Shown here piece by piece: positions 1 through 64,000 of a stretch of DNA of 64,000 bases. How positions within the stretch are numbered: the first letter of the stretch is position 1; each line of letters opens with the position of its first letter. The stretch is taken from the NCBI RefSeq assembly GCF_027625995.1, contig NZ_CP115396.1:3472001-3536000 (forward strand), written 5' to 3'. Under the pieces are notes generated by a model. It did not search any database. It was not told the origin of the DNA and worked only from the letters and a program-made list of their open reading frames with translations. Origin of the DNA: Hymenobacter yonginensis. GTDB lineage: Bacteria > Bacteroidota > Bacteroidia > Cytophagales > Hymenobacteraceae. The position numbers were made by a program, and so were the translations under genes.

Positions 1-2070
1 ATAGAGCGGCTGGCTGCTGCCAGCGATACTGGAAGCCCCCCGGATCAGAACATTGTAAGACGAGTTGGAGCGGGTTATCTGCAAGCCGGATACACGACCC
101 TGTAATAGTTGGAAGATGTCGGAAAAAGATGCAGTCGATGGAATATCACTCAGCTTCAGCACGTAGTCAGCGTTATTGTGCAGTGAAAAGACAGACTGTT
201 CCGGCGGGGTAGCGCGGCTCTTCACCGTGACGTTGCGTAACAGAATGCTACGGGTGGAATCGGGCAGGTACTGCCGCTCCAGAACCTGCTGGCGGCGGCT
301 ACGCTGGCTGTAGGCAGCCAGCTCGGGCGCGGCGGCAGGCAATACCTGCAACGGCAGCGGCAACGGTGTGGCGGGCAGCGGCCACAGCTCATCAAGTTGA
401 ATCAGCACATCGGTGCTACCTTTCTCGGTGCGGGCCTGCAGGAGCACCTTGGCGGAGTCCTGCCCGGAAAATCCCTGGTACAGAAACCGGCCTGCATCAT
501 TGGCCTGACTGACATTAACGCTTTTGTTGGCCTGCTGATACAGAGTCAGGGTGCCATTGGGTATGGGCTTGCCGTTGGTGCGTACCAACCGGCCGCCCAG
601 CGTCAGGGTTTGTTCGGGCAGAAAGCGGTAGGCGGCTGCCGGCGACGCATCAGAGGCCAGCAGCTCACGCCATACAAAGCGGCTCCAGCCCTGCGTGAGC
701 AGCAGGTGGTCGAGGGCAAGCCGCGTTTCGGGCGTGGGGTTGCGGAAGTAGTAGCCGGGATTTTCCACGTAGCCTTTAAGCTCCGAAGTCAGCAACAGGT
801 GCGACTCAATGGTGCCAGTGGCAGGCAGACCGGCCTCATTTGCCACGGCCACCGATAGTTCGGCGCCAGTGGGCAGGCCGGCGGCATTATGTACTTCTAC
901 CTCCAGCGTCACAGCCTCACGTGCGCCATAGCGGGGCCGGTCAGGGCGCACAGTTACGCGCAGGGCATTCGGATCAGGCACAAAGGCCAGCCGCTCAGCA
1001 CGGGCAATCTGCTGCTCATCAAACAACGTGAGGTGCAGTACGCCAGCCGGCAGCTTGTCCTTAGACAAGGTGGCCGAAAATATTTCGTCGCCATTAATCT
1101 GGCCCTGGCCGGCATATACCAGTACCCCACGCACGTGGGCCAGCAGCCGTAGCGCCTGGGTCCTGGCTGCCGCCCCAGCCGCCGCCCGATGCCGGATCAA
1201 CACCCGTAGGGTATTGCCGATTTCACGTACGTTCATCACCCAGCCAGCGGGTTGCACTGCTGGCAGCGGATAGTCTGCCGCAGTGCCAGTAGGCAGCAAC
1301 ACACGGGCATGGTAGCGGCGGCAAGCAGTAGGACTGAAGCTAAAAGCACTCATCCCCAGTGCCGATGTGCTGAAGCTGCCCTGGACCTGGTTCTGGTCGT
1401 CGAGGATTTCGCCCCTCACGGCCAGGCCGGCACCGGTGGCATCCACTGCCTTTACTCCAACCACTGTGGATAGGCCCGCCACGTAATCGCCACCTTCCGG
1501 GAAAAACTGCACGTCGGGCCGAGACGAAGCCACCGGGCGAGCCACACCACGCCGGGCAGGCACCGCTGTGCCAGCTGAAGCACTGGCCGCGTCAGGTGCG
1601 GCTGGTGCTGTCTGCCACACGGGCACGCGGCGCGAGAAAAACAGCTGCTCACCAGCGTTGCGCATCCAATGGGTGTAGGCACGCACCGTGTAGACACCTT
1701 GCGCCAGGGTATCGGGCAGAGCCAGGTCGCCGTGCGCAAGGCCGCCGCGCAACGCCAACGTGCGGCGCAACAGCACCCGCCGCCCTGAAGGGCTCACCAC
1801 ATCCACATACAGCACCCGGCTCAACGAGTCAAGCTGATGTGAGTTGGCATTGGCCACATACGCCTTGAACCACACGGTTTCACCGGCCACGTAAGCCGCC
1901 TGGTTGAGATGCAGGTAACTGATTTCGGGTTGTGCTTCGGTGTAGAAGTCTTTAAGTCGAGTAGCTAAACGCTGTATGGCCGGATCAGGATTCTGGAAAG
2001 CCGTGAAAGCGGCAAGCGCCCCCAATGACAAGCAGGCGACCGGAAGCAGGCGAGAAGAGAAGGACGGCAT
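1..2070 (-). CDS. MG2-like / TonB-plug domain protein, copy 1 (3' end beyond the window)
   Basis: An open frame runs from an ATG at 2070 to the left edge without a stop, giving 690 visible residues. It starts with a signal peptide (MPSFSSRLLPVACLSLGALA). It then matches the neighbouring 849-residue gene along its length: an early segment with ISYLHLNQAAYVAGETVWFKAY, typical of alpha-2-macroglobulin MG2-like domains, later a carboxypeptidase-regulatory-like segment, and near the edge a TonB-receptor plug-like stretch (DIFQLLQGRVSG, then VLIRG). If it ends like its paralog, about 160 residues lie outside the window. The paralog has no beta-barrel, so this is probably a periplasmic or outer-membrane-associated protein and not a transporter (inference). 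It is a tandem duplicate of the next gene. The two upstream regions are unrelated, so regulation may differ. Confidence 0.8.
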   Translation of the reverse strand, partial: MPSFSSRLLPVACLSLGALAAFTAFQNPDPAIQRLATRLKDFYTEAQPEISYLHLNQAAYVAGETVWFKAYVANANSHQLDSLSRVLYVDVVSPSGRRVLLRRTLALRGGLAHGDLALPDTLAQGVYTVRAYTHWMRNAGEQLFFSRRVPVWQTAPAAPDAASASAGTAVPARRGVARPVASSRPDVQFFPEGGDYVAGLSTVVGVKAVDATGAGLAVRGEILDDQNQVQGSFSTSALGMSAFSFSPTACRRYHARVLLPTGTAADYPLPAVQPAGWVMNVREIGNTLRVLIRHRAAAGAAARTQALRLLAHVRGVLVYAGQGQINGDEIFSATLSKDKLPAGVLHLTLFDEQQIARAERLAFVPDPNALRVTVRPDRPRYGAREAVTLEVEVHNAAGLPTGAELSVAVANEAGLPATGTIESHLLLTSELKGYVENPGYYFRNPTPETRLALDHLLLTQGWSRFVWRELLASDASPAAAYRFLPEQTLTLGGRLVRTNGKPIPNGTLTLYQQANKSVNVSQANDAGRFLYQGFSGQDSAKVLLQARTEKGSTDVLIQLDELWPLPATPLPLPLQVLPAAAPELAAYSQRSRRQQVLERQYLPDSTRSILLRNVTVKSRATPPEQSVFSLHNNADYVLKLSDIPSTASFSDIFQLLQGRVSGLQITRSNSSYNVLIRGASSIAGSSQPLY

Positions 2071-2194
2071 AGTGGTATAGTTATAAAGAATACTCTTTAA
2101 CAACGAAGAAACTCTGAAATCCCTGCACTATAATCTGGCCGAAGTGATGCAATTAAGCACAAGAAAGCAGACAATTCTATGAAAGCGCTCTGTG

Positions 2195-2221
2195 TTACAA
2201 CCGAATACTGAACGCCAGTGG
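2195..2221 (-). pseudogene. Fossil of the extreme 3' end of the 7680-10580 gene (fragment B)
   Basis: 23 of 27 bases match the last codons and stop of the large gene ending at 7680. Read on the minus strand the fragment encodes PLAFSIRL followed by a stop, identical to that gene's C-terminus. Nothing upstream of it is alignable. It lies between the two plug-domain genes and is best read as a remnant of a former paralog. Confidence 0.5.
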
Positions 2222-2283
2222 AAGTAGTCTCCACAGCCCGGCGCCAACGGCCGGGCGCATGTATGAGGCGAGGCACCCAGCAG

Positions 2284-4833
2284 CTACCGGTCGGCCACCA
2301 CCAGCACGGCGCTGCCCGTCACCGGCTGGCCAGTGGCTCCGATGCCTTCCACCCGCACGCGGAACGTGCCGGGCTCGTCGGCGGTGTAGAACGTGAAGCG
2401 GGCCGGGCCGGAAGCGGGCACTGGCAGGCGCGGCAGCCAGTGCAGCGTGGTCGCCCGCGGGTCAGGGCGGTTGGCGGCCGGGGACTTCTCGTAGCCGGGC
2501 GCGTAGAACTCGCGGGGCCGGTAGTAGGCCGGCAGCTGATACACCACCACGCTTTGGTTGCTTTTTTCCTGGCTGTAGTCGTAGTCGGGGTTGCCGTGCT
2601 TGGTGAATACGGCAATCACGCCTCCCATTCCACGCATCCCGTAGATGGCTGCTGAAGGACCTTTCAGCACTTCGATCCGTTCGACCATCGACGGCGGAAT
2701 ACCCTGCAGGCTTTGCGTATTGGGTAGCTGAATACCATCGAGCAGCAGCAATGGTCCACCTCCACCAGTTAAGGTGGAAATGCCCCGGATCCGCACTCGC
2801 ACGGCATTAGCGCTATCGCTACGGAATATATCCATCCCTGATACCCGCCCCTGCAGCAGCTGAAAAATGTCGGTGGCATTGTCGGCAGCCGGAATGTCGC
2901 GCGTACGCAGCACGACATCAGCGCTCAGATGGATCGAGCGGGGGTCGTGCCGGGGTGGAGTGGGGCGGCTGCCTTTCACAGTCACGTTACGCAGCACAAT
3001 GCTGCGGCTGGAATCAGGGCGGTACTGCTGCTCCAGCACCTGCTGGCGGCGGCTGCGCTGGGCATACACAGCTACCTCGGCGGGTGGGGCAGCGGCCGAG
3101 GCCAGCAGCGGCAGCGGCGTGGGTTTGGCCGGCAGCGGCCACAGCTTGTCCAGCTTCACCATTACATTAGACCCACCCTTTTCGGTGCGGGCCTGCACCA
3201 GCACCCGGCTGGAATCCTGGCCCGAAAAGCCGGTAAACGTAAACCGGCCGGTGGCATCGGTCTGCCCGACGGTTACGCCTTTGCTGGCTCCCTGGAATAG
3301 CGTAAGGGCACCATTGGGCACGGGCTTTTCATTGAGGCGCATCAGCTGGCCACTCACCGTCAGGGTCTGCTCGGGCAGAAACTGGTAGGCGGCGGCCGGC
3401 GAAACATCGGAGGCCAACAGCCTCCCCCATACAAAGCGGCTCCAGCCCTGCGTGAGCAGCAGGTGGTCGAGGGCCCGCCGCGTTTCGGGCGTAGGCTGGC
3501 GGAAGTAGTAGCCGGGATTTTCCAAGTAGCCTTTCAGCTCCGAGGTCAGCAGCAAATGTGACTCTACATCGACATCAGTGGTGCCGGTGGCCGGTAGGCC
3601 CTCCGCCACCGACGCCACCGACGCCGACAGCTCGGCGGTCACGGGCTGGCCGGCGGCCGTGCGCACGTCCACCGTCATCGACACCACTTCGCGCAGGCCG
3701 TAGGTGGTTTTTTCGGGCTGCAGACGCAGGCGCAGCGGCGCCGGATCAGGCACAAACGCCAGGCGCTCGGCCCGGGCAATCTGCTGGTCGTCGAAGAGGG
3801 TGAAGTGCACGATGCCGGCCGGCAAGTCCGCTTTGGGCACGGTGGCCATAAAGGTTTCCGACCCCTGAATCTGGCCGGCACCGGTGTACACCACGGCGCC
3901 GCGCACATGTCCCAATAGCCGGAGCTTCGTTGGCGCCTGCATGGCTCCTTGTGGTGGCTGGTAGCGGATAAAAACCTGCAGATCGGGCCCGGCGTCGCGC
4001 ACGTTCAGCACCCAGCCGTCGGGCCGCACGGCCGGCAGCGGGTAGTCGGCCGTAGTGCCCGCCGGCAGTACTACGCGGGCAAAATAACGGCGCCCTGCAA
4101 CGGGCGTAAACGATACGCCTGTCATCCCCAGCGCAGAAGTACTGAATGTAGCATGCGGCTGATTCTGGTCGTCGAGAATGGTGCCGCGCACGGCTAGCCC
4201 AGTGCCAGTAGCATCCAACGCCTTCACGCCTACTATCGTGGCCAGCCCGGCCACGTAGTCGCCGCCTTCTGGGAAAAACTGTACATCGGGACGGGCGGCA
4301 GTGGTAGATTCCCGGCGGTTAGCACTCATTTCCTTGGCCATCAACCTGCTGCTGGCCCGTGATGAAGACACAGCCTGCCACACCGGTACCCGCCGCGAGA
4401 AAAACAATTCTTCGCCGCTGTTGCGCATCCAGTTGGTGTAAGCCCGCAGCGTGTAGATACCCTGGGGCAGGGAGTCAGGCAGCATAATGTCGCCGTGGGC
4501 CAGTCCCCCGCGCAAGGGCAGCATGCGGCGCAACGCCACCTGTTTCCCCGAGGGACTTATCATATCCACATAAAGCACCCGGCTCAGCGAATCGGGTTGA
4601 TGCGTGCTGCCATCCACGACATACGCCTTGAACCACACGGTTTCACCGGCCACATACGCCGCCTGGTTAAGGTGCAGATAGCTGATTTCGGGGTTCCCCT
4701 CAGCATAGTAGGCCTGCAGGCGGGTCGCCAGGCGCTGCATCACCGGATCGGCTTCCTGAAAAGCTGTAAAAGCAGCAAGCGCCCCCAATGACAAGCAGGC
4801 GACCGGAAGCAGGCGAGGTAAGGATAACGGCAT
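2284..4833 (-). CDS. MG2-like / TonB-plug domain protein, copy 2
   Basis: 849 residues starting at the ATG at 4833, with an N-terminal signal sequence (RLLPVACLSLGALAAFTAF). Residues from about 50 to 150 look like an MG2 domain (YLHLNQAAYVAGETVWFKAY). A carboxypeptidase-regulatory-like beta-sandwich lies around 480-545. A TonB-dependent receptor plug-like domain lies around 645-745, with DIFQLLQGRVSG, VRIRG, LLLLDG and VERIEVLKGPSAAIYG. The plug is followed by only about 100 residues, so there is no 22-strand barrel. Related proteins are common in Bacteroidota, usually annotated only by the plug domain, and their function is unknown. The protein probably sits at the outer membrane or in the periplasm. 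The adjacent copy 1 shows tandem duplication. Confidence 0.8.
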   Translation of the reverse strand: MPLSLPRLLPVACLSLGALAAFTAFQEADPVMQRLATRLQAYYAEGNPEISYLHLNQAAYVAGETVWFKAYVVDGSTHQPDSLSRVLYVDMISPSGKQVALRRMLPLRGGLAHGDIMLPDSLPQGIYTLRAYTNWMRNSGEELFFSRRVPVWQAVSSSRASSRLMAKEMSANRRESTTAARPDVQFFPEGGDYVAGLATIVGVKALDATGTGLAVRGTILDDQNQPHATFSTSALGMTGVSFTPVAGRRYFARVVLPAGTTADYPLPAVRPDGWVLNVRDAGPDLQVFIRYQPPQGAMQAPTKLRLLGHVRGAVVYTGAGQIQGSETFMATVPKADLPAGIVHFTLFDDQQIARAERLAFVPDPAPLRLRLQPEKTTYGLREVVSMTVDVRTAAGQPVTAELSASVASVAEGLPATGTTDVDVESHLLLTSELKGYLENPGYYFRQPTPETRRALDHLLLTQGWSRFVWGRLLASDVSPAAAYQFLPEQTLTVSGQLMRLNEKPVPNGALTLFQGASKGVTVGQTDATGRFTFTGFSGQDSSRVLVQARTEKGGSNVMVKLDKLWPLPAKPTPLPLLASAAAPPAEVAVYAQRSRRQQVLEQQYRPDSSRSIVLRNVTVKGSRPTPPRHDPRSIHLSADVVLRTRDIPAADNATDIFQLLQGRVSGMDIFRSDSANAVRVRIRGISTLTGGGGPLLLLDGIQLPNTQSLQGIPPSMVERIEVLKGPSAAIYGMRGMGGVIAVFTKHGNPDYDYSQEKSNQSVVVYQLPAYYRPREFYAPGYEKSPAANRPDPRATTLHWLPRLPVPASGPARFTFYTADEPGTFRVRVEGIGATGQPVTGSAVLVVADR

Positions 4834-5140
4834 AGACGAGTTGGATTAGACGACCCAATTTGCGGAGGATGTAGCGCGGCTGGCCTAGCCTCTAAAACTT
4901 GGGTTAAACAGGATAAAAAACGGTCGATAAATTCTAAAACATCCTCAGCAATAATTCCGCCTAAGTGTCTGGCAGCCGGCACCAAGATTCCGGCATTAAT
5001 TCTAATCTTCTCTTTTACAAACAAATAATAAACTCCAGCGACCCGAACATCAACACGTTAAACTAAGCACCTACCACCAGCCGTACACCGACTTCCAGCA
5101 ACGCAGTGCTTAATGGTAAGACTTGATGCGCAGCAACGCG
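4834..5140. other. Intergenic stretch without a supported gene
   Basis: 307 bp between the second plug-domain gene and the histidine kinase gene. The only recognisable content is the fossil fragment at 5067-5099. A short minus-strand frame entering the coding region from 5024 has no domain features and looks spurious. Confidence 0.5.
5067..5099 (-). pseudogene. Fossil of the 3' region of the 7680-10580 gene (fragment A)
   Basis: 27 of 33 bases match 7732-7764 in the large barrel gene, which there encodes EAGVRLVVDT. Here the translation is close to LEVGVRLVVGA. Fragment A and fragment B (2195-2221) match stretches of the intact gene that lie only about 25 bp apart. Here they are about 2.85 kb apart, with the second plug-domain gene between them. 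Confidence 0.45.
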
Positions 5141-6958
5141 CTAGCCATTGGGTACTGTCCAGTAAACCGTGAAAGTCGTGCCTTCACCTAACGTGCTGGC
5201 TACTTCCACGTGGCCGCCCTGGCTGCTCACAATCCGTTGCACCAAGTACAAGCCAACCCCTGTGCCATCGACGTGCGTGTGCTGGCGGGAGAAAAGCTGA
5301 AAAATCGGGTGGGCCGCATTCTCCACGTGCATACCCAGGCCATTGTCGCGCACTTCCAGTGCCAAGTGGCCTTCGGCAGTAGCAAAGCTGCGCAACACGA
5401 TGTGCGGAGGCCGGATTGGGTGGCTGAACTTCAACGCATTACTCACCAGGTTGTGCACCACGGAACGCACATTGGCCCGGCTGTAGCGGAGGCTTGGCGC
5501 TTCGCTAACCTGCACATCTACCCGGGCGCCGCGCTGCATAATCTCGGGGCGTAATCCCAGTAGAATTTCCTCCAGCACCAGCGCCAGATCCAGCACTTCC
5601 ACCGGGTCCTGCTGCTGCCGCTGAGTGCGCACAGTGGTAGCCAGGTCAATCAAAGTAGTATCCAGCTGCACCAAAGCCGAATCCACCATCTTCAACATCA
5701 GCTCCTGCTCGGAATCCGTGAAAGTGACTGAGCGCCGCAGTTCCTCAAACAAGCCCCGCAGGTTGTTGGTAGGCTGCCGCAGGTCGTGGGAAGCGGCGTA
5801 CACGAACGTATCGAGGTTGTGGTGAGCCCGCGAGAGTTCATCGTACTGGGTTTGCAATACCTGCCGCAGCCGGTACTGCTCCTCAATGTCGGAACAGGTG
5901 CCAAACCAGCGCGGCCCGTTTTCGGCGTTGAGCTGCCGGGCCCGGATGGTGTGCCAGCGGTACACGCCGTCGTGGCGCCGCATCCGGTATTCGCCTTCAA
6001 ACTCCTCGCCGCTGGCTACGCTCTGCACCCAGCGGCGGGCGGCAGCGGCCTGCTCATCGGCCTGCAGCAGCCCCACCCAGCCGGTTGGGCCCAGCTCGGC
6101 TTCCGTCAGGCCAGTGTACTCGTGGGTGTAGTGGTTGTAGTAGTCAACCAGGCCTTCGGCTGAAGCCGTCCATACCAGCTCCGGAATGCTGTCGGCTAGG
6201 AAGCGTAACTCTGCTTCCCCCCGGCGGCGGGCTTCGCTCAGCTCCCGCTCCTGATGGACTTCGGTGAGCGCACCGTGCCAGGATACCGGGGCGTCGGGCG
6301 GATGGACTTCGGGCAGCGACCGGCTAAGCATCCAGCGGTACATACCATCGTAGCGGCGCAGCCGGTACTCGAAGTTCCAGCCCGCTCCTGCCCGCCGGCC
6401 GGCTTCGGCTTCGTACAGCACACGCAACCGATCATCCGGATGAATCAGCAGTGGCCAGATGGCCGTCAGGTCGGCGGTGGGCGGCTGGCCGGTGAAGCGG
6501 TACCATTGCGGGCTGACGTAGGTGACTTTGCCGGCGGCATCGGTGGTGTAGGTAATGAGCGGAGCCGTTTCGGTCAGTACCCGCAGGCGGGCATCGAGGT
6601 GGCGGGTGGCCAGCAGCAGCTCGTGGGCACGCTGCCGCGAGGACTCCTGCTCGCTGACATCAACGGCCAGCAGCAGCAGCCCGGCAATCTGGCCCTGCTC
6701 GTCGTGGTAGGGCTGCACCGACAAGTCGTAGCAGTGGTGCGGGCCACAAGCCAAAGCCTTGGCCAGATAGTGTTCCCCAGCGCTAAAGATGCGCGGCAGC
6801 ACATCCAGCAGCACCGTGGGTAACGCCCCGGGGTGGTCGGCCACGCGCTGGCCTAGCTGCCCCTCGCCTACCAGCTCACGCATCCGGTCGTTGACGAAGG
6901 CGTACCGCAGGTCAGGGCCGGCCAGGGTAGCTACGCCCGCTGGCAGTTGGCGCAGCAT
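5141..6958 (-). CDS. PAS-domain sensor histidine kinase
   Basis: A soluble three-PAS histidine kinase; no transmembrane segment is visible. The PAS domains are at about residues 1-115, 120-240 and 250-370. The last two contain the IHPDD and LLQADE signatures and the YRLRRYDGMYRW / YRMRRHDGVYRW segments. A HisKA segment follows (FVYAASHDLRQPTNNL, phospho-accepting His about residue 391), then HATPase boxes: N box HNLVSNALKFSHP, G1 RDNGLGM, G2 GTGVGLYLVQRI. I use the ATG at 6958; a TTG at 6985 would add nine residues and cannot be excluded. The gene lies 118 bp downstream of the BLUF gene on the same strand, so the two may be cotranscribed. No response regulator is adjacent. Confidence 0.88.
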   Translation of the reverse strand: MLRQLPAGVATLAGPDLRYAFVNDRMRELVGEGQLGQRVADHPGALPTVLLDVLPRIFSAGEHYLAKALACGPHHCYDLSVQPYHDEQGQIAGLLLLAVDVSEQESSRQRAHELLLATRHLDARLRVLTETAPLITYTTDAAGKVTYVSPQWYRFTGQPPTADLTAIWPLLIHPDDRLRVLYEAEAGRRAGAGWNFEYRLRRYDGMYRWMLSRSLPEVHPPDAPVSWHGALTEVHQERELSEARRRGEAELRFLADSIPELVWTASAEGLVDYYNHYTHEYTGLTEAELGPTGWVGLLQADEQAAAARRWVQSVASGEEFEGEYRMRRHDGVYRWHTIRARQLNAENGPRWFGTCSDIEEQYRLRQVLQTQYDELSRAHHNLDTFVYAASHDLRQPTNNLRGLFEELRRSVTFTDSEQELMLKMVDSALVQLDTTLIDLATTVRTQRQQQDPVEVLDLALVLEEILLGLRPEIMQRGARVDVQVSEAPSLRYSRANVRSVVHNLVSNALKFSHPIRPPHIVLRSFATAEGHLALEVRDNGLGMHVENAAHPIFQLFSRQHTHVDGTGVGLYLVQRIVSSQGGHVEVASTLGEGTTFTVYWTVPNG

Positions 6959-7076
6959 CTGTTCAAATGGAAGATTCGGTGTCAAGCAATGTCAGCAAGG
7001 GCCCTCACCAGCCCTCAAGCCAGCACGAGCTAATTAAGAAATGAGGCACATCATCCACGCCAGCGCAGGCTGCTGC

Positions 7077-7535
7077 TTAATTCGGCGAGGCCTGCACGTG
7101 CGAATACGGCTGCGACGGATCGGGGCCAAACACCGCCAGCCGCACCAGATCCAGCAGCATGGCGTCGGCAATGGGCAGCGACTCCGGCGCGGGCGGAACG
7201 TAGTGCGGCATTAGAAATCCCTGCAGCGTCTGGAAACTGGCAGTAGCCAGTGGATGAAAGGCCATGGACCAATCAGCAAAACTGCGGGCGGCAATAGGCC
7301 GGTCTACCAACTTGCGCACGTGCGAGTGGCGGCCGTCTGAGGCAATGCGCTCAAACAAGCTGTCCACAATGGCCACTTCCCCCTCGAATAGCTGGGCAAT
7401 ATTGCCATGGCTATAAAACAACACCCCTGTAATGCCGTTGCGGGCATTATCGTGGCGACTTTGGTCGAGCAGGTGCTGTAATTCACTGTCCGTCAGCGGG
7501 TGCACTGCACGGCTCATGTATACGATATGCTTCAT
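7077..7535 (-). CDS. Short BLUF-domain blue-light photoreceptor
   Basis: 152 residues, essentially one BLUF (flavin-based blue-light) domain with a roughly 50-residue C-terminal cap. All residues known to matter for the BLUF photocycle are present, with the spacing of Slr1694 shifted by two: Tyr6 (HIVYMS), Asn30 (SRHDNARNGITG), Gln48 (NIAQLFEG), Trp89 and Met91 (FADWSMAF). The domain should therefore bind FAD and be photoactive (family knowledge). Short BLUF proteins signal by protein-protein contact. The PAS histidine kinase gene immediately downstream on the same strand is the obvious candidate partner (inference). ATG start at 7535. Confidence 0.92.
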   Translation of the reverse strand: MKHIVYMSRAVHPLTDSELQHLLDQSRHDNARNGITGVLFYSHGNIAQLFEGEVAIVDSLFERIASDGRHSHVRKLVDRPIAARSFADWSMAFHPLATASFQTLQGFLMPHYVPPAPESLPIADAMLLDLVRLAVFGPDPSQPYSHVQASPN

Positions 7536-7679
7536 GCTGCTAAAATAGAATGCTCATCGTTTTACTCTAGTGAGATTCCGCTAGCATAAACTCCCTGAGG
7601 CCAGCTCAAGTTTCAAGTGGCCGCCATTGCCTCGCTACTGCAGTGCGCACCATCAGGCCGGCTGCCCAAGCCGAGCCGC

Positions 7680-10580
7680 TTACAACCGAATGCTGAATGC
7701 CAACGGCTCAAACACCAGCTCGTTGGTGTAGGTATCCACCACCAGCCGCACGCCGGCTTCCAGCGGCGTGCGCAGGCGCAGCACGTTGAACAGCGCCGCC
7801 ACGTCGAGGCCTACGTTGCGGTAGTTGCCGCGGCCCGACACGCCGGTGCTGCGGCCCTGCGCCACATCCAGAAACCCGGTGGCCCGCAGTCGCTGCACGT
7901 ACAGCAGCCGCCCCACCGACCAGTGCGGAAACGCCAGCGGCAGATAGTAGTCGGCGGAGGCGGCGCTGAGCTGGTCGAAGCTCACGTAGCCTTCGCCGCG
8001 GGGGAAGCTGATGGCCGAGGCAAACTGGTACTGCCGCTGCTGCTGGCTCTGGTAGCCGGCACGCAGGCGCAAACTGTGGTGCTTGCCCAGGCCGGGCACG
8101 TACACGCTGCCCTGCGCGCCCCACTGCCGGGCCTCCAGCCCCACCCCAAACGGCGTGGCGCGCGAGGTGAACAGGGCCGTGGCGCCCCAGCGCGGGGCCA
8201 CGTCGCGGGCACTCATTTTCAGCTGGCGCACGAAGCTAAGCGTGGTTTGCAGCGCGTGCACCGGCCGGCCGGGGCCGGGCTCGGAGCGGAACCGCACCGG
8301 CAAATCGTAGCCGCTGACCTGCTCCAGCAGGTAGTAGCTGCTCAGGCTCAGGGCCGACAAGTATTTGGAGCGGGTGAGCGTGAGCGGCAGCCGCAGGCCG
8401 GCCGTGAGGCGCGTGGTCTGCCAGCGGTCGGCGCGCAGGCTGTCGAGGGGCTGGTTGCGGGCCCGGTCGATGTAGAGGGCGGCGTTGCGGCCACCGTGGT
8501 TGATTTCGGCGTCGAACACCGGGTATTTGCCCTGGTAGCTGAGGCCGCCGAACACGGCCCCGGTGCGCTCATTCTGGTCGTAGCTGACGCCGGCCACGGC
8601 CTGGGTGGTGCTGAGCAGGTCCTGCGAGCGAAGGCCGAGGCTGACGCTGTTGCCGGTGGGGCTTTGCACCACGCCCCAGCTGAACACATTGAAGGCGTGC
8701 CGCAACACCGAGTAGGGCCGCACCGGGTAGCGCGTGGCCGAATCCTGGCGGGAAGCACTGCCCAGCCGTGGCACCACGGTGGCGGCGCCCGGCTCGCGGG
8801 CAGCCAGTGCGGCGGCGTAGGGCTGGCCGGCATCGGCGGCTTGGAGTGACGCGGGCGGTACGGCACGCCAGGTGGCCGGCTGCAGCAGCATCTCGGTGAT
8901 GCGCGCCCCGGTGGCCCGGAAATCGTGAAACGCCAGTTGCTGCCCATCCGGCGACACGGCCGCCTGATAGGCACCCAGCGGCCGGCTCGTCACCTGCCAC
9001 ACCTGTCCGGTGCCGGTATGCACGGCATACACGTTATCAATGCCCGACTGCGGCGAGTTGTAGAGCACGTAATCGGCCCAGGGCTGGGGGTTGGTCAGGT
9101 TGACGTTGGCCACGGGCAGCAGGGCCCGCACCGCGCCGGTATTCAGGTCGGTTTCCTCCAGGGTTTTGCCGGACGGCTTCAGCACCACCGCCACCACCCG
9201 CCGGCCGTCGGGCGTGAAGCGGGGCTGCAGGTATAAGTCGTTCTGGGGGTTGGGCAGGGTCTGGAGCACGGCGCCGGTGCGGGCGTCGAGCAGGTGCAGG
9301 GCGTGGTGGTAGGCCGAGTCGGTTTCCACGGCTATCAGGCGCGTGCCATCGGGCGAGAGCGAGGCAGCGGTGTAGCGGTGGTGGCGGCCGAGGCGCGTGA
9401 GGCGGCCGGTGGCCAAGTCCAGCACCTTCAGCTCGGAATGGATGCGCTGGCCCCAGCGGGCGTCGGGCTGCAGCTCCGGCCACACCACTTTGCCGCCGCC
9501 CACGCTCAGCTGCTCGGGCAGGTTCAGCAACCCAGGCACGAACAGCTTCCGCTCCTGCCCGCGCCGGCCCAGCAGCACCAGCTGCGCAATGTCGCCGAGG
9601 CCGGATTTCAGGGCTAGCACGGTGCTGTCATTCACATATTGCGGGTACTGATACTCGGTGAACACCGGGCCCTGGTACTGGCCGGCCAGCTCCTGCGCCG
9701 CGGTGGGCTGTAGCTCCCGCTGCTGCGCACGCCACGTGGAGTCCAGCTCCTGCATCGTGCGCTGGTAGAGTTGCTCTACGCGCAGGCCGGTGGTGCGCTT
9801 CAGGCCCTGGGAGAAGGAAAACGGGTAGAACGGAAAACGGTAGTAGCGGGTCAGGGCCCGGTCCCAGACGTCGGCGCCGTAGTGGGTTTTGGCGTAGGAA
9901 GTGAGGTAGTAACCCAGCACGTACCAGTTGGGCACCTGGTCGCGCAAAGAGCCGTTCACGGCTTTCTGGTAGCTGTAGGTGCGGCCCGCCAGCAGATTGG
10001 CCCGCAGCCCGGCCCCGAACTCCGGAATCCGGCCCCGGCCGCTGCGCGTGAGGGCCGTTTCGGTGCCCACGGCGTCGCCCTCAAAAAACCACTGCGGCAC
10101 GCCCACGGCCGCCACGCCCAGCGCCCCGTCGCCGAGCAGAGGCCTCAGCAGGCGTCCTATTCCCTGGCGGCCCTTCTCAAACTGCGCCACGTGCCGGTAC
10201 TCGTGTACCACCAGCCCATCCAGCCAATCCACGGTGCCCAAGCCCATGCCCTGCTGCGGGGTGCTGAAAAACTCGGCGTGGCGCGGCAGAAACGTCACGA
10301 AGCCATTGCTCACGCTGGTGCGGGTCTGCATCACCACCGCAATAGGCCGCGGGCTGACACCCAGCGTGGCCGCGCCGGGCCCGTGCACCTGCTCCAGCTG
10401 CCGGGCCGTGCGCTGGGCGGCCTCCTGAAACCCTAGCGGGTACAGCACCCGAAAATGCGGCGTCCGGACTTCCTGCCAGCGCAGGGCGGGCGGGTTCTGG
10501 TCGAGGATAGGAAGGCTTTGGGCAGTAGCGGCGGCCGAGGCCAACAGCAGAAGAAAGCTAAGCCAGGAGAGAAAACGCAT
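7680..10580 (-). CDS. HEXXH peptidase-like / PD40 beta-propeller / C-terminal barrel-like protein
   Basis: 966 residues from the ATG at 10580, chosen because it opens a clean signal peptide (MRFLSWLSFLLLLASAAATA); the longer frame adds 14 unlikely residues. Residues 30-260 resemble a gluzincin (peptidase MA-like) domain: zinc motif VVHEYRH (His126, Glu127, His130) and a later QWFFEGDA (Glu168) that could be the third ligand. Residues about 300-600 carry WD40/TolB-like PD40 repeats (LSPDGTRLIAVETDS, FTPDGRRVVAV, VSPDGQQLAFHD). The last 330 or so residues are rich in alternating hydrophobic strands and end in SIRL, consistent with an outer-membrane barrel. It is probably a surface or periplasmic protease-like protein of unknown substrate. 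Two short fossils of its 3' end lie at 2195 and 5067. Confidence 0.75.
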   Translation of the reverse strand: MRFLSWLSFLLLLASAAATAQSLPILDQNPPALRWQEVRTPHFRVLYPLGFQEAAQRTARQLEQVHGPGAATLGVSPRPIAVVMQTRTSVSNGFVTFLPRHAEFFSTPQQGMGLGTVDWLDGLVVHEYRHVAQFEKGRQGIGRLLRPLLGDGALGVAAVGVPQWFFEGDAVGTETALTRSGRGRIPEFGAGLRANLLAGRTYSYQKAVNGSLRDQVPNWYVLGYYLTSYAKTHYGADVWDRALTRYYRFPFYPFSFSQGLKRTTGLRVEQLYQRTMQELDSTWRAQQRELQPTAAQELAGQYQGPVFTEYQYPQYVNDSTVLALKSGLGDIAQLVLLGRRGQERKLFVPGLLNLPEQLSVGGGKVVWPELQPDARWGQRIHSELKVLDLATGRLTRLGRHHRYTAASLSPDGTRLIAVETDSAYHHALHLLDARTGAVLQTLPNPQNDLYLQPRFTPDGRRVVAVVLKPSGKTLEETDLNTGAVRALLPVANVNLTNPQPWADYVLYNSPQSGIDNVYAVHTGTGQVWQVTSRPLGAYQAAVSPDGQQLAFHDFRATGARITEMLLQPATWRAVPPASLQAADAGQPYAAALAAREPGAATVVPRLGSASRQDSATRYPVRPYSVLRHAFNVFSWGVVQSPTGNSVSLGLRSQDLLSTTQAVAGVSYDQNERTGAVFGGLSYQGKYPVFDAEINHGGRNAALYIDRARNQPLDSLRADRWQTTRLTAGLRLPLTLTRSKYLSALSLSSYYLLEQVSGYDLPVRFRSEPGPGRPVHALQTTLSFVRQLKMSARDVAPRWGATALFTSRATPFGVGLEARQWGAQGSVYVPGLGKHHSLRLRAGYQSQQQRQYQFASAISFPRGEGYVSFDQLSAASADYYLPLAFPHWSVGRLLYVQRLRATGFLDVAQGRSTGVSGRGNYRNVGLDVAALFNVLRLRTPLEAGVRLVVDTYTNELVFEPLAFSIRL

Positions 10581-10719
10581 GCAGGAAATATAGGGGGTAA
10601 TCAGCCAATGATCGGCAGGCAACAGCCAACCAACTGTGGCACAGAAATCTTCCCAAAATGAAAAAGGTACCTTTCGCTACGTCCGGCCTTCGCTAAAGCG
10701 GCGCTTTTACGCAGCTCAA

Positions 10720-10876
10720 CTAAAAAATAATGTAACTATTTATATAATAAATTTTGATTATAACACAATAACATCGTTTTGAATATTCATTTTCTTCTCT
10801 TTGTGATATAAACGCCTGTGCACAAAGTGTGCATTCACAAGGCCTTGCCTTTTCATCATCATTTTACGTCCATCAT
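10720..10876 (+). promoter_or_regulatory. AT-rich promoter/5' UTR region of the giant surface protein gene
   Basis: The stretch is strongly AT-rich in an otherwise GC-rich window and leads directly into the ATG at 10877. It probably holds the promoter. I do not see a convincing TAnnTTTG box; TCTCTTTG at 10796-10803 is a one-mismatch match to that motif. Confidence 0.35.
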
Positions 10877-13800
10877 ATGCGAACAAGCTTACGTTTCATT
10901 TTGAGACTGGCCTTGCTGATGCTGCCGCTCCTGCCGGGAGGGCCGCTGCTGGCCCAGCCTACTGGCTGCGTCTCCCGCTACAGCACAGCCGGCGTAGAAG
11001 CCGGTGGTGCGGCCGGACTGTACGCCGAGTTCTACTCGGGTACTTTCCAGACGCAGCCCGGCTTCAGCGAGGCCAGCCCGCTGACGTTCTTCGGCACAAC
11101 GCCCGGCCAGACAGCTACCGTAACACAGGTGAACTTCCGGAACACCACCGGCGCTGGTTACGTGTCTTTCCCAGTGACGCAGCCTACGGCCGGCGGCACG
11201 GCAGCCGTACCGACCACCTTCAGCGCCCGGTTCCGGGGCAGTGTCTACCTGCAGGCCGGCGCCCCCTACACGTTCTACCTCAACTCCGACGACGGGGCGT
11301 ATCTGTTTTTGGGCAAGGAAGCCACGCTGGCCGCTCCTACCCCCGATAACGCCTTCATCAAAAACGGTATCGTCCACACCGACGCCACCATACAGCGCCT
11401 GTTTACGGCTCCGGCCGATGGCCTCTACGACCTGCAACTGGTGTATGGGCAGGATATAGCTGCTAGCGTCGTCCGCCTCGACTATTCCGGCGGCCCCGGC
11501 AACCTGGCCCGTACACGGGTCCAGACTGCCCTCTGCGCCGGCCCTTCCGGCCGCAGCTACGCGGCCAACCTGGCTCCTACCGCCAACGACCGGACCCAGA
11601 CCGGCAACCTGTTCTCAGCGGGCATAGCCTACACGCTCACGCCCGGTTTCGATGGTTTCGACCAGGATGGCACCGTTGACGCCTACACGATTGTGAGCCT
11701 GCCGGCCAACGGCACGCTCAGCTACAACGTGAATGCCACCGGAGCCGCTAACTACCAGCCGGTTGTGGCACCCTTCATGGTGACTGTCGCCAACCTGGGC
11801 CGCCTGCGCTACACGTCTTCCAACAGCCAGACCGCCTACACCGACCTGATTCAGTACCGGGCCGTGGACAATAGCGGCGCCACCAGCACCAATACGGCCA
11901 CCTACACGCTGCCCGTACGCGCTCCGCTCATCGACCTGGCCACCACGCTGGGCTCGCCGGCTACGGCGCCGCAGGGCAGCCTGGTGTTCTTCACGGCTAC
12001 GGTGACCAACAACGGCCCTGAGGCTTCGCCCGCCACCACCGTTACAATTACGCTGCCGGCCGGTCTGACGGGCATTTCGCTCTCCAACAGCGGCACCTAC
12101 AACGCCAGCACCGGCCGGGCTACGTTCCCGGCGTTCAACCTCAATTCCGGCACTACCACCACGCGCAGCATTGCCTTCTCTATGCCGGCCCAGCCGGTCA
12201 GTGGCTCGGCTACGTCTGTGCAGGCAGGCTACCGCGACACCAATACCAACAACGATACCGGCACGGCTTACACCGCGCCCACGCAGTCGGCCGACGTGTC
12301 GGTGGCTATCAACGGCCCTACCCGCGTCGTAACCAGCCAGACGGTGGCTTACACGGTAGTAACCTCCAACCTGGGGCCCAGCACGGCCACCAACGTGGGG
12401 GTAGAAGCGCGGCTGCCAGCTGGCCTGTCAGGCGTGGCAGTGTCTGACGGTGGCTCTTATAACACCACCAATGGCCGCGTGACGTGGCCGGTGGTCAACA
12501 CCCTGGGCGTCGGCAATTTCCTGGCCTACACCATTCGCTTCAACGCCTCCGCTACGGTGGGCACGGTGTACACCGGAACCGGCCTGGCTACCAGCGGCAC
12601 CGCCAACGGCGACCCGGCCCCGGCCAACAACGACGGCACCAACAGCACCGCCCAGATCAGCACTGAGGTGATCAGCACGGCGGCCGCCGCCACGGAATGC
12701 GTGGACCCCGAGAATCCGGCCGCCGGCTTTGCCGCCGTTCCGAACACGTACTATGAAGGCTTGGGCACGCTGGCCGCGGGCAGCAGCTCGTTTTCGCTGG
12801 GTAACATCCTGAGCAGCGGCAGCCAGCAGCCGCTGGCCCCCGGCGACCTGCTGGTGGTGATGCAGATGCAGGGCGCAGAGCTGAACACCGCCGACGCCGA
12901 CACCTACGGTGACGGAATTGATGGCAACAACGTGGCCGCCGGCAACCTGCAGAACAACAACTTCCGGGCGGGCATCTACGAGTACGGCATCGTGACGAGC
13001 GTTAGCAACGGCGTTGTGACGCTGCGCACGCCCCTGATCAACAGCTATGTTTCCAGCGACGCCACGGCCACGATGGGCCAGCAGCGCTACCAGATTATCC
13101 GGGTACCCCGGCTGACCTCGCTCACCCTGACCGGCACCGTTTCGGGGCCGCGCTGGAATGGGCGCACGGGCGGCGTGGTGGTGCTGGATGTGAATGGCAC
13201 CCTCAACTTCAACGGCCAGACCATTGACATGGCTGGCAAAGGCTTCCGCGGAGGCGCCGGGCAGGTGTTCGGTTCCAACTCGGGCGGCATCAGCACCACC
13301 AGCTACCGCCACAGCAGTGCTGTGCCTACCAGCGCCAACAAGGGCGAAGGTATTGCCGGTACGCCCCGCTACGTCAACGACCCCGACCAGTTTGCCGCCT
13401 ACCGGGCCGGCACAGCTCCCAAGCCTTTCCTCGATACGCAGGAGAGCGGTCTGCTGCCCGCGGCGCTGGCCGATGGCTACCCCAACGGCGACCGTTCGCG
13501 CGGGGCTCCGGGCAATGCCGGCGGCGGCGGCCTCGATGGCCGTCCCTCGGCCAATGACCAGAACACCGGCGGCGGTGGCGGCGGCAACGCCGGCCGTGGC
13601 GGCCGCGGTGGCAACGGCTGGGACTCCAACTCGCCTACCGGCGGCTACGGAGGCGCCGACTTCACGCAGGCCACGCCCAGCCGCATTGTGATGGGCGGTG
13701 GCGGCGGGGCCGGCACCACCAACAACGGCACTATTGCGGCCGTGGGCACCTACCCGGCCAACGCCGGGATTCCGGCCGCCGCAGCTACCGCGCCCGACGG

Positions 13801-16800
13801 CACCAGCATCGGGGGCTTCACCAGCTCGGGTGCGGCCGGCGGCGGCATCGTCCTGATCCGGGCCGGCAGCGTGGCCGGTACCGGCACCATCAACGTCAAC
13901 GGAGCCAGCATGCCGTACGTAGCCGCCAACGACGGCTCGGGCGGCGCCGGCGCCGGTGGCTCGGTAGTTCTGCTGGCCAACAGCTCCAACGGCAACGCGG
14001 CCAGCCCCGTGCTGCAGAACATTACGGTGCTGGCCGATGGCGGCCGCGGCGGCTCGAACACCGGTGGCGGCTCGCCGCACGGCCCGGGCGGCGGCGGCGC
14101 CGGCGGCATCATCTTCGCTTCGTCGCGGCTGAACGCGGCTACCTCGTCTAACCCCGGCCTCAACGGCACCACCTTCGGCTTCGAGTCCTACGGCTCGGGC
14201 GTGGGCGCGGCCGACCTAGGCCAGGCGCAGGTGGGCATCACCCGGGCCGACGTGCCCAACCAGCTTTCCGGCTGCCCGGCCGACATCGTGACTACCCTCA
14301 CCACGTCGACCACCAGCCTGGCTCCCGGCGGCAGCGTTACCTTCACCCTGACGGCGCGCAACGCCGGACCGGGCACTGGCCTCAACGTGGTACCGACGCT
14401 CACGCTTGTGCCTAACCTCCCGGCGGGTGCCTTCTCCGACCTGGGCGGCGGTACTTACGACGCCGCCACCGGCATCGTGACGTTCCCGGCCACGGCGCAG
14501 CTCCTCAACGGGGCTTCCCTGACCTACGCCGTAACCTTTACAATGCCGGCCCAGACGGTACTGGGGCAGGCGGCCTCTACGGCCGATGCCGACCAGGACC
14601 CGCGCACGGCCAACAACGACGGCACCAGCCCCAACGCGCAGGTGCGGGTAGAGCCGCTGTTCACGATTGCCGGACGCATCTTCGACGACGTAAACTACGG
14701 CGGTGGCCTTGGCCGCAATTACACTACGGCCGAAGCCTCGGCCCTGAACTCGGGGGTACCGGCCGGCACTTCCGGCGTGGCCACGGGCAGCGCCGGCACG
14801 GTGGTAGAGCTCTACAGCAATACCGGCGCATTGGTAGCCGCTACCACCAGCGGCCCCGACGGCCTGTATGGCTTCAATAACATTGTGTCCAGCAACGGCA
14901 CCACCTACACGGTGCGGGTAGTGAACAGCACGGTACAGCCGGCCCGCCAGGCCAGCGCCGCCGGTCTGCTGCCCGTGCAGACCTTCCGCGTCAGCGGCGG
15001 CACCGACGACCTGCAGCGCGTGGGCGGCGAAGCCCCCGAGCTGGAAGATGCCGCCGCCAACACCGGCGCCCAGACCCTGGCAGCCCTGACGGCCAGCGGC
15101 CGCACGGCGCAGTCGGTGGCGACGGTTACGTTTGGCTCCACGGCCCAGATTTCCGGGGTCGACTTCGGGTTCAACTTCAGCACCATCGTGAGCACCCGCG
15201 ACGCGGGCCAGGGTTCGTTGCGGCAGTTCATCCTGAACTCCAACGCCCTGTCCAACCTGCAGCTTGACCAGGCAGCGGCCAGCAGCGGCGGCGCCAATCC
15301 GGCTGCCGGCGTGGAAACCAGCGTGTTCATGATTGCCGACGGCCAGGCCCGCGATGGTCTGCGCGCTGGCCTCAGCAACCAGCTGACCAACGGGGTGGCC
15401 CGCATAGTACTGAACACGGCGGCCAGCGGTACGCTGCCCGCCCTCACCGATGCCAACACCACCCTCGACGCCCGCACCCAGACCCAGAACGTGGGCAACA
15501 CCAACCCAACTGTGCTGGGCACAGGCGGTACGGTGGGCGGCTCAGTAGCAACTGCTACGGCCCTTGGCCAAGTGGCTGGCCCCGAAGTGGAGCTGGTAGG
15601 CATTGCGGGCCAGAGCGGCTCCGACTACGGCCTCACCCTGAGCGCCGCCAACCAGTCGGTGGCCGGGTTTGCCATCTACGGCTTCGGCCGGAGCAGCGGC
15701 ACCACCACCGGCGCGGGCATATACGTGACCGGCAACGCCCAGACCGGCACCGTACTCAGCCAGAACGTGCTGGGCAGCAGCGCTACCAGCTTCCAGGCTC
15801 CGGCCGGCGGCAGCCCCGGCAGCGGCATCTACCTGGCCAACTTCTCGACGGCCACGCTGGGTAGCGTGTCGGCTACCATCACCAACAACCTGATCGGGTT
15901 CCACGGTGGCAGCGGCATCGAGAACCTGGCCAGCGGCTCGCCTACCACGCTGCTGATCACCAACAATGAAATCCGGGGCAATGCCCTGCTCAACTCCGCC
16001 GCCGATGGTATTCACATGGGCAACTACGGCGGTACGGTGCGTGGCAACCTGCTCGCGGCCAACCAGGGCATCGGCCTCGACCTGGCCGGCACTACCGGTA
16101 GCGTGAGCATGAGCGGCAATAGCGTGCTGGGCAACGGCTTGGGCAACACCGCCACGGCCGGCATCCGCCTGGATGGCACCGCCAACTCGGTGCTGCAGAA
16201 CGTGCTGTCCGACAACCAGGGAGCGGCCGTGCTGGCCCTGTCCGGTACCAGCGTCAGCCTTATTAGCCAGAACAGCATGTCCGGCAACGGCACGCTGGGC
16301 ATCGACCTGCTCAGCAGCGCCGACAACCCCGACCGGGGTACGGCTGCCTACGCCAGCCTGAACGACAACACCGACAGCGACGCCGGCGCCAACACGCTGC
16401 TCAACTTCCCGGTGCTCACCCAGGCCGTCACGACCGGTGGCAACCTGGTTCTGACCGGCTATGCTCCGGCCGGAGCAGTGCTGGAGTTCTTTGTGCCGTC
16501 TGTCAACGCCCCGGGCTTCGGCCAGGGCCGCACCTACCTGTTTAGCCGCACGGAAGGCACCGCCGGCAACAACAGCGCCACCGACCGCGACGCCAGCCGC
16601 GGCAGCTACAGTGGTATTATCCACGGCGTGAACCAGGGCCAGGAGAGCAACGCCAACCGTTTCCTCTTCAGCATTCCGCTCACGGAGCTCACCCAAGCCC
16701 AGCGCGACCTGCTGGCTGCCGGCACCTACCTGACCGCCACAGCCACCGTGGCCGTGAGTGCCAACCGCACCACGTCGGAGTTTTCGGGTACCATCCAGGT

Positions 16801-17365
16801 GCAGCCCAACACGCCGCTGCCCGTCACGCTGGTTAGCTTCGCCGCCGAAGCCGCCGGCCCGGATGTACGCCTGAACTGGCGCACGGCCCAGGAAGTCAAC
16901 AATGCCTACTTTGAGGTAGAGCGCAGCTTCGACGGACGGACGTTTGTGGCAGTTGGCCGCCTGGCCGGACAGGGTACCAGCAGCCAGCCCCGCAGCTATA
17001 GCCTGCTCGACGCCGCAGTTGCGCGCCTGGCACCAGCCGCCGTGGCCTACTACCGCCTGCGCCAGATTGATACCGACGGCACCGCCGCCACCACCGACGT
17101 GCGGGTAGTACGCTTCGGCGTGACCGGCAACCTGAGCGTGTTCCCGTCGCCGACCAGCGCCGATGCCACGCTGGACCTGCGCAGCCTGCCCCAGGGCAGC
17201 TACCAAGTGCAGGCCTTCGACGCCGCCGGCCGCTTGGTGTACAGCGGCCGCGCCAACGGCCAGACGTATGCACCGCTGCCAGCCGCCCAGTGGCCGCAGG
17301 GCGCCTACCTGATCCGGGTGACCGGCACCGGCAGCACCCACACGCTGCGTCTGGTACGCCAGTAA
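10877..17365 (+). CDS. Giant T9SS-secreted surface protein (PA14, DUF11, Gly-rich, beta-helix)
   Basis: 2162 residues from the ATG at 10877, which opens a signal peptide (MRTSLRFILRLALLMLPLLP); an upstream in-frame ATG at 10829 adds 16 residues and is less likely. In order: a PA14-like domain (about 30-210, with YTFYLNSDDGAYLFLG), a cadherin-like segment, two DUF11 repeats (about 345-600), and a unique segment ending in a very Gly-rich stretch (about 870-1110). A third DUF11 repeat (about 1140-1260) follows, then an SdrD B-like segment (IAGRIFDDVNYGG), a CSLREL-like junction (STRDAGQGSLRQFI) and right-handed beta-helix repeats (about 1530-1900). The T9SS type A sorting domain is at the end (LSVFPSPTSADATLDL to TLRLVRQ). 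It is likely a surface adhesin or sheath protein (inference). A strong terminator follows. Confidence 0.88.
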   Translation: MRTSLRFILRLALLMLPLLPGGPLLAQPTGCVSRYSTAGVEAGGAAGLYAEFYSGTFQTQPGFSEASPLTFFGTTPGQTATVTQVNFRNTTGAGYVSFPVTQPTAGGTAAVPTTFSARFRGSVYLQAGAPYTFYLNSDDGAYLFLGKEATLAAPTPDNAFIKNGIVHTDATIQRLFTAPADGLYDLQLVYGQDIAASVVRLDYSGGPGNLARTRVQTALCAGPSGRSYAANLAPTANDRTQTGNLFSAGIAYTLTPGFDGFDQDGTVDAYTIVSLPANGTLSYNVNATGAANYQPVVAPFMVTVANLGRLRYTSSNSQTAYTDLIQYRAVDNSGATSTNTATYTLPVRAPLIDLATTLGSPATAPQGSLVFFTATVTNNGPEASPATTVTITLPAGLTGISLSNSGTYNASTGRATFPAFNLNSGTTTTRSIAFSMPAQPVSGSATSVQAGYRDTNTNNDTGTAYTAPTQSADVSVAINGPTRVVTSQTVAYTVVTSNLGPSTATNVGVEARLPAGLSGVAVSDGGSYNTTNGRVTWPVVNTLGVGNFLAYTIRFNASATVGTVYTGTGLATSGTANGDPAPANNDGTNSTAQISTEVISTAAAATECVDPENPAAGFAAVPNTYYEGLGTLAAGSSSFSLGNILSSGSQQPLAPGDLLVVMQMQGAELNTADADTYGDGIDGNNVAAGNLQNNNFRAGIYEYGIVTSVSNGVVTLRTPLINSYVSSDATATMGQQRYQIIRVPRLTSLTLTGTVSGPRWNGRTGGVVVLDVNGTLNFNGQTIDMAGKGFRGGAGQVFGSNSGGISTTSYRHSSAVPTSANKGEGIAGTPRYVNDPDQFAAYRAGTAPKPFLDTQESGLLPAALADGYPNGDRSRGAPGNAGGGGLDGRPSANDQNTGGGGGGNAGRGGRGGNGWDSNSPTGGYGGADFTQATPSRIVMGGGGGAGTTNNGTIAAVGTYPANAGIPAAAATAPDGTSIGGFTSSGAAGGGIVLIRAGSVAGTGTINVNGASMPYVAANDGSGGAGAGGSVVLLANSSNGNAASPVLQNITVLADGGRGGSNTGGGSPHGPGGGGAGGIIFASSRLNAATSSNPGLNGTTFGFESYGSGVGAADLGQAQVGITRADVPNQLSGCPADIVTTLTTSTTSLAPGGSVTFTLTARNAGPGTGLNVVPTLTLVPNLPAGAFSDLGGGTYDAATGIVTFPATAQLLNGASLTYAVTFTMPAQTVLGQAASTADADQDPRTANNDGTSPNAQVRVEPLFTIAGRIFDDVNYGGGLGRNYTTAEASALNSGVPAGTSGVATGSAGTVVELYSNTGALVAATTSGPDGLYGFNNIVSSNGTTYTVRVVNSTVQPARQASAAGLLPVQTFRVSGGTDDLQRVGGEAPELEDAAANTGAQTLAALTASGRTAQSVATVTFGSTAQISGVDFGFNFSTIVSTRDAGQGSLRQFILNSNALSNLQLDQAAASSGGANPAAGVETSVFMIADGQARDGLRAGLSNQLTNGVARIVLNTAASGTLPALTDANTTLDARTQTQNVGNTNPTVLGTGGTVGGSVATATALGQVAGPEVELVGIAGQSGSDYGLTLSAANQSVAGFAIYGFGRSSGTTTGAGIYVTGNAQTGTVLSQNVLGSSATSFQAPAGGSPGSGIYLANFSTATLGSVSATITNNLIGFHGGSGIENLASGSPTTLLITNNEIRGNALLNSAADGIHMGNYGGTVRGNLLAANQGIGLDLAGTTGSVSMSGNSVLGNGLGNTATAGIRLDGTANSVLQNVLSDNQGAAVLALSGTSVSLISQNSMSGNGTLGIDLLSSADNPDRGTAAYASLNDNTDSDAGANTLLNFPVLTQAVTTGGNLVLTGYAPAGAVLEFFVPSVNAPGFGQGRTYLFSRTEGTAGNNSATDRDASRGSYSGIIHGVNQGQESNANRFLFSIPLTELTQAQRDLLAAGTYLTATATVAVSANRTTSEFSGTIQVQPNTPLPVTLVSFAAEAAGPDVRLNWRTAQEVNNAYFEVERSFDGRTFVAVGRLAGQGTSSQPRSYSLLDAAVARLAPAAVAYYRLRQIDTDGTAATTDVRVVRFGVTGNLSVFPSPTSADATLDLRSLPQGSYQVQAFDAAGRLVYSGRANGQTYAPLPAAQWPQGAYLIRVTGTGSTHTLRLVRQ

Positions 17366-17383
17366 ACCCTGCTTTCCAAGCGA

Positions 17384-17421
17384 CAAAAAAAGCGCCGGCC
17401 CTGTGGTCGGCGCTTTTTTTT
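17384..17421 (+). terminator. Rho-independent terminator of the giant surface protein gene
   Basis: A 10-bp stem (AGCGCCGGCC with GGTCGGCGCT, one G-T wobble) closes a CTGT loop. It is preceded by seven A and followed by eight T. Confidence 0.9.
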
Positions 17422-17483
17422 GCTGCTGAAGCAGTGCGCCCGGTGCCGCAACTTCAACTATCACCTGGCCCACACAGGTCCAT

Positions 17484-17548
17484 AAAAAGCCAACAGCGCC
17501 GGCCCGACCTGCTCAGATAGAGCGGCCAGACTGGCGCTGTTGGCTTTT
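17484..17548 (-). terminator. Long inverted repeat, probable terminator of the DUF2141 gene
   Basis: Perfect 16-bp arms (AAAAGCCAACAGCGCC and its complement) enclose a 32-nt loop. The element lies 21 bp past the stop of the minus-strand gene ending at 17570 and gives a T-run on either strand, so it can act in both directions. Confidence 0.65.
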
Positions 17549-17569
17549 GGCAGTGCCGCTAGCGAGGCG

Positions 17570-18016
17570 CTACTTGGTGAGCTTGATGGTGACGACACGC
17601 GGGCCGCTCACGGTGAACTTGCACTCGTTGAAATCGGGCGGGGCCAGCGTGGGGCGCACGTTGTTGGAGAAGGCAAAGGGCTCGGTGGGAATGCCCACAA
17701 AGTTCTTGTCCAGCTTGTCGTTGTTGTTCATGTCCTGGGTGATGGCCACGGCCCACTCGCCGTTGGGCAGGTCTACGGGCAGCGTAATCTGGTTTTGGCC
17801 GGCCGGTAGCACCGCCTTTTTGAACACGTAGCCCTGAGGCTTGAGAAACTGGTCGCGCAGGTTGTAGAAGTACAGCTTCACTACCGACTGCGTGGAGGCC
17901 AATGCCGAAACCACCACCGTAATGGAAGACGTTCCTGCCGGGTTGCCGGCCGAAGCCGGGGCGGCAGCCAGCAAACTGCCGGCAGCAAACAGGAAGGCAC
18001 GCGTCGAAACTATCAT
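17570..18016 (-). CDS. DUF2141-family secreted protein
   Basis: 148 residues from the ATG at 18016, which opens a signal peptide (STRAFLFAAGSLLAAAPASA); the longer frame to 18121 adds an unlikely 35-residue extension. The body matches DUF2141: VKLYFYNLRDQFLKP, then WAVAITQDMNNNDKLDKNFVG, PTEPFAFSNN and a closing beta-strand. The family consists of small exported proteins of unknown function in Bacteroidota and Proteobacteria. The DxNxNxKxD segment looks like a calcium-binding loop (inference). It is monocistronic and followed by an inverted-repeat terminator. Confidence 0.85.
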   Translation of the reverse strand: MIVSTRAFLFAAGSLLAAAPASAGNPAGTSSITVVVSALASTQSVVKLYFYNLRDQFLKPQGYVFKKAVLPAGQNQITLPVDLPNGEWAVAITQDMNNNDKLDKNFVGIPTEPFAFSNNVRPTLAPPDFNECKFTVSGPRVVTIKLTK

Positions 18017-18151
18017 AGACCTAACAAAACAACAGTGGAACAATGCAGGCCCAACACGCGGCACTTCTAAAAAAGTGCCTTCACCGGCCAACCGGCCCGG
18101 CTGCGCATAAAGGGTCATCAATATAGCCAGAAACTGTGGGTTTGCCTTATG

Positions 18152-18391
18152 CTACCGGCCGGGGCGGCCCGGCTCCGGGAGGCGCGCCAGCAGCACGTCG
18201 AACGTGAGCCCGAAGTCGGCGCTGAGCAGGGCGCCGCGGCCGGTGGGCTCGGCCAGTATAGCCAGCAGCAGATGCTCGGGTCCGATGTAGTCGTTGTACA
18301 GGCGCAGCGCTTCTTCGCGGCTGCGCCGGATAACGTGCTTCAGGCTATCTGAAAACGGCAGCTCACGCTGGCTCTTCCACCACGAAAACAT
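18152..18391 (-). CDS. Solo Clp N-terminal (Clp_N) domain protein
   Basis: 79 residues from the ATG at 18391; a TTG at 18442 would overlap the divergent promoter region and is less likely. FSDSLKHVIRRSREEALRLY and IGPEHLLLAIL match the first half of the ClpA/ClpC N-domain, including the signature EALRL..YIGPEHLLL. There is no AAA+ module and no clp gene nearby. In ClpC this domain receives adaptors and substrates, so a free copy might act as an adaptor or decoy (inference). The C-terminus is Pro/Gly/Arg-rich and probably disordered. Confidence 0.7.
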   Translation of the reverse strand: MFSWWKSQRELPFSDSLKHVIRRSREEALRLYNDYIGPEHLLLAILAEPTGRGALLSADFGLTFDVLLARLPEPGRPGR

Positions 18392-18497
18392 AGATTCGGT
18401 AAGGTTTTTGAACGAATAGCCGGCTCCTGCCAGCCTGGCCAAGATACCGCGCTGCGGCCGGCCTGTAGTTATGTACCAGCCCGCTTTTCCTGTTTCT

Positions 18498-19211
18498 ATG
18501 CCTCGTTTCTACAAGCCGCTGCTGCTGGCAGCTACTCTCCTGCTGGCCGCCGGCTGTGCGCGCCACACGTTCAGGGACACCATGGTGGAGGCGCCCGCCC
18601 TCACCACGCACCGCACGGTGGCCATCATGCCGTTTGAAGTGGCGCTGGACCGCCTGCGCCTGCGCGACATCCGTTACGCCGGCCCCACCCCCGACCTGAG
18701 CGAGGCCGGCCTGCGCCGCGTGCAGCAGGAGTGGACCGCCGCCCAGCAGCGCGACGCCCGCCAGCTGGGCTATCAGCTGCAGCGGCTGGTGCTGGCGCAG
18801 CTCGTGGCCCAGCAGCCGGCCCGCGGCTACACGGTGGCGTTTCAGGATGTGCAGGAAACCAACCGGCGCCTGCTGGCGGCGGGCATCAGCTACGAGAATC
18901 TGCCCGAGCACAGCATGGAAGAGCTGCGCCAGGTGCTGGGAGTCGACGCCCTGCTTTCGGGCCAGACGCTGCTCTACCAACCCCTGCCCAACGGCCTGAA
19001 CCTGGCCGCCCGCGTGCTGCTGCCCAGTGAGCTGCCCATCGCCATACCCTCCAACTCGGCCACCACCAACCTGATGTTGCACGACTGCCACAGCGGCCAC
19101 CTGCTATGGCGCTTCGACTATGCCCGCGCCGGCAGCTCCTCACTCAAGCCCGAGCGCCTCAGCAAAGACCTGGTGCATGCCGTGGCGCCCAGCCTGCCCT
19201 ACCGCCGGTAA
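18498..19211 (+). CDS. Lipoprotein of unknown function
   Basis: 237 residues from the ATG at 18498, giving a signal peptide with lipobox (LLLAATLLLAAGC, lipidated Cys about residue 19). The mature part begins with a strand-rich HRTVAIMPFEVALDR, as in lipoproteins whose domain resembles the CsgG/TolB N-terminal fold. It continues with helical segments (QLGYQLQRLVLAQLVAQQ) and an Ala/Leu-rich segment with LGVDALLSGQTLLY. This arrangement resembles GNA1162/CsgG-like lipoproteins, but I do not claim the family. It lies head to head with the solo Clp_N gene and probably shares a promoter region with it. Confidence 0.7.
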   Translation: MPRFYKPLLLAATLLLAAGCARHTFRDTMVEAPALTTHRTVAIMPFEVALDRLRLRDIRYAGPTPDLSEAGLRRVQQEWTAAQQRDARQLGYQLQRLVLAQLVAQQPARGYTVAFQDVQETNRRLLAAGISYENLPEHSMEELRQVLGVDALLSGQTLLYQPLPNGLNLAARVLLPSELPIAIPSNSATTNLMLHDCHSGHLLWRFDYARAGSSSLKPERLSKDLVHAVAPSLPYRR

Positions 19212-19216
19212 GCACG

Positions 19217-19480
19217 CTAGGCGTCCCAGTCGTCGAGGCCTTCCTGCTGGGCGCCCAGGCAGATTTCGTCGAAGAGCATTTCTATCTGATAGGGGTCGGT
19301 ATTGGGGTTGAGCACCCAGTTGCTGAGGGCGTGGCAGTACACTTTCAGCATTTCCGGCCGGCCAATCTTTTCCACTACGTCCTTATGAAAGGCGCGCATC
19401 CGGGCGGCCATTTCCTCGCGCACTCTGGGGTTGTCCGGCATACTTCCGGCCGGAAAATGCGTATCATCTGAATTTGTCAT
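19217..19480 (-). CDS. Small conserved-looking protein of unknown function
   Basis: 87 residues, acidic and mostly helical (VREEMAARMRAFHKDVVEKI, then MLKVYCHALSNWVLNPNTDP), ending in an acidic QQEGLDDWDA. The ATG at 19480 is preceded by an AT-rich stretch that could hold a promoter. I recognise no domain. Codon use matches its neighbours, and the frame has a defined start and stop with normal amino-acid composition, so I take it as real. It is convergent with the lipoprotein gene, with a 5-bp gap. Confidence 0.6.
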   Translation of the reverse strand: MTNSDDTHFPAGSMPDNPRVREEMAARMRAFHKDVVEKIGRPEMLKVYCHALSNWVLNPNTDPYQIEMLFDEICLGAQQEGLDDWDA

Positions 19481-19768
19481 AATCCACTATTTATTTAAAC
19501 AAAATGATGTTACGATGTTCCGGGTAAAGGGTTTTTGCGCGGGTTGCTGAGCGGGCTGGTACCAGCACCCAGCCGGCCAGCCGGGCCGCCGAAAACCTTC
19601 CCGGCCCTGCCAGGATATAAGGGGGCCGGGCGCCGGCTGCACCTCCTGTGCGCCAAGGGAACGGCAGAGGCTGGCGGCACTGTTCAGCCAATGGCCGGTC
19701 AGTCCGGCCGGCTGCTTTCTGCGTATATTCATTTTCCTGCTTGTTTCCCCGTTCTCCTCTGTTCCGTT

Positions 19769-20452
19769 ATGTTGTCATTTCTGAAGAAAAACCCCTACCT
19801 GCTGGCCCTGCTGCTGCTCACGATGGCCTGCTCCCAGCAGCGCCCCGCCGACGCCCAGACCCTGAGCCGCTCCACTGCCGGCGGCTTGCCCACGGCTGCA
19901 CAGGCGAAGGGCCTGGCCGTAGCCACCTTTGCGGGCGGCTGCTTCTGGTGCACCGAAGAAGTATTTGAGGAGCTGAAAGGCGTGCAGTACGTGGTGTCGG
20001 GCTACGCAGGTGGCAAAGAGGCCAACCCCACCTACGAGCAGGTAGGCAGCGGCCGCACCGGCCACGCCGAGAGCTTCCAGGTGTATTACAACCCCAGCCA
20101 GATCAGCTACCAGCAGCTGCTCGACGTGTTTTTCCTGGCCGGCCACGACCCGACTACCCTCAACCGCCAGGGTCCTGATGCCGGCGCGCAGTACCGCTCG
20201 GTGGCCTTCTACCGCACCGCGCAGGAAAAGCAGCTTATTGAGGCCACCATCAAGCGCGTGAATGCCTCGAAGCACTATCCCAACCCCATCGTGACGCAGG
20301 TTACGGCCTTCACTAAGTTCTGGCCCGCCGAAGACTACCATCAGGGTTACTTTCGCCTGCACGGCGACAACCCGTACGTGCAGTCGGTATCGGTGCCCAA
20401 AGTGCAGAAGTTCCGCAAGGCCTTCCCGCAGCTGTTGAAGAATCCGTTATAG
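19769..20452 (+). CDS. msrA: Peptide-methionine (S)-S-oxide reductase, lipoprotein form
   Basis: 227 residues from the ATG at 19769; the longer frame upstream lacks features. MsrA reduces methionine-S-sulfoxide. The catalytic motif GGCFWCTEEVFEEL is intact, and SGYAGG, NPTYEQVGSGRTGHAE and FLAGHDPTTLNRQGPDAGAQYRS (substrate and turn motifs) follow. The N-terminus carries a signal with a lipobox (LLLLTMAC), so the enzyme is probably anchored in the periplasm or outer membrane and repairs envelope proteins. No msrB domain is fused or adjacent. Confidence 0.95.
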   Translation: MLSFLKKNPYLLALLLLTMACSQQRPADAQTLSRSTAGGLPTAAQAKGLAVATFAGGCFWCTEEVFEELKGVQYVVSGYAGGKEANPTYEQVGSGRTGHAESFQVYYNPSQISYQQLLDVFFLAGHDPTTLNRQGPDAGAQYRSVAFYRTAQEKQLIEATIKRVNASKHYPNPIVTQVTAFTKFWPAEDYHQGYFRLHGDNPYVQSVSVPKVQKFRKAFPQLLKNPL

Positions 20453-20569
20453 TCTCATTGCCTGCCTGAATAGGCCTGCCGCAGCGGCCGTATACAGCGT
20501 ATGCGGCCGCTGTTGGCTTCCGGGCCTCTGCTTGGCAATAGATGAATGGCTATATTCTATTAGTGACTG

Positions 20570-20576
20570 TATCTTG
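20570..20576 (+). promoter_or_regulatory. Putative -7 promoter box (TATCTTG) for the PAS protein gene
   Basis: A TATCTTG match to the Bacteroidota TAnnTTTG-type box. It lies downstream of the first in-frame ATG (20542) and 34 bp before the second (20611), which favours translation from 20611. No clear -33 TTTG element is seen. Confidence 0.4.
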
Positions 20577-20610
20577 CGCCTTCGCTCCGCTTGCTCTCCC
20601 TTCCACACCT

Positions 20611-21417
20611 ATGCTTTGGTCTGATACCACCGAAACCGCCGCCGCCCGCACGCTGATGCGGGATTTGCAGCCAGTGCCCATGCTGGATGCGCTGCCGCAC
20701 CTGGCGTGGCTCTCCACGCCCGATGGCACCGTTATCCATTGCAACCGGCGGTGGCACAGTTACACCGGTGCCCCGGCCGATGCCCTGGCCGATGGCGGCT
20801 TCGTGGACTACCTGCACCCCGACGACCGGGCCGAAGCCGCCGATGCGCAGCTGCGCCACCTGCCCAACCGCAAAACCATGGAGCTGCACCTGCGCTGGCG
20901 GGGCCACGACGGCCGCTACCGCTGGTACCTCGACCGGGTGGTGCCGCTGTACGGGCACGATGCCAAGCTGCTGGGCTGGCTGGGCACTTCCACCGACATC
21001 GACGAGCAGAAACGCGCCGAAATTCAGGAGCGCCGCGGCCGGGAGCTGTTTGAGCTGATGGCCCGCGCCACCAACGACCTGATGTGGGACTGGGACATGA
21101 CCTCGGGGCGTATGTGGTACAGCGAGGCCTTCTGGCAGCTGGTGGGCTACCCACCCCGCCCCGACACCGAAACGGTGGCCTTCTGGCTGAGCCTGATTCA
21201 TCCGGACGACCTGGAGCGGGTGCAGAACGGCGTGCAAGACGACCTGACCACCAGCGCCAAGCTGCTGGAATCGGAGTTTCGCCTGCGCCGCTCCGACGGC
21301 CACTACCTCACCATCCAGGACCGCGCCTGCGTGATTCATGATGCGGCCGGCCTGCCGGTGCGGATGGTAGGCGCCATGCGCGACGTGACCGAAGAAGCCG
21401 CACTGCGCGAACAGTAG
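20611..21417 (+). CDS. PAS-domain sensor protein without an output domain
   Basis: 268 residues from the ATG at 20611 (an ATG at 20542 is possible). It has two PAS domains, at about residues 20-135 (LPHLAWLSTPDGTVIHCNRR, DYLHPDDR, RWRGHDGRYRWYLDR, GWLGTSTDIDEQK) and 145-265 (DLMWDWDMTSGRMWYSEAFW, LIHPDDLERV, FRLRRSDGHYL, VGAMRDVTEEAALREQ). The frame stops just after the second PAS, where a histidine kinase core would normally begin, and no such core is found downstream. It may be a stand-alone sensor acting on a kinase elsewhere, or a truncated kinase. The sequence resembles the PAS domains of the histidine kinase at 5141-6958. Confidence 0.8.
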   Translation: MLWSDTTETAAARTLMRDLQPVPMLDALPHLAWLSTPDGTVIHCNRRWHSYTGAPADALADGGFVDYLHPDDRAEAADAQLRHLPNRKTMELHLRWRGHDGRYRWYLDRVVPLYGHDAKLLGWLGTSTDIDEQKRAEIQERRGRELFELMARATNDLMWDWDMTSGRMWYSEAFWQLVGYPPRPDTETVAFWLSLIHPDDLERVQNGVQDDLTTSAKLLESEFRLRRSDGHYLTIQDRACVIHDAAGLPVRMVGAMRDVTEEAALREQ

Positions 21418-21494
21418 CCCCCTTAACCGGCACCCTGGTGCAGAATGGCGGGCGCTCCGTATTTTCGGGCTCATCCTGAAGGTTTCCGCTGCCC

Positions 21495-22655
21495 ATGCCG
21501 TTTCCCGCTCCTGCTTCCAAGCTGCCCGACATCGGGACCAGCATCTTCTCTGTCATGACGCAACTGGCCCAGGAGTGCGGGGCCATCAATCTGGCGCAGG
21601 GCTTCCCCGACTATGACCCGCCGCTCCCGCTGCAGCAGGCACTGGCCCGCCACGCCACCACGGCCAGCCACCACCAGTACGCGCCCATGCCGGGGCTGCC
21701 GCGCCTGCGCGAGGCCATTGCCCGCAAAACCACCCGCGTCTACGGCATTGCTGCTCCCGACCCGGCCACCGAAATCACCGTTACCTGTGGCGCTACGGAG
21801 GCGCTGTACGCGGTGCTGGCGGCCGTAGTGCATCCCGGCGACGAAGTGCTGGTGCTGGAACCGGCCTACGACCTCTACGGCCCGGCTATCCGGCTGCAGG
21901 GCGGCGTGCCGGTGTACGTGCCCCTGCCAGCCCCCTACTTTCGCCCCGACTGGGACCAGGTGCGGGCGGCCTTCTCGCCCCGCACCCGGCTGATTATGCT
22001 CAACTCGCCCCACAATCCCAGCGGGGCCGTGCTGACGACCACCGACCTCGATACGCTGGCAACTCTGCTGCGCGACACTTCCACTATGCTGCTCAGCGAC
22101 GAGGTGTATGAGCACATGGTGTTCGACGGGGAGCCGCACCGGAGCGCCCTGCAGCACCCCGAGCTGCGGGAACGGGCCTTTGTGCTGTCGTCGTTTGGCA
22201 AAACCTACCATGCCACGGGCTGGAAAATGGGCTACTGCATCGCGCCGCCGGCCCTTACGGCCGAAGTGCGCCGGGTGCACCAGTTTCTCACGTTTGCCGT
22301 GAGCACGCCCACCCAGCACGCCCTGGCCGACGCCCTGGAAACCGACCACCTTCACGACCAGCAGCTGCCCGCTTTCTACCAGCACAAGCGCGACCTGTTC
22401 CGGGAATTGCTGGCCGATTCGAACTTCGAGCTGCTGCCCGTGCCCGGCGGCTACTTCCAGCTGGCGCGCTACTCGCGTATTTCCGCGCTGCCTGATGTGG
22501 AGTTTGCCCGGCACCTCACCCGGGAGGCCGGGGTGGCCGTGGTACCGGTATCGGCCTTCTACCATAACGGCCACGATGCCGGCCTGATTCGCTTCTGCTT
22601 CGCCAAACAGGAGGCTACGCTGCGGGCGGCCGCCGAACGGCTGCGGGCGTTGTAG
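21495..22655 (+). CDS. Class I/II aminotransferase, methionine aminotransferase type
   Basis: 386 residues. A fold-type I PLP enzyme of the YbdL/glutamine transaminase K group: PDIGTSIFSVMTQLA at the N-terminus, NLAQGFPDYDPP substrate loop, YAPMPGLPRLREAI, NSPHNPSGAVL and the PLP lysine in SSFGKTYHATGWKMGY (Lys236). The family transaminates methionine, glutamine or kynurenine, regenerating methionine from 4-methylthio-2-oxobutanoate. The next gene encodes an omega-amidase-type nitrilase, the usual metabolic partner. ATG at 21495; the gene ends in a strong terminator, so the two are adjacent but probably separate transcription units. Confidence 0.88.
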   Translation: MPFPAPASKLPDIGTSIFSVMTQLAQECGAINLAQGFPDYDPPLPLQQALARHATTASHHQYAPMPGLPRLREAIARKTTRVYGIAAPDPATEITVTCGATEALYAVLAAVVHPGDEVLVLEPAYDLYGPAIRLQGGVPVYVPLPAPYFRPDWDQVRAAFSPRTRLIMLNSPHNPSGAVLTTTDLDTLATLLRDTSTMLLSDEVYEHMVFDGEPHRSALQHPELRERAFVLSSFGKTYHATGWKMGYCIAPPALTAEVRRVHQFLTFAVSTPTQHALADALETDHLHDQQLPAFYQHKRDLFRELLADSNFELLPVPGGYFQLARYSRISALPDVEFARHLTREAGVAVVPVSAFYHNGHDAGLIRFCFAKQEATLRAAAERLRAL

Positions 22656-22686
22656 GCAGAGAAGTTTGCCTGATTTTTACTCTACT

Positions 22687-22718
22687 GCCCCTGCTGCAAT
22701 CTGCCGCAGGGGCTTTTT
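22687..22718 (+). terminator. Rho-independent terminator after the aminotransferase gene
   Basis: GCCCCTGC pairs with GCAGGGGC across an 11-nt loop and is followed by five T. Confidence 0.8.
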
Positions 22719-22884
22719 CGTATGTAGCCGAGTACCATCTTCTTGCGCACAGGCTGGATATTGGGTAAAGCAAAAACATTATTATATATTTCATATTATT
22801 TAATTTCAGCCTGAGCCACTGGTATGCACTTGCCGGCCGCCCCGCCGCTTTGCGTTCTACTACACACCCATTGCACCGCTCCCT

Positions 22885-23694
22885 ATGCCCGACCTAACCG
22901 TTTCCTTTATCCAAACTTCGCTGCAATGGCACGATCCGGCCGCTAACTGGAAAGAGCTGCAACGGCACATCGACGAAATTTCGGTGGCTACCGACCTGAT
23001 TGTGCTGCCGGAAATGTTCACGACCGGCTTCAGCATGGATGCCAAGCATCTGGCCGAAACAATGGACGGCCCCACGGTGGTCTGGATGCGACGGCTGGCC
23101 GCCGCCCGCAACGCCGTGATTACCGGCAGTATTATTATCCGCGACGAGGCCAACCAGTACTACAACCGCCTGCTGTGGGTACGCCCCGACGGCAGCCTGA
23201 GCTACTACAACAAGCGCCATCTGTTCTCGATGGCCGGCGAACACACGGTATACACTTCCGGCAATGAGCGTCTGATAGAGGAATGGCGCGGCTGGCGCAT
23301 CTGCCCGCTGGTATGCTACGACCTGCGCTTCCCGGTATGGAGCCGCAACCCCATGCACGAGCCCTACGACCTGTTGCTGTACGTAGCCAACTGGCCCGCC
23401 TCGCGCCGCACCGCCTGGATGACGCTGTTGCGGGCCCGCGCCATGGAAAACCTGGCCTATACTATGGGCGTGAACTGCGTGGGCATTGATGGCAACAGCC
23501 TGGCCTACGCCGGCGACTCGGCGCTGCTGGACATGCGGGGCGAATATCTGGTGGAAGTCGGCAACCAGGAAACCGGCATCACCCGCACGCTGCGCCGCGC
23601 CGATCTGGAGGCTTTCCGGGAGCGTTTCCCTGCCCTGCAGGACGCCGACCCCTTCGAGCTGCTCCAGCCGTCAACTGAGATAGAGCAGCGTTAG
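22885..23694 (+). CDS. Omega-amidase, nitrilase superfamily (YafV/Nit2 type)
   Basis: 269 residues with the full nitrilase catalytic set: Glu43 (VLPEMFTTGF), Lys110 (YYNKRHLF) and Cys144 (LVCYDLRFPVWSRN). The YNKRHLF and CYDLRFPVWSRN signatures match the YafV/Nit2 omega-amidases. These hydrolyse 2-oxoglutaramate or 2-oxosuccinamate left by glutamine transamination, pulling the aminotransferase reaction forward. Together with the preceding aminotransferase it would complete methionine regeneration at the expense of glutamine (inference from known pairing). The upstream 165 bp contains an AT-rich stretch (22775-22810) that may be its promoter. Convergent with the next gene. Confidence 0.9.
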   Translation: MPDLTVSFIQTSLQWHDPAANWKELQRHIDEISVATDLIVLPEMFTTGFSMDAKHLAETMDGPTVVWMRRLAAARNAVITGSIIIRDEANQYYNRLLWVRPDGSLSYYNKRHLFSMAGEHTVYTSGNERLIEEWRGWRICPLVCYDLRFPVWSRNPMHEPYDLLLYVANWPASRRTAWMTLLRARAMENLAYTMGVNCVGIDGNSLAYAGDSALLDMRGEYLVEVGNQETGITRTLRRADLEAFRERFPALQDADPFELLQPSTEIEQR

Positions 23695-23732
23695 GGCAGC
23701 ACTTTCGTCAAACTGCACCCGTACCCAAGCAT

Positions 23733-23775
23733 AAAGCCCTCCGGCAGCAGAGTTACTCTGGCGCCGGAGGGCTTT
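23733..23775. terminator. Bidirectional terminator between convergent genes
   Basis: A perfect 12-bp stem (AAAGCCCTCCGG and its complement) with T-runs on both strands. It resembles the hairpin at 27554-27602 in both stem and loop. Confidence 0.85.
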
Positions 23776-23835
23776 GTGCCTGGGTATGGGTGATGAGAAG
23801 CAGGTGTGCGTCGTTCCCACGACACCTTACCCAAG

Positions 23836-26133
23836 CTATTCGCTTACAACCAGCCGCTGCACGCCCAGCTGGCCATCCGGCGTCTCACAGCGCACTACGT
23901 ACACGCCGACGGCCAGCCCGCGCAAATCCAGCTGGTGGCGGCGGCTGGGCACGGCCACGGTGCGCACGGTGCGGCCGGTGAGGTCGAGTAGCGTGAGGCG
24001 GGCCGGGCGGGCGGTTTCAACGGTTGTGGCGGCGGCGGCCGGATTGGGGTACACGCTCAGCGGCAGAGTCTGCGCGGCGGCGGGCCGGGTGCTCAGCACC
24101 CGGTTGCGGGTGCCCGCCGCCAGCACGCCCCCGGCCTCCGTCCCGATAAACAGCTCGGGACTGCCATCTGCATTCACATCAGCGGCGGCTAGGGCGAAGT
24201 GGTTGGGCGTATGTGCGCCGAGGTAGCCATCGTCGTAGCGGCCCAGGGCGGCGTTGTAGAACAGGCTGGACCGGTCAATGAAAATGCCGGATTGGGCCCG
24301 CAGGTTGGCAAACAGCCGAACCTGGCCGCTGGCGTCCACGGTCAGCAGGTCGGGCGTCCCGTCGCCGTCGAAGTCGGCCACCACTGGCGAGAGATTGGCA
24401 GGGCGCGCGCCCGTGGCGGTGCGCAGCTGGCCGAAGTCGGCATTGGCCAGCACGAAAGCCGTTTCGGGCGTGGCGCTGCCGCTGTTGCGGTAGTAACGCA
24501 GGGCCTGGCCGGGCATATCGGAGCGGGTGGAATTGGTGGCGTAGAGCAGATCGAGGAATCCGTCGTTGTCTACGTCGAAGAAGGTGGCGTTGTCATCGAG
24601 GGCGTTGGGCAGGTTGCTGATCAGGCGCAGGTCGTTGGTATTGAAGCTGGCGGGCTGGCCGGCCAGGGCGCGGTTAGGGTAGTAGCCTACAAACCCCCGG
24701 CGCCCCACGGCCGTGTAGCCGGCGCACACCAGGTCGGGCGCGCCGTCGCGGTTGAGGTCAGCCACCGTGGGCCGCAACGCCCCAAACTTACGGGCCGATA
24801 AGCCCAGGAAATCCTCCGTGATGAGCTGATAGACGGGCCGGGCCGCAGTGCCAGTATTGCGGTAGTGCGCCACCGAGGCCACCAGCGGGCTGGCCGGTGT
24901 CAGGCGCTTCACTCCGGCCACCAGCAGATCCAGCCGGCCGTCGGCGTCCACGTCCAGGAAAGCGGGCGCGGCCTGCGAGCTAGCTTCCAGCATATCCTGC
25001 TGCAGAAAGCCGGTCTGGCGCGGCTGCAGGTTGTAGGCCGGGCCAGTGCCGATGTTCTCATAAAGCAACACCGTGCGGCGCGTGTCCACACTGTCGAGGT
25101 TGTCGAACAGATTGGGCGCGGCCAGCAGATCGGGACGGCCATCGAAGGTCAGGTCTACCACGTAGCCGGCCGGGAAAAACGGAATCCGGATAGGGGCGGC
25201 GGTAGTGGGGAAGTTGGCGTTGGCTGCCGTCATCCGGGCAAGCTGGGGCGTGCCCTCGTTCAGGGTGGAAACCAGCTCGGGGCAGTAGTCGCGGCCCATC
25301 AAGGCATCCTGGTCGCCGTCGCCATCCAGGTCGAGAACCGTGAAGCTGCTGCTGGACGAATGCTGCGGCCGGGCCTCGCGGCATAGCACCGGCGTGGCAC
25401 TGAACACATACGAGCCACACTCGCCAAGGCAGTTGCGAATGTTGCCCCAGGCATCCGTCGCCTGCCGGAACGCCAGCCCTCCGCAGGCATCGGTGGCCGT
25501 GTTCTGGTAGTGATACACCGAACGGTTGGTATCCCAGTCCACCACCAGAATATCGAGGCGGCCGTCGCCGTCCACATCGGCAATGGCGGGCATGTTGGTG
25601 CCGGTGTTGATGTTGACCGTGATGCTGCTGCCCGGTAGCGCGGCCCGGATCTGGGGCGTCACGAGTTGAAACGACGGCAGCCCGGCGGCGCCGGCCACGT
25701 TGCGGAACACGCGGATGTCGGCGCCGTTTTCGGCGGAGGTGAACAAGTCGGGGCGGCCGTCGCAGTCGTAGTCGCGCAGCAGAGCCCAGTTGAGCAGGCC
25801 GGCCGGAAACAGCGTCGCCAGCTCGGGCGCGTACTGCCAGCGGCGGGAGCCACCGGGCGCGGCGGCGTTGCGGTAGGTGAGCACCCGGCGCGTGCGGCGG
25901 TCGAAGATGAACAAATCCTGCCGGCCGTCGGCGTCGAGGTCGATGCCCGAAAACTGAGGCGAGTCGAGGCCACCGGCCCAAGCGTTGCGGAGCGTGTCGG
26001 CGCCCTGCACTACCTTTGCCACCTCCCGAAACTCAAAGCCAAAAGCCGTATTTTGCGCAGTTGCCCGGGTAGCCGAACCGGCCCAGCCAAAGCTCGTCAG
26101 CACCGCAGTAGCGAGAATAAACCGTCGAAACAT
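23836..26133 (-). CDS. FG-GAP/VCBS repeat protein with T9SS sorting domain
   Basis: 765 residues from the ATG at 26133, chosen because it opens a signal peptide (MFRRFILATAVLTSFGWAG). The body holds at least six VCBS/FG-GAP-type repeats with calcium-binding-like DxDxDGxxD loops: DLDADGRQDLFIFD, DYDCDGRPDLFT, DVDGDGRLDILVVDWD, DVDADGRLDLLVAG, DLNRDGAPDLVCAG, DFDGDGTPDLLTVD. They probably form a beta-propeller. The C-terminus is a T9SS type A sorting domain (LSVYPNPAAAATTVE to VQRLVVSE). It is therefore exported across the outer membrane and attached or released. Ligand unknown. Divergent from murF with a 58-bp gap. Confidence 0.9.
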   Translation of the reverse strand: MFRRFILATAVLTSFGWAGSATRATAQNTAFGFEFREVAKVVQGADTLRNAWAGGLDSPQFSGIDLDADGRQDLFIFDRRTRRVLTYRNAAAPGGSRRWQYAPELATLFPAGLLNWALLRDYDCDGRPDLFTSAENGADIRVFRNVAGAAGLPSFQLVTPQIRAALPGSSITVNINTGTNMPAIADVDGDGRLDILVVDWDTNRSVYHYQNTATDACGGLAFRQATDAWGNIRNCLGECGSYVFSATPVLCREARPQHSSSSSFTVLDLDGDGDQDALMGRDYCPELVSTLNEGTPQLARMTAANANFPTTAAPIRIPFFPAGYVVDLTFDGRPDLLAAPNLFDNLDSVDTRRTVLLYENIGTGPAYNLQPRQTGFLQQDMLEASSQAAPAFLDVDADGRLDLLVAGVKRLTPASPLVASVAHYRNTGTAARPVYQLITEDFLGLSARKFGALRPTVADLNRDGAPDLVCAGYTAVGRRGFVGYYPNRALAGQPASFNTNDLRLISNLPNALDDNATFFDVDNDGFLDLLYATNSTRSDMPGQALRYYRNSGSATPETAFVLANADFGQLRTATGARPANLSPVVADFDGDGTPDLLTVDASGQVRLFANLRAQSGIFIDRSSLFYNAALGRYDDGYLGAHTPNHFALAAADVNADGSPELFIGTEAGGVLAAGTRNRVLSTRPAAAQTLPLSVYPNPAAAATTVETARPARLTLLDLTGRTVRTVAVPSRRHQLDLRGLAVGVYVVRCETPDGQLGVQRLVVSE

Positions 26134-26191
26134 AGAAATACCTTTTTTCTTGTAAGACACGAAAAGCAAGCTCCAAGTTACCACAAACCCC

Positions 26192-27496
26192 ATGGAAGAT
26201 ATTGAGGCGCTCTACGACCGGTTTCGCGCCTGCACGGCCGTCAGTACCGACTCGCGGCAGCCGCAGAACGGGACCCTGTTTTTCGCCCTGAACGGCCCCA
26301 GCTTCCGCGGGGCCGACTTCGCCCCGCAGGCCATAGCGCAGGGCGCCCGCCACGCCGTCACGGACGACGCCACGCTGGCGGCGCAAAACCCCGAGCACTA
26401 CACCTACGCCCCCGATCCGCTACTGGCTTTGCAGGCACTGGCCCGGCACCACCGCCGCCAGCTCATCATTCCGGTGCTGGCCATCACGGGCTCGAATGGC
26501 AAAACCACCACCAAGGAGCTGGTGCACGCCGTGCTAAGCCGCCGCTACAAAGTGCAGTACACGCGCGGCAACCTCAACAACCACATCGGGGTGCCGCTCA
26601 CGCTGCTCAGCATCCGTAGCGGCGAGCATGAATTGGCCATTGTGGAGATGGGCGCCAACCACCAGGGCGAAATTGCGCTGCTCTGCGAGCTGGCCGAGCC
26701 CACCCACGGCCTCATCACCAATATCGGCAAGGCCCACCTGGAAGGATTTGGCGGGCAGGAAGGTATCCTGAAGGGCAAGTCGGAGCTGTTCCGGTTTCTG
26801 GCCAAAGTAGGCGGCACGGCTTTCGTCAACACCCTCGACCACCGCCTCGCCGGCCTCGCCGACCTGGTGCCCGGCCACGTCACGTACCCCGGCCCCACCG
26901 ACACCTACCCGGCCACCCTGCTCAGCGCCGCCCCGCAGGTCGTGCTGCGCCTCGCCGACGGCACCATCGCCGAAGCTCACATCACCGGCGACTACAACTT
27001 CCCGAACTTGGCCGCCGCTGCCGCCGTGGGCGCTTATTTTGAGGTACCGACCCAAGAAGTGGCCGCCGCGCTGGCCGCCTACGCACCCACCAACAACCGC
27101 TCGCAGCTGGTGCAGACCGGCCGCAACGAAGTGGTGCTGGACGCCTACAACGCCAACCCCAGCAGCATGGCTGCCGCTCTGCGCAGCTTTGCCAACCGCC
27201 CCGGTGTGTCGAATGCGGCCAAAGTGGTGATTCTGGGAGACATGTTTGAGCTGGGCGACGAGAGTTCACGCGAGCATCAGGCCCTGGGCCACCTGCTGGC
27301 CGAGCTGCCCCTGGGCACCGTCGTGCTCATCGGCCCCGATATGGCCCGCGCCGCTGCCGTCGATCCGTCGTTCCGCTACTTCGCCACCAAGCCCGAGGCG
27401 GCCAGCTGGCTGCAGCAACAGCCGCTGCAGGGCCGCCAGATTCTCATCAAAGGCTCCCGCGGCATGGGCCTGGAAAGCCTGCTGGACATGGTGTAG
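26192..27496 (+). CDS. murF: UDP-N-acetylmuramoyl-tripeptide--D-alanyl-D-alanine ligase
   Basis: 434 residues. MurF adds D-Ala-D-Ala to the UDP-MurNAc tripeptide, the last cytoplasmic step of the peptidoglycan precursor. Visible are the N-terminal uridine-binding domain (VSTDSRQPQNGTLFFAL), the P-loop ITGSNGKTTTKEL (residues 99-110), NHIGVPLT, IVEMGANHQGEI, TNIGKAHLEGFG and the C-terminal LDAYNANPSSM with ILGDMFELG. It stands alone here and is not in the usual mur cluster. Its stop codon abuts the inverted-repeat element at 27497. Confidence 0.96.
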   Translation: MEDIEALYDRFRACTAVSTDSRQPQNGTLFFALNGPSFRGADFAPQAIAQGARHAVTDDATLAAQNPEHYTYAPDPLLALQALARHHRRQLIIPVLAITGSNGKTTTKELVHAVLSRRYKVQYTRGNLNNHIGVPLTLLSIRSGEHELAIVEMGANHQGEIALLCELAEPTHGLITNIGKAHLEGFGGQEGILKGKSELFRFLAKVGGTAFVNTLDHRLAGLADLVPGHVTYPGPTDTYPATLLSAAPQVVLRLADGTIAEAHITGDYNFPNLAAAAAVGAYFEVPTQEVAAALAAYAPTNNRSQLVQTGRNEVVLDAYNANPSSMAAALRSFANRPGVSNAAKVVILGDMFELGDESSREHQALGHLLAELPLGTVVLIGPDMARAAAVDPSFRYFATKPEAASWLQQQPLQGRQILIKGSRGMGLESLLDMV

Positions 27497-27663
27497 CTGT
27501 CATTGCGAGCAAAGCGAAGCAATCCTTCCTCTCGCAGCAGACACTTTCCTTAATAAAAAAGCCCTCCGGCAGTAGTGTAGTACACTAACGCCAGAGGGCT
27601 TTGCATTCAGGGTTGCTTTGCTTGCTGAGAGGAAGGATTGCTTCGCTTTGCTCGCAATGACAG
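27497..27663. repeat. REPIN-like inverted repeat element with internal terminator hairpin
   Basis: Perfect 37-bp arms at 27497-27533 and 27627-27663 (beginning CTGTCATTGCGAGCAAAGCG) enclose a separate hairpin at 27554-27602. The inner hairpin pairs AAAGCCCTC with GAGGGCTTT and has T-runs on both strands. The element fills the space between the stop codons of murF (ends 27496) and rfbC (ends 27664) exactly, so it is probably their shared terminator. The arms resemble those of the elements at 38338 and 40631 (shared core AGCGAAGCA). Confidence 0.9.
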
Positions 27664-28206
27664 TTAAAATGGAGAGTTGAACTCGGCCAGCGTGGGAAGC
27701 ACTTGGTCTTTGGCGGAGATGGTGGGGTTCTGCACGCCCCAGTTGATGCCCAGCGTGGGGTCGTTCCAGAGCAGGCCGCCTTCCGATTCGGGGGCGTAGT
27801 AGTTGGTGCACTTATACAGGAACAGCGTGTTGTCTTCTAGGGCCGTGAAGCCGTGCGCGAAGCCTACGGGCACGTACAGCATGTTGAAGCGCTCCGAATC
27901 CAGCTCTATCGACAGATGCTGACCGTAAGTGGGCGAGTCGCGGCGGATATCCACTATCACATCGAGTGCGCGGCCGCTGGCTACGCGCACCAGCTTGGCC
28001 TGGGCGAAGGGCGGCTTCTGGAAGTGCAGACCCCGCACCACGCCCCGGTCGGAGCGCGACTGGTTGTCCTGCACCCACTCGCCGCTGATGCCGGCTTCGG
28101 CCAGCCGCCGCTCACTGAACGACTCGAAAAAGGCGCCTCGGACATCCCCGAATACGCGCGGCAGGATTTCCACTGCCCCGGCAATATCAAAATACTTAAA
28201 CTCCAT
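27664..28206 (-). CDS. rfbC: dTDP-4-dehydrorhamnose 3,5-epimerase
   Basis: 180 residues, the usual length for RmlC/RfbC. It epimerises dTDP-4-keto-6-deoxyglucose on the way to dTDP-L-rhamnose for surface polysaccharide. Diagnostic segments: GAFFESFSERRL, QDNQSRSDRGVVRGLHFQ (with the His of the active site), VASGRALDVIVDIRRDSPTYGQ, LYVPVGFAHGFTAL and the EGGLLWNDPTLGINW end motif. rfbA, B and D are not in the window. It lies 81 bp downstream of a glycosyltransferase gene on the same strand and is probably cotranscribed with it. Confidence 0.95.
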   Translation of the reverse strand: MEFKYFDIAGAVEILPRVFGDVRGAFFESFSERRLAEAGISGEWVQDNQSRSDRGVVRGLHFQKPPFAQAKLVRVASGRALDVIVDIRRDSPTYGQHLSIELDSERFNMLYVPVGFAHGFTALEDNTLFLYKCTNYYAPESEGGLLWNDPTLGINWGVQNPTISAKDQVLPTLAEFNSPF

Positions 28207-28287
28207 ATAACAGCTGCTAGTGGCCGGTTCCGCCGAATTTCGGGCCGCAAGTTAGGCAGATTTTGCGGGGGCCAAACGGCCTTGTGG

Positions 28288-29403
28288 TTACCGTTTTCCT
28301 ACGGCGGCTACTTCGCGCAGGTACTTGTCCAGCACTATCCGCTCGTCGAACTTGGTTTCGGCGAGGTGGCGGCCGGCGCGGCCCATCTGCTCCAGCTCAG
28401 CGGCGGGCAGGCGCAGAATCTGCAGCATCTTGGCGGCCAGGTCGGCGGCGTTGCGCACCTCACAGAGCAGGCCGTTCTGGCCATCCACTACGGTTTCGCG
28501 GCAGCCGGGCACGTCCGTCGTGACGATGGGCTTGGCCATGGCGGCGGCTTCGAGCAGGGTTTTGGGCGTGCCTTCGCGGTAGCTGGGCAGCACCACGCAG
28601 TCGGCCTCCCGGATCTGGGCGGCCACATTGTCGGAGGTGCCCAGGTACTCGACGTGGCCGGCTTTCAACCACTGCTCAAACACGGCGCGCTTCACGCCCA
28701 CGCCGCCGCTTTCATCCACGCCGCCTAGTAGCTGCACCCGCGTGCCGGGCACGGCTTCGCGCACCAGACGGGCGGCCTCAAAGTATTCTTCCACGCCCTT
28801 TTCGTAGAGCACGCGCGCAATCATCAGGAACACGAAAGGCGTGTTGCGCCGGAACGTGGCGGCGGGCTGGAACTTGTCGGTGGCCACGCCGGAGCCGGGC
28901 AGCAGGTCGGTAATGGCGGGCTGCACCAGTTGGTGCTGCAGAAACAGCTGCCGGTCGTCGTCGTTCTGGAAAAACACCTTGCGCGGAAACCGGAACGCGA
29001 AGCGGTAGAGGCCCAGCGCCACCTGGCTCACCAGGTTTTTCACGATAAACACCGTGCCCAGGCCACTCACGTTGTTCACGCTCGGGATGCCGGCCAGCTT
29101 GGCGGCCAGCGTGCCGTAGATGTTGGGCTTGATGGTGTAATGCAGCACCACATCGGGCTTTTCGCGCTTATAGATGGTGTAGAAGCTGCGCGTAAGCAGG
29201 GCATCCTTCACGGGGTTGGTGCCCTTGTTTTCCATCAGAATGGGTACGTAGCGGCAGCCCAGCTCGGTTTCGAGACGCTCGGAGTAGGCATCGGGCGGGG
29301 CAATGGCCAGCACCTCGTGCCCGGCGTCCTGCAGGGCCTTTACCAGGCTGCGGCGGAAGTTCCAGATGTTCCAGCTTGTATTGATGACCAGGGCAACGCG
29401 CAT
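28288..29403 (-). CDS. Family 4-type glycosyltransferase
   Basis: 371 residues with the GT-B plan. The N-terminal Rossmann half starts MRVALVINTSWNIWNFRRSL, with LHYTIKPNIYGTLAAKLAGI and NVSGLGTVF. The C-terminal nucleotide-sugar half has FLMIARVLYEKGVEEYFEAA, LLGG, YLGTSDNVAAQIREADCVVLPSYREGTPKTLLEAAAMAKPIVTTDVPGC; the E(x)7E acceptor signature lies in REGTPKTLLEAAA. No signal peptide or membrane segments. The neighbouring rfbC suggests a role in rhamnose-containing lipopolysaccharide or capsule (inference). ATG at 29403. Confidence 0.9.
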   Translation of the reverse strand: MRVALVINTSWNIWNFRRSLVKALQDAGHEVLAIAPPDAYSERLETELGCRYVPILMENKGTNPVKDALLTRSFYTIYKREKPDVVLHYTIKPNIYGTLAAKLAGIPSVNNVSGLGTVFIVKNLVSQVALGLYRFAFRFPRKVFFQNDDDRQLFLQHQLVQPAITDLLPGSGVATDKFQPAATFRRNTPFVFLMIARVLYEKGVEEYFEAARLVREAVPGTRVQLLGGVDESGGVGVKRAVFEQWLKAGHVEYLGTSDNVAAQIREADCVVLPSYREGTPKTLLEAAAMAKPIVTTDVPGCRETVVDGQNGLLCEVRNAADLAAKMLQILRLPAAELEQMGRAGRHLAETKFDERIVLDKYLREVAAVGKR

Positions 29404-29552
29404 TCTTCGGGGTAACAGGTGAGGGGCAAACAGACCGGGCGGGCCGGCAAAGGTACCAAACGCCCGGCCGGCCTATACGAGCCCAAACTTTTTTCGGCTG
29501 TTGGCACTTGCTTCGCCCCGCCCCGCCGACCACTAGCAGTTGCCGGCACCCG

Positions 29553-29560
29553 TATCTTTG
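29553..29560 (+). promoter_or_regulatory. Promoter -7 box (TATCTTTG) for the cytochrome/hflX genes
   Basis: An exact TAnnTTTG match 25 bp upstream of the ATG at 29586. No convincing -33 TTTG element is seen at the usual distance. Confidence 0.55.
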
Positions 29561-29585
29561 CCGCTCCTCCTGACCGTTCTCCCTG

Positions 29586-30398
29586 ATGCTGAATATCGTT
29601 TTGTGGCGGCTGCACGCCGTCGTGGTGGTGCTGACGCTGTTGTTTTTCCTCTACAAGCTGGTGCTGCTGCTCACGGGCCGCCAGGAGCAACTGCGCCGCC
29701 TGCGCGCCCGCACCCGCTGGGCCGACAGCCTGCTGCTGGGTGCCGGCCTGCTCACGTTTGCGGCCGCCTACCTCACGTACACGGGTCCCAAAATACCGTG
29801 GGCCTGGGTCAGGGCAGTGTTCTTAACGATTATTGCCCTGAGCTTTGTCCGGGCACTACGGCAAGAGCGCCGGGGGGCAGCCCGCCTCTTCCTGCTGGGC
29901 TTGGTAGTCAGCTACGGCCTTCATACGTACAGCGCGCTCGTCATTCAGGGGCCGCAGCAGCCCAACGTGCTACGGCAGGCGCTGCTGGGAGAAGCGCCTA
30001 ATGCGGTGGCCTTGTCGGGCACTATACCCACCGCCGCCGGCCTGCCCGAAACCACCGCCACCCCTGATGCCGATGCACCCGTAGAAAACGCCCCGGCTGG
30101 CCTGTCCGACGCCGACGCGGCCGCCATTGCCGACGCCACTTCCGATGAGCCGGCAGCCACGCCCAGCCCGGAACTGGCCGCCGGGCAGGCCCTGTTTGCC
30201 AAGAACTGCGTAGTATGCCACGGGCCCGACGGCCAGCGCGGCCTCAACGGCGCCCACGACCTCACCAAAAGCAACCTCAACACCGCCGGCCGCGTGTACC
30301 TAGTCACGAACGGCCTGGGCAAGATGCCGGCCTTCCAGGGCAAGCTCACCGACGCCCAGATTCAGCAGGTGGTAGCCTACTCGCTTACGCTGCGCTAA
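29586..30398 (+). CDS. Membrane-anchored cytochrome c-type protein
   Basis: 270 residues. Four predicted transmembrane helices at about 4-28, 47-66, 74-92 and 98-121 are followed by an Ala/Pro/Asp-rich linker (125-195). A class I cytochrome c domain at 196-270 has one haem site CVVCH (208-212) and a probable axial Met247 (GLGKMPAF). The membrane part resembles small four-helix proteins of the SirB/DUF420 kind, but I cannot assign it. The haem domain should be periplasmic, with a role in electron transfer to or from a respiratory partner (inference). Sixty-three bp separate it from hflX on the same strand. Confidence 0.8.
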   Translation: MLNIVLWRLHAVVVVLTLLFFLYKLVLLLTGRQEQLRRLRARTRWADSLLLGAGLLTFAAAYLTYTGPKIPWAWVRAVFLTIIALSFVRALRQERRGAARLFLLGLVVSYGLHTYSALVIQGPQQPNVLRQALLGEAPNAVALSGTIPTAAGLPETTATPDADAPVENAPAGLSDADAAAIADATSDEPAATPSPELAAGQALFAKNCVVCHGPDGQRGLNGAHDLTKSNLNTAGRVYLVTNGLGKMPAFQGKLTDAQIQQVVAYSLTLR

Positions 30399-30461
30399 AC
30401 CTTCGGCCGCGCCACCTGCTTTTTACACACTCGCCCCCTCCCACTCTCTTCCTCTGACTAT

Positions 30462-31790
30462 ATGGCCAAAGAAGCTAAACGCCGCCAGAACAGCACCCGC
30501 CACCCCGGCGCCGTCGACAGCGCCAAGGGCCGCGCCGGCCGCATTCTGGCCAAAGGCAACAAAGACGCCACCTACGAAACCTCCCTGGAGCAGGAAACCG
30601 CCGTGCTGGTGGCCGTGCCCGACAAGCGCCAGGCCGACGCCCGCACCCAGGAATACCTCGACGAACTGGCCTTCCTGGCCGAAACGGCCGGCGTCACGGT
30701 TACGCGCCGCTTCGTGCAGCGCCTCGACAAGCCCGACATCCGCACGTTTGTGGGCGAAGGCAAGCTCGAAGAAATCAAGGCCTACGTGCAGCACAGCAAC
30801 ACCAACGTGGTCATCTTCGACGACGACCTCTCGCCCTCGCAGCTGCGCAACCTGGAGGCCGAGCTGAAGGTGAAAATCGTGGACCGCTCGCTGCTCATCA
30901 TCGACATCTTTGCCCGCCGGGCCAAGTCCGCCACGGCGCGCACGCAGGTGGAGCTGGCGCAGTATCAGTACCTGCTCCCCCGCCTCACCGGCCTCTGGAC
31001 TCACCTGGACAAACAGCGTGGCGGTGGCGTAAGCCAGCGGGGCCCGGGGGAAACGGAAATCGAGACGGACCGCCGCGTAGTGCGGGAGCGGATCGACTTC
31101 CTGAAAGAGAAGCTCAAAGACCTCGACAAGCAGAGCCACACCCAGCGCAAAAGCCGCGGCGGCGTGGTGCGGGCGGCGCTGGTGGGCTACACCAACGTGG
31201 GCAAAAGCACCATCATGAACCTGCTGAGCCGCTCCGACGTGTTTGCCGAAAACAAGCTGTTTGCCACCGTCGACTCTACGGTGCGCAAAATCGTGTTCGA
31301 CAATGTGCCGTTTCTGCTTTCCGACACCGTGGGATTCATCCGCAAGCTGCCCACCCGCCTGATTGAGAGCTTCAAGAGCACGCTCGACGAAATCCGGGAA
31401 GCCGACCTGCTGATTCACGTCGTGGACATCTCGCACCCCACCTTCGAGGAGCAGATGGAGGTGGTGAATGCCACGCTCAAGGACATCGAGGCCGCCGACA
31501 AACCCATGCTGCTCGTCTTCAACAAGATTGACCAGTACCGTGCCGACGCCCCCGCCGACGCCGTGCCCGACTTCGAGGGCATGAACCTCGACGAGGACCT
31601 GCCCGTGCGCCCCTCGCTGGCGCAGTTGCAGGATACCTACATGGCCAAGCTCCACGACCCGGTGATTTTCATTTCGGCGCAGGAGCGCGAAAACATTGAG
31701 GAGCTGCGGGCCCTCATCACGCGGCACGTGCGCGAGATTCACATGGCCCGCTACCCTAATTTTGTTCCCGGCTTCAGCGTGGAAGAATAA
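30462..31790 (+). CDS. hflX: Ribosome-associated GTPase HflX
   Basis: 442 residues. HflX splits stalled or stressed ribosomes. The N-terminal HflX domain is seen in LAETAGVTVTRRFVQRLDKP, FVGEGKLEEIK and VVIFDDDLSPSQLRNLE. The Gly-rich helical linker GLWTHLDKQRGGGVSQRGPG with GETEIETDRR follows, then the G domain: G1 GYTNVGKST, G3 SDTVGFIRKLP, G4 NKID and G5 SAQ. A basic N-terminal tail (AKEAKRRQNSTRHPG) is typical of Bacteroidota HflX. A strong terminator follows. Confidence 0.96.
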   Translation: MAKEAKRRQNSTRHPGAVDSAKGRAGRILAKGNKDATYETSLEQETAVLVAVPDKRQADARTQEYLDELAFLAETAGVTVTRRFVQRLDKPDIRTFVGEGKLEEIKAYVQHSNTNVVIFDDDLSPSQLRNLEAELKVKIVDRSLLIIDIFARRAKSATARTQVELAQYQYLLPRLTGLWTHLDKQRGGGVSQRGPGETEIETDRRVVRERIDFLKEKLKDLDKQSHTQRKSRGGVVRAALVGYTNVGKSTIMNLLSRSDVFAENKLFATVDSTVRKIVFDNVPFLLSDTVGFIRKLPTRLIESFKSTLDEIREADLLIHVVDISHPTFEEQMEVVNATLKDIEAADKPMLLVFNKIDQYRADAPADAVPDFEGMNLDEDLPVRPSLAQLQDTYMAKLHDPVIFISAQERENIEELRALITRHVREIHMARYPNFVPGFSVEE

Positions 31791-31813
31791 CGTTTCCGCT
31801 ACGCCGCATGCTT

Positions 31814-31843
31814 AGCCCTGGCCCTCTGGCCAGGGCTTTTTTT
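31814..31843 (+). terminator. Rho-independent terminator of hflX
   Basis: A perfect 10-bp stem (AGCCCTGGCC and its complement) with a CTCT loop, followed by seven T. Confidence 0.92.
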
Positions 31844-31927
31844 GTGCCGACTGGTGAAGCAGGACTGGCCCGCCCGGCACTGGTTTACCGGGCATCCGTT
31901 TTTCCATCATCACAAATTATCATACTT

Positions 31928-31950
31928 TTTATTGAATATTTTTCAATAAA
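31928..31950 (+). promoter_or_regulatory. Palindrome in the leader of the first M43 peptidase gene
   Basis: TTTATTGAA and TTCAATAAA form a perfect 9-bp inverted repeat with a 5-bp spacer, 41 bp before the ATG at 31992. The right half and the following bases (TTTCAATAA, and CCACAACCAA nearer the start) recur upstream of the paralogous gene (33541-33580). This points to shared regulation or to a leader copied with the gene. Confidence 0.45.
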
Positions 31951-31991
31951 TTACTTCCATTGCCGCTCCCACAACCAATCAAACCAGAGAA

Positions 31992-33260
31992 ATGAAGAAA
32001 AACATCTACTCACTCGCACTTGCCTTCTTAGGTCTGACTACCGCCGCTTTCGGGCAGGAACTCCGCCTGGGCAATGCTGAATTGTCTCCGGCGCTGCCCG
32101 GCCGCTCCTGCGCTGCCATGGAGGTGCTGGCAGCCCAGATGCAGGCCGACCCCAGCCTGGCCCAGCGCATGGCCAACGTAGAAGCCCAAACCCGGGCCTT
32201 TGAGGTGTCGCCGGTGTTCAGCCGCGCCACGGCGGGCGTAGTTAGCATTCCGGTAGTGGTGCACGTGGTGTACAAGACGGCGGCTGAAAACGTGTCTGCC
32301 ACGCAGATTCAGGCTCAGATTGACGTACTGAATAAGGACTTCGCCAAGATGAATGCCGATGCCAGCCTGGTGCCGGCAGCCTTCGCCGGCCTGGCGGCTA
32401 ACACCAACATTCAGTTTGTGCTGGCCAAGCGCGACCCCAACGGCAACGCCACCACCGGCATCATCCGCAAGCTCACCAAAACCACTTCCTTCAGCAGCAA
32501 CGATGCCGTGAAGAACGCCAAGCGTGGCGGCGACAATGCCTGGCCGGCCAGCTCCTACCTCAACCTGTGGGTGTGCAACCTAGGCCAGGGCCTACTCGGC
32601 TACGCCCAGTTCCCGGGCGGCGCAGCCAGCACCGACGGCGTCGTGATTCTGTATTCGTCGCTGCCCGGCGGCACCTCGCGCCCTTACGACAAAGGCCGCA
32701 CGGCCACGCACGAAGTAGGCCACTGGCTGAACCTGCGCCACATCTGGGGTGATGCCAGCTGCGGCAACGACCTGGTGAGCGACACGCCCACCCAGCAGGC
32801 AGCCAACTACGGCTGCCCCAGCTACCCCAAGGTGTCGTGCTCCAACCAAGGCGACATGAGCATGAACTACATGGACTACACCGACGACGCCTGCATGTAC
32901 ATGTTCTCTACCGGCCAGAGCACCCGCATGAACGCCCTGTTCGCGGCAGGCGGTGCCCGCGCCTCGCTGGTTACGTCGTTGGGCGGTACGGCCCTGCGCC
33001 AGTCGGCTGCTACGGCCGAAGCCCAGAGCAAGGTGCGCCTGTTCCCGAACCCGGTGGCACAGACGCTGAACGTGTCGGTGCCGGCTGAGCAGTTTGGCAA
33101 CTGGAGCGTGAAAGTATTCGACCTGCGCGGCTACGAAATGAAGCAGGCAAGCTACGACAACCAAGGACACATTGGCGTGGCCGGCCTGCCCCAGGGCCTC
33201 TACCAGGCCGTTCTGACCGACGGCACCCAGACGATTCGCCAGCGTTTCGAGAAAGAATAG
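31992..33260 (+). CDS. M43-family zinc metallopeptidase with T9SS sorting domain, copy 1
   Basis: 422 residues, signal peptide [21 protein letters not shown] cytophagalysin/pappalysin-like (M43B) catalytic domain is at about 80-310. The extended zinc motif [11 protein letters not shown] has ligands His240, His244 and His250 and general base Glu241. The Met-turn is MNYMDY, after SDTPTQQ. Preceding signatures are [17 protein letters not shown] and [19 protein letters not shown]. The C-terminal 75 residues are a T9SS type A domain ([14 protein letters not shown] to IRQRFEKE). Expected to be a secreted protease used for nutrient acquisition. Paralogous to the next gene, which carries an additional domain. 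Confidence 0.93.
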
Positions 33261-33593
33261 CGTAATTAGCGCTGCTTCCGCCAGGTGTTGCAGCGCCCCG
33301 GCAGCATAGCCCTTCCGATTTCCATTTGCTCACCAGCCCGAAAAGCCCGCCTTATGGCGGGCTTTTCCTTTTTCCGGCCCACCCACCGGCCTCTGCAGCT
33401 GTCACATACTCATAATGCAAAAACAAACGCTTGTTCGGCTTTGCCGCTTCAGTATTTCTCTTAGCCAGAGTAGCACTGCAAGGGCATTTTCGGGGATTAT
33501 TTGAAATACGGAAGATGAAACGCTTAATATTTTGACATATTTTCAATAAGTTAGCCGAACCGTTCCCTTTTCCACAACCAAACTCATTTTCTG
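33261..33593. other. Intergenic region between the two M43 peptidase genes
   Basis: 333 bp holding the terminator of copy 1 (33340-33367) and then an AT-rich leader. From 33541 the leader shares TTTCAATAAGTTA and TTTTCCACAACCAA with the leader of copy 1. I see no gene. Confidence 0.6.
33340..33367 (+). terminator. Terminator of the first M43 peptidase gene
   Basis: A perfect 12-bp stem (GAAAAGCCCGCC and its complement) with a TTAT loop. T-runs occur on both sides. Confidence 0.85.
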
Positions 33594-35312
33594 ATGAAAA
33601 AAAACCTTTACGCAGTCCTGCTGGCTGCCCTGGGGCTGAGCCTCAGCACCGAAGCAGTAGCACAGCGCCAGTGCGCCTCCATGGAGGTGCTGGAGCGCCA
33701 GATGGCCTCCGACCCCGGCATGGCCCAGCGCATGCAGAACATTGAAAACGTAACGCGCCAGCTGGAGGCCAACCCGGTAGCGCAGCGGGGCACGGCCCTG
33801 CTCGGTACCATTCCGGTGGTAGTACACGTGATTTACAGCAACGCCAACGAGAACATCTCCGACGCGCAGATTGCCTCGCAGATTGCGGTGCTGAACGAAG
33901 ACTTCCGCAAGCTTAACTCCGACGTGAGCAAGACGCCAGCCGCCTTTGCCGGCCTCGCCGCCGACGCCGGCCTGCAGTTTGTGCTGGCCAAGCGCGACCC
34001 CAACGGCAACGCCACCACCGGCATCGAGCGTAAATCGAGCACGAAAACCACCTGGGGCACCGCCGATGCCATGAAGAGCACCGCCACCGGCGGCCTCAAC
34101 GCCTGGCCGGCCAGCCAGTACATGAACATCTGGGTATGCAACATCGGCGGCGGCATTCTGGGCTACGCGCAGTTCCCGGGCGGCGCGGCCAGCACCGACG
34201 GCGTGGTTATCGGCCCGAACTACTTTGGCCGCACCGGCTACCTGTCGGCCCCGTTCAACCTGGGCCGCACGGCCACGCACGAAGTAGGCCACTATCTGAA
34301 CCTGCGCCACATTTGGGGTGACGCCAACTGCGGCAGTGACTTGGTGAGCGACACGCCCACCCAGCAGGCCGACAACTCCGGCTGCCCGGTGTTTCCGCGC
34401 CGCACCTGCGGCAATACCACCAACGGCGACATGTTCATGAACTACATGGACTACACCGACGACGCCTGCATGTATATGTTCTCCACCGGCCAGAGCACCC
34501 GCATGAACGCCCTGTTCGGCAGCGGCGGCAGCCGGGCTTCGCTGCTCACCTCGCTGGGCGGCACGGCTCCCAGCGGCGGCGGCGGCACCACGCCTCCTCC
34601 CACCACCGTTACGTACTGCGCCAGCAAGGGCACCAGCGTGGCGTATGAGTTCATCGACTACGTGAAGCTGGGCACCATTGCCCGCACCTCGGGCGCTGAC
34701 GCCGGCTACTACAACGGCACCGCCTTGAGCACCACCCTGGCCGCCGGCTCTGCCCAGACCATCAGCTACAGTGCCGGCTTCGCGGGCACGGCCTACACCG
34801 AGTACTTCAAGGTGTACATCGACTACAACCAGAACGGCCTGTTCACCGACGCTGGCGAGCTGGTGGTGAATGCGGCCGGTAGCTCTTCGACTGCCACACG
34901 CACCAGCACCTTCACGGTGCCTACCACCGCTAAGTCCGGCAGCACCCGCATGCGTGTGGTGATGAGCGACGCCTCAGCTACCACCAGCTGCAACAGCTAC
35001 AGCTACGGCGAAACCGAAGACTACACCGTCACCATCTCGGGCGGCACGGCCCGCACCTCGGCCCGCCTGGCTTCCACCGACTACAGCGTGTACCCGAACC
35101 CCGCTACCAGCGTGCTCAACATTGCCCTGCCCGCCGACCGTGACTTGAGCGCCGTAAGCGTGAAAGTATACGACGTACGCGGCGCCGAGCAGCGCCAGGC
35201 CACCTACAGCCCCGAAGGCCAGCTCGACGTATCGGGCCTGAGCAAAGGCGTGTACATGGTCACCATCACCGATGGCCAGCAGGTGTCGCACCAGCGCTTC
35301 GTGAAAGAGTAA
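33594..35312 (+). CDS. M43-family zinc metallopeptidase with GEVED and T9SS domains, copy 2
   Basis: 572 residues, signal peptide about residues 1-23. The M43B catalytic domain mirrors copy 1, with HEVGHYLNLRH (ligands His229, His233, His239; base Glu230), SDTPTQQ and MNYMDYTDD. After a Gly/Pro linker (GGGGTTPPPTT) comes a GEVED-type beta domain (about 340-485). It starts YCASKGTSVAYEFIDYVKLG, includes YFKVYIDYNQNGLFTDAGEL and ends CNSYSYGETEDYTVTI; it is found on many secreted Bacteroidota proteases, probably for substrate or surface binding. A T9SS type A domain ends the protein (YSVYPNPATSVLNI to QRFVKE). A tandem duplicate of copy 1 with a domain gained or lost. Confidence 0.93.
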   Translation: MKKNLYAVLLAALGLSLSTEAVAQRQCASMEVLERQMASDPGMAQRMQNIENVTRQLEANPVAQRGTALLGTIPVVVHVIYSNANENISDAQIASQIAVLNEDFRKLNSDVSKTPAAFAGLAADAGLQFVLAKRDPNGNATTGIERKSSTKTTWGTADAMKSTATGGLNAWPASQYMNIWVCNIGGGILGYAQFPGGAASTDGVVIGPNYFGRTGYLSAPFNLGRTATHEVGHYLNLRHIWGDANCGSDLVSDTPTQQADNSGCPVFPRRTCGNTTNGDMFMNYMDYTDDACMYMFSTGQSTRMNALFGSGGSRASLLTSLGGTAPSGGGGTTPPPTTVTYCASKGTSVAYEFIDYVKLGTIARTSGADAGYYNGTALSTTLAAGSAQTISYSAGFAGTAYTEYFKVYIDYNQNGLFTDAGELVVNAAGSSSTATRTSTFTVPTTAKSGSTRMRVVMSDASATTSCNSYSYGETEDYTVTISGGTARTSARLASTDYSVYPNPATSVLNIALPADRDLSAVSVKVYDVRGAEQRQATYSPEGQLDVSGLSKGVYMVTITDGQQVSHQRFVKE

Positions 35313-35318
35313 CACTTG

Positions 35319-35381
35319 AGTTGCTGGTTGTCAGTTATCAGTAATTCTTGTGGATTGCCTGACAACTGACAACCAGCAACT
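35319..35381. repeat. Inverted repeat built from the GTTGTCAGTT/GTTGCTGG repeat family
   Basis: Perfect 18-bp arms (AGTTGCTGGTTGTCAGTT and complement) around a 27-nt loop, just after the stop of the second M43 gene. The same repeat words occur at 56891-56917 and inside purQ (61307-61341) and purM (54503-54529). Confidence 0.75.
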
Positions 35382-35392
35382 GAAAACCAATA

Positions 35393-35446
35393 CCTGCCAA
35401 CAAAAAACGGCCGCTCCTGCAGGAGCGGCCGTTTTTTGTTGGCAGG
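35393..35446. terminator. Perfect 54-bp palindrome, bidirectional terminator
   Basis: The two 27-bp halves are exact complements with no spacer (centre CTG|CAG at 35419/35420). The stem holds AACAAAAAACGGCCGCTCCTG, giving T6 runs on both strands. It lies between the convergent genes ending at 35312 and 35457 and should stop transcription from both sides. Confidence 0.9.
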
Positions 35447-35456
35447 TTGCCGGGTG

Positions 35457-37556
35457 CTACTTCTGGAAGCGCTGCGTCAGGACGGAGGTGGCAGTCTGCA
35501 CCTGGAGCAGGTACCAGTTGCCCGCCGGCAGCGGAGTGGTGTCGAGGTGGAAGCGAGCGGTGGAGGTTTCCAGGGAGCGTTGTTCCTGGTACACCACCCG
35601 GCCTGTGGCATCGAGCACGCGCAAGGTGAGCGGGCCGCTGGCGGCTGCGGGCAGCAACAACGTCAGGCGCGGGCCGGCCGGATTGGGGTATAGCGTCAGG
35701 CTACCTGCCTTGGCACCGGTCACCACCTCCACGGGACTGTAGCTGCCTTGGCCATCCGTATCAATCTGGTGCAAACGGTAGTAGGTGGTAGCGGCCAGTG
35801 GCTCCGTATCGAGGAAGCTGTAGCTGCGGCGCTGACTGGTGGTGCCGGCCGCGGCCACGCGCCCCAGGTTTTCGAAGACACGGCCATCGGCGCTACGCTG
35901 GATATCGAAGTAAGCGCTGCTCTTTTCTGAGGCAGTTTCCCAGTTCAGGCGAACCTGGCCAGCTTGGCGTACCGCCACAAAGCGCACCAGTTCCACGGGC
36001 AGCGGCGTAAGCACCACCGTGGGCGTAGACGCGCAGGCCGTAGCCGGATTGTAGTTGATCTGCACAGCATTACCACGCGCCAGCAACCCCACTGCGTACG
36101 AGTTGACCAGCTTTCCATCACCAGCATTTGAAAACCAGCGGTGGCTGGTGGCGGGGGTATTGCTACCGATAGGATTGATCAGCGGGGTAGAAAAGCCCGG
36201 CAAGAGTAGCGAGTCGTTCCAGAAGATGAAGTCGGCGGCTCCCTGCGTGCCGGGGCGCACGTCCTGCACCGAAATGCCGGTGGTGGGCGCCTGCTCGCAG
36301 TCCCAGATGGGGAAGTTGACGGGCCCGACCCCGCTAGAGAACGTCACGCTCAGCGTGGTCTGGCTCATAGCTACGCCGCTGTCGGTTTTGCCATCCCAAG
36401 TGAATGTGTTGTTGCCAATCACGGTGGGCTTCTCCAGCACCCGGTCTTTGGTCCGGTCGTACTGCCCGTCGGCATCCCCATCAATAAACACTACCCCAAA
36501 GCCCGCCTGATCGACGGTGAGCGTGAAGGTGGTGACGCCGCCCGAGCAGGCAGTCGTGACGGTAGGATTGGTGGGCCGGGGGCTGGTGAGGTAGATGGCC
36601 GGGTCGGGGTCGTTGACGAATAGCTTGTATTCGGCGTAGCCCAGATTGGTGGTCTGGCTTTTGCGCTTGTCCTTGAAGTTGCCGGGAGCCGTGGTGCCGG
36701 CGCTGTTGGCCACCAGAATCACGCCAAAGGGCTGAATACCGGCGTAGCTTACGCGCTTCACAAAGTAGCTGTCGGCGAAATTCGGGTTAGGAATCAGCGG
36801 ATACAGCGCAAACGACGACGACAGGGCATTGGGACCGGCAGCGGCCGTAAACGACCAATGCTGCGAGTACAGGCGGCCGGACTTTTCACCGGTGGCATCG
36901 CGCACGGTGAAATCCCAGAGGTCGTACCAGGCCTTGTTTTGCGTGGTTGCTACAGCCCCGGTGGCCGTTACTTCCATAAACTCCACCCAGAAATCCTGGT
37001 CGGCGCCGGTGGTATTGGTGTAGCTGAGCGGATTGTAGCCAGTGGTAGGGCCGCCCGTGTAGTTGGGGCCGGCGGCAGCCTGTTCGGGCGTGGCAATCAC
37101 GCCAGGCCCAGCGGCTAGGTTAGGCTGTTCCTGCGCGGTCGGGGCCGGGCTGATGGGCTCCAGGAAGTTGGTATTCACCACCACCTGCGGGTTGGTAATG
37201 GACGCGTACTTGAGCTGCAGGCGTAGCCGGCCCACGTTGCCGCCGGTAGCCTCATTCGTACGCACACGCCGCACGCCGTAGTACAGCGTTTCGCCGGCTT
37301 TCACCCGGATATAGAGACGCTGATTTTCTGGCGAGTTTTCCTTCAGGAAGTACCGGGAGTTGGAGTTGGCCGCGTTGACGGCTCCGTCGTTATGCTGCAG
37401 ATAGCCGATGTAGTTGTTGGTGCCGGTGGCCATGCCACGCGTGCCAGTGCCGGGTGTCAGATTTTTAGAGCCCTCGGCGTGTGCCAACAGCACTCCCGTT
37501 ACTGCTACTGCCAGGGCTACTGCCCGGCGGCAACTATTTGTAAAACGTACACGCAT
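35457..37556 (-). CDS. Large secreted protein of unknown function with T9SS sorting domain
   Basis: 699 residues from the ATG at 37556, with a signal peptide (AVALAVAVTGVLLAHA). Residues 30-400 are beta-rich and match no family I can name (YIGYLQHNDGAVNAANSNSR, RLYIRVKAGETLYYGVRR, SGRLYSQHWSFTA, SYFVKRVSYAGIQPFGVILV). Around 330-420 an Ig-like or FlgD-like segment is visible (DGDADGQYDRTKDRVLE, NTFTWDGKTDSGVAM). From about 535 the common pre-CTD domain follows (LPVELVRFVAVRQAGQVRLN, YFDIQRSADGRVFENLG, YYRLHQIDTDG), then a T9SS type A domain (LTLYPNPAGPRLTL to VLTQRFQK). Presumably an exported surface protein. Confidence 0.8.
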   Translation of the reverse strand: MRVRFTNSCRRAVALAVAVTGVLLAHAEGSKNLTPGTGTRGMATGTNNYIGYLQHNDGAVNAANSNSRYFLKENSPENQRLYIRVKAGETLYYGVRRVRTNEATGGNVGRLRLQLKYASITNPQVVVNTNFLEPISPAPTAQEQPNLAAGPGVIATPEQAAAGPNYTGGPTTGYNPLSYTNTTGADQDFWVEFMEVTATGAVATTQNKAWYDLWDFTVRDATGEKSGRLYSQHWSFTAAAGPNALSSSFALYPLIPNPNFADSYFVKRVSYAGIQPFGVILVANSAGTTAPGNFKDKRKSQTTNLGYAEYKLFVNDPDPAIYLTSPRPTNPTVTTACSGGVTTFTLTVDQAGFGVVFIDGDADGQYDRTKDRVLEKPTVIGNNTFTWDGKTDSGVAMSQTTLSVTFSSGVGPVNFPIWDCEQAPTTGISVQDVRPGTQGAADFIFWNDSLLLPGFSTPLINPIGSNTPATSHRWFSNAGDGKLVNSYAVGLLARGNAVQINYNPATACASTPTVVLTPLPVELVRFVAVRQAGQVRLNWETASEKSSAYFDIQRSADGRVFENLGRVAAAGTTSQRRSYSFLDTEPLAATTYYRLHQIDTDGQGSYSPVEVVTGAKAGSLTLYPNPAGPRLTLLLPAAASGPLTLRVLDATGRVVYQEQRSLETSTARFHLDTTPLPAGNWYLLQVQTATSVLTQRFQK

Positions 37557-37743
37557 AAGACCTTCGAGAAAAAAGCGTGAGAAAAAAAGCTAATGTAAAT
37601 CCCGAGCCGAGAAATTTTGTCTCAGAACGATTCACCTTACAAACATAGCCGGTCCAAGCCGCACAAGCAGCGGCATTTCCATAAGGCTGACCATTTTCCA
37701 GTTGAAACACTGCCGATTAGCGTTCAATCAAGCGTAGACCCGG

Positions 37744-37750
37744 TATCTTG
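37744..37750 (+). promoter_or_regulatory. Putative -7 promoter box (TATCTTG) for sixA
   Basis: A TATCTTG match to the TAnnTTTG-type box, 69 bp before the ATG at 37820. No -33 element is obvious. Confidence 0.35.
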
Positions 37751-37819
37751 CGGCATCCTGCGCACAACCTTTTGCTGACACCCAGGGTAAGAGGCGTGCT
37801 TTCTGCTAACTGCTGGCTT

Positions 37820-38317
37820 ATGAAAATCTTGTACCTGATGCGCCACGCTAAATCCAGCTGGAGCTTCGACGACCTTTCCGACGAGCAGCGCCCCCTCAAC
37901 GAGCGGGGCCGCACCGACGCCCCGCGCATGGGGCAGGCCCTGGCCGAGCGCAACATCAAGCTGGATCTGCTGCTGGCTTCCACGGCCGTACGCTCCCTCA
38001 CTACGGCTGCGCTGGTAGCCAAGGAGCTCGAGTATCAGCACGACAAAATTGTGGTGCGGCCCGACATCTACCACGCCGACCCGATGACGCTGCTGCGGGT
38101 GGTGCGCGAGTCGCCGGACGAAGCGCAAAGCGTGCTGCTGGTGGGCCACAACCCCGGCATTACGGAGCTGGCCAACCTGCTTTCACCCAGCCCGCTGAGT
38201 GAGGAGATGCCCACGGCCGCCATTGTGTGCCTGCACTTTCAGGTGGAGCGCTGGGCCGAGGCCGACACCCAGAATGCCGAGTTCTATTTCTTCGACTGCC
38301 CGCGGGATTCGAATTGA
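37820..38317 (+). CDS. sixA: SixA-type histidine phosphatase
   Basis: 165 residues from the ATG at 37820; the longer frame adds 24 unlikely residues. Phosphoglycerate-mutase-like RHG family: the catalytic motif is LYLMRHAKSSW (Arg8, His9), the second is LASTAVRSLTTAALV, and the second His is in VLLVGHNPGITELANLL. The short length and RHAKSSW signature point to SixA, which removes phosphate from histidine in phosphorelay or PTS proteins. It is followed by ppk1, 163 bp downstream on the same strand and separated by an inverted-repeat element, so cotranscription is uncertain. Confidence 0.88.
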   Translation: MKILYLMRHAKSSWSFDDLSDEQRPLNERGRTDAPRMGQALAERNIKLDLLLASTAVRSLTTAALVAKELEYQHDKIVVRPDIYHADPMTLLRVVRESPDEAQSVLLVGHNPGITELANLLSPSPLSEEMPTAAIVCLHFQVERWAEADTQNAEFYFFDCPRDSN

Positions 38318-38337
38318 ATTAAAAATTGATGCAAGGT

Positions 38338-38451
38338 CGTCATGCAGAGGCGGAGCCGAAGCATCTCGCGTGCTGATGTTTCCCTGCTAACCCAACGTCA
38401 GCAGGCGAGATGCTTCGGCTCTGCTTGATGCGCAGAATGCTCTGCATGACG
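38338..38451. repeat. REPIN-like inverted repeat, imperfect copy
   Basis: Left arm 38338-38369 (CGTCATGCAGAGGCGGAGCC, then GAAGCATCTCGC) pairs with GCGAGATGCTTCGGC at 38405-38419. The outer part pairs with CTCTGCATGACG at 38440-38451. The right side carries about 15 extra bases compared with the perfect copy at 40631-40726. Confidence 0.8.
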
Positions 38452-38480
38452 CTCTTACTTGACCTTCCCCCCTCCTCCTC

Positions 38481-40601
38481 ATGGAAAAGACCGAAAAGAA
38501 GCCGGCAACGGCGAAACCTGAACTGCTGAACCGGGAGCTGAGCTGGCTGGCTTTCAACCGCCGCGTGCTGCAGGAAGCCCAGAACCCGCAGGTGCCCCTG
38601 CTGGAGCGCCTCAAGTTCATGGCCATTTTCAGCTCCAACCTCGACGAGTATTTCAAGGTGCGGGTGGCCACGCTGCGGCGCCTGGTGAAGCTCAAGAAAA
38701 AAACTCGCGCCAAGCTGGGCGAAGACCCGGCCGGGCAGCTCAAAGACCTGCTCGAAGAGGTGGGCCGCCAGCAGCAGGAGTTCGGCGAAACCTTCCGCAA
38801 CAGCCTGCTGCCCGCTCTGCGCGAGCAGCACATTCACCTGGTGTCGGAGCATGATCTGAGCGAGGAGCAGCAACAGTGGGTGCAGCAGTATTTCGAGCAG
38901 AACGTGCAGGACTTGCTTTCGCCCGTGATTCTGGACGAGAACCTGCACCACCTGTTCCTGAAAGACCAGACCGTGTACCTCACCTTCCACCTCACGGAGC
39001 CCGAGGCTAGCGGCAAAAAGAAAAAGCACACCGAAGACGAGCGGGTGATGGTGATGGAGCTGCCCACCAAGCGCCACGGCGGCCGCTTCGTACAGCTGCC
39101 CGCCATCGGCGACGAGCGGTACGTGATGTTCCTCGACGACGTGATTCGGTGCTGCGCGCATACGCTGTTCCCCAAGTTCGGGAAGGTGCAGGTGCACGCC
39201 GTGAAACTCTCCCGCGACGCGGAGCTCGACATTCAGGAAGAGGTGTCAGGCAACCTGATGCTCAAGATCAAGAGCAGCCTGCAGAAGCGCGAAACCGGCT
39301 ACCCCGCCCGCCTGCTCTACGACCCGGCCATGCCCAAAGCCGTGCTGAAGGCCATGATGCAGAAAACCGGCATCGGCAAAGACGAGCTGGTGGAAGGCAG
39401 CCGATACCACAACTTCCGCGACTTCTTCGGCTTCCCCGACCTGGGCCTCTCGCACCTCGTGTACGAGCCGCACCCGCCGCTGCCGCACCCCACGCTGCCG
39501 CGTACCGGCAAGATGCTGCCCGCCATTGCCCAGCGCGACCATCTGCTCAACCTGCCCTACCAGTCGTTCGACTACGTGACGCGCCTGATTACCGAGGCCG
39601 CCCAGGATCCGCAGGTCAGCGGCATCAGCATCACGCTCTACCGCGTGTCCAGCAAGAGCGAGGTGGCCAAGGCCCTGCTGAAAGCCGTGAAAAACGGCAA
39701 GCAGGTGACGGTGGTAGTGGAACTGAAAGCCCGCTTCGACGAGGAAAGCAACATGTACTGGGCGGAAAAGCTGCAGAAGGCCGGCGCCAACGTCATCTAT
39801 GGCATCCCCGACCTGAAAGTGCACAGTAAGCTGCTGCTCATCACGCGCGCCGAGGAAGGCCAGAACCGCCTCTACGCCTACCTGAGCACCGGCAATTTCA
39901 ACGAGGTAACCAGCAACATCTACGCCGACCACGGCCTGTTCACCGCCGACCCGCGCCTGACCAGCGAGGTGGGCGAGGTGTTCCGCTACTTCAATGACCG
40001 CCTCGACAAAACCGGGCAGTTCGAGCACCTGCTGGTAGCGCCTTTCGAGCTACGCGAGAAGCTCAACGCCCTCATCGATGCCGAAATAGCGCGGGCCCGC
40101 AAGGGCGAGGACGCCTACATCATTCTGAAGCTGAACGCCCTGCAGGACGAGCGCATGATCCTGAAGCTCTACGAAGCCAGCGCGGCCGGTGTGCGGGTGG
40201 AGCTGCTGATCCGGGGTATCTCGTGCTTGGTTCCGGGCCGGGCGGGCCAGAGCGAAAACATCACCCAGCGCGGCATCGTGGACCGCTACCTCGAGCACGC
40301 CCGCCTCTACGTGTTCGGCAACGGCGGCGACGAGAAGCTGTACGTGGCTTCCTCCGACTGGATGGCCCGCAACCTCGACCGCCGCGTGGAAGTGGCCTTC
40401 CCCATTCTGCAGGCCGACCTGCGGGCGGAGGTACGCCACATCCTGGATCTGCAGCGCCAGGACAGCGTGAAGTCCCGCGACTGGCAGAACAACTTTGTAG
40501 GCCCCACCACCGAGGTGGCCGCCAACGCTACCGCCGTGCGCGCCCAGTTCGATACCTACGCCTGGCTGAAGAAGAACAGCCGCCGCCGCAAAACCGCGTA
40601 G
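38481..40601 (+). CDS. ppk1: Polyphosphate kinase 1
   Basis: 706 residues. PPK1 makes inorganic polyphosphate from ATP. Visible are the N-domain start LLNRELSWLAFNRRVLQEAQ, SSNLDEYFKVRV, the middle domain DEYFKV..H region, YQSFDYVTRLITEAAQDPQV, the catalytic phosphohistidine region DLKVHSKLLLITR, YLSTGNFNE, YADHGLFT, KLNALQDERMI, and the second PLD-type motif LYVASSDWMARNLDRRVEVA. Length and motif order are complete. The ATG at 38481 is 30 bp past the inverted repeat. SixA upstream is the only neighbour on the same strand; a perfect inverted repeat follows. Confidence 0.96.
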   Translation: MEKTEKKPATAKPELLNRELSWLAFNRRVLQEAQNPQVPLLERLKFMAIFSSNLDEYFKVRVATLRRLVKLKKKTRAKLGEDPAGQLKDLLEEVGRQQQEFGETFRNSLLPALREQHIHLVSEHDLSEEQQQWVQQYFEQNVQDLLSPVILDENLHHLFLKDQTVYLTFHLTEPEASGKKKKHTEDERVMVMELPTKRHGGRFVQLPAIGDERYVMFLDDVIRCCAHTLFPKFGKVQVHAVKLSRDAELDIQEEVSGNLMLKIKSSLQKRETGYPARLLYDPAMPKAVLKAMMQKTGIGKDELVEGSRYHNFRDFFGFPDLGLSHLVYEPHPPLPHPTLPRTGKMLPAIAQRDHLLNLPYQSFDYVTRLITEAAQDPQVSGISITLYRVSSKSEVAKALLKAVKNGKQVTVVVELKARFDEESNMYWAEKLQKAGANVIYGIPDLKVHSKLLLITRAEEGQNRLYAYLSTGNFNEVTSNIYADHGLFTADPRLTSEVGEVFRYFNDRLDKTGQFEHLLVAPFELREKLNALIDAEIARARKGEDAYIILKLNALQDERMILKLYEASAAGVRVELLIRGISCLVPGRAGQSENITQRGIVDRYLEHARLYVFGNGGDEKLYVASSDWMARNLDRRVEVAFPILQADLRAEVRHILDLQRQDSVKSRDWQNNFVGPTTEVAANATAVRAQFDTYAWLKKNSRRRKTA

Positions 40602-40630
40602 CAGGCGTGTGACAGCCTAGAGCGTCACAC

Positions 40631-40726
40631 CCAGAACGTCATGCAGAGCGGAGCGAAGCATCTCGCCAGTGTGGTAAAATCACTACACTAGCGAGATGCT
40701 TCGCTCCGCTCTGCATGACGTTCTGG
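40631..40726. repeat. REPIN-like inverted repeat, perfect 36-bp arms
   Basis: Arms 40631-40666 and 40691-40726 are exact complements (starting CCAGAACGTCATGCAGAGCG) around a 24-nt spacer. It is the same family as 38338-38451 and is related to 27497-27663. It lies between ppk1 and the DUF3850 gene. Confidence 0.92.
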
Positions 40727-40783
40727 TGTTCCATCGTAACGCCCGGCAAACCGGCTCTTCACACGGAAGTAACACAGGAACAG

Positions 40784-40791
40784 TACCTTTG
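40784..40791 (+). promoter_or_regulatory. Promoter -7 box (TACCTTTG) for the DUF3850 gene
   Basis: An exact TAnnTTTG match placed just before the first leader hairpin (40795). If used, transcription starts near 40797-40800 and the 5' UTR is about 105 nt. Confidence 0.45.
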
Positions 40792-40794
40792 CTG

Positions 40795-40874
40795 TGCGGG
40801 CGGCAACAACCAATGCCGCCCGCATCAGGTAAAAGACCCTGCCGGTCAGCCCATCAGGGGCGTGGCAGGCGGGT
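40795..40874 (+). promoter_or_regulatory. Structured two-hairpin leader upstream of the DUF3850 gene (possible cis-regulatory RNA)
   Basis: Hairpin 1 has a perfect 11-bp stem (TGCGGGCGGCA 40795-40805 with its complement 40814-40824) and an ACAACCAA loop. After the linker TCAGGTAAAAG, hairpin 2 pairs CCTGCC (40838-40843) with GGCAGG (40864-40869). Nested inside is GCCC ATCAG GGGC (40849-40861). No coding frame explains the pairing, and no U-run follows hairpin 2, so it is not a plain terminator. I do not recognise a known riboswitch. Confidence 0.45.
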
Positions 40875-40903
40875 TTCCGTTCCACATTTTTCACTTCCAC
40901 ACC

Positions 40904-41233
40904 ATGCTATATTCCACTACCTCCCCCACGAGCGCCGTCCTCACCCCTACTTACCACGAGTTGAAAGTATGGCCCGCCTGCTTTGCGGCCGTACTCGATG
41001 GCCGCAAAGCCTTCGACGTGCGCTTCAACGACCGGGACTACCAGATCGGCGATGCGGTGCTGCTGCGCGAGTATGAGCCCGAGAGCGAACAGTACAGCGG
41101 CCGAAGTACCGAGCGCTGGATCAGCTATCTGATGCAGGGCGGCGCGTTCGGCCTCGAAAACGGCTGGTGTGTGCTGGGCTTGGCCGAGCACCCGCCCCTG
41201 CCGGCCGGCGTCAGCGACACCCGCCTCTGGTAG
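40904..41233 (+). CDS. DUF3850 (ASCH/PUA-like) protein
   Basis: 109 residues from the ATG at 40904, the first start after the structured leader; longer frames run through the inverted repeat and are rejected. The body matches DUF3850: HELKVWPACFAAVLDGRKAF, VRFNDRDYQIGDAVLLREYE, then ISYLMQGGAFGLENGWCVLGL. DUF3850 belongs to the ASCH/PUA-like beta-barrel group, often RNA- or modified-nucleotide-binding and frequent in phages and mobile elements. Here it is chromosomal with normal codon use and its own terminator (41258). Confidence 0.88.
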   Translation: MLYSTTSPTSAVLTPTYHELKVWPACFAAVLDGRKAFDVRFNDRDYQIGDAVLLREYEPESEQYSGRSTERWISYLMQGGAFGLENGWCVLGLAEHPPLPAGVSDTRLW

Positions 41234-41257
41234 CGGCCACTGATTCTTGTGTTCCTG

Positions 41258-41290
41258 CGCCTTCTGCCAGCCGGTAGGAGGCGTTTTTTT
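41258..41290 (+). terminator. Rho-independent terminator of the DUF3850 gene
   Basis: An 11-bp stem (CGCCTTCTGCC with GGTAGGAGGCG, two G-T wobbles), 4-nt loop, then seven T. Confidence 0.88.
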
Positions 41291-41354
41291 GTCTCCCCTA
41301 GTCCCCTGCGTTGCAGGCAGTAACCCGACTAACCAACTGTCGTATAGGGGGCCT

Positions 41355-41777
41355 ATGACTTTCTCCGCCAACCTCCAGCTACACTACCGCCCCGACCTGG
41401 GCATGCTCACGGCCCGTTGGCTGGGCGAGTCGGAGCTGGGGCAGCTGCAGCAGGAATATGGCGCCGTGCAGCAGGAGCTGGTGGCACACGGCACCCGCCG
41501 CCTGCTCCTCGACATCCGGCGCCGCGACACGCCCAACGCTGCCGCCACGCAGTGGTTCAGCCAAGTGTGGCTGCCCGACCTCAAAGCCCGCATGGCCCCG
41601 GCCACGCTGCGGCTGGCCTACCTGATTTCGCCGCTTCGGGCAGAGCAGCTCCGGGCCGATTCCGCCGCCGCGCTCAATCTGGAGCGGGCCGCCGCCGAGG
41701 GCCAGTCGCACGCGCTGGATCTGTTCTATGACGAAGGCGAAGCCGTACGCTGGCTGCTGGCCGACACGCTGGCCTGA
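41355..41777 (+). CDS. Small STAS/SpoIIAA-like protein of unknown function
   Basis: 140 residues from the ATG at 41355; the longer frame runs through the terminator. A beta-alpha-beta pattern (LQLHYRPDLGMLTARWLGES, HGTRRLLLDIRRRDTPNAAA, LRLAYLISPLRAEQL, DLFYDEGEAVRWLLADTLA) resembles SpoIIAA-like/STAS proteins common in Hymenobacteraceae. I see no catalytic motif. No operon partner: upstream is a terminator, downstream a 28-bp inverted repeat. Confidence 0.6.
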   Translation: MTFSANLQLHYRPDLGMLTARWLGESELGQLQQEYGAVQQELVAHGTRRLLLDIRRRDTPNAAATQWFSQVWLPDLKARMAPATLRLAYLISPLRAEQLRADSAAALNLERAAAEGQSHALDLFYDEGEAVRWLLADTLA

Positions 41778-41812
41778 AGCCGCTGGCTTCCGCCAACCGT
41801 TTCCGCCCTCCT

Positions 41813-41887
41813 CAAACAACCGGGCCGCCGTTGGCCACCAGCGCTTCCTGAAGAAGCAATGGTGGCCAACGGCGGCCCGGTTGTTTG
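41813..41887. repeat. Perfect 28-bp inverted repeat between convergent genes
   Basis: Arms 41813-41840 and 41860-41887 (starting CAAACAACCGGGCCGCCG) enclose a 19-nt loop. It separates the genes ending at 41777 and 41908. It has no long T-run but is probably a bidirectional terminator or attenuator. Confidence 0.85.
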
Positions 41888-41907
41888 GAGGTAGTGGCGC
41901 CCGGCGC

Positions 41908-43020
41908 TTACTGCTTCTTCAGGAACTTGCGCGGCGGCACAATAAACAGCTCCAGCGAGGCGTAAGGGGCCCCGGCAAACTTGCTGTCGATGATTTTCTC
42001 GCGGTCGGCGTTGGTACGGTCGAAGGCGTCGAAGGCGTAGTTGTAGCGGTAGCCGGCTTCGGCCCCGAACCAGAGGAAGTCGTAGATTTCCCGCTCCCAG
42101 CGGCCCCGGAACTTCACTTCGGTTTCGCGCAGCTCCAGCGTGCGCAGCGGCTGCTTGTCGGACTGGTTCTGGCGCACCAGCGGGTTGTTCAGCTTCACGA
42201 TGTAGTTGAAGCCATCGACGGTATAGCCGGCAAAGAACAGCGACTTGGGCGAGGCGTTGTAGCGGGCCGTGATGCGGGCCGGGAACAGGGCCTCCACGCC
42301 CCAGCGGCTGTTAAACGTGCGGTTGTAGAGCACGGCCGGGTAGATGCTCTGGCGCCCGAAGGTGTAGCCCAGCTGCAAACCCACGCCCCACGAAAAGTTG
42401 GGGCTGCGCTTCCAGCCATACAGAAACTCCGACGACACGCGCAGGTAGTCGCTCACGCTTAGCGCCGACGAGGTGTAGTCGCCGCTAAGCTCACCCTTCA
42501 CCCGGAAGATGTACCAGTTCACCTCGTTTACGGGCCGGATGACGGCCAGCTGGGCGCCCAGGGTCTTGAGGGCCTTGTTTTCGATGTTGTCGTAGAGCTC
42601 GTAGCGGGTAGGCGTGCTCCGGAACTGGAACTCTTCCCGCTCGTAGTTCACGCCCATAATCAGCTTGAGGTGGGGGTGGTTGAGCATCGGGATATAGCCC
42701 TTAATCACCAGCCGGGCGTTCTTCTTGGCATCAGCCGAGAAGTCGCTCAGGCCTACCACCTGCGCATTGGACGTGACGCCAAAGGTGGGCATCCGCTCAT
42801 AGTGGAAAATCAGGCCCTTGCTGGGGCCCATGCCCACCACCGACGGCGTGGCAAACTCCTGCCGGTCGATGGCGCCGGAGGCCGTAGTGTCGCCGGGCGT
42901 AGCGGCCGGGCGCGGAAATACCGGCGTGGGCGACACAGGCGGCGTTTGCTGGGCCAGTGCCGGGATGCCCCCCAGCAGTGCCAGCAGCGGCAGCGTACGG
43001 CGGATAGAAGACAAAAGCAT
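41908..43020 (-). CDS. Probable outer-membrane beta-barrel protein (DUF6268-like)
   Basis: 370 residues with a signal peptide (MLLSSIRRTLPLLALLGGIP, cleavage near ALAQ), then a Pro-rich stretch and a chain of amphipathic strands with aromatic ends (GLIFHYERMPTFGV, LKLIMGVNYEREEFQF, WYIFRVKGELSGDY, FSWGVGLQLGYTFG, WFGAEAGYRYNYAFD), as in 12-14-strand porin-like barrels. It resembles DUF6268-type proteins of Bacteroidota, but I cannot confirm the family. Function unknown. It lies downstream of the phosphatase/barrel giant on the same strand, 139 bp away. Confidence 0.65.
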   Translation of the reverse strand: MLLSSIRRTLPLLALLGGIPALAQQTPPVSPTPVFPRPAATPGDTTASGAIDRQEFATPSVVGMGPSKGLIFHYERMPTFGVTSNAQVVGLSDFSADAKKNARLVIKGYIPMLNHPHLKLIMGVNYEREEFQFRSTPTRYELYDNIENKALKTLGAQLAVIRPVNEVNWYIFRVKGELSGDYTSSALSVSDYLRVSSEFLYGWKRSPNFSWGVGLQLGYTFGRQSIYPAVLYNRTFNSRWGVEALFPARITARYNASPKSLFFAGYTVDGFNYIVKLNNPLVRQNQSDKQPLRTLELRETEVKFRGRWEREIYDFLWFGAEAGYRYNYAFDAFDRTNADREKIIDSKFAGAPYASLELFIVPPRKFLKKQ

Positions 43021-43159
43021 GAAAGCGAATAGTTACGTGGGGTGGTGAAGGGGGTAGGACGGCAACGAACAGCGTAGCACGAAGCCTCTGCCTCATTGCC
43101 TGGGGGTGTCGCTCAGTGATACGGTTGCCTTAGCTCCGCGTACCGCTGAGCGACACCGC

Positions 43160-46100
43160 TTAGAACAGGAAGTCGAAGCCGACGAATACCAGGTTTTCTT
43201 CCCCTACGGAGTAGGTGGCGTTGATGACGGCCTGCTTGAGCACATCCACCCAAACACCACCACCCACAGCCGTGTGGAAGGCTTTCACGCCGGTTTTCAC
43301 GTCGTAGTCGGAATACACGCGGGCAGCATCAGTCAGGCCCAGGATACCGAACTTGCCAGGCACCAGGTAGGCATTGAACTCGAAGAGCTGCACACGCACC
43401 TCGGCGTTGGCGAATACGGAGCTGCGGCCGGCGTAGCGGGTGCGGCGGTAGCCGCGCAGGTTGGTGGTGCCGCCCAGCGTATTGGCCTGGTAGAAGCGGT
43501 AGTCGCCGAAGTTGCGGGTGCCGCCGATGCGGCCGGCCCAGGTCAGCTGAAACGGAAAGTTCGGCGACAGGTAGAAGCGGAACTCCGAGCTGGCGCGGCC
43601 ATACTTGAGTTTCTCGGCGTTGAGCTGGTAGTTGTACTCGATGGCGTTGTACCAGCGCAGCCCGATACGGGGGTTTTTCGGCGACGAAGCCGCATCAATA
43701 TTCAGGTAGGCGCGGCCGCCGAGGTAGCGGTTCATCTGGAAGTCGGAGCTACGGATACCGAGGCCGGCACCCGACACGCCGTTGTTGTTGTCGTCGAGGC
43801 CGCGGGCAATTTCGCTGCCGATGGGCAGGCGGCTCACCCGGAACTGGTCGTACTGCGGGCCAAAGCCAAGCTTCAGGAAGCTGAACACGTCGCGCTCCAG
43901 CACGGGGCTTACGTAGAGGCGCGAGAAGCGCACCCGGTACGTTTCGTTGATGTCGCGGTTGCGAACCCGCCCATCGTCCTTGTCCAGAATGTTGCGCGAG
44001 TCGTTGCCTTCGCCGAAGTAGTTATACAGCAGCTGCGGGCCGTAAAGCTGGGCATTCACGCGCAGGTCGTACTTGCCAATCACGTCCACGAAGTGGCCCA
44101 GGTAGCGCACGTTGTAAGCCTGCTGCGACGGAGAATAGTTGGCCGCCAGGCTCTGCTCGGTGGAGTAAGGCTCTTTGCGGAAGCCGTAGGTGCGGTACAC
44201 AGCCCCGCCGCCCAGAAACAGCCGGTCGTCGACGTTGTAGCCGAAATACAGCGTCGGGCCAAAGTAGTTCAGGGTGTAGTCTTTGCGGTTGGAGCGGTTG
44301 TGCACGTCGTAGCGGCTCACGTCGATGCCGGGCTCGGTGCGCAGGCGCGTGTCGCGGCCGGGCGTTATCACGTTGCCAGTATCGGCATCGTAGACGTGGG
44401 TGTAGTGGCGGAAGCCGGCCACGTTCGAGCGGTCCGTGATGGAGTCTTTGTCGGTGCCAGCAATGATGCGCAGGCGCGGGCCGCTCTTCACGTCGCCCTT
44501 CACGTCGTAGATATCCTCGCCCTCGAAGCCATAGAGGCGCAGCTCCTTGGTCACGCTGTTCTCGAAGGTGCGGTCGAACAACACCTTGGTCAGCTCGCCT
44601 TCCTTGTTGATTTTCTGCACCGTCACGCGGGTTTTGTCGTCCTGGAGACGCTCCACCACAAACTTCTCCCGCTTTTTGGAGCCTTTCACTTCAGCCACCT
44701 TATTCAGCATGGTGTAGTAGTCGGCGGCCACTTCGGGCAGCAGGTCGCGGCGGTTTTTTAGCTTGGCAATGATTTCGGGGCCGTGCAGGTCGTAGATCTG
44801 CTTGGGCCACCGCTCCCGGAAGGCCTTCTCAATCACCTCGTCGGTGAGGGCCGCCTTCATCTCCTCGGCTTCCTTCACCCACTGCTCGCGGCTCACGGAC
44901 GCCAGGTACACCCGGTCGTTGCTGAGGGCAGTCAGGTTGAGGCCCTTCCAGTCGGCGTAGTCTTTGCCGAAGTTCTGGAAGTTGCGGATGGCCCACTTGC
45001 GCGAGGCCAGGTACGGGAACAAACCGTCGCCTTTGAAGAAGGCCACGTCCCGGTCTTCGGGCACGGCCGTGAATTTCCGGTCGCCGTCCTTGTCCTTTTT
45101 CTCGGCCCAGCGCCACTGGTCTTCGTGCCGGTCCCAGTCGCCGATCCACATATCGAAGAGGCGCGAGCGGGCAAAGGCTTTTTCGTTGACGCGGTTGTCG
45201 TTGTCGTCGGTGATGCGCTCAAACACCTTGTCGGTGCCTACCAGGTTTTTGGCGTTGCCGAGCGAGGCTACGTTGTCCTGGTTTTCGTTGGCGTCTTCTT
45301 CAATGGCGCCGGGCTTGTTGGCAAACTGCTCCAGGTACTGGCCCAGCAGCGGGTCTTGCGGAATAAAGCGCAGCTCGGGGTTGGTGTGCAGAATGCCGGC
45401 TGCCGTCGCCAGCGGTGGCACTGGCAGCGACGAGAACGGGTGCTGGGCCGAAATCTGGTCCTGCAGAATGTCGGCGGCAGCGCCGGAGCGCAGGGCTTCG
45501 GGCAGCACCGCCGAGGGGTCTTTGTTGAGGCTGCGGATTGTGAACAGGCGGCCTTCCTCGTTGCGTACTTTCAGCGAGGCCGTTTGCTTGCCACCCCCAA
45601 TTTTGTAGGGCGTCAGGCCACCTTTCTCGGTAGCGAGGTCCAGCACTGGGAAGGTTACGGGCGTGGCCCACTCCTGCCGGTAATGCTCGCCAAACAGAAA
45701 CTTATGGAAGCTGCTGCGGTCGGCGTAGCGCGGGTTTACGGCTATGGTCACGGTGGAGTCGCGGAAGTCAGGGCGCGGGGCGGCTGGCGTTGCGGCCGGG
45801 CCGTTTTCAGCTACCACGGGCTGCGCGTACAGCGGCGTGCGGAACACCAGGCGGCCGGTGTCGCCGGTGCCTTCCGGAATCCAGAATTCCACCCAAGCCT
45901 GGCCGTCGTTGTAGTAGTTGACGCGGGCAAAGCCTTTCTCTTTGTCGGAGAAGTTGGCATCGGCGTCGCGGCCGGCGCGCACGTGCTGGGTTTTGCAGCC
46001 CGAGCCGCTCACAATCTGGTGGTAGGTGGGTGCCTTGAAATACTGCAGGTTGTGCTCGTGCCCGGCCGCGTAGATGATGTTGGGGTGCTTGGCGAAGATG

Positions 46101-47053
46101 TCTTCCAACCCCTTCTTATAGGCCTGGTAGAGCGGATGCGGAATGTCCTGCGAGATTCCGCCGTATTTGCGCGCAAACGGATACACCGAGCCGATGATGG
46201 GCAGCGGCAGGAAAGCATACTTATACACAATGCTCAGCGGAAACAGGTGGTCGCCGAGCGTGAAGAAGCCGCCGTGGATGCCGTCGGACAGAATCGGGTG
46301 GTGGCCCACCACCATGATGTTCTTGTCCTTGTTCTGGTTGATGATGTCTTCGAGCTGCGTGAAGAAGTCCGTCTCGTTGGCTACGCCGCAGCCGCTATTT
46401 GAGCCGTACGGCCGCTCGCCCTCGCCCTGCAGAAACCACTGCGAGTTGATGGCAATCAGCACCACGTTGTCCTGCAGGCGCACCTCAAACGGGCCCGGGC
46501 AGGCATCGCGCGGAATGAAAAAGTCGCCGGTGTAGGAAAACGCCGCCGAGTCGTTGGTCATGAAGTTCTCCACAAACCGCTGCTGGCGGTTCACCTGGTC
46601 TACGGCCCCCACGCGGCCCTGCTTCCAGTCGTGGTTGCCGGGAATCATGTACTTCTCGCCCTGGTAGCCGCGCAGCACGTTCAGCTGGTCGATGATGCGG
46701 CGCTCCGACTCCTTGCGGTCGAAGGCGCCTTCCTCAGGCATGCCGTACTCGTAGATGTTGTCGCCGAGGTAGATGGCGGTGCTTTTCGGGCCGGCAGCCA
46801 TGATCTGCTTGCGCAGATAGTTCAAGGACGGCTCGCCGCCTTTATCGGCCGCAATCGGCTTGCCCACGTCGCCGATCAGGAATACGGAGTAGCGGATGGT
46901 GGCGCTGTCGGGTGGCGTACTGGCCTCCCACTTCTCGCCGCCGTGGTTGTAGTTGGGCCGGGTGGGGTGCGGTGTCTGGACGGGCTTCTGTGCCCAGGCC
47001 GGGGCACTGCACGCTGCCAGCAACAGGCCGCAGGAAATTAAAAAATGCTTCAT
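43160..47053 (-). CDS. Calcineurin-like phosphatase / kinase-like / Omp85-type barrel fusion
   Basis: 1297 residues. After an export signal (LISCGLLLAACSAPAWAQ; lipobox LAAC at residue 15 or cleavage at AWA-Q), residues 50-400 form a calcineurin-like metallophosphoesterase: FLIGDVG (Asp62), YLGDN (97-99), GNHDW (139-143), GHHP (250-253), GHEH (331-334). Residues about 440-760 are unusual. KVRNEEGRLFTIRSLNKDP, then ILQDQISAQHPFSSLPVPPL, then FDMWIGDWDRHEDQW (638-647) and VPEDRDVAFF (665-672) resemble the N-lobe, DRHxxN-type catalytic loop and metal-binding motif of HipA/PI4K/Fam20-like kinases (inference). From about 840 the sequence is beta-strand rich with surface-antigen/BamA-like features (FGYNVDDRLFLGGG, WAGRIGGTRNFGDYRFYQAN) and ends in aromatic FDFLF. 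Likely outer-membrane. Confidence 0.82.
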   Translation of the reverse strand: MKHFLISCGLLLAACSAPAWAQKPVQTPHPTRPNYNHGGEKWEASTPPDSATIRYSVFLIGDVGKPIAADKGGEPSLNYLRKQIMAAGPKSTAIYLGDNIYEYGMPEEGAFDRKESERRIIDQLNVLRGYQGEKYMIPGNHDWKQGRVGAVDQVNRQQRFVENFMTNDSAAFSYTGDFFIPRDACPGPFEVRLQDNVVLIAINSQWFLQGEGERPYGSNSGCGVANETDFFTQLEDIINQNKDKNIMVVGHHPILSDGIHGGFFTLGDHLFPLSIVYKYAFLPLPIIGSVYPFARKYGGISQDIPHPLYQAYKKGLEDIFAKHPNIIYAAGHEHNLQYFKAPTYHQIVSGSGCKTQHVRAGRDADANFSDKEKGFARVNYYNDGQAWVEFWIPEGTGDTGRLVFRTPLYAQPVVAENGPAATPAAPRPDFRDSTVTIAVNPRYADRSSFHKFLFGEHYRQEWATPVTFPVLDLATEKGGLTPYKIGGGKQTASLKVRNEEGRLFTIRSLNKDPSAVLPEALRSGAAADILQDQISAQHPFSSLPVPPLATAAGILHTNPELRFIPQDPLLGQYLEQFANKPGAIEEDANENQDNVASLGNAKNLVGTDKVFERITDDNDNRVNEKAFARSRLFDMWIGDWDRHEDQWRWAEKKDKDGDRKFTAVPEDRDVAFFKGDGLFPYLASRKWAIRNFQNFGKDYADWKGLNLTALSNDRVYLASVSREQWVKEAEEMKAALTDEVIEKAFRERWPKQIYDLHGPEIIAKLKNRRDLLPEVAADYYTMLNKVAEVKGSKKREKFVVERLQDDKTRVTVQKINKEGELTKVLFDRTFENSVTKELRLYGFEGEDIYDVKGDVKSGPRLRIIAGTDKDSITDRSNVAGFRHYTHVYDADTGNVITPGRDTRLRTEPGIDVSRYDVHNRSNRKDYTLNYFGPTLYFGYNVDDRLFLGGGAVYRTYGFRKEPYSTEQSLAANYSPSQQAYNVRYLGHFVDVIGKYDLRVNAQLYGPQLLYNYFGEGNDSRNILDKDDGRVRNRDINETYRVRFSRLYVSPVLERDVFSFLKLGFGPQYDQFRVSRLPIGSEIARGLDDNNNGVSGAGLGIRSSDFQMNRYLGGRAYLNIDAASSPKNPRIGLRWYNAIEYNYQLNAEKLKYGRASSEFRFYLSPNFPFQLTWAGRIGGTRNFGDYRFYQANTLGGTTNLRGYRRTRYAGRSSVFANAEVRVQLFEFNAYLVPGKFGILGLTDAARVYSDYDVKTGVKAFHTAVGGGVWVDVLKQAVINATYSVGEENLVFVGFDFLF

Positions 47054-47306
47054 AAAGAGCCAGTAGAGAGAAAGAGCAGGTGCAGAGGGCGGCCGGGAGC
47101 TGCAGCGCGCCGCTGGTAGTTAGCAGAAATACGAGTAACTTACCCAAACGGCTGCCGCAGTCTGGTCAGTTAAATGGTCGGGTGCCTGCCGTACGAAAAC
47201 TCTTGGTGTACGGTTGAGACTCTTTTGAAAAACCCCACCGGCCGATTCGCGTTGAAAGGCGGTTGGGAGGCGGAAACCGTCCCTGTTGCACCCCCTTTTC
47301 TCTTCC

Positions 47307-48554
47307 ATGGAACCCACGGAAACGCTCCGGCCTGCCAAGGCTGAAAAATCAGAACTCCTGAAACAGGCCAAGGCCTATGTCACGCAGCTTTTCGAAGAAA
47401 AACTGCCCAAACAACTGGTATACCATTCGCTGGACCATACGGTGGCCGTGGTGAAGGAAGCCCGTAAGCTCGGCGAAGATAGCGGCCTGAGCGCGCCCGA
47501 CCAGGAAACCCTGCTGCTGGCCGCCTGGTTTCACGACACCGGCTACACCGAAGTGTACGACGGCCACGAATACCGCAGCATGGAGCTGGCCAAGGCCTGG
47601 CTCACGCAGCAGCAGTACGCGCCCGAGCGGATTGCCCTGGTGCAGGACCTCATCCGGGCCACCCACCGCAACGAAGCCGGCGAAACCGAGCTGCACCAGC
47701 TGCTGATGGATGCCGACATGAGTGGCATGGGCCGCGAAGACTTTTTCGCCAACGCCGAGCTGCTGCGGGCCGAGTGGGAAACCACGCTAGGCAAAACCTA
47801 CTCCAGCACCGAGTGGGCCGAGTCGCAGCTGGACTTTCTGCATTCGGCCAAGTTCCACACCGACGCGGCCAAGAGCCGCTACGGCGAACAGTTCAAGGCC
47901 AACCTGAAGGAGCAGCGCGACCTGCTCAAGAAAACCGAGAAAAAGAAGAAGAAGAAAGACGAAGAGGAAAACGGCACCTTCGCGGAGCCCAAGCGGGGCA
48001 TCGAAACGATGTTCCGGACCATGTACAGCAACCACATGAAGCTCTCGGACATGGCCGATAAAAAGGCCAACATGATGATCAGCCTTAACGCGGTGCTGCT
48101 GTCGGTTATCATCACCTACCTGGGTGCCAAGGCCGGCACCAAGTCGGGGGTGCTCAGCCCTACTATCGTCAACAACCCGGTGCTCACCATCCCCATCGGG
48201 CTGCTGCTGGCTACGGCGCTGGGCTCGGTGGTTTCGGCTATTCTGTGCGCGCAGCCTGATGTAACGAGCTTCAAGTGGCTGAAGAAAAGCCCGCAGATTG
48301 CCACCAACCGCCGCGTAAACCTGCTGTTCTTCGGAAACTTCAGCAAGCTCAGCCTCGACGATTTCCAGAGCGGCATGACCGAACTGATGGGCAAGAAAGA
48401 CGCCCTTTACACTAACATGGTGACCGACATCTACTACCTCGGCGACGTGTTGACCCGCAAATACCGCCTGCTGCGCATCAGCTACACCATCTTCATGGTC
48501 GGGCTGATCCTTACGGCCCTGTCATTTGGCATTGCGCTGCTGTATAAGATGTAG
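47307..48554 (+). CDS. HD-domain protein with Pycsar-effector-like membrane domain (HD-PycTM)
   Basis: 415 residues from the ATG at 47307. Residues 15-200 are an HD phosphohydrolase: YHSLDHTVAVV (His40, His44), AAWFHDTGY (His76, Asp77), TH at 119-120 and MDADMSGMG (Asp135). A very basic/acidic linker (KKTEKKKKKKDEEE, 208-221) leads to the PycTM (DUF5706) module: FRTMYSNHMKLSDMADKKAN, then transmembrane helices at about 256-272, 292-312 and 392-412. In Pycsar defence the PycTM domain is the membrane-disrupting effector triggered by cCMP or cUMP. HD-PycTM fusions are annotated as Pycsar-system effectors, but no pyrimidine cyclase gene lies in this window. A housekeeping nucleotide-signalling role is possible. 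Confidence 0.85.
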   Translation: MEPTETLRPAKAEKSELLKQAKAYVTQLFEEKLPKQLVYHSLDHTVAVVKEARKLGEDSGLSAPDQETLLLAAWFHDTGYTEVYDGHEYRSMELAKAWLTQQQYAPERIALVQDLIRATHRNEAGETELHQLLMDADMSGMGREDFFANAELLRAEWETTLGKTYSSTEWAESQLDFLHSAKFHTDAAKSRYGEQFKANLKEQRDLLKKTEKKKKKKDEEENGTFAEPKRGIETMFRTMYSNHMKLSDMADKKANMMISLNAVLLSVIITYLGAKAGTKSGVLSPTIVNNPVLTIPIGLLLATALGSVVSAILCAQPDVTSFKWLKKSPQIATNRRVNLLFFGNFSKLSLDDFQSGMTELMGKKDALYTNMVTDIYYLGDVLTRKYRLLRISYTIFMVGLILTALSFGIALLYKM

Positions 48555-48648
48555 TAGCGGGCCGGTTTTGGAGGCATTGAGGTGCCAGGCGCCGGAGCCT
48601 GATACTTCGGCCAGCACCTCAACGCATCCAACCCAGCCTATCTCCTCC

Positions 48649-48656
48649 TATCTTTG
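48649..48656 (+). promoter_or_regulatory. Promoter -7 box (TATCTTTG) of the tRNA-Arg gene
   Basis: An exact TAnnTTTG match seven bases before the mature tRNA start. It is the best-positioned promoter box in the window. No clear -33 box. Confidence 0.65.
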
Positions 48657-48662
48657 CGCTAC

Positions 48663-48734
48663 GGCTGCGTAGTTCAACGGATAGAATGAGGGTTTCCTAA
48701 ACTTTAGATGTGGGTTCGATTCCCGCCGCGGCTA
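48663..48734 (+). tRNA. tRNA-Arg, anticodon CCU
   Basis: A full cloverleaf: 7-bp acceptor stem (GGCTGCG/CGCGGCT with two G-U pairs), U8 A9, D arm GTTC/GAAT, anticodon arm AGGGT-TTCCTAA-ACTTT with CCU at positions 34-36, a 4-nt variable loop, T arm GTGGG-TTCGATT-CCCGC and discriminator A. CCA is not encoded. It reads AGG codons. A terminator follows directly. Confidence 0.95.
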
Positions 48735-48737
48735 CAT

Positions 48738-48776
48738 AAAGTCCTTTCCTCACGCTGGTGCGGGAAGGACTTTTTT
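48738..48776 (+). terminator. Terminator of the tRNA-Arg gene
   Basis: AAAGTCCTTTCC pairs with GGGAAGGACTTT across a GC-rich apical hairpin, with six T. Confidence 0.85.
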
Positions 48777-48939
48777 GCATTATAGGCCTATGCTACCTTA
48801 CTATTTCAAAAAAAACTGCTGGTATTTCCGAACAGATTGCAACATAAGAACTATTGTGTAAGATATTTACGTATAGTTCGCCGCTCTGAGTGCCCTGCTT
48901 ATACACCTGTTGCCTAGTACCCTTTAGTAGTTCCGCTCA
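48777..48939. other. AT-rich spacer downstream of tRNA-Arg
   Basis: 163 bp of lower GC than its surroundings between the tRNA terminator and the next small gene. It may contain that gene's promoter. No att-like duplicate of the tRNA 3' end is visible here. Confidence 0.4.
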
Positions 48940-49293
48940 ATGGAATCATTGCTTTTGTCGACCTCCGGCTCCAACCGGCGGGTTTTTCTGTATGCCGTGT
49001 CCGATGGCATACCGCTGTTCTTTAAACACAACGAGCTCCTGCAGACCGATGGCTACCGCCTGCTGTGGTGGGGAGGCCCCGACAGTGTGACGGAGAAAGA
49101 GGCCTCGCAATGGGTAACACGCTGTGAGCCTGCCCCCAACCAGTACTTCAACTACGCGCCGGCCGCTACCGACCCCTGCCTACCCACGGCCCTGGAGTCG
49201 TTCTGGTCGGCAGTGGGACATATTTGCCAGAAGCTGGAGTACGCCACCGGCACTGCCCCGCACGAAGTGCTGATTGGCGAAATTGCGGGCTAG
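48940..49293 (+). CDS. Small protein of unknown function
   Basis: 117 residues from the ATG at 48940. It opens with a compact strand pattern (RRVFLYAVSDGIPLFFKHNE, GYRLLWWGGPDS) and a helical second half (LPTALESFWSAVGHICQKLE). No signal peptide, membrane segment or domain I recognise. It is the first gene after the tRNA. Its stop codon directly abuts the stop of the response regulator gene on the other strand. Codon use is slightly less GC-biased than its neighbours. Confidence 0.55.
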   Translation: MESLLLSTSGSNRRVFLYAVSDGIPLFFKHNELLQTDGYRLLWWGGPDSVTEKEASQWVTRCEPAPNQYFNYAPAATDPCLPTALESFWSAVGHICQKLEYATGTAPHEVLIGEIAG

Positions 49294-49947
49294 CTACTGC
49301 CCCAGCAGGCCGTTGGATACCGCAAATTTGATGAGGGCGGCGGTATTCTTGGTCTGAGTTTTCTCGATGATGTTCTGTCGGTGCGTCTCGATGGTGCGCT
49401 TGCTGGTGAAGAGCTGGTCGGCTATTTCGGCGTTGGTGAGGCCCTCCGCAATAAGATGCAGCACCTCCAGCTCCCGCTTCGACAGGTCCCCGGTTTTGAG
49501 CCGGCTGCCTTCCGACACCGCCACGGTGGTGCGCACAAGCTTGTTGAGCATGTCCAGGCCCAGCTCGGTGCACAGAAACGGCCGGCCGGCCGCTACGGTC
49601 CGGATGCCGTGGGAAATTTCGGTGATGTCGGCATTTTTGAGCACGTAGCCGTGGGCGCCGGCTTCCAGCATCCGGTGCACGTAGTTTTCGTGGTCGAGCA
49701 TGGACAGTACCAGCACGCGCAGAGCCGGGTACTGCTCCCGCAGGTACCCCATCGTGGTAAAGCCGTCCATGACGGGCATATTGCAATCCATTAGCACCAC
49801 GTCAGCCGACGTATGCTCCAGCAGGCTGAGCAGCTCCTGCCCGTTGCCGGCTTCGCCTACCACTTCCAGATCCGGCTGCAGCGTAAGCAGCGCTCTGATA
49901 CCGTCGCGCAGAATGGTGTGGTCGTCAGTGAGCAGAACTCGAATCAT
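49294..49947 (-). CDS. NarL/LuxR-family response regulator
   Basis: 217 residues from the ATG at 49947; the extension to 50094 has no features. The receiver domain is complete: Asp8/Asp9 (LTDDHTILRDGIRALL), phospho-acceptor Asp54 (VVLMDCNMPVMDG), VLVLSMLDHENYVHRMLEAGAHGYVLKNA. After a linker comes a LuxR-type helix-turn-helix (LSKRELEVLHLIAEGLTNAE, then IADQLFTSKRTIETHRQNII). It is a transcription factor controlled by phosphorylation, with no histidine kinase adjacent. Targets unknown; the palindromic AT site at 50181-50199 in its upstream region could be an autoregulatory operator (inference). Confidence 0.93.
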   Translation of the reverse strand: MIRVLLTDDHTILRDGIRALLTLQPDLEVVGEAGNGQELLSLLEHTSADVVLMDCNMPVMDGFTTMGYLREQYPALRVLVLSMLDHENYVHRMLEAGAHGYVLKNADITEISHGIRTVAAGRPFLCTELGLDMLNKLVRTTVAVSEGSRLKTGDLSKRELEVLHLIAEGLTNAEIADQLFTSKRTIETHRQNIIEKTQTKNTAALIKFAVSNGLLGQ

Positions 49948-50353
49948 GGTAGCCGATAGAGAAGTGGTTGCACCAGTGCAGGGCCATACGCCTGGCTTTT
50001 GAACTGCGGAACATGCCACGCGGCATTCCATCCACAGAACGCATGGCACGCAGCCCGGATAGCAGGACTTGCCCGTGTTGCTTACGCAGGCCAAGCAGCA
50101 CCGGGGAGTGTTTTCCGGATTTTATGGAACGAAGCTACCCTCTGGGCGGACAATTACGCATAAACACGTACCTGACGGCAGTATTTAAATACGTATTTAC
50201 CGCTTTTTTAAGCGCCCCATCCATTATACTTTTACAGTATTAAGTGTAATTATGTGAATTCACCGGAGCGAAGCCGTTTACAGGCCGTTGCAAGTGAGTT
50301 GCATAAGGGCCGAGTGTTCCGCGCACTGCGGATCCTGCTAACGTGCTGGAGGT
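49948..50353. other. 406-bp intergenic region between divergent genes
   Basis: Lies between the response regulator (minus) and the STAS-like gene (plus). The middle (50170-50260) is AT-rich and holds overlapping palindromes at 50181-50199. No supported gene. Confidence 0.5.
50181..50199. promoter_or_regulatory. Overlapping AT palindromes, possible operator
   Basis: GTATTTAAATAC (50181-50192) and AAATACGTATTT (50187-50198) are both perfect palindromes that share six bases, so GTATTTA occurs twice at a 12-bp spacing. One and a bit helical turns between half-sites is typical of dimer binding sites. Confidence 0.35.
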
Positions 50354-50731
50354 ATGATGAATGTGTACCGGGAGATTCTACCCGATAGTTACCTGTTGAT
50401 CCTGAGTGGCCAGGCGTCTGCCGACGACCTCCTCACCCTGCAGCAGGCGCTGAACCGGGCGGGCGCCAGCGGCAAAGCCAACATCTGGCTCGACTGCAGC
50501 GCGCTGGCCAGCATGCCGGCAGCCGCCATAGGCCTGCTCAGCGACTATCACCTGCGGTTTCAGCGCCGGCGTCTGTCGCTGGTATTGTGCCATCTCACAG
50601 ATGCCGCCGCCGCTACCCTGCAGCTACTGCCGTGGGCGTTGCGCCCGCCGGTGGTGGCAACGCTGCTCGAAGCCGCCACCTATTGCCGCTCGCAGCCCCG
50701 GATGGCTACACCACGCCGGCCAGCCCGTTGA
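50354..50731 (+). CDS. STAS-like protein lacking the phospho-acceptor serine
   Basis: 125 residues; the start is ATGATG at 50354, preceded by GGAGG at very short spacing. The fold pattern fits STAS/anti-sigma antagonist domains: REILPDSYLLILSGQASADD, KANIWLDCSALASMPAAAIG, RRLSLVLCHLTDAAAATLQL. The usual D-S-S-G after the second strand is replaced by M-P-A-A, so it probably cannot be switched by a serine kinase. It may be a binding protein only. The 3' end overlaps the convergent DUF1345 gene by 26 bp. Confidence 0.55.
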   Translation: MMNVYREILPDSYLLILSGQASADDLLTLQQALNRAGASGKANIWLDCSALASMPAAAIGLLSDYHLRFQRRRLSLVLCHLTDAAAATLQLLPWALRPPVVATLLEAATYCRSQPRMATPRRPAR

Positions 50732-51392
50732 TGGTGAGGGCCACCACCGCTGTGTTGAGCCCGAACGAGAGCACACCATGCAGCAGCGCCAACCGCCGGA
50801 TGCTGCGGTCGGTGATGCTCACGTCGGCGGTCTGGGCCGTCATACCCACCACGAACGAGAAGTAGGCGAAGTCCAGGTAATCGGGGTCCGGCCCATTGCC
50901 GGGAAAGGCCAGGCCGCCTTCCGGCCGGCCGTCGTTGTCGTAGAACAAGTGGGCGTAGCGCAGCGTGAACAGCGTATGCACCAGCAGCCAGGCCGTGAGC
51001 ACGCCCACCGTTCCTACCGCGGCCTGCGCCAGCTGCAGCGGCCCCGGGCCCTGCCGCACGGGGGCCAGCAGCCCCACCACGGCCAGCAGACTGGCGCTGC
51101 ACGCCACCAGCACTATCCCGAAAGAAGCTACCCGGCCCGGATCTTCGCGCGTAGCCACCCGGCGGATGTGGGCCACATCTGCCGACACCATAATCCCCCA
51201 AGTGAGCAGCACGGTGCAGAGTGCAAACCCGTCCCAGGCCAGAAACAGGCGCATCATGGGTGGCCACGCTGCCGGGGCACCCGCGTAGAGCAGCCCGGCC
51301 GGCAACAGCCCGACAGACAGACGTTTCCAGGCCGCCAGCAACTCCAGGCGCTGAAACAGGGGCCGACTGACACGGGGAGCAGAAGAGGGCAT
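50706..51392 (-). CDS. DUF1345 integral membrane protein
   Basis: 228 residues from the ATG at 51392 (31 residues into a longer frame that runs antisense into pncB). The protein has about five hydrophobic helices (VGLLPAGLLYAGAPAAWPPM, FALCTVLLTWGIMVSADVAH, SFGIVLVACSASLLAVVGLL, GVLTAWLLVHTLFTLRYAHL, GVLSFGLNTAVVALTINGLA). The family motif is LRYAHLFYDND with DYLDFAYFSFVVGMTAQTAD and SITDRSIRRLALLHGVLSF. DUF1345 proteins are found across bacteria and have no known function. Monocistronic, divergent from pncB. Confidence 0.85.
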   Translation of the reverse strand: MPSSAPRVSRPLFQRLELLAAWKRLSVGLLPAGLLYAGAPAAWPPMMRLFLAWDGFALCTVLLTWGIMVSADVAHIRRVATREDPGRVASFGIVLVACSASLLAVVGLLAPVRQGPGPLQLAQAAVGTVGVLTAWLLVHTLFTLRYAHLFYDNDGRPEGGLAFPGNGPDPDYLDFAYFSFVVGMTAQTADVSITDRSIRRLALLHGVLSFGLNTAVVALTINGLAGVV

Positions 51393-51448
51393 AGCATCGA
51401 CGGATTGAAATATTCTGCGTAAGCTACGGCATCTCAACCGTTGCCCGC

Positions 51449-52936
51449 ATGAACTCAGCCCCGCTTTCCGGCCTGTACGCACCCTCCCTCAGCCTCCTCA
51501 CCGACCTCTACCAGGTTACCATGGCCTACGGCTACTGGCAGCAGGGCTTGCAGGACCGCGAGGCCGTGTTTCACCTGTATTTCCGCAAGGCCCCCTTCCA
51601 GGGCGGCTATGCCGTGGCCGCCGGCCTGGCCTACGCCGTCGATTATCTGCAGAACCTGCGCTTTTCCGAGGACGACCTTGCGTACCTGGGCAGCCTGAAA
51701 AGCAGCAAGGGCACGGCCATGTTCCCGGCCGAGTTTCTGCAGTATTTGCGGGAGCTGAAATTCACCTGCGACGTGGACGCTATTGCGGAGGGAACGGTGG
51801 TGTTCGGCAACGAGCCGCTGATTCGGGTGCAGGGGCCACTGCTGCAGGCCCAGCTGGTGGAAACGGCCCTGCTCACGCTGGTAAACTTCCAGACGCTGAT
51901 TGCCACCAAAGCTTCCCGCATCCGCGAAGCCGCCGGCTCCGATACCGTGCTGGAGTTCGGCCTGCGCCGCGCCCAGGGCGTAGATGGCGGCCTGAGCGCC
52001 AGCCGCGCCGCCTACCTGGGTGGGGCCGATGCCACCAGCAACGTGCTGGCCGGGCAGCGCTTCGGCATTCCAGTGAAGGGCACCCACGCCCACAGCTGGG
52101 TAATGGCCTTCGAGGACGAGGAAACCGCCTTCACCGCTTACGCCAAGGCGTTTCCGGATGACTCAGTGTTTCTGGTGGACACCTACGACACGCTGGAAGG
52201 CGTGCGCCACGCCATCAAAGTAGCCCGCGAGATGCGCGCCAACGGCCACGAGCTGGGCGGCATCCGCCTGGATTCAGGCGACCTGGCCTACCTCAGCCGC
52301 GAGGCCCGCGCCTTGCTTAACGAGGCCGGGTTCAACAACGTGCGCATCGTGGCCAGCAACGACCTGGAGGAAAACCTCATCACCAGCCTCAAGCAGCAGG
52401 GTGCCAAAATCGACACCTGGGGCATCGGCACGCAGCTCGTTACGGCCTACGACCAGCCGGCGCTGGGAGGCGTGTACAAGCTGGCCGCCCTGCGCAAACC
52501 CGACGACTCGGGCTGGGACTTCACCATCAAGCTCTCGGAGCAGTTGGCCAAAACCAGCATCCCCGGCATTCTGCAGGTGCGCCGCTACGAAACCGACAAA
52601 GGCCAGCCCCGCGCCGATATGCTCTACAACGTGGCCGAGCCGTTGCCCGAGCAGCTCACGCTGGTAGACCCGCTGGACGCCACCCGCCGCCGCGCTGTGC
52701 GCCCCGAGGCCCCGTTCCGGGAGCTGCTGGAGCCCATTTTCCGCCGGGGCGAGTTGGTGCACACGCTCCCTACCCTGCAGGAAAGCCGCGCCCACGCCCA
52801 GCGTCAGGTCCTGAGTCTCGACCCCAGCATCCGCCGCTTCCTCAACCCCCACACCTACCCCGTGGGCCTGGAAGAGTCGCTCAATACGTTCCGCACGAAG
52901 CTGATTCTGGAGAAGCGGCCGGTGCGGCCGGCGTAA
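51449..52936 (+). CDS. pncB: Nicotinate phosphoribosyltransferase
   Basis: 495 residues. PncB joins nicotinate to PRPP in the Preiss-Handler NAD salvage pathway. Visible motifs: LLTDLYQVTMAYGYWQQGLQ, AVFHLYFRKAPFQGGYAVAA, FGLRRAQGVDGG, VKGTHAHSWVMAF (phosphohistidine region), FLVDTYDTLEGV, GIRLDSGDLAYLS, IVASNDLEENLI, DTWGIGTQLVT and GGVYKLAAL. Length fits the long PncB type found in Bacteroidota and Firmicutes. ATG at 51449; divergent from DUF1345. The inverted repeat at 52947 starts 10 bp after its stop. Confidence 0.96.
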   Translation: MNSAPLSGLYAPSLSLLTDLYQVTMAYGYWQQGLQDREAVFHLYFRKAPFQGGYAVAAGLAYAVDYLQNLRFSEDDLAYLGSLKSSKGTAMFPAEFLQYLRELKFTCDVDAIAEGTVVFGNEPLIRVQGPLLQAQLVETALLTLVNFQTLIATKASRIREAAGSDTVLEFGLRRAQGVDGGLSASRAAYLGGADATSNVLAGQRFGIPVKGTHAHSWVMAFEDEETAFTAYAKAFPDDSVFLVDTYDTLEGVRHAIKVAREMRANGHELGGIRLDSGDLAYLSREARALLNEAGFNNVRIVASNDLEENLITSLKQQGAKIDTWGIGTQLVTAYDQPALGGVYKLAALRKPDDSGWDFTIKLSEQLAKTSIPGILQVRRYETDKGQPRADMLYNVAEPLPEQLTLVDPLDATRRRAVRPEAPFRELLEPIFRRGELVHTLPTLQESRAHAQRQVLSLDPSIRRFLNPHTYPVGLEESLNTFRTKLILEKRPVRPA

Positions 52937-52946
52937 GCGCCACGGC

Positions 52947-53050
52947 TGCTGTAGAGACGCGACACTTCGCGTCTCCTCGTTGAACGACCGGCAAAACATA
53001 TAAAACAACCTCAGCAACGACGAGACGCGAAGTGTCGCGTCTCTACAGCA
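52947..53050. repeat. REPIN-like inverted repeat of the GAGACGC type, copy 1
   Basis: Perfect 29-bp arms (52947-52975 and 53022-53050), each of which is itself a small hairpin (GAGACGCGA-CACT-TCGCGTCTC). The arms continue inward with one mismatch (CTCGTTG/CAACGAC). The loop contains TCGTTGAACGACC, also found in the copy at 55257 in reverse orientation. It fills the gap between the convergent stops of pncB and the DUF4240 gene. Confidence 0.92.
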
Positions 53051-53051
53051 C

Positions 53052-53585
53052 TTACGCCACGCCGAACTTCTTCCACAGCTTCGGCAGCAGCTTGGGTAGC
53101 TGGCTTTCGGTCCAGTCTTCGCCTTTGGTTTCGGAGCCGAGGTCATAGTCCAGCCCCTGCGCGCTTGCTATGTTGCGCGGGAAGGTGTTGTCTTCCTCGG
53201 TTTTGCCGGTGCGCTTCTCGAAGGCTTTGGTAGCCACGTACAGCAGTTCCTCGAAGTTCTGGTAGCCTTCGTCCATGACGCTGGCCAGGGAATCGGCGTT
53301 CTGCAGGGCGTTGGTGAAGATGATTTCGCCCTGCCCGATCAGCCAGCAGCGGAAGTACAGGTAGGGGTCGTCTGAGACGTAGCCGTCGATGATTTTCTGG
53401 GCAGCTATGATGTTGAAGTGGTCAGCCTCCAGCAGGTATTCGCGCAGGCGACATTCAAACTCGACAATCTGCTCCGGCGCCAGCTGCGCCAAGTGGCTGA
53501 TAAGGGTGGCTTCCTGCTGCTGCTGGTCGCCATGGGCGGCCGTTTTGGCGGCCTCAATGATTTGCCAGAATTCTTTCTTATCCAT
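53052..53585 (-). CDS. DUF4240 protein
   Basis: 177 residues from the ATG at 53585. It starts MDKKEFWQIIEAAKTAAHGD, with FECRLREYLLEADHFNIIAA, IDGYVSDDPYLYFRCWLIGQ and ALQNADSLASVMDEGYQNFE, the DUF4240 pattern. The C-terminal WTESQLPKLLPKLWKKFG is typical of Bacteroidota members. Function unknown; related DUF4240 proteins often stand alone or near toxin/immunity loci, but nothing like that is seen here. Cytosolic, mildly acidic. Confidence 0.85.
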   Translation of the reverse strand: MDKKEFWQIIEAAKTAAHGDQQQQEATLISHLAQLAPEQIVEFECRLREYLLEADHFNIIAAQKIIDGYVSDDPYLYFRCWLIGQGEIIFTNALQNADSLASVMDEGYQNFEELLYVATKAFEKRTGKTEEDNTFPRNIASAQGLDYDLGSETKGEDWTESQLPKLLPKLWKKFGVA

Positions 53586-53771
53586 AGTACCGAAGTGCGT
53601 AGCCTGCGCCACGAAATACGGCAAAATGCTGCACACCACCCGCCGAAGCCTGTACTTGCCCAACCGCAGGTGGCGGCTACTTTTACTCCCGCTACGTTGT
53701 TGTAGCAGCACATTCCTCGTTGCCGGCTGCTTTTGCGTAGCAACGGCAACAGCCAAAACTCCCCTTCCCAT

Positions 53772-53981
53772 ATGCCTACCCTTCAGTTCAAAACCAGCAT
53801 CAACTGCGCCAACTGCCTGCGCGCCGTCACGCCCTTCCTCGACGCCGAGCCCACCGTGGAAACCTGGCGCGTGGACACCGACAACCCCGCCAAAATCCTG
53901 ACCGTGGAAGGCGCCAACCCCATTGCCGAACAGGTGATGAAAGCCGTGTCGCAAGCCGGGTTCGATATCGAGCCGGCGTAG
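53772..53981 (+). CDS. Heavy-metal-associated (HMA) domain protein
   Basis: 69 residues from the ATG at 53772. Fold pattern beta-alpha-beta-beta-alpha-beta: LQFKTSINCANCLRAVTPFL, WRVDTDNPAKILTVEG, AEQVMKAVSQAGFDIEPA. It carries the metal-binding Cys-x-x-Cys (INCANC, residues 11-14), though the usual Met before the first Cys is Ile-Asn. A small copper/zinc chaperone-like protein; no P-type ATPase is in the window. Divergent from DUF4240. Confidence 0.85.
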   Translation: MPTLQFKTSINCANCLRAVTPFLDAEPTVETWRVDTDNPAKILTVEGANPIAEQVMKAVSQAGFDIEPA

Positions 53982-53991
53982 TGTAGGCTGC

Positions 53992-54078
53992 TGTAAAGCG
54001 AAGTTCCTCTTCGCTAGGCGTCAGAACGAGCAGCACCGCATCGTTCCAGCACCTCGCGAAGTGGAACTTCGCTTTACA
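53992..54078. repeat. REPIN-like inverted repeat, AGCGAAGTTCC type
   Basis: 23-bp arms with one mismatch (53992-54014 TGTAAAGCGAAGTTCC... and 54056-54078). The left arm is itself a hairpin (GCGAAG-TTCCT-CTTCGC). It fills the gap between the convergent stops of the HMA gene and purM. Confidence 0.85.
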
Positions 54079-54085
54079 TTCTTCT

Positions 54086-55246
54086 TTAGCCCTCGTAGCG
54101 CAGCTCGCCGGCTTCCACGCGCAGCGTCACGCCGGGCTCGGGGGTGATGCGGCCGGCTACCTGGGCCTGGTAGCCCTGGGCGCGCAGGGTTTCGGCTACG
54201 GCTTCGGCCTGCTCGGGCTCGGTTACCAGCAACATGCCGTTGCCCATGTTCCAGTAGAGATAGGCTTCCTGGGGCGTAATGCCAGCCAATTCGGCCAGCT
54301 GCTGCATGGCAGGCAGGGGCTCGAACAGGTTGTCCAGCTCCGCCCCTACCCCGTTCTTGAGCACCCGCTTGAAGTTATCAGCAATGCCGCCGCCGGTGAT
54401 GTGCGCCGCCGCGTGCAAAGGTAGGCCCGCATCGAGCACCGCCGCCACGCCGGGCGAGAAGATGAGCGAAGGCGCCAGCATTACCTCGCCCCAAGTGGTA
54501 GCATTGGCCGTGGTTAACTGCTGGTTGCTTGCCGCTTCACCTGCCGCTTGCGTGCCGGCAGCTTCGTTGTACGGCTGTTCGTGCCACTTCTCTCCGAAGG
54601 CCTTGGTGAGGGCGCGGCGGGCCAGGGAGTAGCCGTTGGAGCGGAAGGAGGGCGAGTGCAGGGCCACCACGGCCTGGCCAGCTCGCACGTTGGCGCCGCT
54701 CAGGGGGCGCTCCAGGCTCGGGTGCAGCACGCCCACGGCAGTGGAGCACCAGTTGAAGTTCATTTTGGCGCCGGGGTAGCCGCCGATGCGGTTGCCCAGC
54801 TCGGCAATTTCGCCGCCCGTTACCGCAATCTGGCTGAACTGGGCCGCATCGTGCAGGCCGCGCATGAGCTCATCTACTACCTCGTAGTTGAGCGTGTTCA
54901 CGTCGATGATGTTGGAAAGGTTGGTGGGCACGAATCCGGCCACGATGAGGTCGTCGGCCACCATGGCAATCAGGTCGTAGCCCAGCGTGTCGTAGCGGTC
55001 CAGGCGCTCGGCCACCTCAATCTTGGTCCCGATGCCGTCGGAGCCGATACCCAGCCGCTCAGCCCCGAAACGGATTTCGTTGGAGAAGCCGCCCGCCAGA
55101 TCCTGGGCCGGCTCGCCGGGCTTGCCGGCGCGGGTGCTGAAGGTTTTCTGGGCCCAGTGGTAGGCGTTCTTGGAGGCAGCGTTGCCTTCTTCGATGGAGT
55201 AGCCGGCGGTGGCTTTGAAATTGGTATCGGCGGAAGTCTGGCTCAT
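54086..55246 (-). CDS. purM: Phosphoribosylformylglycinamidine cyclo-ligase (AIR synthase)
   Basis: 386 residues. PurM closes the imidazole ring in step five of IMP synthesis. Signatures: IGSDGIGTKIEVAERL, DLIAMVADDLIVAGFVP, ALHSPSFRSNGYSLARR, HITGGGIADNFKRVL, YWNMGNGMLLV. Residues about 227-251 are an Ala/Thr-rich insert (EAAGTQAAGEAASNQQLTTA) in the loop between GYSLARRALTKAF and the LAPSLIF strand. The usual loop there is shorter. Its DNA at 54503-54529 matches the dispersed GTTGCTGG/GTTGTCAG repeat. Last gene of the purine operon, 133 bp after purF with an inverted repeat between. Confidence 0.96.
   Translation of the reverse strand: MSQTSADTNFKATAGYSIEEGNAASKNAYHWAQKTFSTRAGKPGEPAQDLAGGFSNEIRFGAERLGIGSDGIGTKIEVAERLDRYDTLGYDLIAMVADDLIVAGFVPTNLSNIIDVNTLNYEVVDELMRGLHDAAQFSQIAVTGGEIAELGNRIGGYPGAKMNFNWCSTAVGVLHPSLERPLSGANVRAGQAVVALHSPSFRSNGYSLARRALTKAFGEKWHEQPYNEAAGTQAAGEAASNQQLTTANATTWGEVMLAPSLIFSPGVAAVLDAGLPLHAAAHITGGGIADNFKRVLKNGVGAELDNLFEPLPAMQQLAELAGITPQEAYLYWNMGNGMLLVTEPEQAEAVAETLRAQGYQAQVAGRITPEPGVTLRVEAGELRYEG
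54503..54529. repeat. Dispersed repeat fragment inside purM
   Basis: On the minus strand AGCAACCAGCAGTTAACC matches the right arm region of the repeat at 35364-35389. It is read in frame as SNQQLTTAN. Confidence 0.5.
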
Positions 55247-55256
55247 GGCAGAGGGA

Positions 55257-55354
55257 GTAGAGACGCAATATTTTGCGTCTCGGCATTGCTGATGTTGTTT
55301 GGACTGCGCGGTCCTGGTCGTTCAACGATGAGACGCAAAATATTGCGTCTCTAC
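55257..55354. repeat. REPIN-like inverted repeat of the GAGACGC type, copy 2
   Basis: Perfect 25-bp arms (55257-55281, 55330-55354), each a hairpin of its own (GAGACGCAA-TATT-TTGCGTCTC). The loop holds GGTCGTTCAACGA, the reverse complement of the loop in the 52947 copy. It sits between purF and purM within the operon and could attenuate purM. Confidence 0.92.
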
Positions 55355-55379
55355 ACCGTGCAATCGAGTCTGTGGGCTG

Positions 55380-56885
55380 TTAATGCTCGGTCGGCTCGGG
55401 GGCTTTTGCACTCACGGATGGAATGACGTCGGGGCCTTTTTTGTCGGAGCGGTGGCTTTGGCGTTCTTCCTGGATGTGGCGCAGGTACTTGGTCACGTCG
55501 CCTGTCGGGTACTGGCCGGTGAAGCAGGCGAAGCAGCTGCCGCCGTGGCCTTTCTCCTCGGAAAACAGCGCCTGCAAGTCCTCCACCGACTGGTAAATCA
55601 CCTTATCGGCCTCGATGTAGCGGCAGATTTCTTCCTCGGTGTAGTTGGCCGCAATCAGCTCGGTGCTCATGGCCATATCGATGCCGTAGATGCAGGGCGC
55701 AATGATGGGCGGGGCGCTACTGATGAAGTACACCTCGGCGGCCCCGGCCTCGCGCAGAATGCGCACGATGCGCCGGGAGGTGGTGCCGCGCACGATGCTG
55801 TCATCCACCACGGCCACCTTTTTGCCTTCCACAAACTCGCGGATGGGGTTGAGCTTTTTCTTGACGATGTCCTCGCGGCCGGCCTGGCTGCTTACGATGA
55901 AGGAGCGGCCCATGTGGTTGTTCTTCACCAAAGCCCGGCGGTAGGGCACGCCAATGGCCTCGGCCAGCCCCGACGCCGAGAAGTAGCCCGACGACGGCAC
56001 GTCAATCACCATATCCGGCTGAATGCCCGACTCGATGACCTTTTTGGCCAGCATCTTGCCCAGGCGCACCCGCTCGCGGGCCACCAGCCGGCCGTGGATG
56101 GTGGAATCTTCGCGGGCGAAGTAGATGTGCTCGAACACGCAGAAGTTCTTCGGCTGCTCCTGCGGGTTTTTGTGATGCACCTTGAAATCCTTGTCGATGA
56201 ATACCGCCTGGCCGGGGCCGACGTTTTCCACGAACTCAAACCCCAGATAATCAAAGCAGGTGCTTTCGGAGGCGAAGGCGAAGACGGGGCCGCGCTCGGT
56301 TTCGCGGCGGCCCAGTACCAGCGGCCGGATGCCCAGCGGGTCGTTGAAGGCCAGCAGGCCGTGGCCGGCAATGATGGTGATGGTCGCGTAGGCCCCCTTC
56401 ACCAGCTCCTGCGTCGTCTCCACGGCGTCGAAAATGTCGATAACCGAGAGGTTGTCGAGGTTTTTCAGGCGCAACTCCGAGGCGAAGGTGTACATAATCA
56501 GCTCCAGGTCGTTGCTGGTTTTGGGCAGCACGTGGTACTTCTCATGCAGGCGCTTGGCGGCCGAGCGGAAGTTGATGACGTTGCCGTTGTGCACCATCGA
56601 CAGCCCGAACGGGTAGCTGGTGGTAAACGGCTGCGCCAGCTCGGCATCACCGGAGCCCTGGGTGGTGTAGCGGGCGTGCCCGATGCCGATGTTGCCCTTC
56701 AGCTTCTTGAGCTGCTTGGGGCGGAACACGTCGGAGATGAGCCCGTTGCCCTTGCAGAGGTGGAAGTTGTCATCGAAGGTGGCAATGCCGGCGGCGTCCT
56801 GGCCGCGGTGCTGGAGCGCGGTGAGGCCGAACACGATATCGTGCGCAACATCATCAGGACCGTAAAAACCTACTATTCCGCACAT
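55380..56885 (-). CDS. purF: Amidophosphoribosyltransferase
   Basis: 501 residues. PurF makes phosphoribosylamine from PRPP and glutamine, the first step of purine synthesis. N-terminal nucleophile glutaminase start MCGIVGFYGP (Cys2 directly after Met, no propeptide), GHARYTTQG, MVHNGNVINF. PRPP motif VAVVDDSIVRGTTSRRI. Four cysteines match the B. subtilis-type [4Fe-4S] ligands: NFCVFEHIYFAR, APCIYGIDM and CFACFTGQYP. The C-terminal tail is charged. Sixty-seven bp after purN and 133 bp before purM. Confidence 0.97.
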   Translation of the reverse strand: MCGIVGFYGPDDVAHDIVFGLTALQHRGQDAAGIATFDDNFHLCKGNGLISDVFRPKQLKKLKGNIGIGHARYTTQGSGDAELAQPFTTSYPFGLSMVHNGNVINFRSAAKRLHEKYHVLPKTSNDLELIMYTFASELRLKNLDNLSVIDIFDAVETTQELVKGAYATITIIAGHGLLAFNDPLGIRPLVLGRRETERGPVFAFASESTCFDYLGFEFVENVGPGQAVFIDKDFKVHHKNPQEQPKNFCVFEHIYFAREDSTIHGRLVARERVRLGKMLAKKVIESGIQPDMVIDVPSSGYFSASGLAEAIGVPYRRALVKNNHMGRSFIVSSQAGREDIVKKKLNPIREFVEGKKVAVVDDSIVRGTTSRRIVRILREAGAAEVYFISSAPPIIAPCIYGIDMAMSTELIAANYTEEEICRYIEADKVIYQSVEDLQALFSEEKGHGGSCFACFTGQYPTGDVTKYLRHIQEERQSHRSDKKGPDVIPSVSAKAPEPTEH

Positions 56886-56890
56886 GTTGA

Positions 56891-56917
56891 GTTGTCAGTT
56901 GTCAGTTGCCCGTTGCC
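56891..56917. repeat. Tandem GTTGTCA-type repeat between purN and purF
   Basis: GTTGTCAGTTGTCAGTTGCC followed by CGTTGCC: four tandem heptamer-like units (GTTGTCA/GTTGCCC). Same words as in purQ and at 35319-35381. Confidence 0.65.
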
Positions 56918-56952
56918 GGGCCGCTGGGGGTGGTGGGTGGGGTGGTGATGTT

Positions 56953-57711
56953 CTAACGATTCGCCTCACCCCCCGGCCCCCTCTCCGGCAGAGAGGGGGA
57001 GCCAGACGACAATGGCGTTGAATGAACGGTGGCCGCAGCCGCTTGGGGAACTGCTGTTGGGGCCAGTTGCTGCTTGATGAGTTCCGCCAGGGTTTCGGCG
57101 TACACGCGGTGCTCCACGGCCAGGCCGCGGCGCTCCACTTCGGCCAGGGTGTCGGCTCCGCGCAGGTCAACCGGGTGCTGGGCCAGGATGGGGCCGGTGT
57201 CGAGGCCTTCGTCCACCAGGTGCACCGTGATTTTGGTTTCGGGCAGGCGGTTCTCGAAGGCCCACTCATAGGCGTGCAGGCCCTGGTGCTGGTGGGTGTC
57301 GGCGGGGTGGATATTGAGGATGCGGCCCGCAAACGCCCGGATAAACGTGGGCGACAAAATGCGCATGTAGCCGGCCAGCACCACGTAATCGGGCTGGTAC
57401 TGGCGCAGCACATCCACCACCTCGGCATCGAACTCGGCCCGCTTGCGGCCCTGGCTGCTGCGGCTGGCGGTGGGGCAGCCCAGCCCGGCGGCCGTGGCTA
57501 GTCCGGGTGCGGCGGGCACGTTGCTGAACACCACGGCTACTTCGGCCAGGTTCTGCAGCACACCGTGTTGCACGGCATTTACCAGGGCCACCATGTTGGA
57601 GCCCCGGCCCGACAGCAGAATGGCCAGGCGCGCTTTGCGGGTGCTATGGTTACCAGTTGCCTGCAAGGGTCGGTTCCGGCCGCTGGCCGATGTCGGTGCG
57701 GATGTACACAT
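56953..57711 (-). CDS. purN: Phosphoribosylglycinamide formyltransferase
   Basis: 252 residues from the ATG at 57711, overlapping the end of purD by 62 bp; a TTG at codon 16 is an alternative. PurN formylates GAR with 10-formyl-THF. Motifs: LAILLSGRGSNMVALV, VVLAGYMRILSPTFI, ILNIHPADTHQHQGLHAYEW (active-site Asn/His; here PADTHQHQ where many PurN have PSLLPxxxG), ITVHLVDEGLDTGPIL. The final 15 residues (SPSLPERGPGGEANR) and the Ala/Pro-rich stretch before them lie beyond the normal end of the enzyme and come from a palindromic repeat at 56962-57004. Confidence 0.93.
   Translation of the reverse strand: MCTSAPTSASGRNRPLQATGNHSTRKARLAILLSGRGSNMVALVNAVQHGVLQNLAEVAVVFSNVPAAPGLATAAGLGCPTASRSSQGRKRAEFDAEVVDVLRQYQPDYVVLAGYMRILSPTFIRAFAGRILNIHPADTHQHQGLHAYEWAFENRLPETKITVHLVDEGLDTGPILAQHPVDLRGADTLAEVERRGLAVEHRVYAETLAELIKQQLAPTAVPQAAAATVHSTPLSSGSPSLPERGPGGEANR
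56962..57004. repeat. GC-rich palindromic repeat forming the 3' end of purN
   Basis: CCCCCTCTC-CGGCA-GAGAGGGGG hairpin next to CGCCTCACCCCCCGG, a type of intergenic element frequent in Bacteroidota genomes (established from general experience, not searched here). It lies inside the purN frame and encodes the C-terminal tail. Confidence 0.6.
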
Positions 57712-58936
57712 CCTGGAAATTCACTTTTTCTGCTTCGCGGTACACGTGCTGCACGGCGTCCTCCAGCTCCTCGCCGTGGCCCACCAGCACCAGCACCCGG
57801 CCGCCGTTGGTTACCAGCTCGCCGGTTTCGGTGCGCTTGGTGGCGCCGTGGAAGGCCAGGATGCTGGGATGCAGCTGGTTGAGGCCGGTGATGGGGAAGC
57901 CGGTGGGGAAGCTGGCGGCGGGGTAGCCGCCCGAGGCCAGCACCACGCCCACGTAGTGGCCGCGCCGCTGGCGCACCACCGTTTGCTGCAGCGTGCCGTC
58001 GAGGGTGGCCTCAATCAGCTCCAGCAGGCTGCTTTCCAGGGCGGGCAGCAGCACTTCGGCTTCGGGGTCGCCGAGGCGGGTGTTGTACTCGAGCAGCTTC
58101 GGGCCCTGGGGCGTGAGCATGATGCCGAAGTACAGGAAGCCGTTGAAATCGAACTGCTCGTTTTGCAGGCCGCGCAGGGTGGGGTCCACAATGTCGGTGC
58201 GGATGGCGGCCAGCACGTTATCGTCGCAGAAAGGGACGGGGCAGTAGGCGCCCATGCCGCCGGTGTTGGGGCCCTGGTCGCCGGCCAGCAGCTGCTTGTG
58301 GTCCTGGGAGGGGCTGAGCAGGCGGATGCGGTTGCCGTCGGTGATGCCGATGATGCTGATTTCGGGGCCGGTGAGCTTTTCTTCAAGCAGGAAGCTAAAC
58401 CAGCCGCTGTGCAGGCGGGCCAGGTCGTCGAGGGCGGCGTGGGCTTCGTCTACCGAGGAGCACACATACACGCCCTTGCCGGCCGCCAGCCCGTCGAACT
58501 TCACCACCACCTGCCCGCTGAGCTCGGTGGCTTTGGCGCGGGCGGCGTCCAGCTTGTCGCTGCGGAAGGGCCAGGCCTGGGCTGTAGCTACGCCGTGGCG
58601 GCGCATGAAATCCTTGCTCCACACCTTGGAGCTTTCCAGCGTAGCCCCCGCCCGCCCCGGCCCGAACACCCGGATGTCGGAGCCCTGGAAGAAGTCGGTG
58701 ACGCCCGCCGCCAGCGGGGCCTCGGGGCCTACCACCACCAGCTTTACGCCGTGCGCCTGGCAGAAAGCCTGGATGGCCGGGAAGTCGGTGGCGCTGATGT
58801 GGGGGTGACTGTTCGGAATGCCGGCGTTGCCGGGCAGCACGTGCACGGTAGCGCCGTCGCGGGTCAGTTTCCACGCCATGGCGTGTTCACGGGCCCCGCC
58901 GCCGAGGAGTACTATGGATTTATTGCTGGTGCTCAC
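57650..58936 (-). CDS. purD: Phosphoribosylamine--glycine ligase
   Basis: 428 residues from a GTG at 58936; no ATG lies near the conserved start. PurD makes GAR. N-domain IVLLGGGAREHAMAWKL, VVVGPEAPLAAGVTDFF, ATP-grasp segments SSKVWSKDFMRRHGV, VVKFDGLAAGKGVYV, EEKLTGPEISIIGITDGNRI, LSPSQDHKQLLAGDQGPNTG, MGAYCPVPF, GPKLLEYNTRLGDPEAEVLL. C-domain GHYVGVVLASGGYP. Its 3' end overlaps purN by 62 bp, which argues for coupling. Twenty-eight bp separate it from the unknown gene upstream. Confidence 0.96.
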   Translation of the reverse strand: MSTSNKSIVLLGGGAREHAMAWKLTRDGATVHVLPGNAGIPNSHPHISATDFPAIQAFCQAHGVKLVVVGPEAPLAAGVTDFFQGSDIRVFGPGRAGATLESSKVWSKDFMRRHGVATAQAWPFRSDKLDAARAKATELSGQVVVKFDGLAAGKGVYVCSSVDEAHAALDDLARLHSGWFSFLLEEKLTGPEISIIGITDGNRIRLLSPSQDHKQLLAGDQGPNTGGMGAYCPVPFCDDNVLAAIRTDIVDPTLRGLQNEQFDFNGFLYFGIMLTPQGPKLLEYNTRLGDPEAEVLLPALESSLLELIEATLDGTLQQTVVRQRRGHYVGVVLASGGYPAASFPTGFPITGLNQLHPSILAFHGATKRTETGELVTNGGRVLVLVGHGEELEDAVQHVYREAEKVNFQDVYIRTDIGQRPEPTLAGNW

Positions 58937-58964
58937 TATCGTGTGGTTGATAAGTCAGGGAAGA

Positions 58965-59438
58965 TCAGTCGTAGAAGGAAAAAGCTTCCGCTTCCCCCCC
59001 TACCTCTACGATATTCCAATTACGAAACTGCAGCCCAAAACCGTGCTCTATTTCCCACTGGCAGGCGAAGCTCAGCCCAAACCGACCGATTTCCGGCTCT
59101 TCGGGAAAATAGATGATTTGCAGTTGGTACAGCGCCTGCAGCTCCGTGGCATCGGCAGCCGTCAGCAGTTCGTCTTCTTCATTATAGATGTCGCCGCACA
59201 TCTGGCGCATCATCTGGAAATGCTCGAAGGCGGCCTCCGCTACCGACTGGTTCAAGCCGGGCAACTGCTGCAGCACGGCTTCAGCCGCCGCGGCCATTTC
59301 CGGCGTGAGCGTCTGCACCTCCCCCGACAAGTCGAACATCAACCTGACCAGGGGTTTCGACGGCACGAAGTCCAGCGGCACATCGGCCATCAGTCCTTCT
59401 GTTTCATCGAAGCGTACCGTTTGTTTCCAGTTGTTCAT
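58965..59438 (-). CDS. Unknown protein embedded in the purine operon (DUF6985-like?)
   Basis: 157 residues from the ATG at 59438 (a GTG at 59456 is possible). Acidic: FDETEGLMADVPLDFVPSKP, then a helical stretch (EMAAAAEAVLQQLPGLNQSV, FEHFQMMRQMCGDIYNEEDE) and a strand-rich end (IIYFPEEPEIGRFGLSFACQ, WEIEHGFGLQFRNWNIVEVG). The closing CxWExEHGxG...VVxVG pattern resembles DUF6985/immunity-type proteins, but this is a weak resemblance. It sits between purC and purD with 40- and 28-bp gaps on the same strand, so it is surely cotranscribed. No link to purine synthesis is evident. Confidence 0.65.
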   Translation of the reverse strand: MNNWKQTVRFDETEGLMADVPLDFVPSKPLVRLMFDLSGEVQTLTPEMAAAAEAVLQQLPGLNQSVAEAAFEHFQMMRQMCGDIYNEEDELLTAADATELQALYQLQIIYFPEEPEIGRFGLSFACQWEIEHGFGLQFRNWNIVEVGGEAEAFSFYD

Positions 59439-59478
59439 GCGAAGATGCGTACCCACGCCGTGGAGTGGACCAGTGGTA

Positions 59479-60399
59479 TTAGGCTTCTTGGATGATACCG
59501 GCGCGCACCAAGTTGCTCACCATGCGAGCCTGCATATCGTCGTCGGAGGTGGTGGGCAGCGGCGCGCCGGTGATACGCTCGTAGATATCGAGGTAGCGGC
59601 GGGTGGCCTCGGCCGAAACTTCGGGCGTGAGGGCGCGGGGGTACTGGCCGTCCTGCTTGTGGGCAATCAGCCACTGGCGCACGTACTCCTTGTCCATCTG
59701 CTCGGCGGCTTCGGGGTTGCGGGCGTAGTCGTCGGCGCTCCAGAAGCGCGACGAGTCGGGCGTGTGGATTTCGTCAATCAGCAGCAGCTCCCCGTTGCGC
59801 AGCCCGAATTCATACTTGGTATCCACCAGAATGATGCCGCGCTCAGCCATCCACTTGGAGGCAAAGTTGAACAGCTCCAGGGCCTTCACTCGCATCTGCT
59901 CGTACAGCTCGGCCGTCACCCAGCCTTCGGCCACCAGGTTCTCGGGCGTAATCTCCCGGTCCGATTCCTCCTTGGTGGTGGGCGTTACGATGGGCTCGGG
60001 AAACTGCTGGTGCTTGGTCAGGCCGTCGGGAACGGTTACGCCCGAGAAGCTGCGCTGCCCCTGCTGGTAGCCGCGCCACATGGAGCCGGTGAGGTAGTGG
60101 CGCACCACCATTTCCACCCGGATGGGCTCGGCCTCCTGGGCCAGCGTCACGTTAGGGTCGGGCAGGCTGATGACGTGGTTGGGGATGATGTGCCGGGTTT
60201 TGTCGAACCAGAAAGCCGCCAGCCCGTTGAGCACGGCCCCTTTGTGCGCCACGGGCGTTTCCAGCACCGAGTCGAAGGCCGACAGGCGGTCGGTAACCAC
60301 AATCAGCCGCTCACCCGATGGGGCGCGGAACGAGTCACGGACCTTGCCACGGTGCAGGAGTTCGAGCTGAGGCGTTTCGAAATGGTTGAGGGTATTCAT
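59479..60399 (-). CDS. purC: Phosphoribosylaminoimidazole-succinocarboxamide synthase
   Basis: 306 residues from the ATG at 60399; a GTG at 60417 adds six. PurC condenses CAIR with aspartate. Motifs: LLHRGKVRDSFRAPSGERLI, VVTDRLSAFDSVLETPVAHK, KTRHIIPNHVISLPDPN, EMVVRHYLTGSMWRGYQQGQ, RGIILVDTKYEFGLRNGELL, DEIHTPDSSRFWSADDY. This is the long eukaryote/Bacteroidota-like SAICAR synthase (about 300 residues) and not the 240-residue E. coli type. Forty-five bp after purQ. Confidence 0.96.
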   Translation of the reverse strand: MNTLNHFETPQLELLHRGKVRDSFRAPSGERLIVVTDRLSAFDSVLETPVAHKGAVLNGLAAFWFDKTRHIIPNHVISLPDPNVTLAQEAEPIRVEMVVRHYLTGSMWRGYQQGQRSFSGVTVPDGLTKHQQFPEPIVTPTTKEESDREITPENLVAEGWVTAELYEQMRVKALELFNFASKWMAERGIILVDTKYEFGLRNGELLLIDEIHTPDSSRFWSADDYARNPEAAEQMDKEYVRQWLIAHKQDGQYPRALTPEVSAEATRRYLDIYERITGAPLPTTSDDDMQARMVSNLVRAGIIQEA

Positions 60400-60444
60400 T
60401 CTGAAGTCAATATCCACCGGCCAGGCCGGCAGCTGATGGATGCG

Positions 60445-61509
60445 TTAGGATGAAAACTCGTGCGACACCGACGGGGCCGCGGCGGCCGTGGCCTGGGCCT
60501 GCACGTGCTCCACAATGTTGCGGAACAGCCATACCCCATCACCCTCCTCACTCAGGCCGGGAGTAGCGCGCTTGCGGCGGGCCCAGTCGGGGTGGTTATA
60601 GAGTGAGAGGAAAGCCTCGGGGTGGGGCATCAGGCCGAACACGCGGCCGGTGGTGTCGGTCAGGCCGGCGCAGTTGAGGTCAGCGCCGTTGGGGTTAAAG
60701 GGGTACACGTCGGTGGGGGCCCCGTCGAAGTCGGCGTAGGTGAGGCAGTTCAGGCCGCGGGCCTCAATGGCGGCGCGGGTGGCCTCGTCCTGGATGATGA
60801 GGCGGCCTTCGCCGTGGCGCACGGGCACTTCCAGCGTCGTCAGGCCCTTCAGGAACGGCGTGGTGGCACGGGGGTTGACGGTGAGCTTCACCCACCGGTC
60901 CTCATAGCGGCCCGAGGCGTTGTGCGTGAGGGTTACTTCGGGCGTCACGGTGCCGCTCAGGTCGGGCAGCAGGCCCAGCTTCACTAGCACCTGGAAACCG
61001 TTGCAGATGCCCAGCACGTGCTTGCCACCAGCCACAAACTCCTTGATGTCGTCGAGCAGCGTGCGGCCCTCGGCGTTGCGGCGGTAGCGCAGCTTGTTGG
61101 CCAGCACCACGCCCGAGCCCAGGTCGTCGCCGAAGGAGAACCCGCCGGGAAAGTTCAGGATGTCGAAGTCGTGGATGCTCACGTGGCCGTGCAGCACCTG
61201 GTTCAGGTGCACGATGGTGGCCTCGGCCCCTACCAACCGGTAGGCGGCGGCAAATTCCTCCTCGCAGTTGATACCAAAACCGGTCAGGATAAGCGCCCGA
61301 ACTTTTGAGTTGTCAGTTGCCAGTTGCCGGTTGTCAGTTGGCTGTTCTTCCTTGCTTTTCAGGGGCTCGGTGGATTCGTGGCCGGGGTCAACGCTTTTGA
61401 AGCCGGGCAGCACAATCTGGCCTTCCCGGGTTACCACTTCGTGGCCGGGGTCGTCGTGCTGGGGGCGCGGGGGCGTGTGCTGGTCCGGCAGTTGGGGAGT
61501 CTGTTCCAT
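60445..61509 (-). CDS. purQ: FGAM synthase glutaminase subunit with repeat-bearing N-terminal extension
   Basis: 354 residues from the ATG at 61509, two bases after the purL stop, which supports this start by coupling. The enzyme body starts near residue 70 (VRALILTGFGINCEEEFAAA) with PGGFSFGDDL, nucleophile Cys169 (VLGICNGFQVL), VRHGEGRLI and His296/Glu298 (GLMPHPEAF). It supplies ammonia to PurL. PurQ proteins normally begin at VRALIL; here about 68 extra residues come first, containing two copies of DPGHE and the repeat-encoded TDNRQLATDN. The extension looks disordered. Confidence 0.93.
   Translation of the reverse strand: MEQTPQLPDQHTPPRPQHDDPGHEVVTREGQIVLPGFKSVDPGHESTEPLKSKEEQPTDNRQLATDNSKVRALILTGFGINCEEEFAAAYRLVGAEATIVHLNQVLHGHVSIHDFDILNFPGGFSFGDDLGSGVVLANKLRYRRNAEGRTLLDDIKEFVAGGKHVLGICNGFQVLVKLGLLPDLSGTVTPEVTLTHNASGRYEDRWVKLTVNPRATTPFLKGLTTLEVPVRHGEGRLIIQDEATRAAIEARGLNCLTYADFDGAPTDVYPFNPNGADLNCAGLTDTTGRVFGLMPHPEAFLSLYNHPDWARRKRATPGLSEEGDGVWLFRNIVEHVQAQATAAAAPSVSHEFSS
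61307..61341. repeat. Tandem GTTGTCA/GTTGCCA repeat inside purQ
   Basis: GTTGTCAGTTGCCAGTTGCC then GGTTGTCAGTTGG: four to five heptamer-like units, read on the minus strand in frame as PTDNRQLATDNS. Same family as 56891-56917 and 35319-35381. Confidence 0.7.
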
Positions 61510-61511
61510 GA

Positions 61512-64000
61512 TTAATGCGCGGTTTCGGGGTGGCCGAAGCCGATAATGCGGTTTACCGGACCGTTGGTCCACTCGTGACGCAGGGCCGCCGTGCTGGCCG
61601 AAATAACGGTTTTACCCGCCTGCCGCACCGTCAGCTGCCCATTCGGCGTTACCCGACCCAGGCGCGTGGCGCGGCCGCCAAAGTGCTGCTCGAAGGCCAC
61701 CACATCCTCGGGAGCTACCGTGGCCACAAACCGGGAATGCGACTCCGAAAACAGCTGCACGTGCACCGGCAATCCTACCGGCAGCTCCACCTCGGCCCCG
61801 AAGCCGTGGCCAAACGTGGCCTCGGCCAGGGCCACCGCCAGCCCGCCGTCCGACAGGTCGTGGCAGCTCTGAATCAGGCCTTGGTCGTTGGCCTCGCCCA
61901 TGAGAATATACAGGGCTTTGGCCTGCTCGAAGCGCACCTGGGGCACGTTGGCGCCCAACTCGCCGAAGAGCTGGTAGAACTCCGAGCCGCCCAGCTCATC
62001 GTAGGTTTCGCCCAGCAGGTACACCACGTCGTCGGCCTGCTTGAAGTCGGAGGTGATGGTGCGGCGCACGTCGTCCAGCTTGGCGGTCATGGAGTACAGC
62101 ACCGTGGGCGGCACCGAAATCTTCACGCCGTCGGCCTTAAAGTCGTTCTTCATCGAGTCCTTGCCCGAGGTGAGCGGGATGCAGTAGGCCGCCGTGGCGT
62201 CGCGCAGGGCCTGGCACATGCGCACCAGCTTGGCCAGCTTGTGCTTGCCATCGGGGTTGCCCACGGGGTCATACACCGAGTCGGGCACGCAGAAGTTGTC
62301 GTTCACGGACCAGAAGTTGCCGTCGCCGTAGCTGAGGTTGGGCAGCTTGCCGCCCACGGCCACAATCTGGCGCACGGCCTCGTCGAACGCGCCGGCCGAC
62401 ATATGGTAGGCGTCCAAATCACCGAAGCGGGGCAGAATACCATTGCTCACGGCCACGCCTTCCCAGCTCTCGAAGTTGAAGCGCACCACGGCCGCATCCT
62501 GCGGAGCCTGGCCGGTAGCGCCCATCAGGGGCTTGATGATGGTGCGGCCCTTCACCTCGTGGTCGTACTGCCGAATCACCGACTCGCGGGAGCAGATGTT
62601 GAGGCTACCCAGCAGGCGAGTTAGGGCGTCGGTGTAGTCGGTGGCAGCGGCCAGCGCGGGCTCCTGCGCCGTGGGCTTGCGCCACTCGGCTTCCAGCACT
62701 TTGCGCGGCACGCCGTCGTGCAGGAAGTGCATATCCAGGTGGGCCACCGGCTCGCCGGCGAAGCGCACGTCGAGGTAGCCGTCGGCGGTGAAGTAGCCGA
62801 TATCGGTCAGTTCCACTTCCATTTCCCGGCCCAGGGCCAGCAGCTCGTCCAGCTTGGCGGGCTCCACGGCCAGCGAAAACCGCTCCTGCGACTCCGAAAC
62901 AAAGATTTCCCAGGGCCGCAGACCGGGGTACTTCAGCGGCACGCGCTCCAGCTCCACCACGGCCCCGCCGCTGATGGTTGCCAGCTCGCCGATGCTCGAT
63001 GACAGGCCGCCCGCGCCGTTGTCGGTGCTGCACTTGATGAGGCCGCGGCGCGTGGCCAGCAGCAGGAAGTCCATGGCCAGTTTCTGGGTGATGGGCGAGC
63101 CAATCTGCACGGCCGTGGCGGGCGAGGTTTCGTCCAGCTCAATGCTGCTGAAGGTAGCGCCGTGGATACCGTCTTTGCCCACCCGGCCGCCGGCCATGAT
63201 GATGCGGTCCTGCGGGTCGATGTTCTTCTCCCACGAATCCAGCCCGGCCAGTTGCATGGGCATGACGGCGCCGGTGCCGCAGTACACCAGCGGCTTGCCG
63301 GCGTAGCGGTCATCGAACACGATGCTGCCGTTCACGGTGGGCACGCCCGACTTGTTGCCGCCGTCCTCGATGCCCTTGCGCACGCCCTCAAAAATGCGGC
63401 GCGGGTGCAGCTGGTTGCTCAGCAAAGTGCCATCAAACTCAGGGTTACCGAAGCACAGCACGTTGGTGTTGAACAGGAGCCGCGCGCCCCCGATGCCGGT
63501 GGCCAGCGGGTCGCGGTTGTTGCCCAGAATGCCCGTAATGGCCCCGCCGTAGGGGTCGATGGCCGAGGGCGAGTTGTGGGTTTCCACCTTCCACACAAAC
63601 AACGACTCGGGGTTGATGCGCACGGCCCCGGCGTTGTCCGAGAACACCTTAATCAGCCAGTCGTTGCCGTTGGCGCGCAGCTGGCGGTCCACCTCGGCGG
63701 TGGCGTCTTTGATGTAGGTTTTAAACAAGGAATCCACCTCGAACTCCTCGCCCGTATCGGCATCCCGGTACTTAATCAGAGCCGAAAACTCCTTGTGCTT
63801 GCAGTGCTCCGACCACGTCTGGGCAATGATTTCCAGCTCGCAGTCCGTCGGGTCCTGGGGCAGGCCGGCGGCCTGGCGCTCTTCCCGGATGCTGGTATAA
63901 TGGTCGCGCACGGCGCGCATTTCCTCCAAATTTAGGGCGTAGAGGTTGTCTTTCGACAGCTTCAGCAGCTCCTCATCCGAGAGGCCCACCAGCCCCACCG
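61512..64000 (-). CDS. purL: FGAM synthase large subunit (5' end beyond the window)
   Basis: 829 codons visible; the frame continues past the right edge (the apparent start codon there is an internal GTG). PurL amidates FGAR using ATP and ammonia. Visible from the FGAR-AT linker domain (LSDEELLKLSKDNLYALNLE, TWSEHCKHKEF) through the two AIR-synthase-like halves: VETHNSPSAIDPYGGAITGI, GVRKGIEDGGNKSGVPTVNG, GGRVGKDGIHGATFSS, STDNGAGGLSSSIGELA, SGKDSMKNDF, HDLSDGGLAVALAEATFG. The N-terminal PurS-like part must lie outside. First visible gene of the operon. Confidence 0.95.
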   Translation of the reverse strand, partial: VGLVGLSDEELLKLSKDNLYALNLEEMRAVRDHYTSIREERQAAGLPQDPTDCELEIIAQTWSEHCKHKEFSALIKYRDADTGEEFEVDSLFKTYIKDATAEVDRQLRANGNDWLIKVFSDNAGAVRINPESLFVWKVETHNSPSAIDPYGGAITGILGNNRDPLATGIGGARLLFNTNVLCFGNPEFDGTLLSNQLHPRRIFEGVRKGIEDGGNKSGVPTVNGSIVFDDRYAGKPLVYCGTGAVMPMQLAGLDSWEKNIDPQDRIIMAGGRVGKDGIHGATFSSIELDETSPATAVQIGSPITQKLAMDFLLLATRRGLIKCSTDNGAGGLSSSIGELATISGGAVVELERVPLKYPGLRPWEIFVSESQERFSLAVEPAKLDELLALGREMEVELTDIGYFTADGYLDVRFAGEPVAHLDMHFLHDGVPRKVLEAEWRKPTAQEPALAAATDYTDALTRLLGSLNICSRESVIRQYDHEVKGRTIIKPLMGATGQAPQDAAVVRFNFESWEGVAVSNGILPRFGDLDAYHMSAGAFDEAVRQIVAVGGKLPNLSYGDGNFWSVNDNFCVPDSVYDPVGNPDGKHKLAKLVRMCQALRDATAAYCIPLTSGKDSMKNDFKADGVKISVPPTVLYSMTAKLDDVRRTITSDFKQADDVVYLLGETYDELGGSEFYQLFGELGANVPQVRFEQAKALYILMGEANDQGLIQSCHDLSDGGLAVALAEATFGHGFGAEVELPVGLPVHVQLFSESHSRFVATVAPEDVVAFEQHFGGRATRLGRVTPNGQLTVRQAGKTVISASTAALRHEWTNGPVNRIIGFGHPETAH

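Follow-up and report, generated by a model that had tools for sequence, protein, structure and literature searches.

Two purine enzymes of Hymenobacter yonginensis, PurQ and PurM, carry extra residues encoded by short repeat words that also occur between genes, which raises the question of how repeat DNA comes to be read within conserved coding sequence. The initial annotation of the 64,000-nucleotide stretch analysed here (the window) proposed that dispersed repeats had been recruited in frame, and this reading is supported: protein-coding palindromic repeats of Hymenobacter very probably explain the insertion sites, or slots, described below. Both coding and both noncoding copies reported there are found where they had been placed, and the window contains 15 matches to (GTTGTCA)2 with up to three mismatches, against 2.9 expected; none of 100 shuffles reaches 15. 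The last 20 PurN residues (PLSSGSPSLPERGPGGEANR, ~56956-57015) are, by eye, coded by a CCCTCTCC-type palindrome, and an Rfam scan of the window returns a tRNA alone. The family labels CCCTCTCC, GAGACGC, CGTCATGCTGAGC, GAATKAR/NEEL, GAGTTAA and AGCTAAC were assigned by eye and are labels of this analysis.

Features of the window that bear on the repeats (positions within the 64,000 nucleotides)
Feature	Position	Strand	Remarks
Noncoding heptad hairpin, inverted arrays, arms 23, loop 17	35319..35381	.	Directly past a stop codon
Noncoding GAGACGCGACACTTCGCGTCTC hairpin, GAGACGC family member	52947..53050	.	
purM, 386 aa	54086..55246	-	Pfam PF00586/PF02769
PurM insertion loop, 29 aa	54494..54580	-	Holds SNQQLTTAN (54503-54529)
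Noncoding hairpin pair GAGACGCAATATTTTGCGTCTC, purM-purF gap	55257..55354	.	Family of the PurL fills in L017/L021/L022/L065 (by eye)
Noncoding heptad array adjoining the purF start codon	56891..56917	-	
purN	56953..57711	-	Pfam domain ends at residue 207; palindrome-coded C-terminus (by eye)
purQ, 354 aa with N-terminal extension	60445..61509	-	Pfam PF13507 (GATase_5), residues 69-335
In-frame heptad array inside purQ, peptide QPTDNRQLATDN	61302..61343	-	
Unfilled PurL linker slot of 26 aa, VLEAEWRKPTAQEPALAAATDYTDAL	62622..62699	-	

Whichever frame is read, a perfect 7-base repeat encodes an identical heptapeptide. In the words tried, the forward arm gives one stop per seven codons in every frame, and therefore a single unit change (TGA to TTA, TTG, TCA, CGG or CAA) opens the frame. 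In purQ, where the coding strand at 61307-61341 reads CCAACTGACAACCGGCAACTGGCAACTGACAACTC inside PTDNRQLATDN, the unit that would read as an in-frame TGA is CGG; by eye, would-be stop units are substituted in 7 of 10 coding copies. The claim that the extra PurQ residues come from the repeat holds for about 14 of the 70, and most of the others belong to an extension common to relatives. Other words stand at this junction in the sister species L003, and the words differ in L006 too. Across 21 pairs from seven species, with codons taken by position and without gaps, the extension has dN/dS of 0.13-0.45 and thus evolves as protein. The extension also varies among species where clear repeats are lacking.

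The PurM loop was read in 76 of 81 sequences (all except L028, L066, L067, L073 and L078) and is filled, with at least 26 residues, in 21 of them; unfilled loops have 12-18 residues, apart from one of 25 (L032) entered as unfilled. Between aligned blocks, the solved PurM 9k00 has 9 residues and the window's PurM 33. SNQQLTTAN is coded at the place first annotated, but its words are degenerate on their own and become recognisable through relatives such as L006 (AGCAACCAACAACTGACAACTGAA). The window's insert is no significant hairpin, since a score as high comes up in 84 of 200 codon shuffles; it is a worn, one-armed repeat copy that close relatives have too. L001 lacks the insert, yet L001 and L006 pair beside the window's sequence on the PurM tree, and L006 and the window have it; together with the other words in L003 PurQ, this agrees with the expectation that close relatives should lack the extra residues or have others in their place. 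Here and below, a hairpin counts as significant if no more than 2 of 200 codon shuffles score as high. Significant DNA hairpins occur in 5 of the 21 PurM fills versus 1 of 55 unfilled loops, while the other 16 inserts, the window's included, are not significant by this test. Different repeat families occupy the loop in different species. With slot copies included, the two genomes that carry the GAATKAR insert in PurM contain this pattern 68 and 62 times, and six others 0-22 times. A single clade for the five hairpin sequences is rejected (p-AU 2.5e-5; 9e-5 when L031 is added on the PurM tree), for groups named after the tree had been seen, and the 76-row tree calls for at least nine filled/empty changes.

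The PurL linker, which lies within a poorly aligned stretch (alignment to 3viu), is filled in 10 of 81 sequences, nine of them in frame. All nine in-frame fills are DNA hairpins in codon shuffles, versus 1 of 72 unfilled rows, among which L052 (H. lapidarius), filled out of frame and with a broken ORF, was placed. Several families occupy this linker across species, with at least eight filled/empty changes on the 76-row tree. By eye, GAGACGC-family elements fill the slot of L017, L021, L022 and L065, and L065 carries GAGACAC, the commoner form in its own genome; for this family and GAATKAR, the slot copy matches the abundant variant of the host. The inserts of L017, L022 and L065 have common flanking residues (EIRQ.GVETHI), with similar ones in L021, and some slots may accordingly come from descent or transfer, as judged from these residues. 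Target-site duplication is not visible by eye in the sequence pairs compared, and a filled loop has, by eye, lost most of the residues seen in an empty one to replacement, where mere interruption would have kept them.

Two further proteins contain such slots. The radical-SAM loop is filled in 15 of 16 sequences, by different elements from several families across 15 species, and all 15 fills are hairpins versus none of the one unfilled. Its distant orthologs in 10 genomes of the order (51-68% identical) are unfilled in all 10 cases, with no hairpin in any, which agrees, where tested, with the expectation that distant orthologs lack such inserts. The E1 dehydrogenase linker is filled in 6 of 15 sequences, with hairpins in 6 of 6 fills versus 0 of 9 unfilled; E1 L193 and radical-SAM L258 were left out because a wrong-strand ORF had been chosen. 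Heptad words do occur in five of the nine E1 linkers entered as unfilled (34 residues), and this linker also varies among species without clear repeats. Pooled over PurL, radical-SAM and E1, hairpins account for 30 of 30 in-frame fills versus 1 of 82 unfilled sequences. Over four slots, 51 of 52 fills keep the frame without stops (PurM 21, PurL 9 of 10, radical-SAM 15, E1 6), although they were found via open ORFs, which favours such copies. In-frame palindromic repeats are thus present inside unrelated conserved genes, namely those for PurM (5 of 21 fills), PurL, E1 and the radical-SAM protein.

The repeats are dispersed, as first proposed: in genome-wide counts, made in genomes of relatives, GTTGYCAGTTGYCA has 4 to 189 matches per genome in six of six, and its backward control has none except for one match in one genome. 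With counts from relatives, the active spread first suggested for this genome is not supported in that wording. Like elements also lie between genes of the same genomes as filled slots. In 800 kb of the L003 genome, period 7 yields 32 arrays, compared to 1-4 for periods 4, 5, 10, 11, 13, 16 and 17 and 10 for period 8; nine of the 32 lie inside genes (own-script gene prediction). At a looser threshold the excess shrinks to 19 arrays versus 2-13, with 23 for period 14. Of 99 strong hairpins (score at least 17) in these 800 kb, 98 are noncoding, one is mixed and none is coding, and among L003 hairpins scoring 13-16, coding ones are no commoner than in codon-shuffled genes; coding hairpin copies in L003 are few and worn. 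The same scan of 80 loci, which had no control, places 37 of 268 hairpins in stop-to-stop ORFs, several upstream of starts. For the L048 genome, 49 loci were listed and 40 elements examined; 10 of these 40 are intragenic, in ORFs whose flanks are coding, and the PurM and E1 cases among the 10 were known beforehand. CAACTGA arrays inside stop-to-stop ORFs are forward in 19 of 20 cases, of which at least three (L005, L007 and L023, before purF) are upstream of a start codon and many share descent. Some intergenic elements stop a few bases short of a start codon.

In the mechanism that we propose, the starting point is that Hymenobacter genomes are rich in short intergenic hairpins formed by two inverted arrays of 7-base words around a short loop, alongside other intergenic hairpin families (GAGACGC, CCCTCTCC, CGTCATGCTGAGC). 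Copies would occasionally land in genes and survive only if the frame is kept, no in-frame stop arises and the site is a tolerant loop, linker or end. Surviving copies would be translated as extra residues, probably unstructured, and slots would be overwritten by whichever family abounds in the host genome. Because few protein sites tolerate inserts, the same slots would be refilled repeatedly. That cells translate the inserts, that the folded proteins expose them, that they are neutral and how copies move are inferred.

The purQ array could instead be an untranslated leader, with PurQ starting downstream and the repeat lying in the ORF but not in the protein. Intergenic elements ending just before start codons fit this explanation, as does a caution in the literature that REPs at N-termini could be extragenic (PMC3733652). 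However, the next in-frame ATG, GTG or TTG downstream of the array does not come until codon 91, which already belongs to the conserved core (CTG does occur before it), so the array must be translated if PurQ is. An ATG at 61509, only 2 nt past the purL stop and 70 residues before RALIL, stands upstream, and the dN/dS of the extension also speaks against a leader, which we regard as very unlikely and which has no bearing on slots that lie within PurM, PurL, E1 and the radical-SAM protein. That the variable loops are ordinary low-complexity linkers whose DNA resembles repeats through coincidence or codon bias would suit the variation of the PurQ extension and E1 linker where repeats are not clear, but it is extremely improbable given the pooled contrast between filled and unfilled sequences and the like elements between genes of the same genome.

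Inserts might also be skipped by splicing or ribosomal bypassing and hence be missing from the proteins. Many inserts are hairpins, and the out-of-frame PurL copy of H. lapidarius would be tolerable under bypassing; such skipping is nevertheless highly improbable, because the fills are in frame and stop-free in all but one case, even if the open-ORF search favours these, and because substitution of stop-giving units would be needless. Movement of filled alleles between species by whole-gene horizontal transfer, with few true insertions, draws on a PurM tree that differs from the operon tree and on the flanks common to the GAGACGC inserts of PurL. We consider it unlikely, since those inserts differ in their arms, which track the variant of the host genome, the radical-SAM slot differs in content from species to species, and the clade tests reject a single origin of the PurM hairpins.

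Insertion of palindromic repeats into coding sequence has relatives among known systems. Rickettsia palindromic elements (RPEs) are described as palindromic, translated, in frame in unrelated conserved genes and also intergenic (PMC10969869, PMC2229807). The Hymenobacter repeats are likewise palindromic, intergenic and in frame in unrelated conserved genes, so the likeness first drawn to RPEs holds for how the system works, but the PurM copy in the window itself falls outside it, being no hairpin. As described, RPEs have about 105-150 bp and their own sequences, whereas Hymenobacter, from a different phylum, has heptad arrays plus hairpins of three other families, and one slot holds different families in different species. 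GTAG- and CGTC-tagged REPs are reported inside ORFs of several species, where they encode 20-82 residues, and at about one site in recB of two Xanthomonas; the CGTC-tagged class is described as having no dedicated transposase (PMC3733652). The Hymenobacter slots differ in lying in purine enzymes, genus-wide. The CGTC elements described have 8-9 bp stems, 4-5 base loops and unpaired tags, unlike the elements seen here, whose arms span about 16-46 bp and in many cases show heptad periodicity; identity with them was rejected, the heptad elements being long-armed and the GAATKAR elements ending in GACGC..GCGTC that is, by eye, paired.

Heptamer repeats of TAACTGA in Beggiatoaceae, cyanobacteria and five Bacteroidetes adjoin start codons, some lying inside ORFs (PMC4679880), and resemble the Hymenobacter arrays in both respects and in the word (CAACTGA / TAACTGA). 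They are described as direct repeats whose forward orientation is restricted to ORF ends because of stops in all frames (PMC4679880), unlike the almost uniformly forward in-ORF CAACTGA arrays of Hymenobacter and the substituted stop unit of purQ. Cyanobacterial STRRs, usually hairpin-capable 7-bp repeats, share the tandem 7-bp units evident in the period-7 excess; their account places them in promoter and intergenic regions, not in protein slots (PMC2670836). REPINs of the REPIN/RAYT system, whose unit is an inverted pair, are described as dispersed with many variants (PMC3116915), as are the inverted pairs of Hymenobacter. A RAYT was rejected as mover of the heptads: no period-7 array lies within ~1.5 kb of any of eight Y1_Tnp matches in a flank scan that covered heptads only. 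Other palindromes or repeats flank Y1_Tnp loci (6 of 8 read; some ORFs on the wrong strand). Y1_Tnp (PF01797) is present in three of six genomes and matched in none of the other three; those with it have the most GTTGYCA matches (189, 32 and 39, versus 17, 4 and 6), but six genomes are too small a sample for this to count.

REPs in frame and heptad repeats between genes are both known already; slots refilled by several repeat families were not found in the literature searched. Repeat DNA read as protein is on record for Rickettsia and a number of REP-rich genomes. In Hymenobacter, hairpin repeats appear to have entered essential purine enzymes repeatedly and in frame, at recurring loops and termini. 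It is possible, though doubtful, that the slots are self-perpetuating landing pads, with hairpins inserting preferentially in or next to existing hairpins and later families overwriting earlier ones. If so, proteins would carry a heritable insertion platform, and slot content would be a running record of each genome's active repeat. With 80 comparable loci, Hymenobacter presents empty, half-worn and fresh slots side by side, so that the birth of protein segments from noncoding repeats can be watched and the tolerance of loops measured. The same states offer a way to seek the machinery that spreads heptad arrays, known too from cyanobacteria and Beggiatoaceae.

Different families of dispersed hairpin repeats occupy the same positions in Hymenobacter proteins, here called slots: loops, linkers or ends that are filled when they hold a repeat-derived insert. 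The initial annotation placed words of one dispersed repeat inside both purQ and purM and reported two noncoding copies; all of these were located. Tandem (GTTGTCA)2, allowing up to 3 mismatches, matches the window 15 times against 2.9 expected, and 0 of 100 shuffles reach 15. For comparison with the window we used the best 80 of 165 PurQ loci from Hymenobacter and Solirubrum, each with at most 10 kb of flank on either side.

The PurM loop, between WHEAPY and TWGEVMLAPSLI, is readable in 76 of 81 sequences and has 12-18 residues in 54, 25 in one and 26-43 in 21. Judged by eye, these 21 fills derive from different repeats (table). Filled/empty changes of the slot number at least nine on a 76-row tree built from PurL, PurC, PurD, PurF and PurQ, and 11 on a second tree, from PurM. 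A single clade for L039, L044, L048, L059 and L061 is rejected (p-AU 2.5e-5), as is one that adds L031 on the PurM tree (p-AU 9e-5), the groups having been picked after the trees were seen. The extra residues, which the initial annotation suggested seeking in close relatives, are missing from L001, although this locus pairs with L006 beside the window on the PurM tree; the filled state has therefore also been lost or replaced. In L065 (H. qilianensis), a break near residue 180 interrupts the PurM ORF, the slot itself being empty, and the PurN ORF has a different end.

Repeat features of the window and of related loci (L-numbers, loci from relatives; G-numbers, their genomes)
Feature	Locus	Position
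PurM fill, CAACTGA-type words (by eye)	window and ten others	
PurM fill, AGCTAAC-type (by eye)	L023, L030, L033	
PurM fill, mixed array (by eye)	L031	
PurM fill, GAATKAR-type hairpin (by eye)	L039, L048	
PurM fill, GAGTTAA-type (by eye)	L044, L059, L061	
PurM fill, CCCTCTCC palindrome (by eye)	L004	
purQ ATG	window	61509
Strong CGTCATGCAGAGCGGAGCGAAGCATCTCGC hairpin	window	40631-40726
Stop-to-stop ORF holding this hairpin	window	40613-41230
purF to purL block	window	55379-64000
purM-purF gap hairpin	window	55257-55354
purL ORF split at the linker slot	L052	6670-9875
CACTACT units	L171	~758-836 (G003:C11:640758-640836)
In-gene period-seven array that looks like chance	L003 genome	722277

A hairpin counted as significant if no more than 2 of 200 codon shuffles reached its observed score. 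The PurL linker has 26-27 residues in 71 of 81 sequences and is filled in 10; all nine in-frame fills carry a significant hairpin, against 1 of 72 unfilled sequences, with the out-of-frame L052 counted in the 72. In L052 (H. lapidarius), an out-of-frame CCCTCTCC hairpin splits the purL ORF in two, which may be an error, a split enzyme or a pseudogene. A second PurL slot is filled in L024 and L031. The radical-SAM loop DGEGPWLRLLE..LQRTFLRN is filled in 15 of 16 genomes, all 15 with hairpins; the unfilled L211 (29 residues) has none. Its fills include several hairpins of heptads (7-base words) and an unrelated CGTCATGCTGAGC hairpin (L202, L207, L208, L212, L213). A wider search gave a match in 17 of 39 genomes of the order, and 12 further loci were read, L258 being unusable. 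The loop is filled in the close relative L259; in 10 loci at 51-68% identity, presumably from other genera, it has 27-33 residues and no hairpin (0/10), so the unfilled state is probably the older one. Of 15 usable E1 linker sequences (L193 dropped), 6 are clearly filled; hairpins occur in 6/6 fills against 0/9 unfilled, five of these nine having heptad words without a hairpin. In PurM, hairpins are significant in 5/21 fills, the window's not among them, against 1/55 unfilled. PurN C-termini often continue as repeat-coded tails, the window's ending with a CCCTCTCC palindrome (by eye, uncounted). Frame is kept in 51 of the 52 fills counted. In the pairs compared (by eye), a filled slot has mostly lost the residues of its empty form: either the insert replaces them or trimming comes after.

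For two families the fills match the host's own repeats, and distant orthologs are unfilled for one slot. With slots included, GAATKARGAATKARGAATT is found 68 times in the L048 genome and 62 times in that of L039, the two that carry the GAATKAR family in PurM, and 22, 7, 3, 2, 1 and 0 times in six others; the backward control occurs once, in one genome. Most GAGACRCANNTNTGYGTCTC matches in the genome of L065 (slots counted in) are of the GAGACAC form that its PurL slot carries; those in the genomes of L022 and L017 are nearly all of the GAGACGC form, like their slots. There are none in the genome of L021, whose slot holds a longer variant. Two genomes with unfilled slots were compared: both forms occur in that of L062 and neither in that of L010. 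Of 49 element loci listed in the L048 genome, 40 were inspected. Ten sit within ORFs and have coding sequence on either side (two of these, PurM and E1, were already known), 12 occupy the 5' end of a stop-to-stop ORF and are probably leaders, and 18 are elsewhere. In 7 of the 10 in-ORF elements, the would-be stop unit is replaced by TTA, TTG or TCA (by eye).

Inverted pairs of arrays, each built from a 7-base word, make up many of these elements. In 800 kb of the genome of L003, the sister species, there are 32 period-seven arrays, 21 of period 14 (a multiple of seven), 10 of period 8 and 1-4 for each of periods 4, 5, 10, 11, 13, 16 and 17; a looser threshold gives 19, 23 and 2-13 for periods 7, 14 and the others. 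Genes predicted by our script contain 9 of the 32, with 18 outside and 5 across edges. The nine comprise one in purQ, both arms in PurM, two each in an E1 dehydrogenase fusion (PF00676, PF02779, PF02780) and a B12/radical-SAM protein (PF04055), and one towards the end of a predicted gene that lacks a Pfam match, besides the apparent chance array (table). Counting against the slot results, 98 of 99 strong hairpins in this genome are noncoding and none is coding, and weak coding hairpins show no excess over control; coding copies are therefore scarce compared with intergenic ones and seem to become worn. A perfect 7-base repeat encodes an identical heptapeptide whichever of the three frames is read. 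CAACTGA and GAATGAG give one stop every seven codons in each forward-strand frame, and their reverse strands are free of stops; in GAGTTAA and GCACTAA both strands have one.

Between purM and purF, a different hairpin family lies in each of three related species (the window and syntenic loci of G001 and G003), so intergenic places turn over like protein ones. The window's CGTCATGCAGAGCGGAGCGAAGCATCTCGC hairpin overlaps the sole ATG/GTG/TTG among the first 70 codons of its ORF and is either leader or coding. At L171, about ten near-perfect CACTACT units extend to the start codon of a predicted gene resembling, by eye, a GNAT acetyltransferase. Identity of the window to the L001 genome is 92-95% from purF to purL, 86% in purM and 72-90% in other aligned blocks above 400 bases; the purF-purL block may have recombined.

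The purQ ATG lies 2 nt past the purL stop, and downstream of the purQ repeat array the next possible in-frame start (ATG, GTG or TTG) is codon 91, within the conserved core. The initial annotation's estimate of about 68 residues before the normal PurQ start is close to the 70 extra residues found, most of which belong to an extension common to only some of the genus. In another clade the extension is quite unlike this one, and in some species it is almost absent. Upstream of purQ, many loci of a second clade (L036-L064) share another extension, MAQ..FEMVQ..AHKVQSEAQ, with repeated words. The most variable residues, just before VRALIL, can often be read as repeat words (by eye): PTDNRQLATDN in the window, QQPTTNNQQP in L003, NQKPKTQNQ and KHQALSTKHQKPK elsewhere. 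Over the extension's first 57 codons, compared position by position without gaps, dN/dS is 0.13-0.45 (21 pairs of 7 species) against 0.008-0.16 for the core, so the extension is probably read as protein, under weaker constraint.

In-frame palindromes, common to these slots, Rickettsia palindromic elements and REPs, are reported from Rickettsia and, as REPs, from several genomes, including a recB site common to two Xanthomonas (PMC3733652). Heptamer arrays are described as mostly intergenic in Beggiatoaceae, cyanobacteria and some Bacteroidetes (PMC4679880), and also as cyanobacterial STRRs. The literature searched, with few subscription journals, yielded no description of hairpin slots in Hymenobacter, nor of a protein loop in which several families replace one another. 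None of eight Y1 transposase loci has a period-seven array within ~1.5 kb. Several distinct palindromic repeats (CCCAGGGCTTCAGCCCTGGG, GCGCGAAGCGGAGCTGCGCG and others, by eye) lie near the Y1 transposases of L111-L116, as in RAYT anatomy. We propose that copies would arise within each genome, that only stop-free, frame-keeping copies at tolerant sites would survive, and that earlier families would be replaced by later ones.
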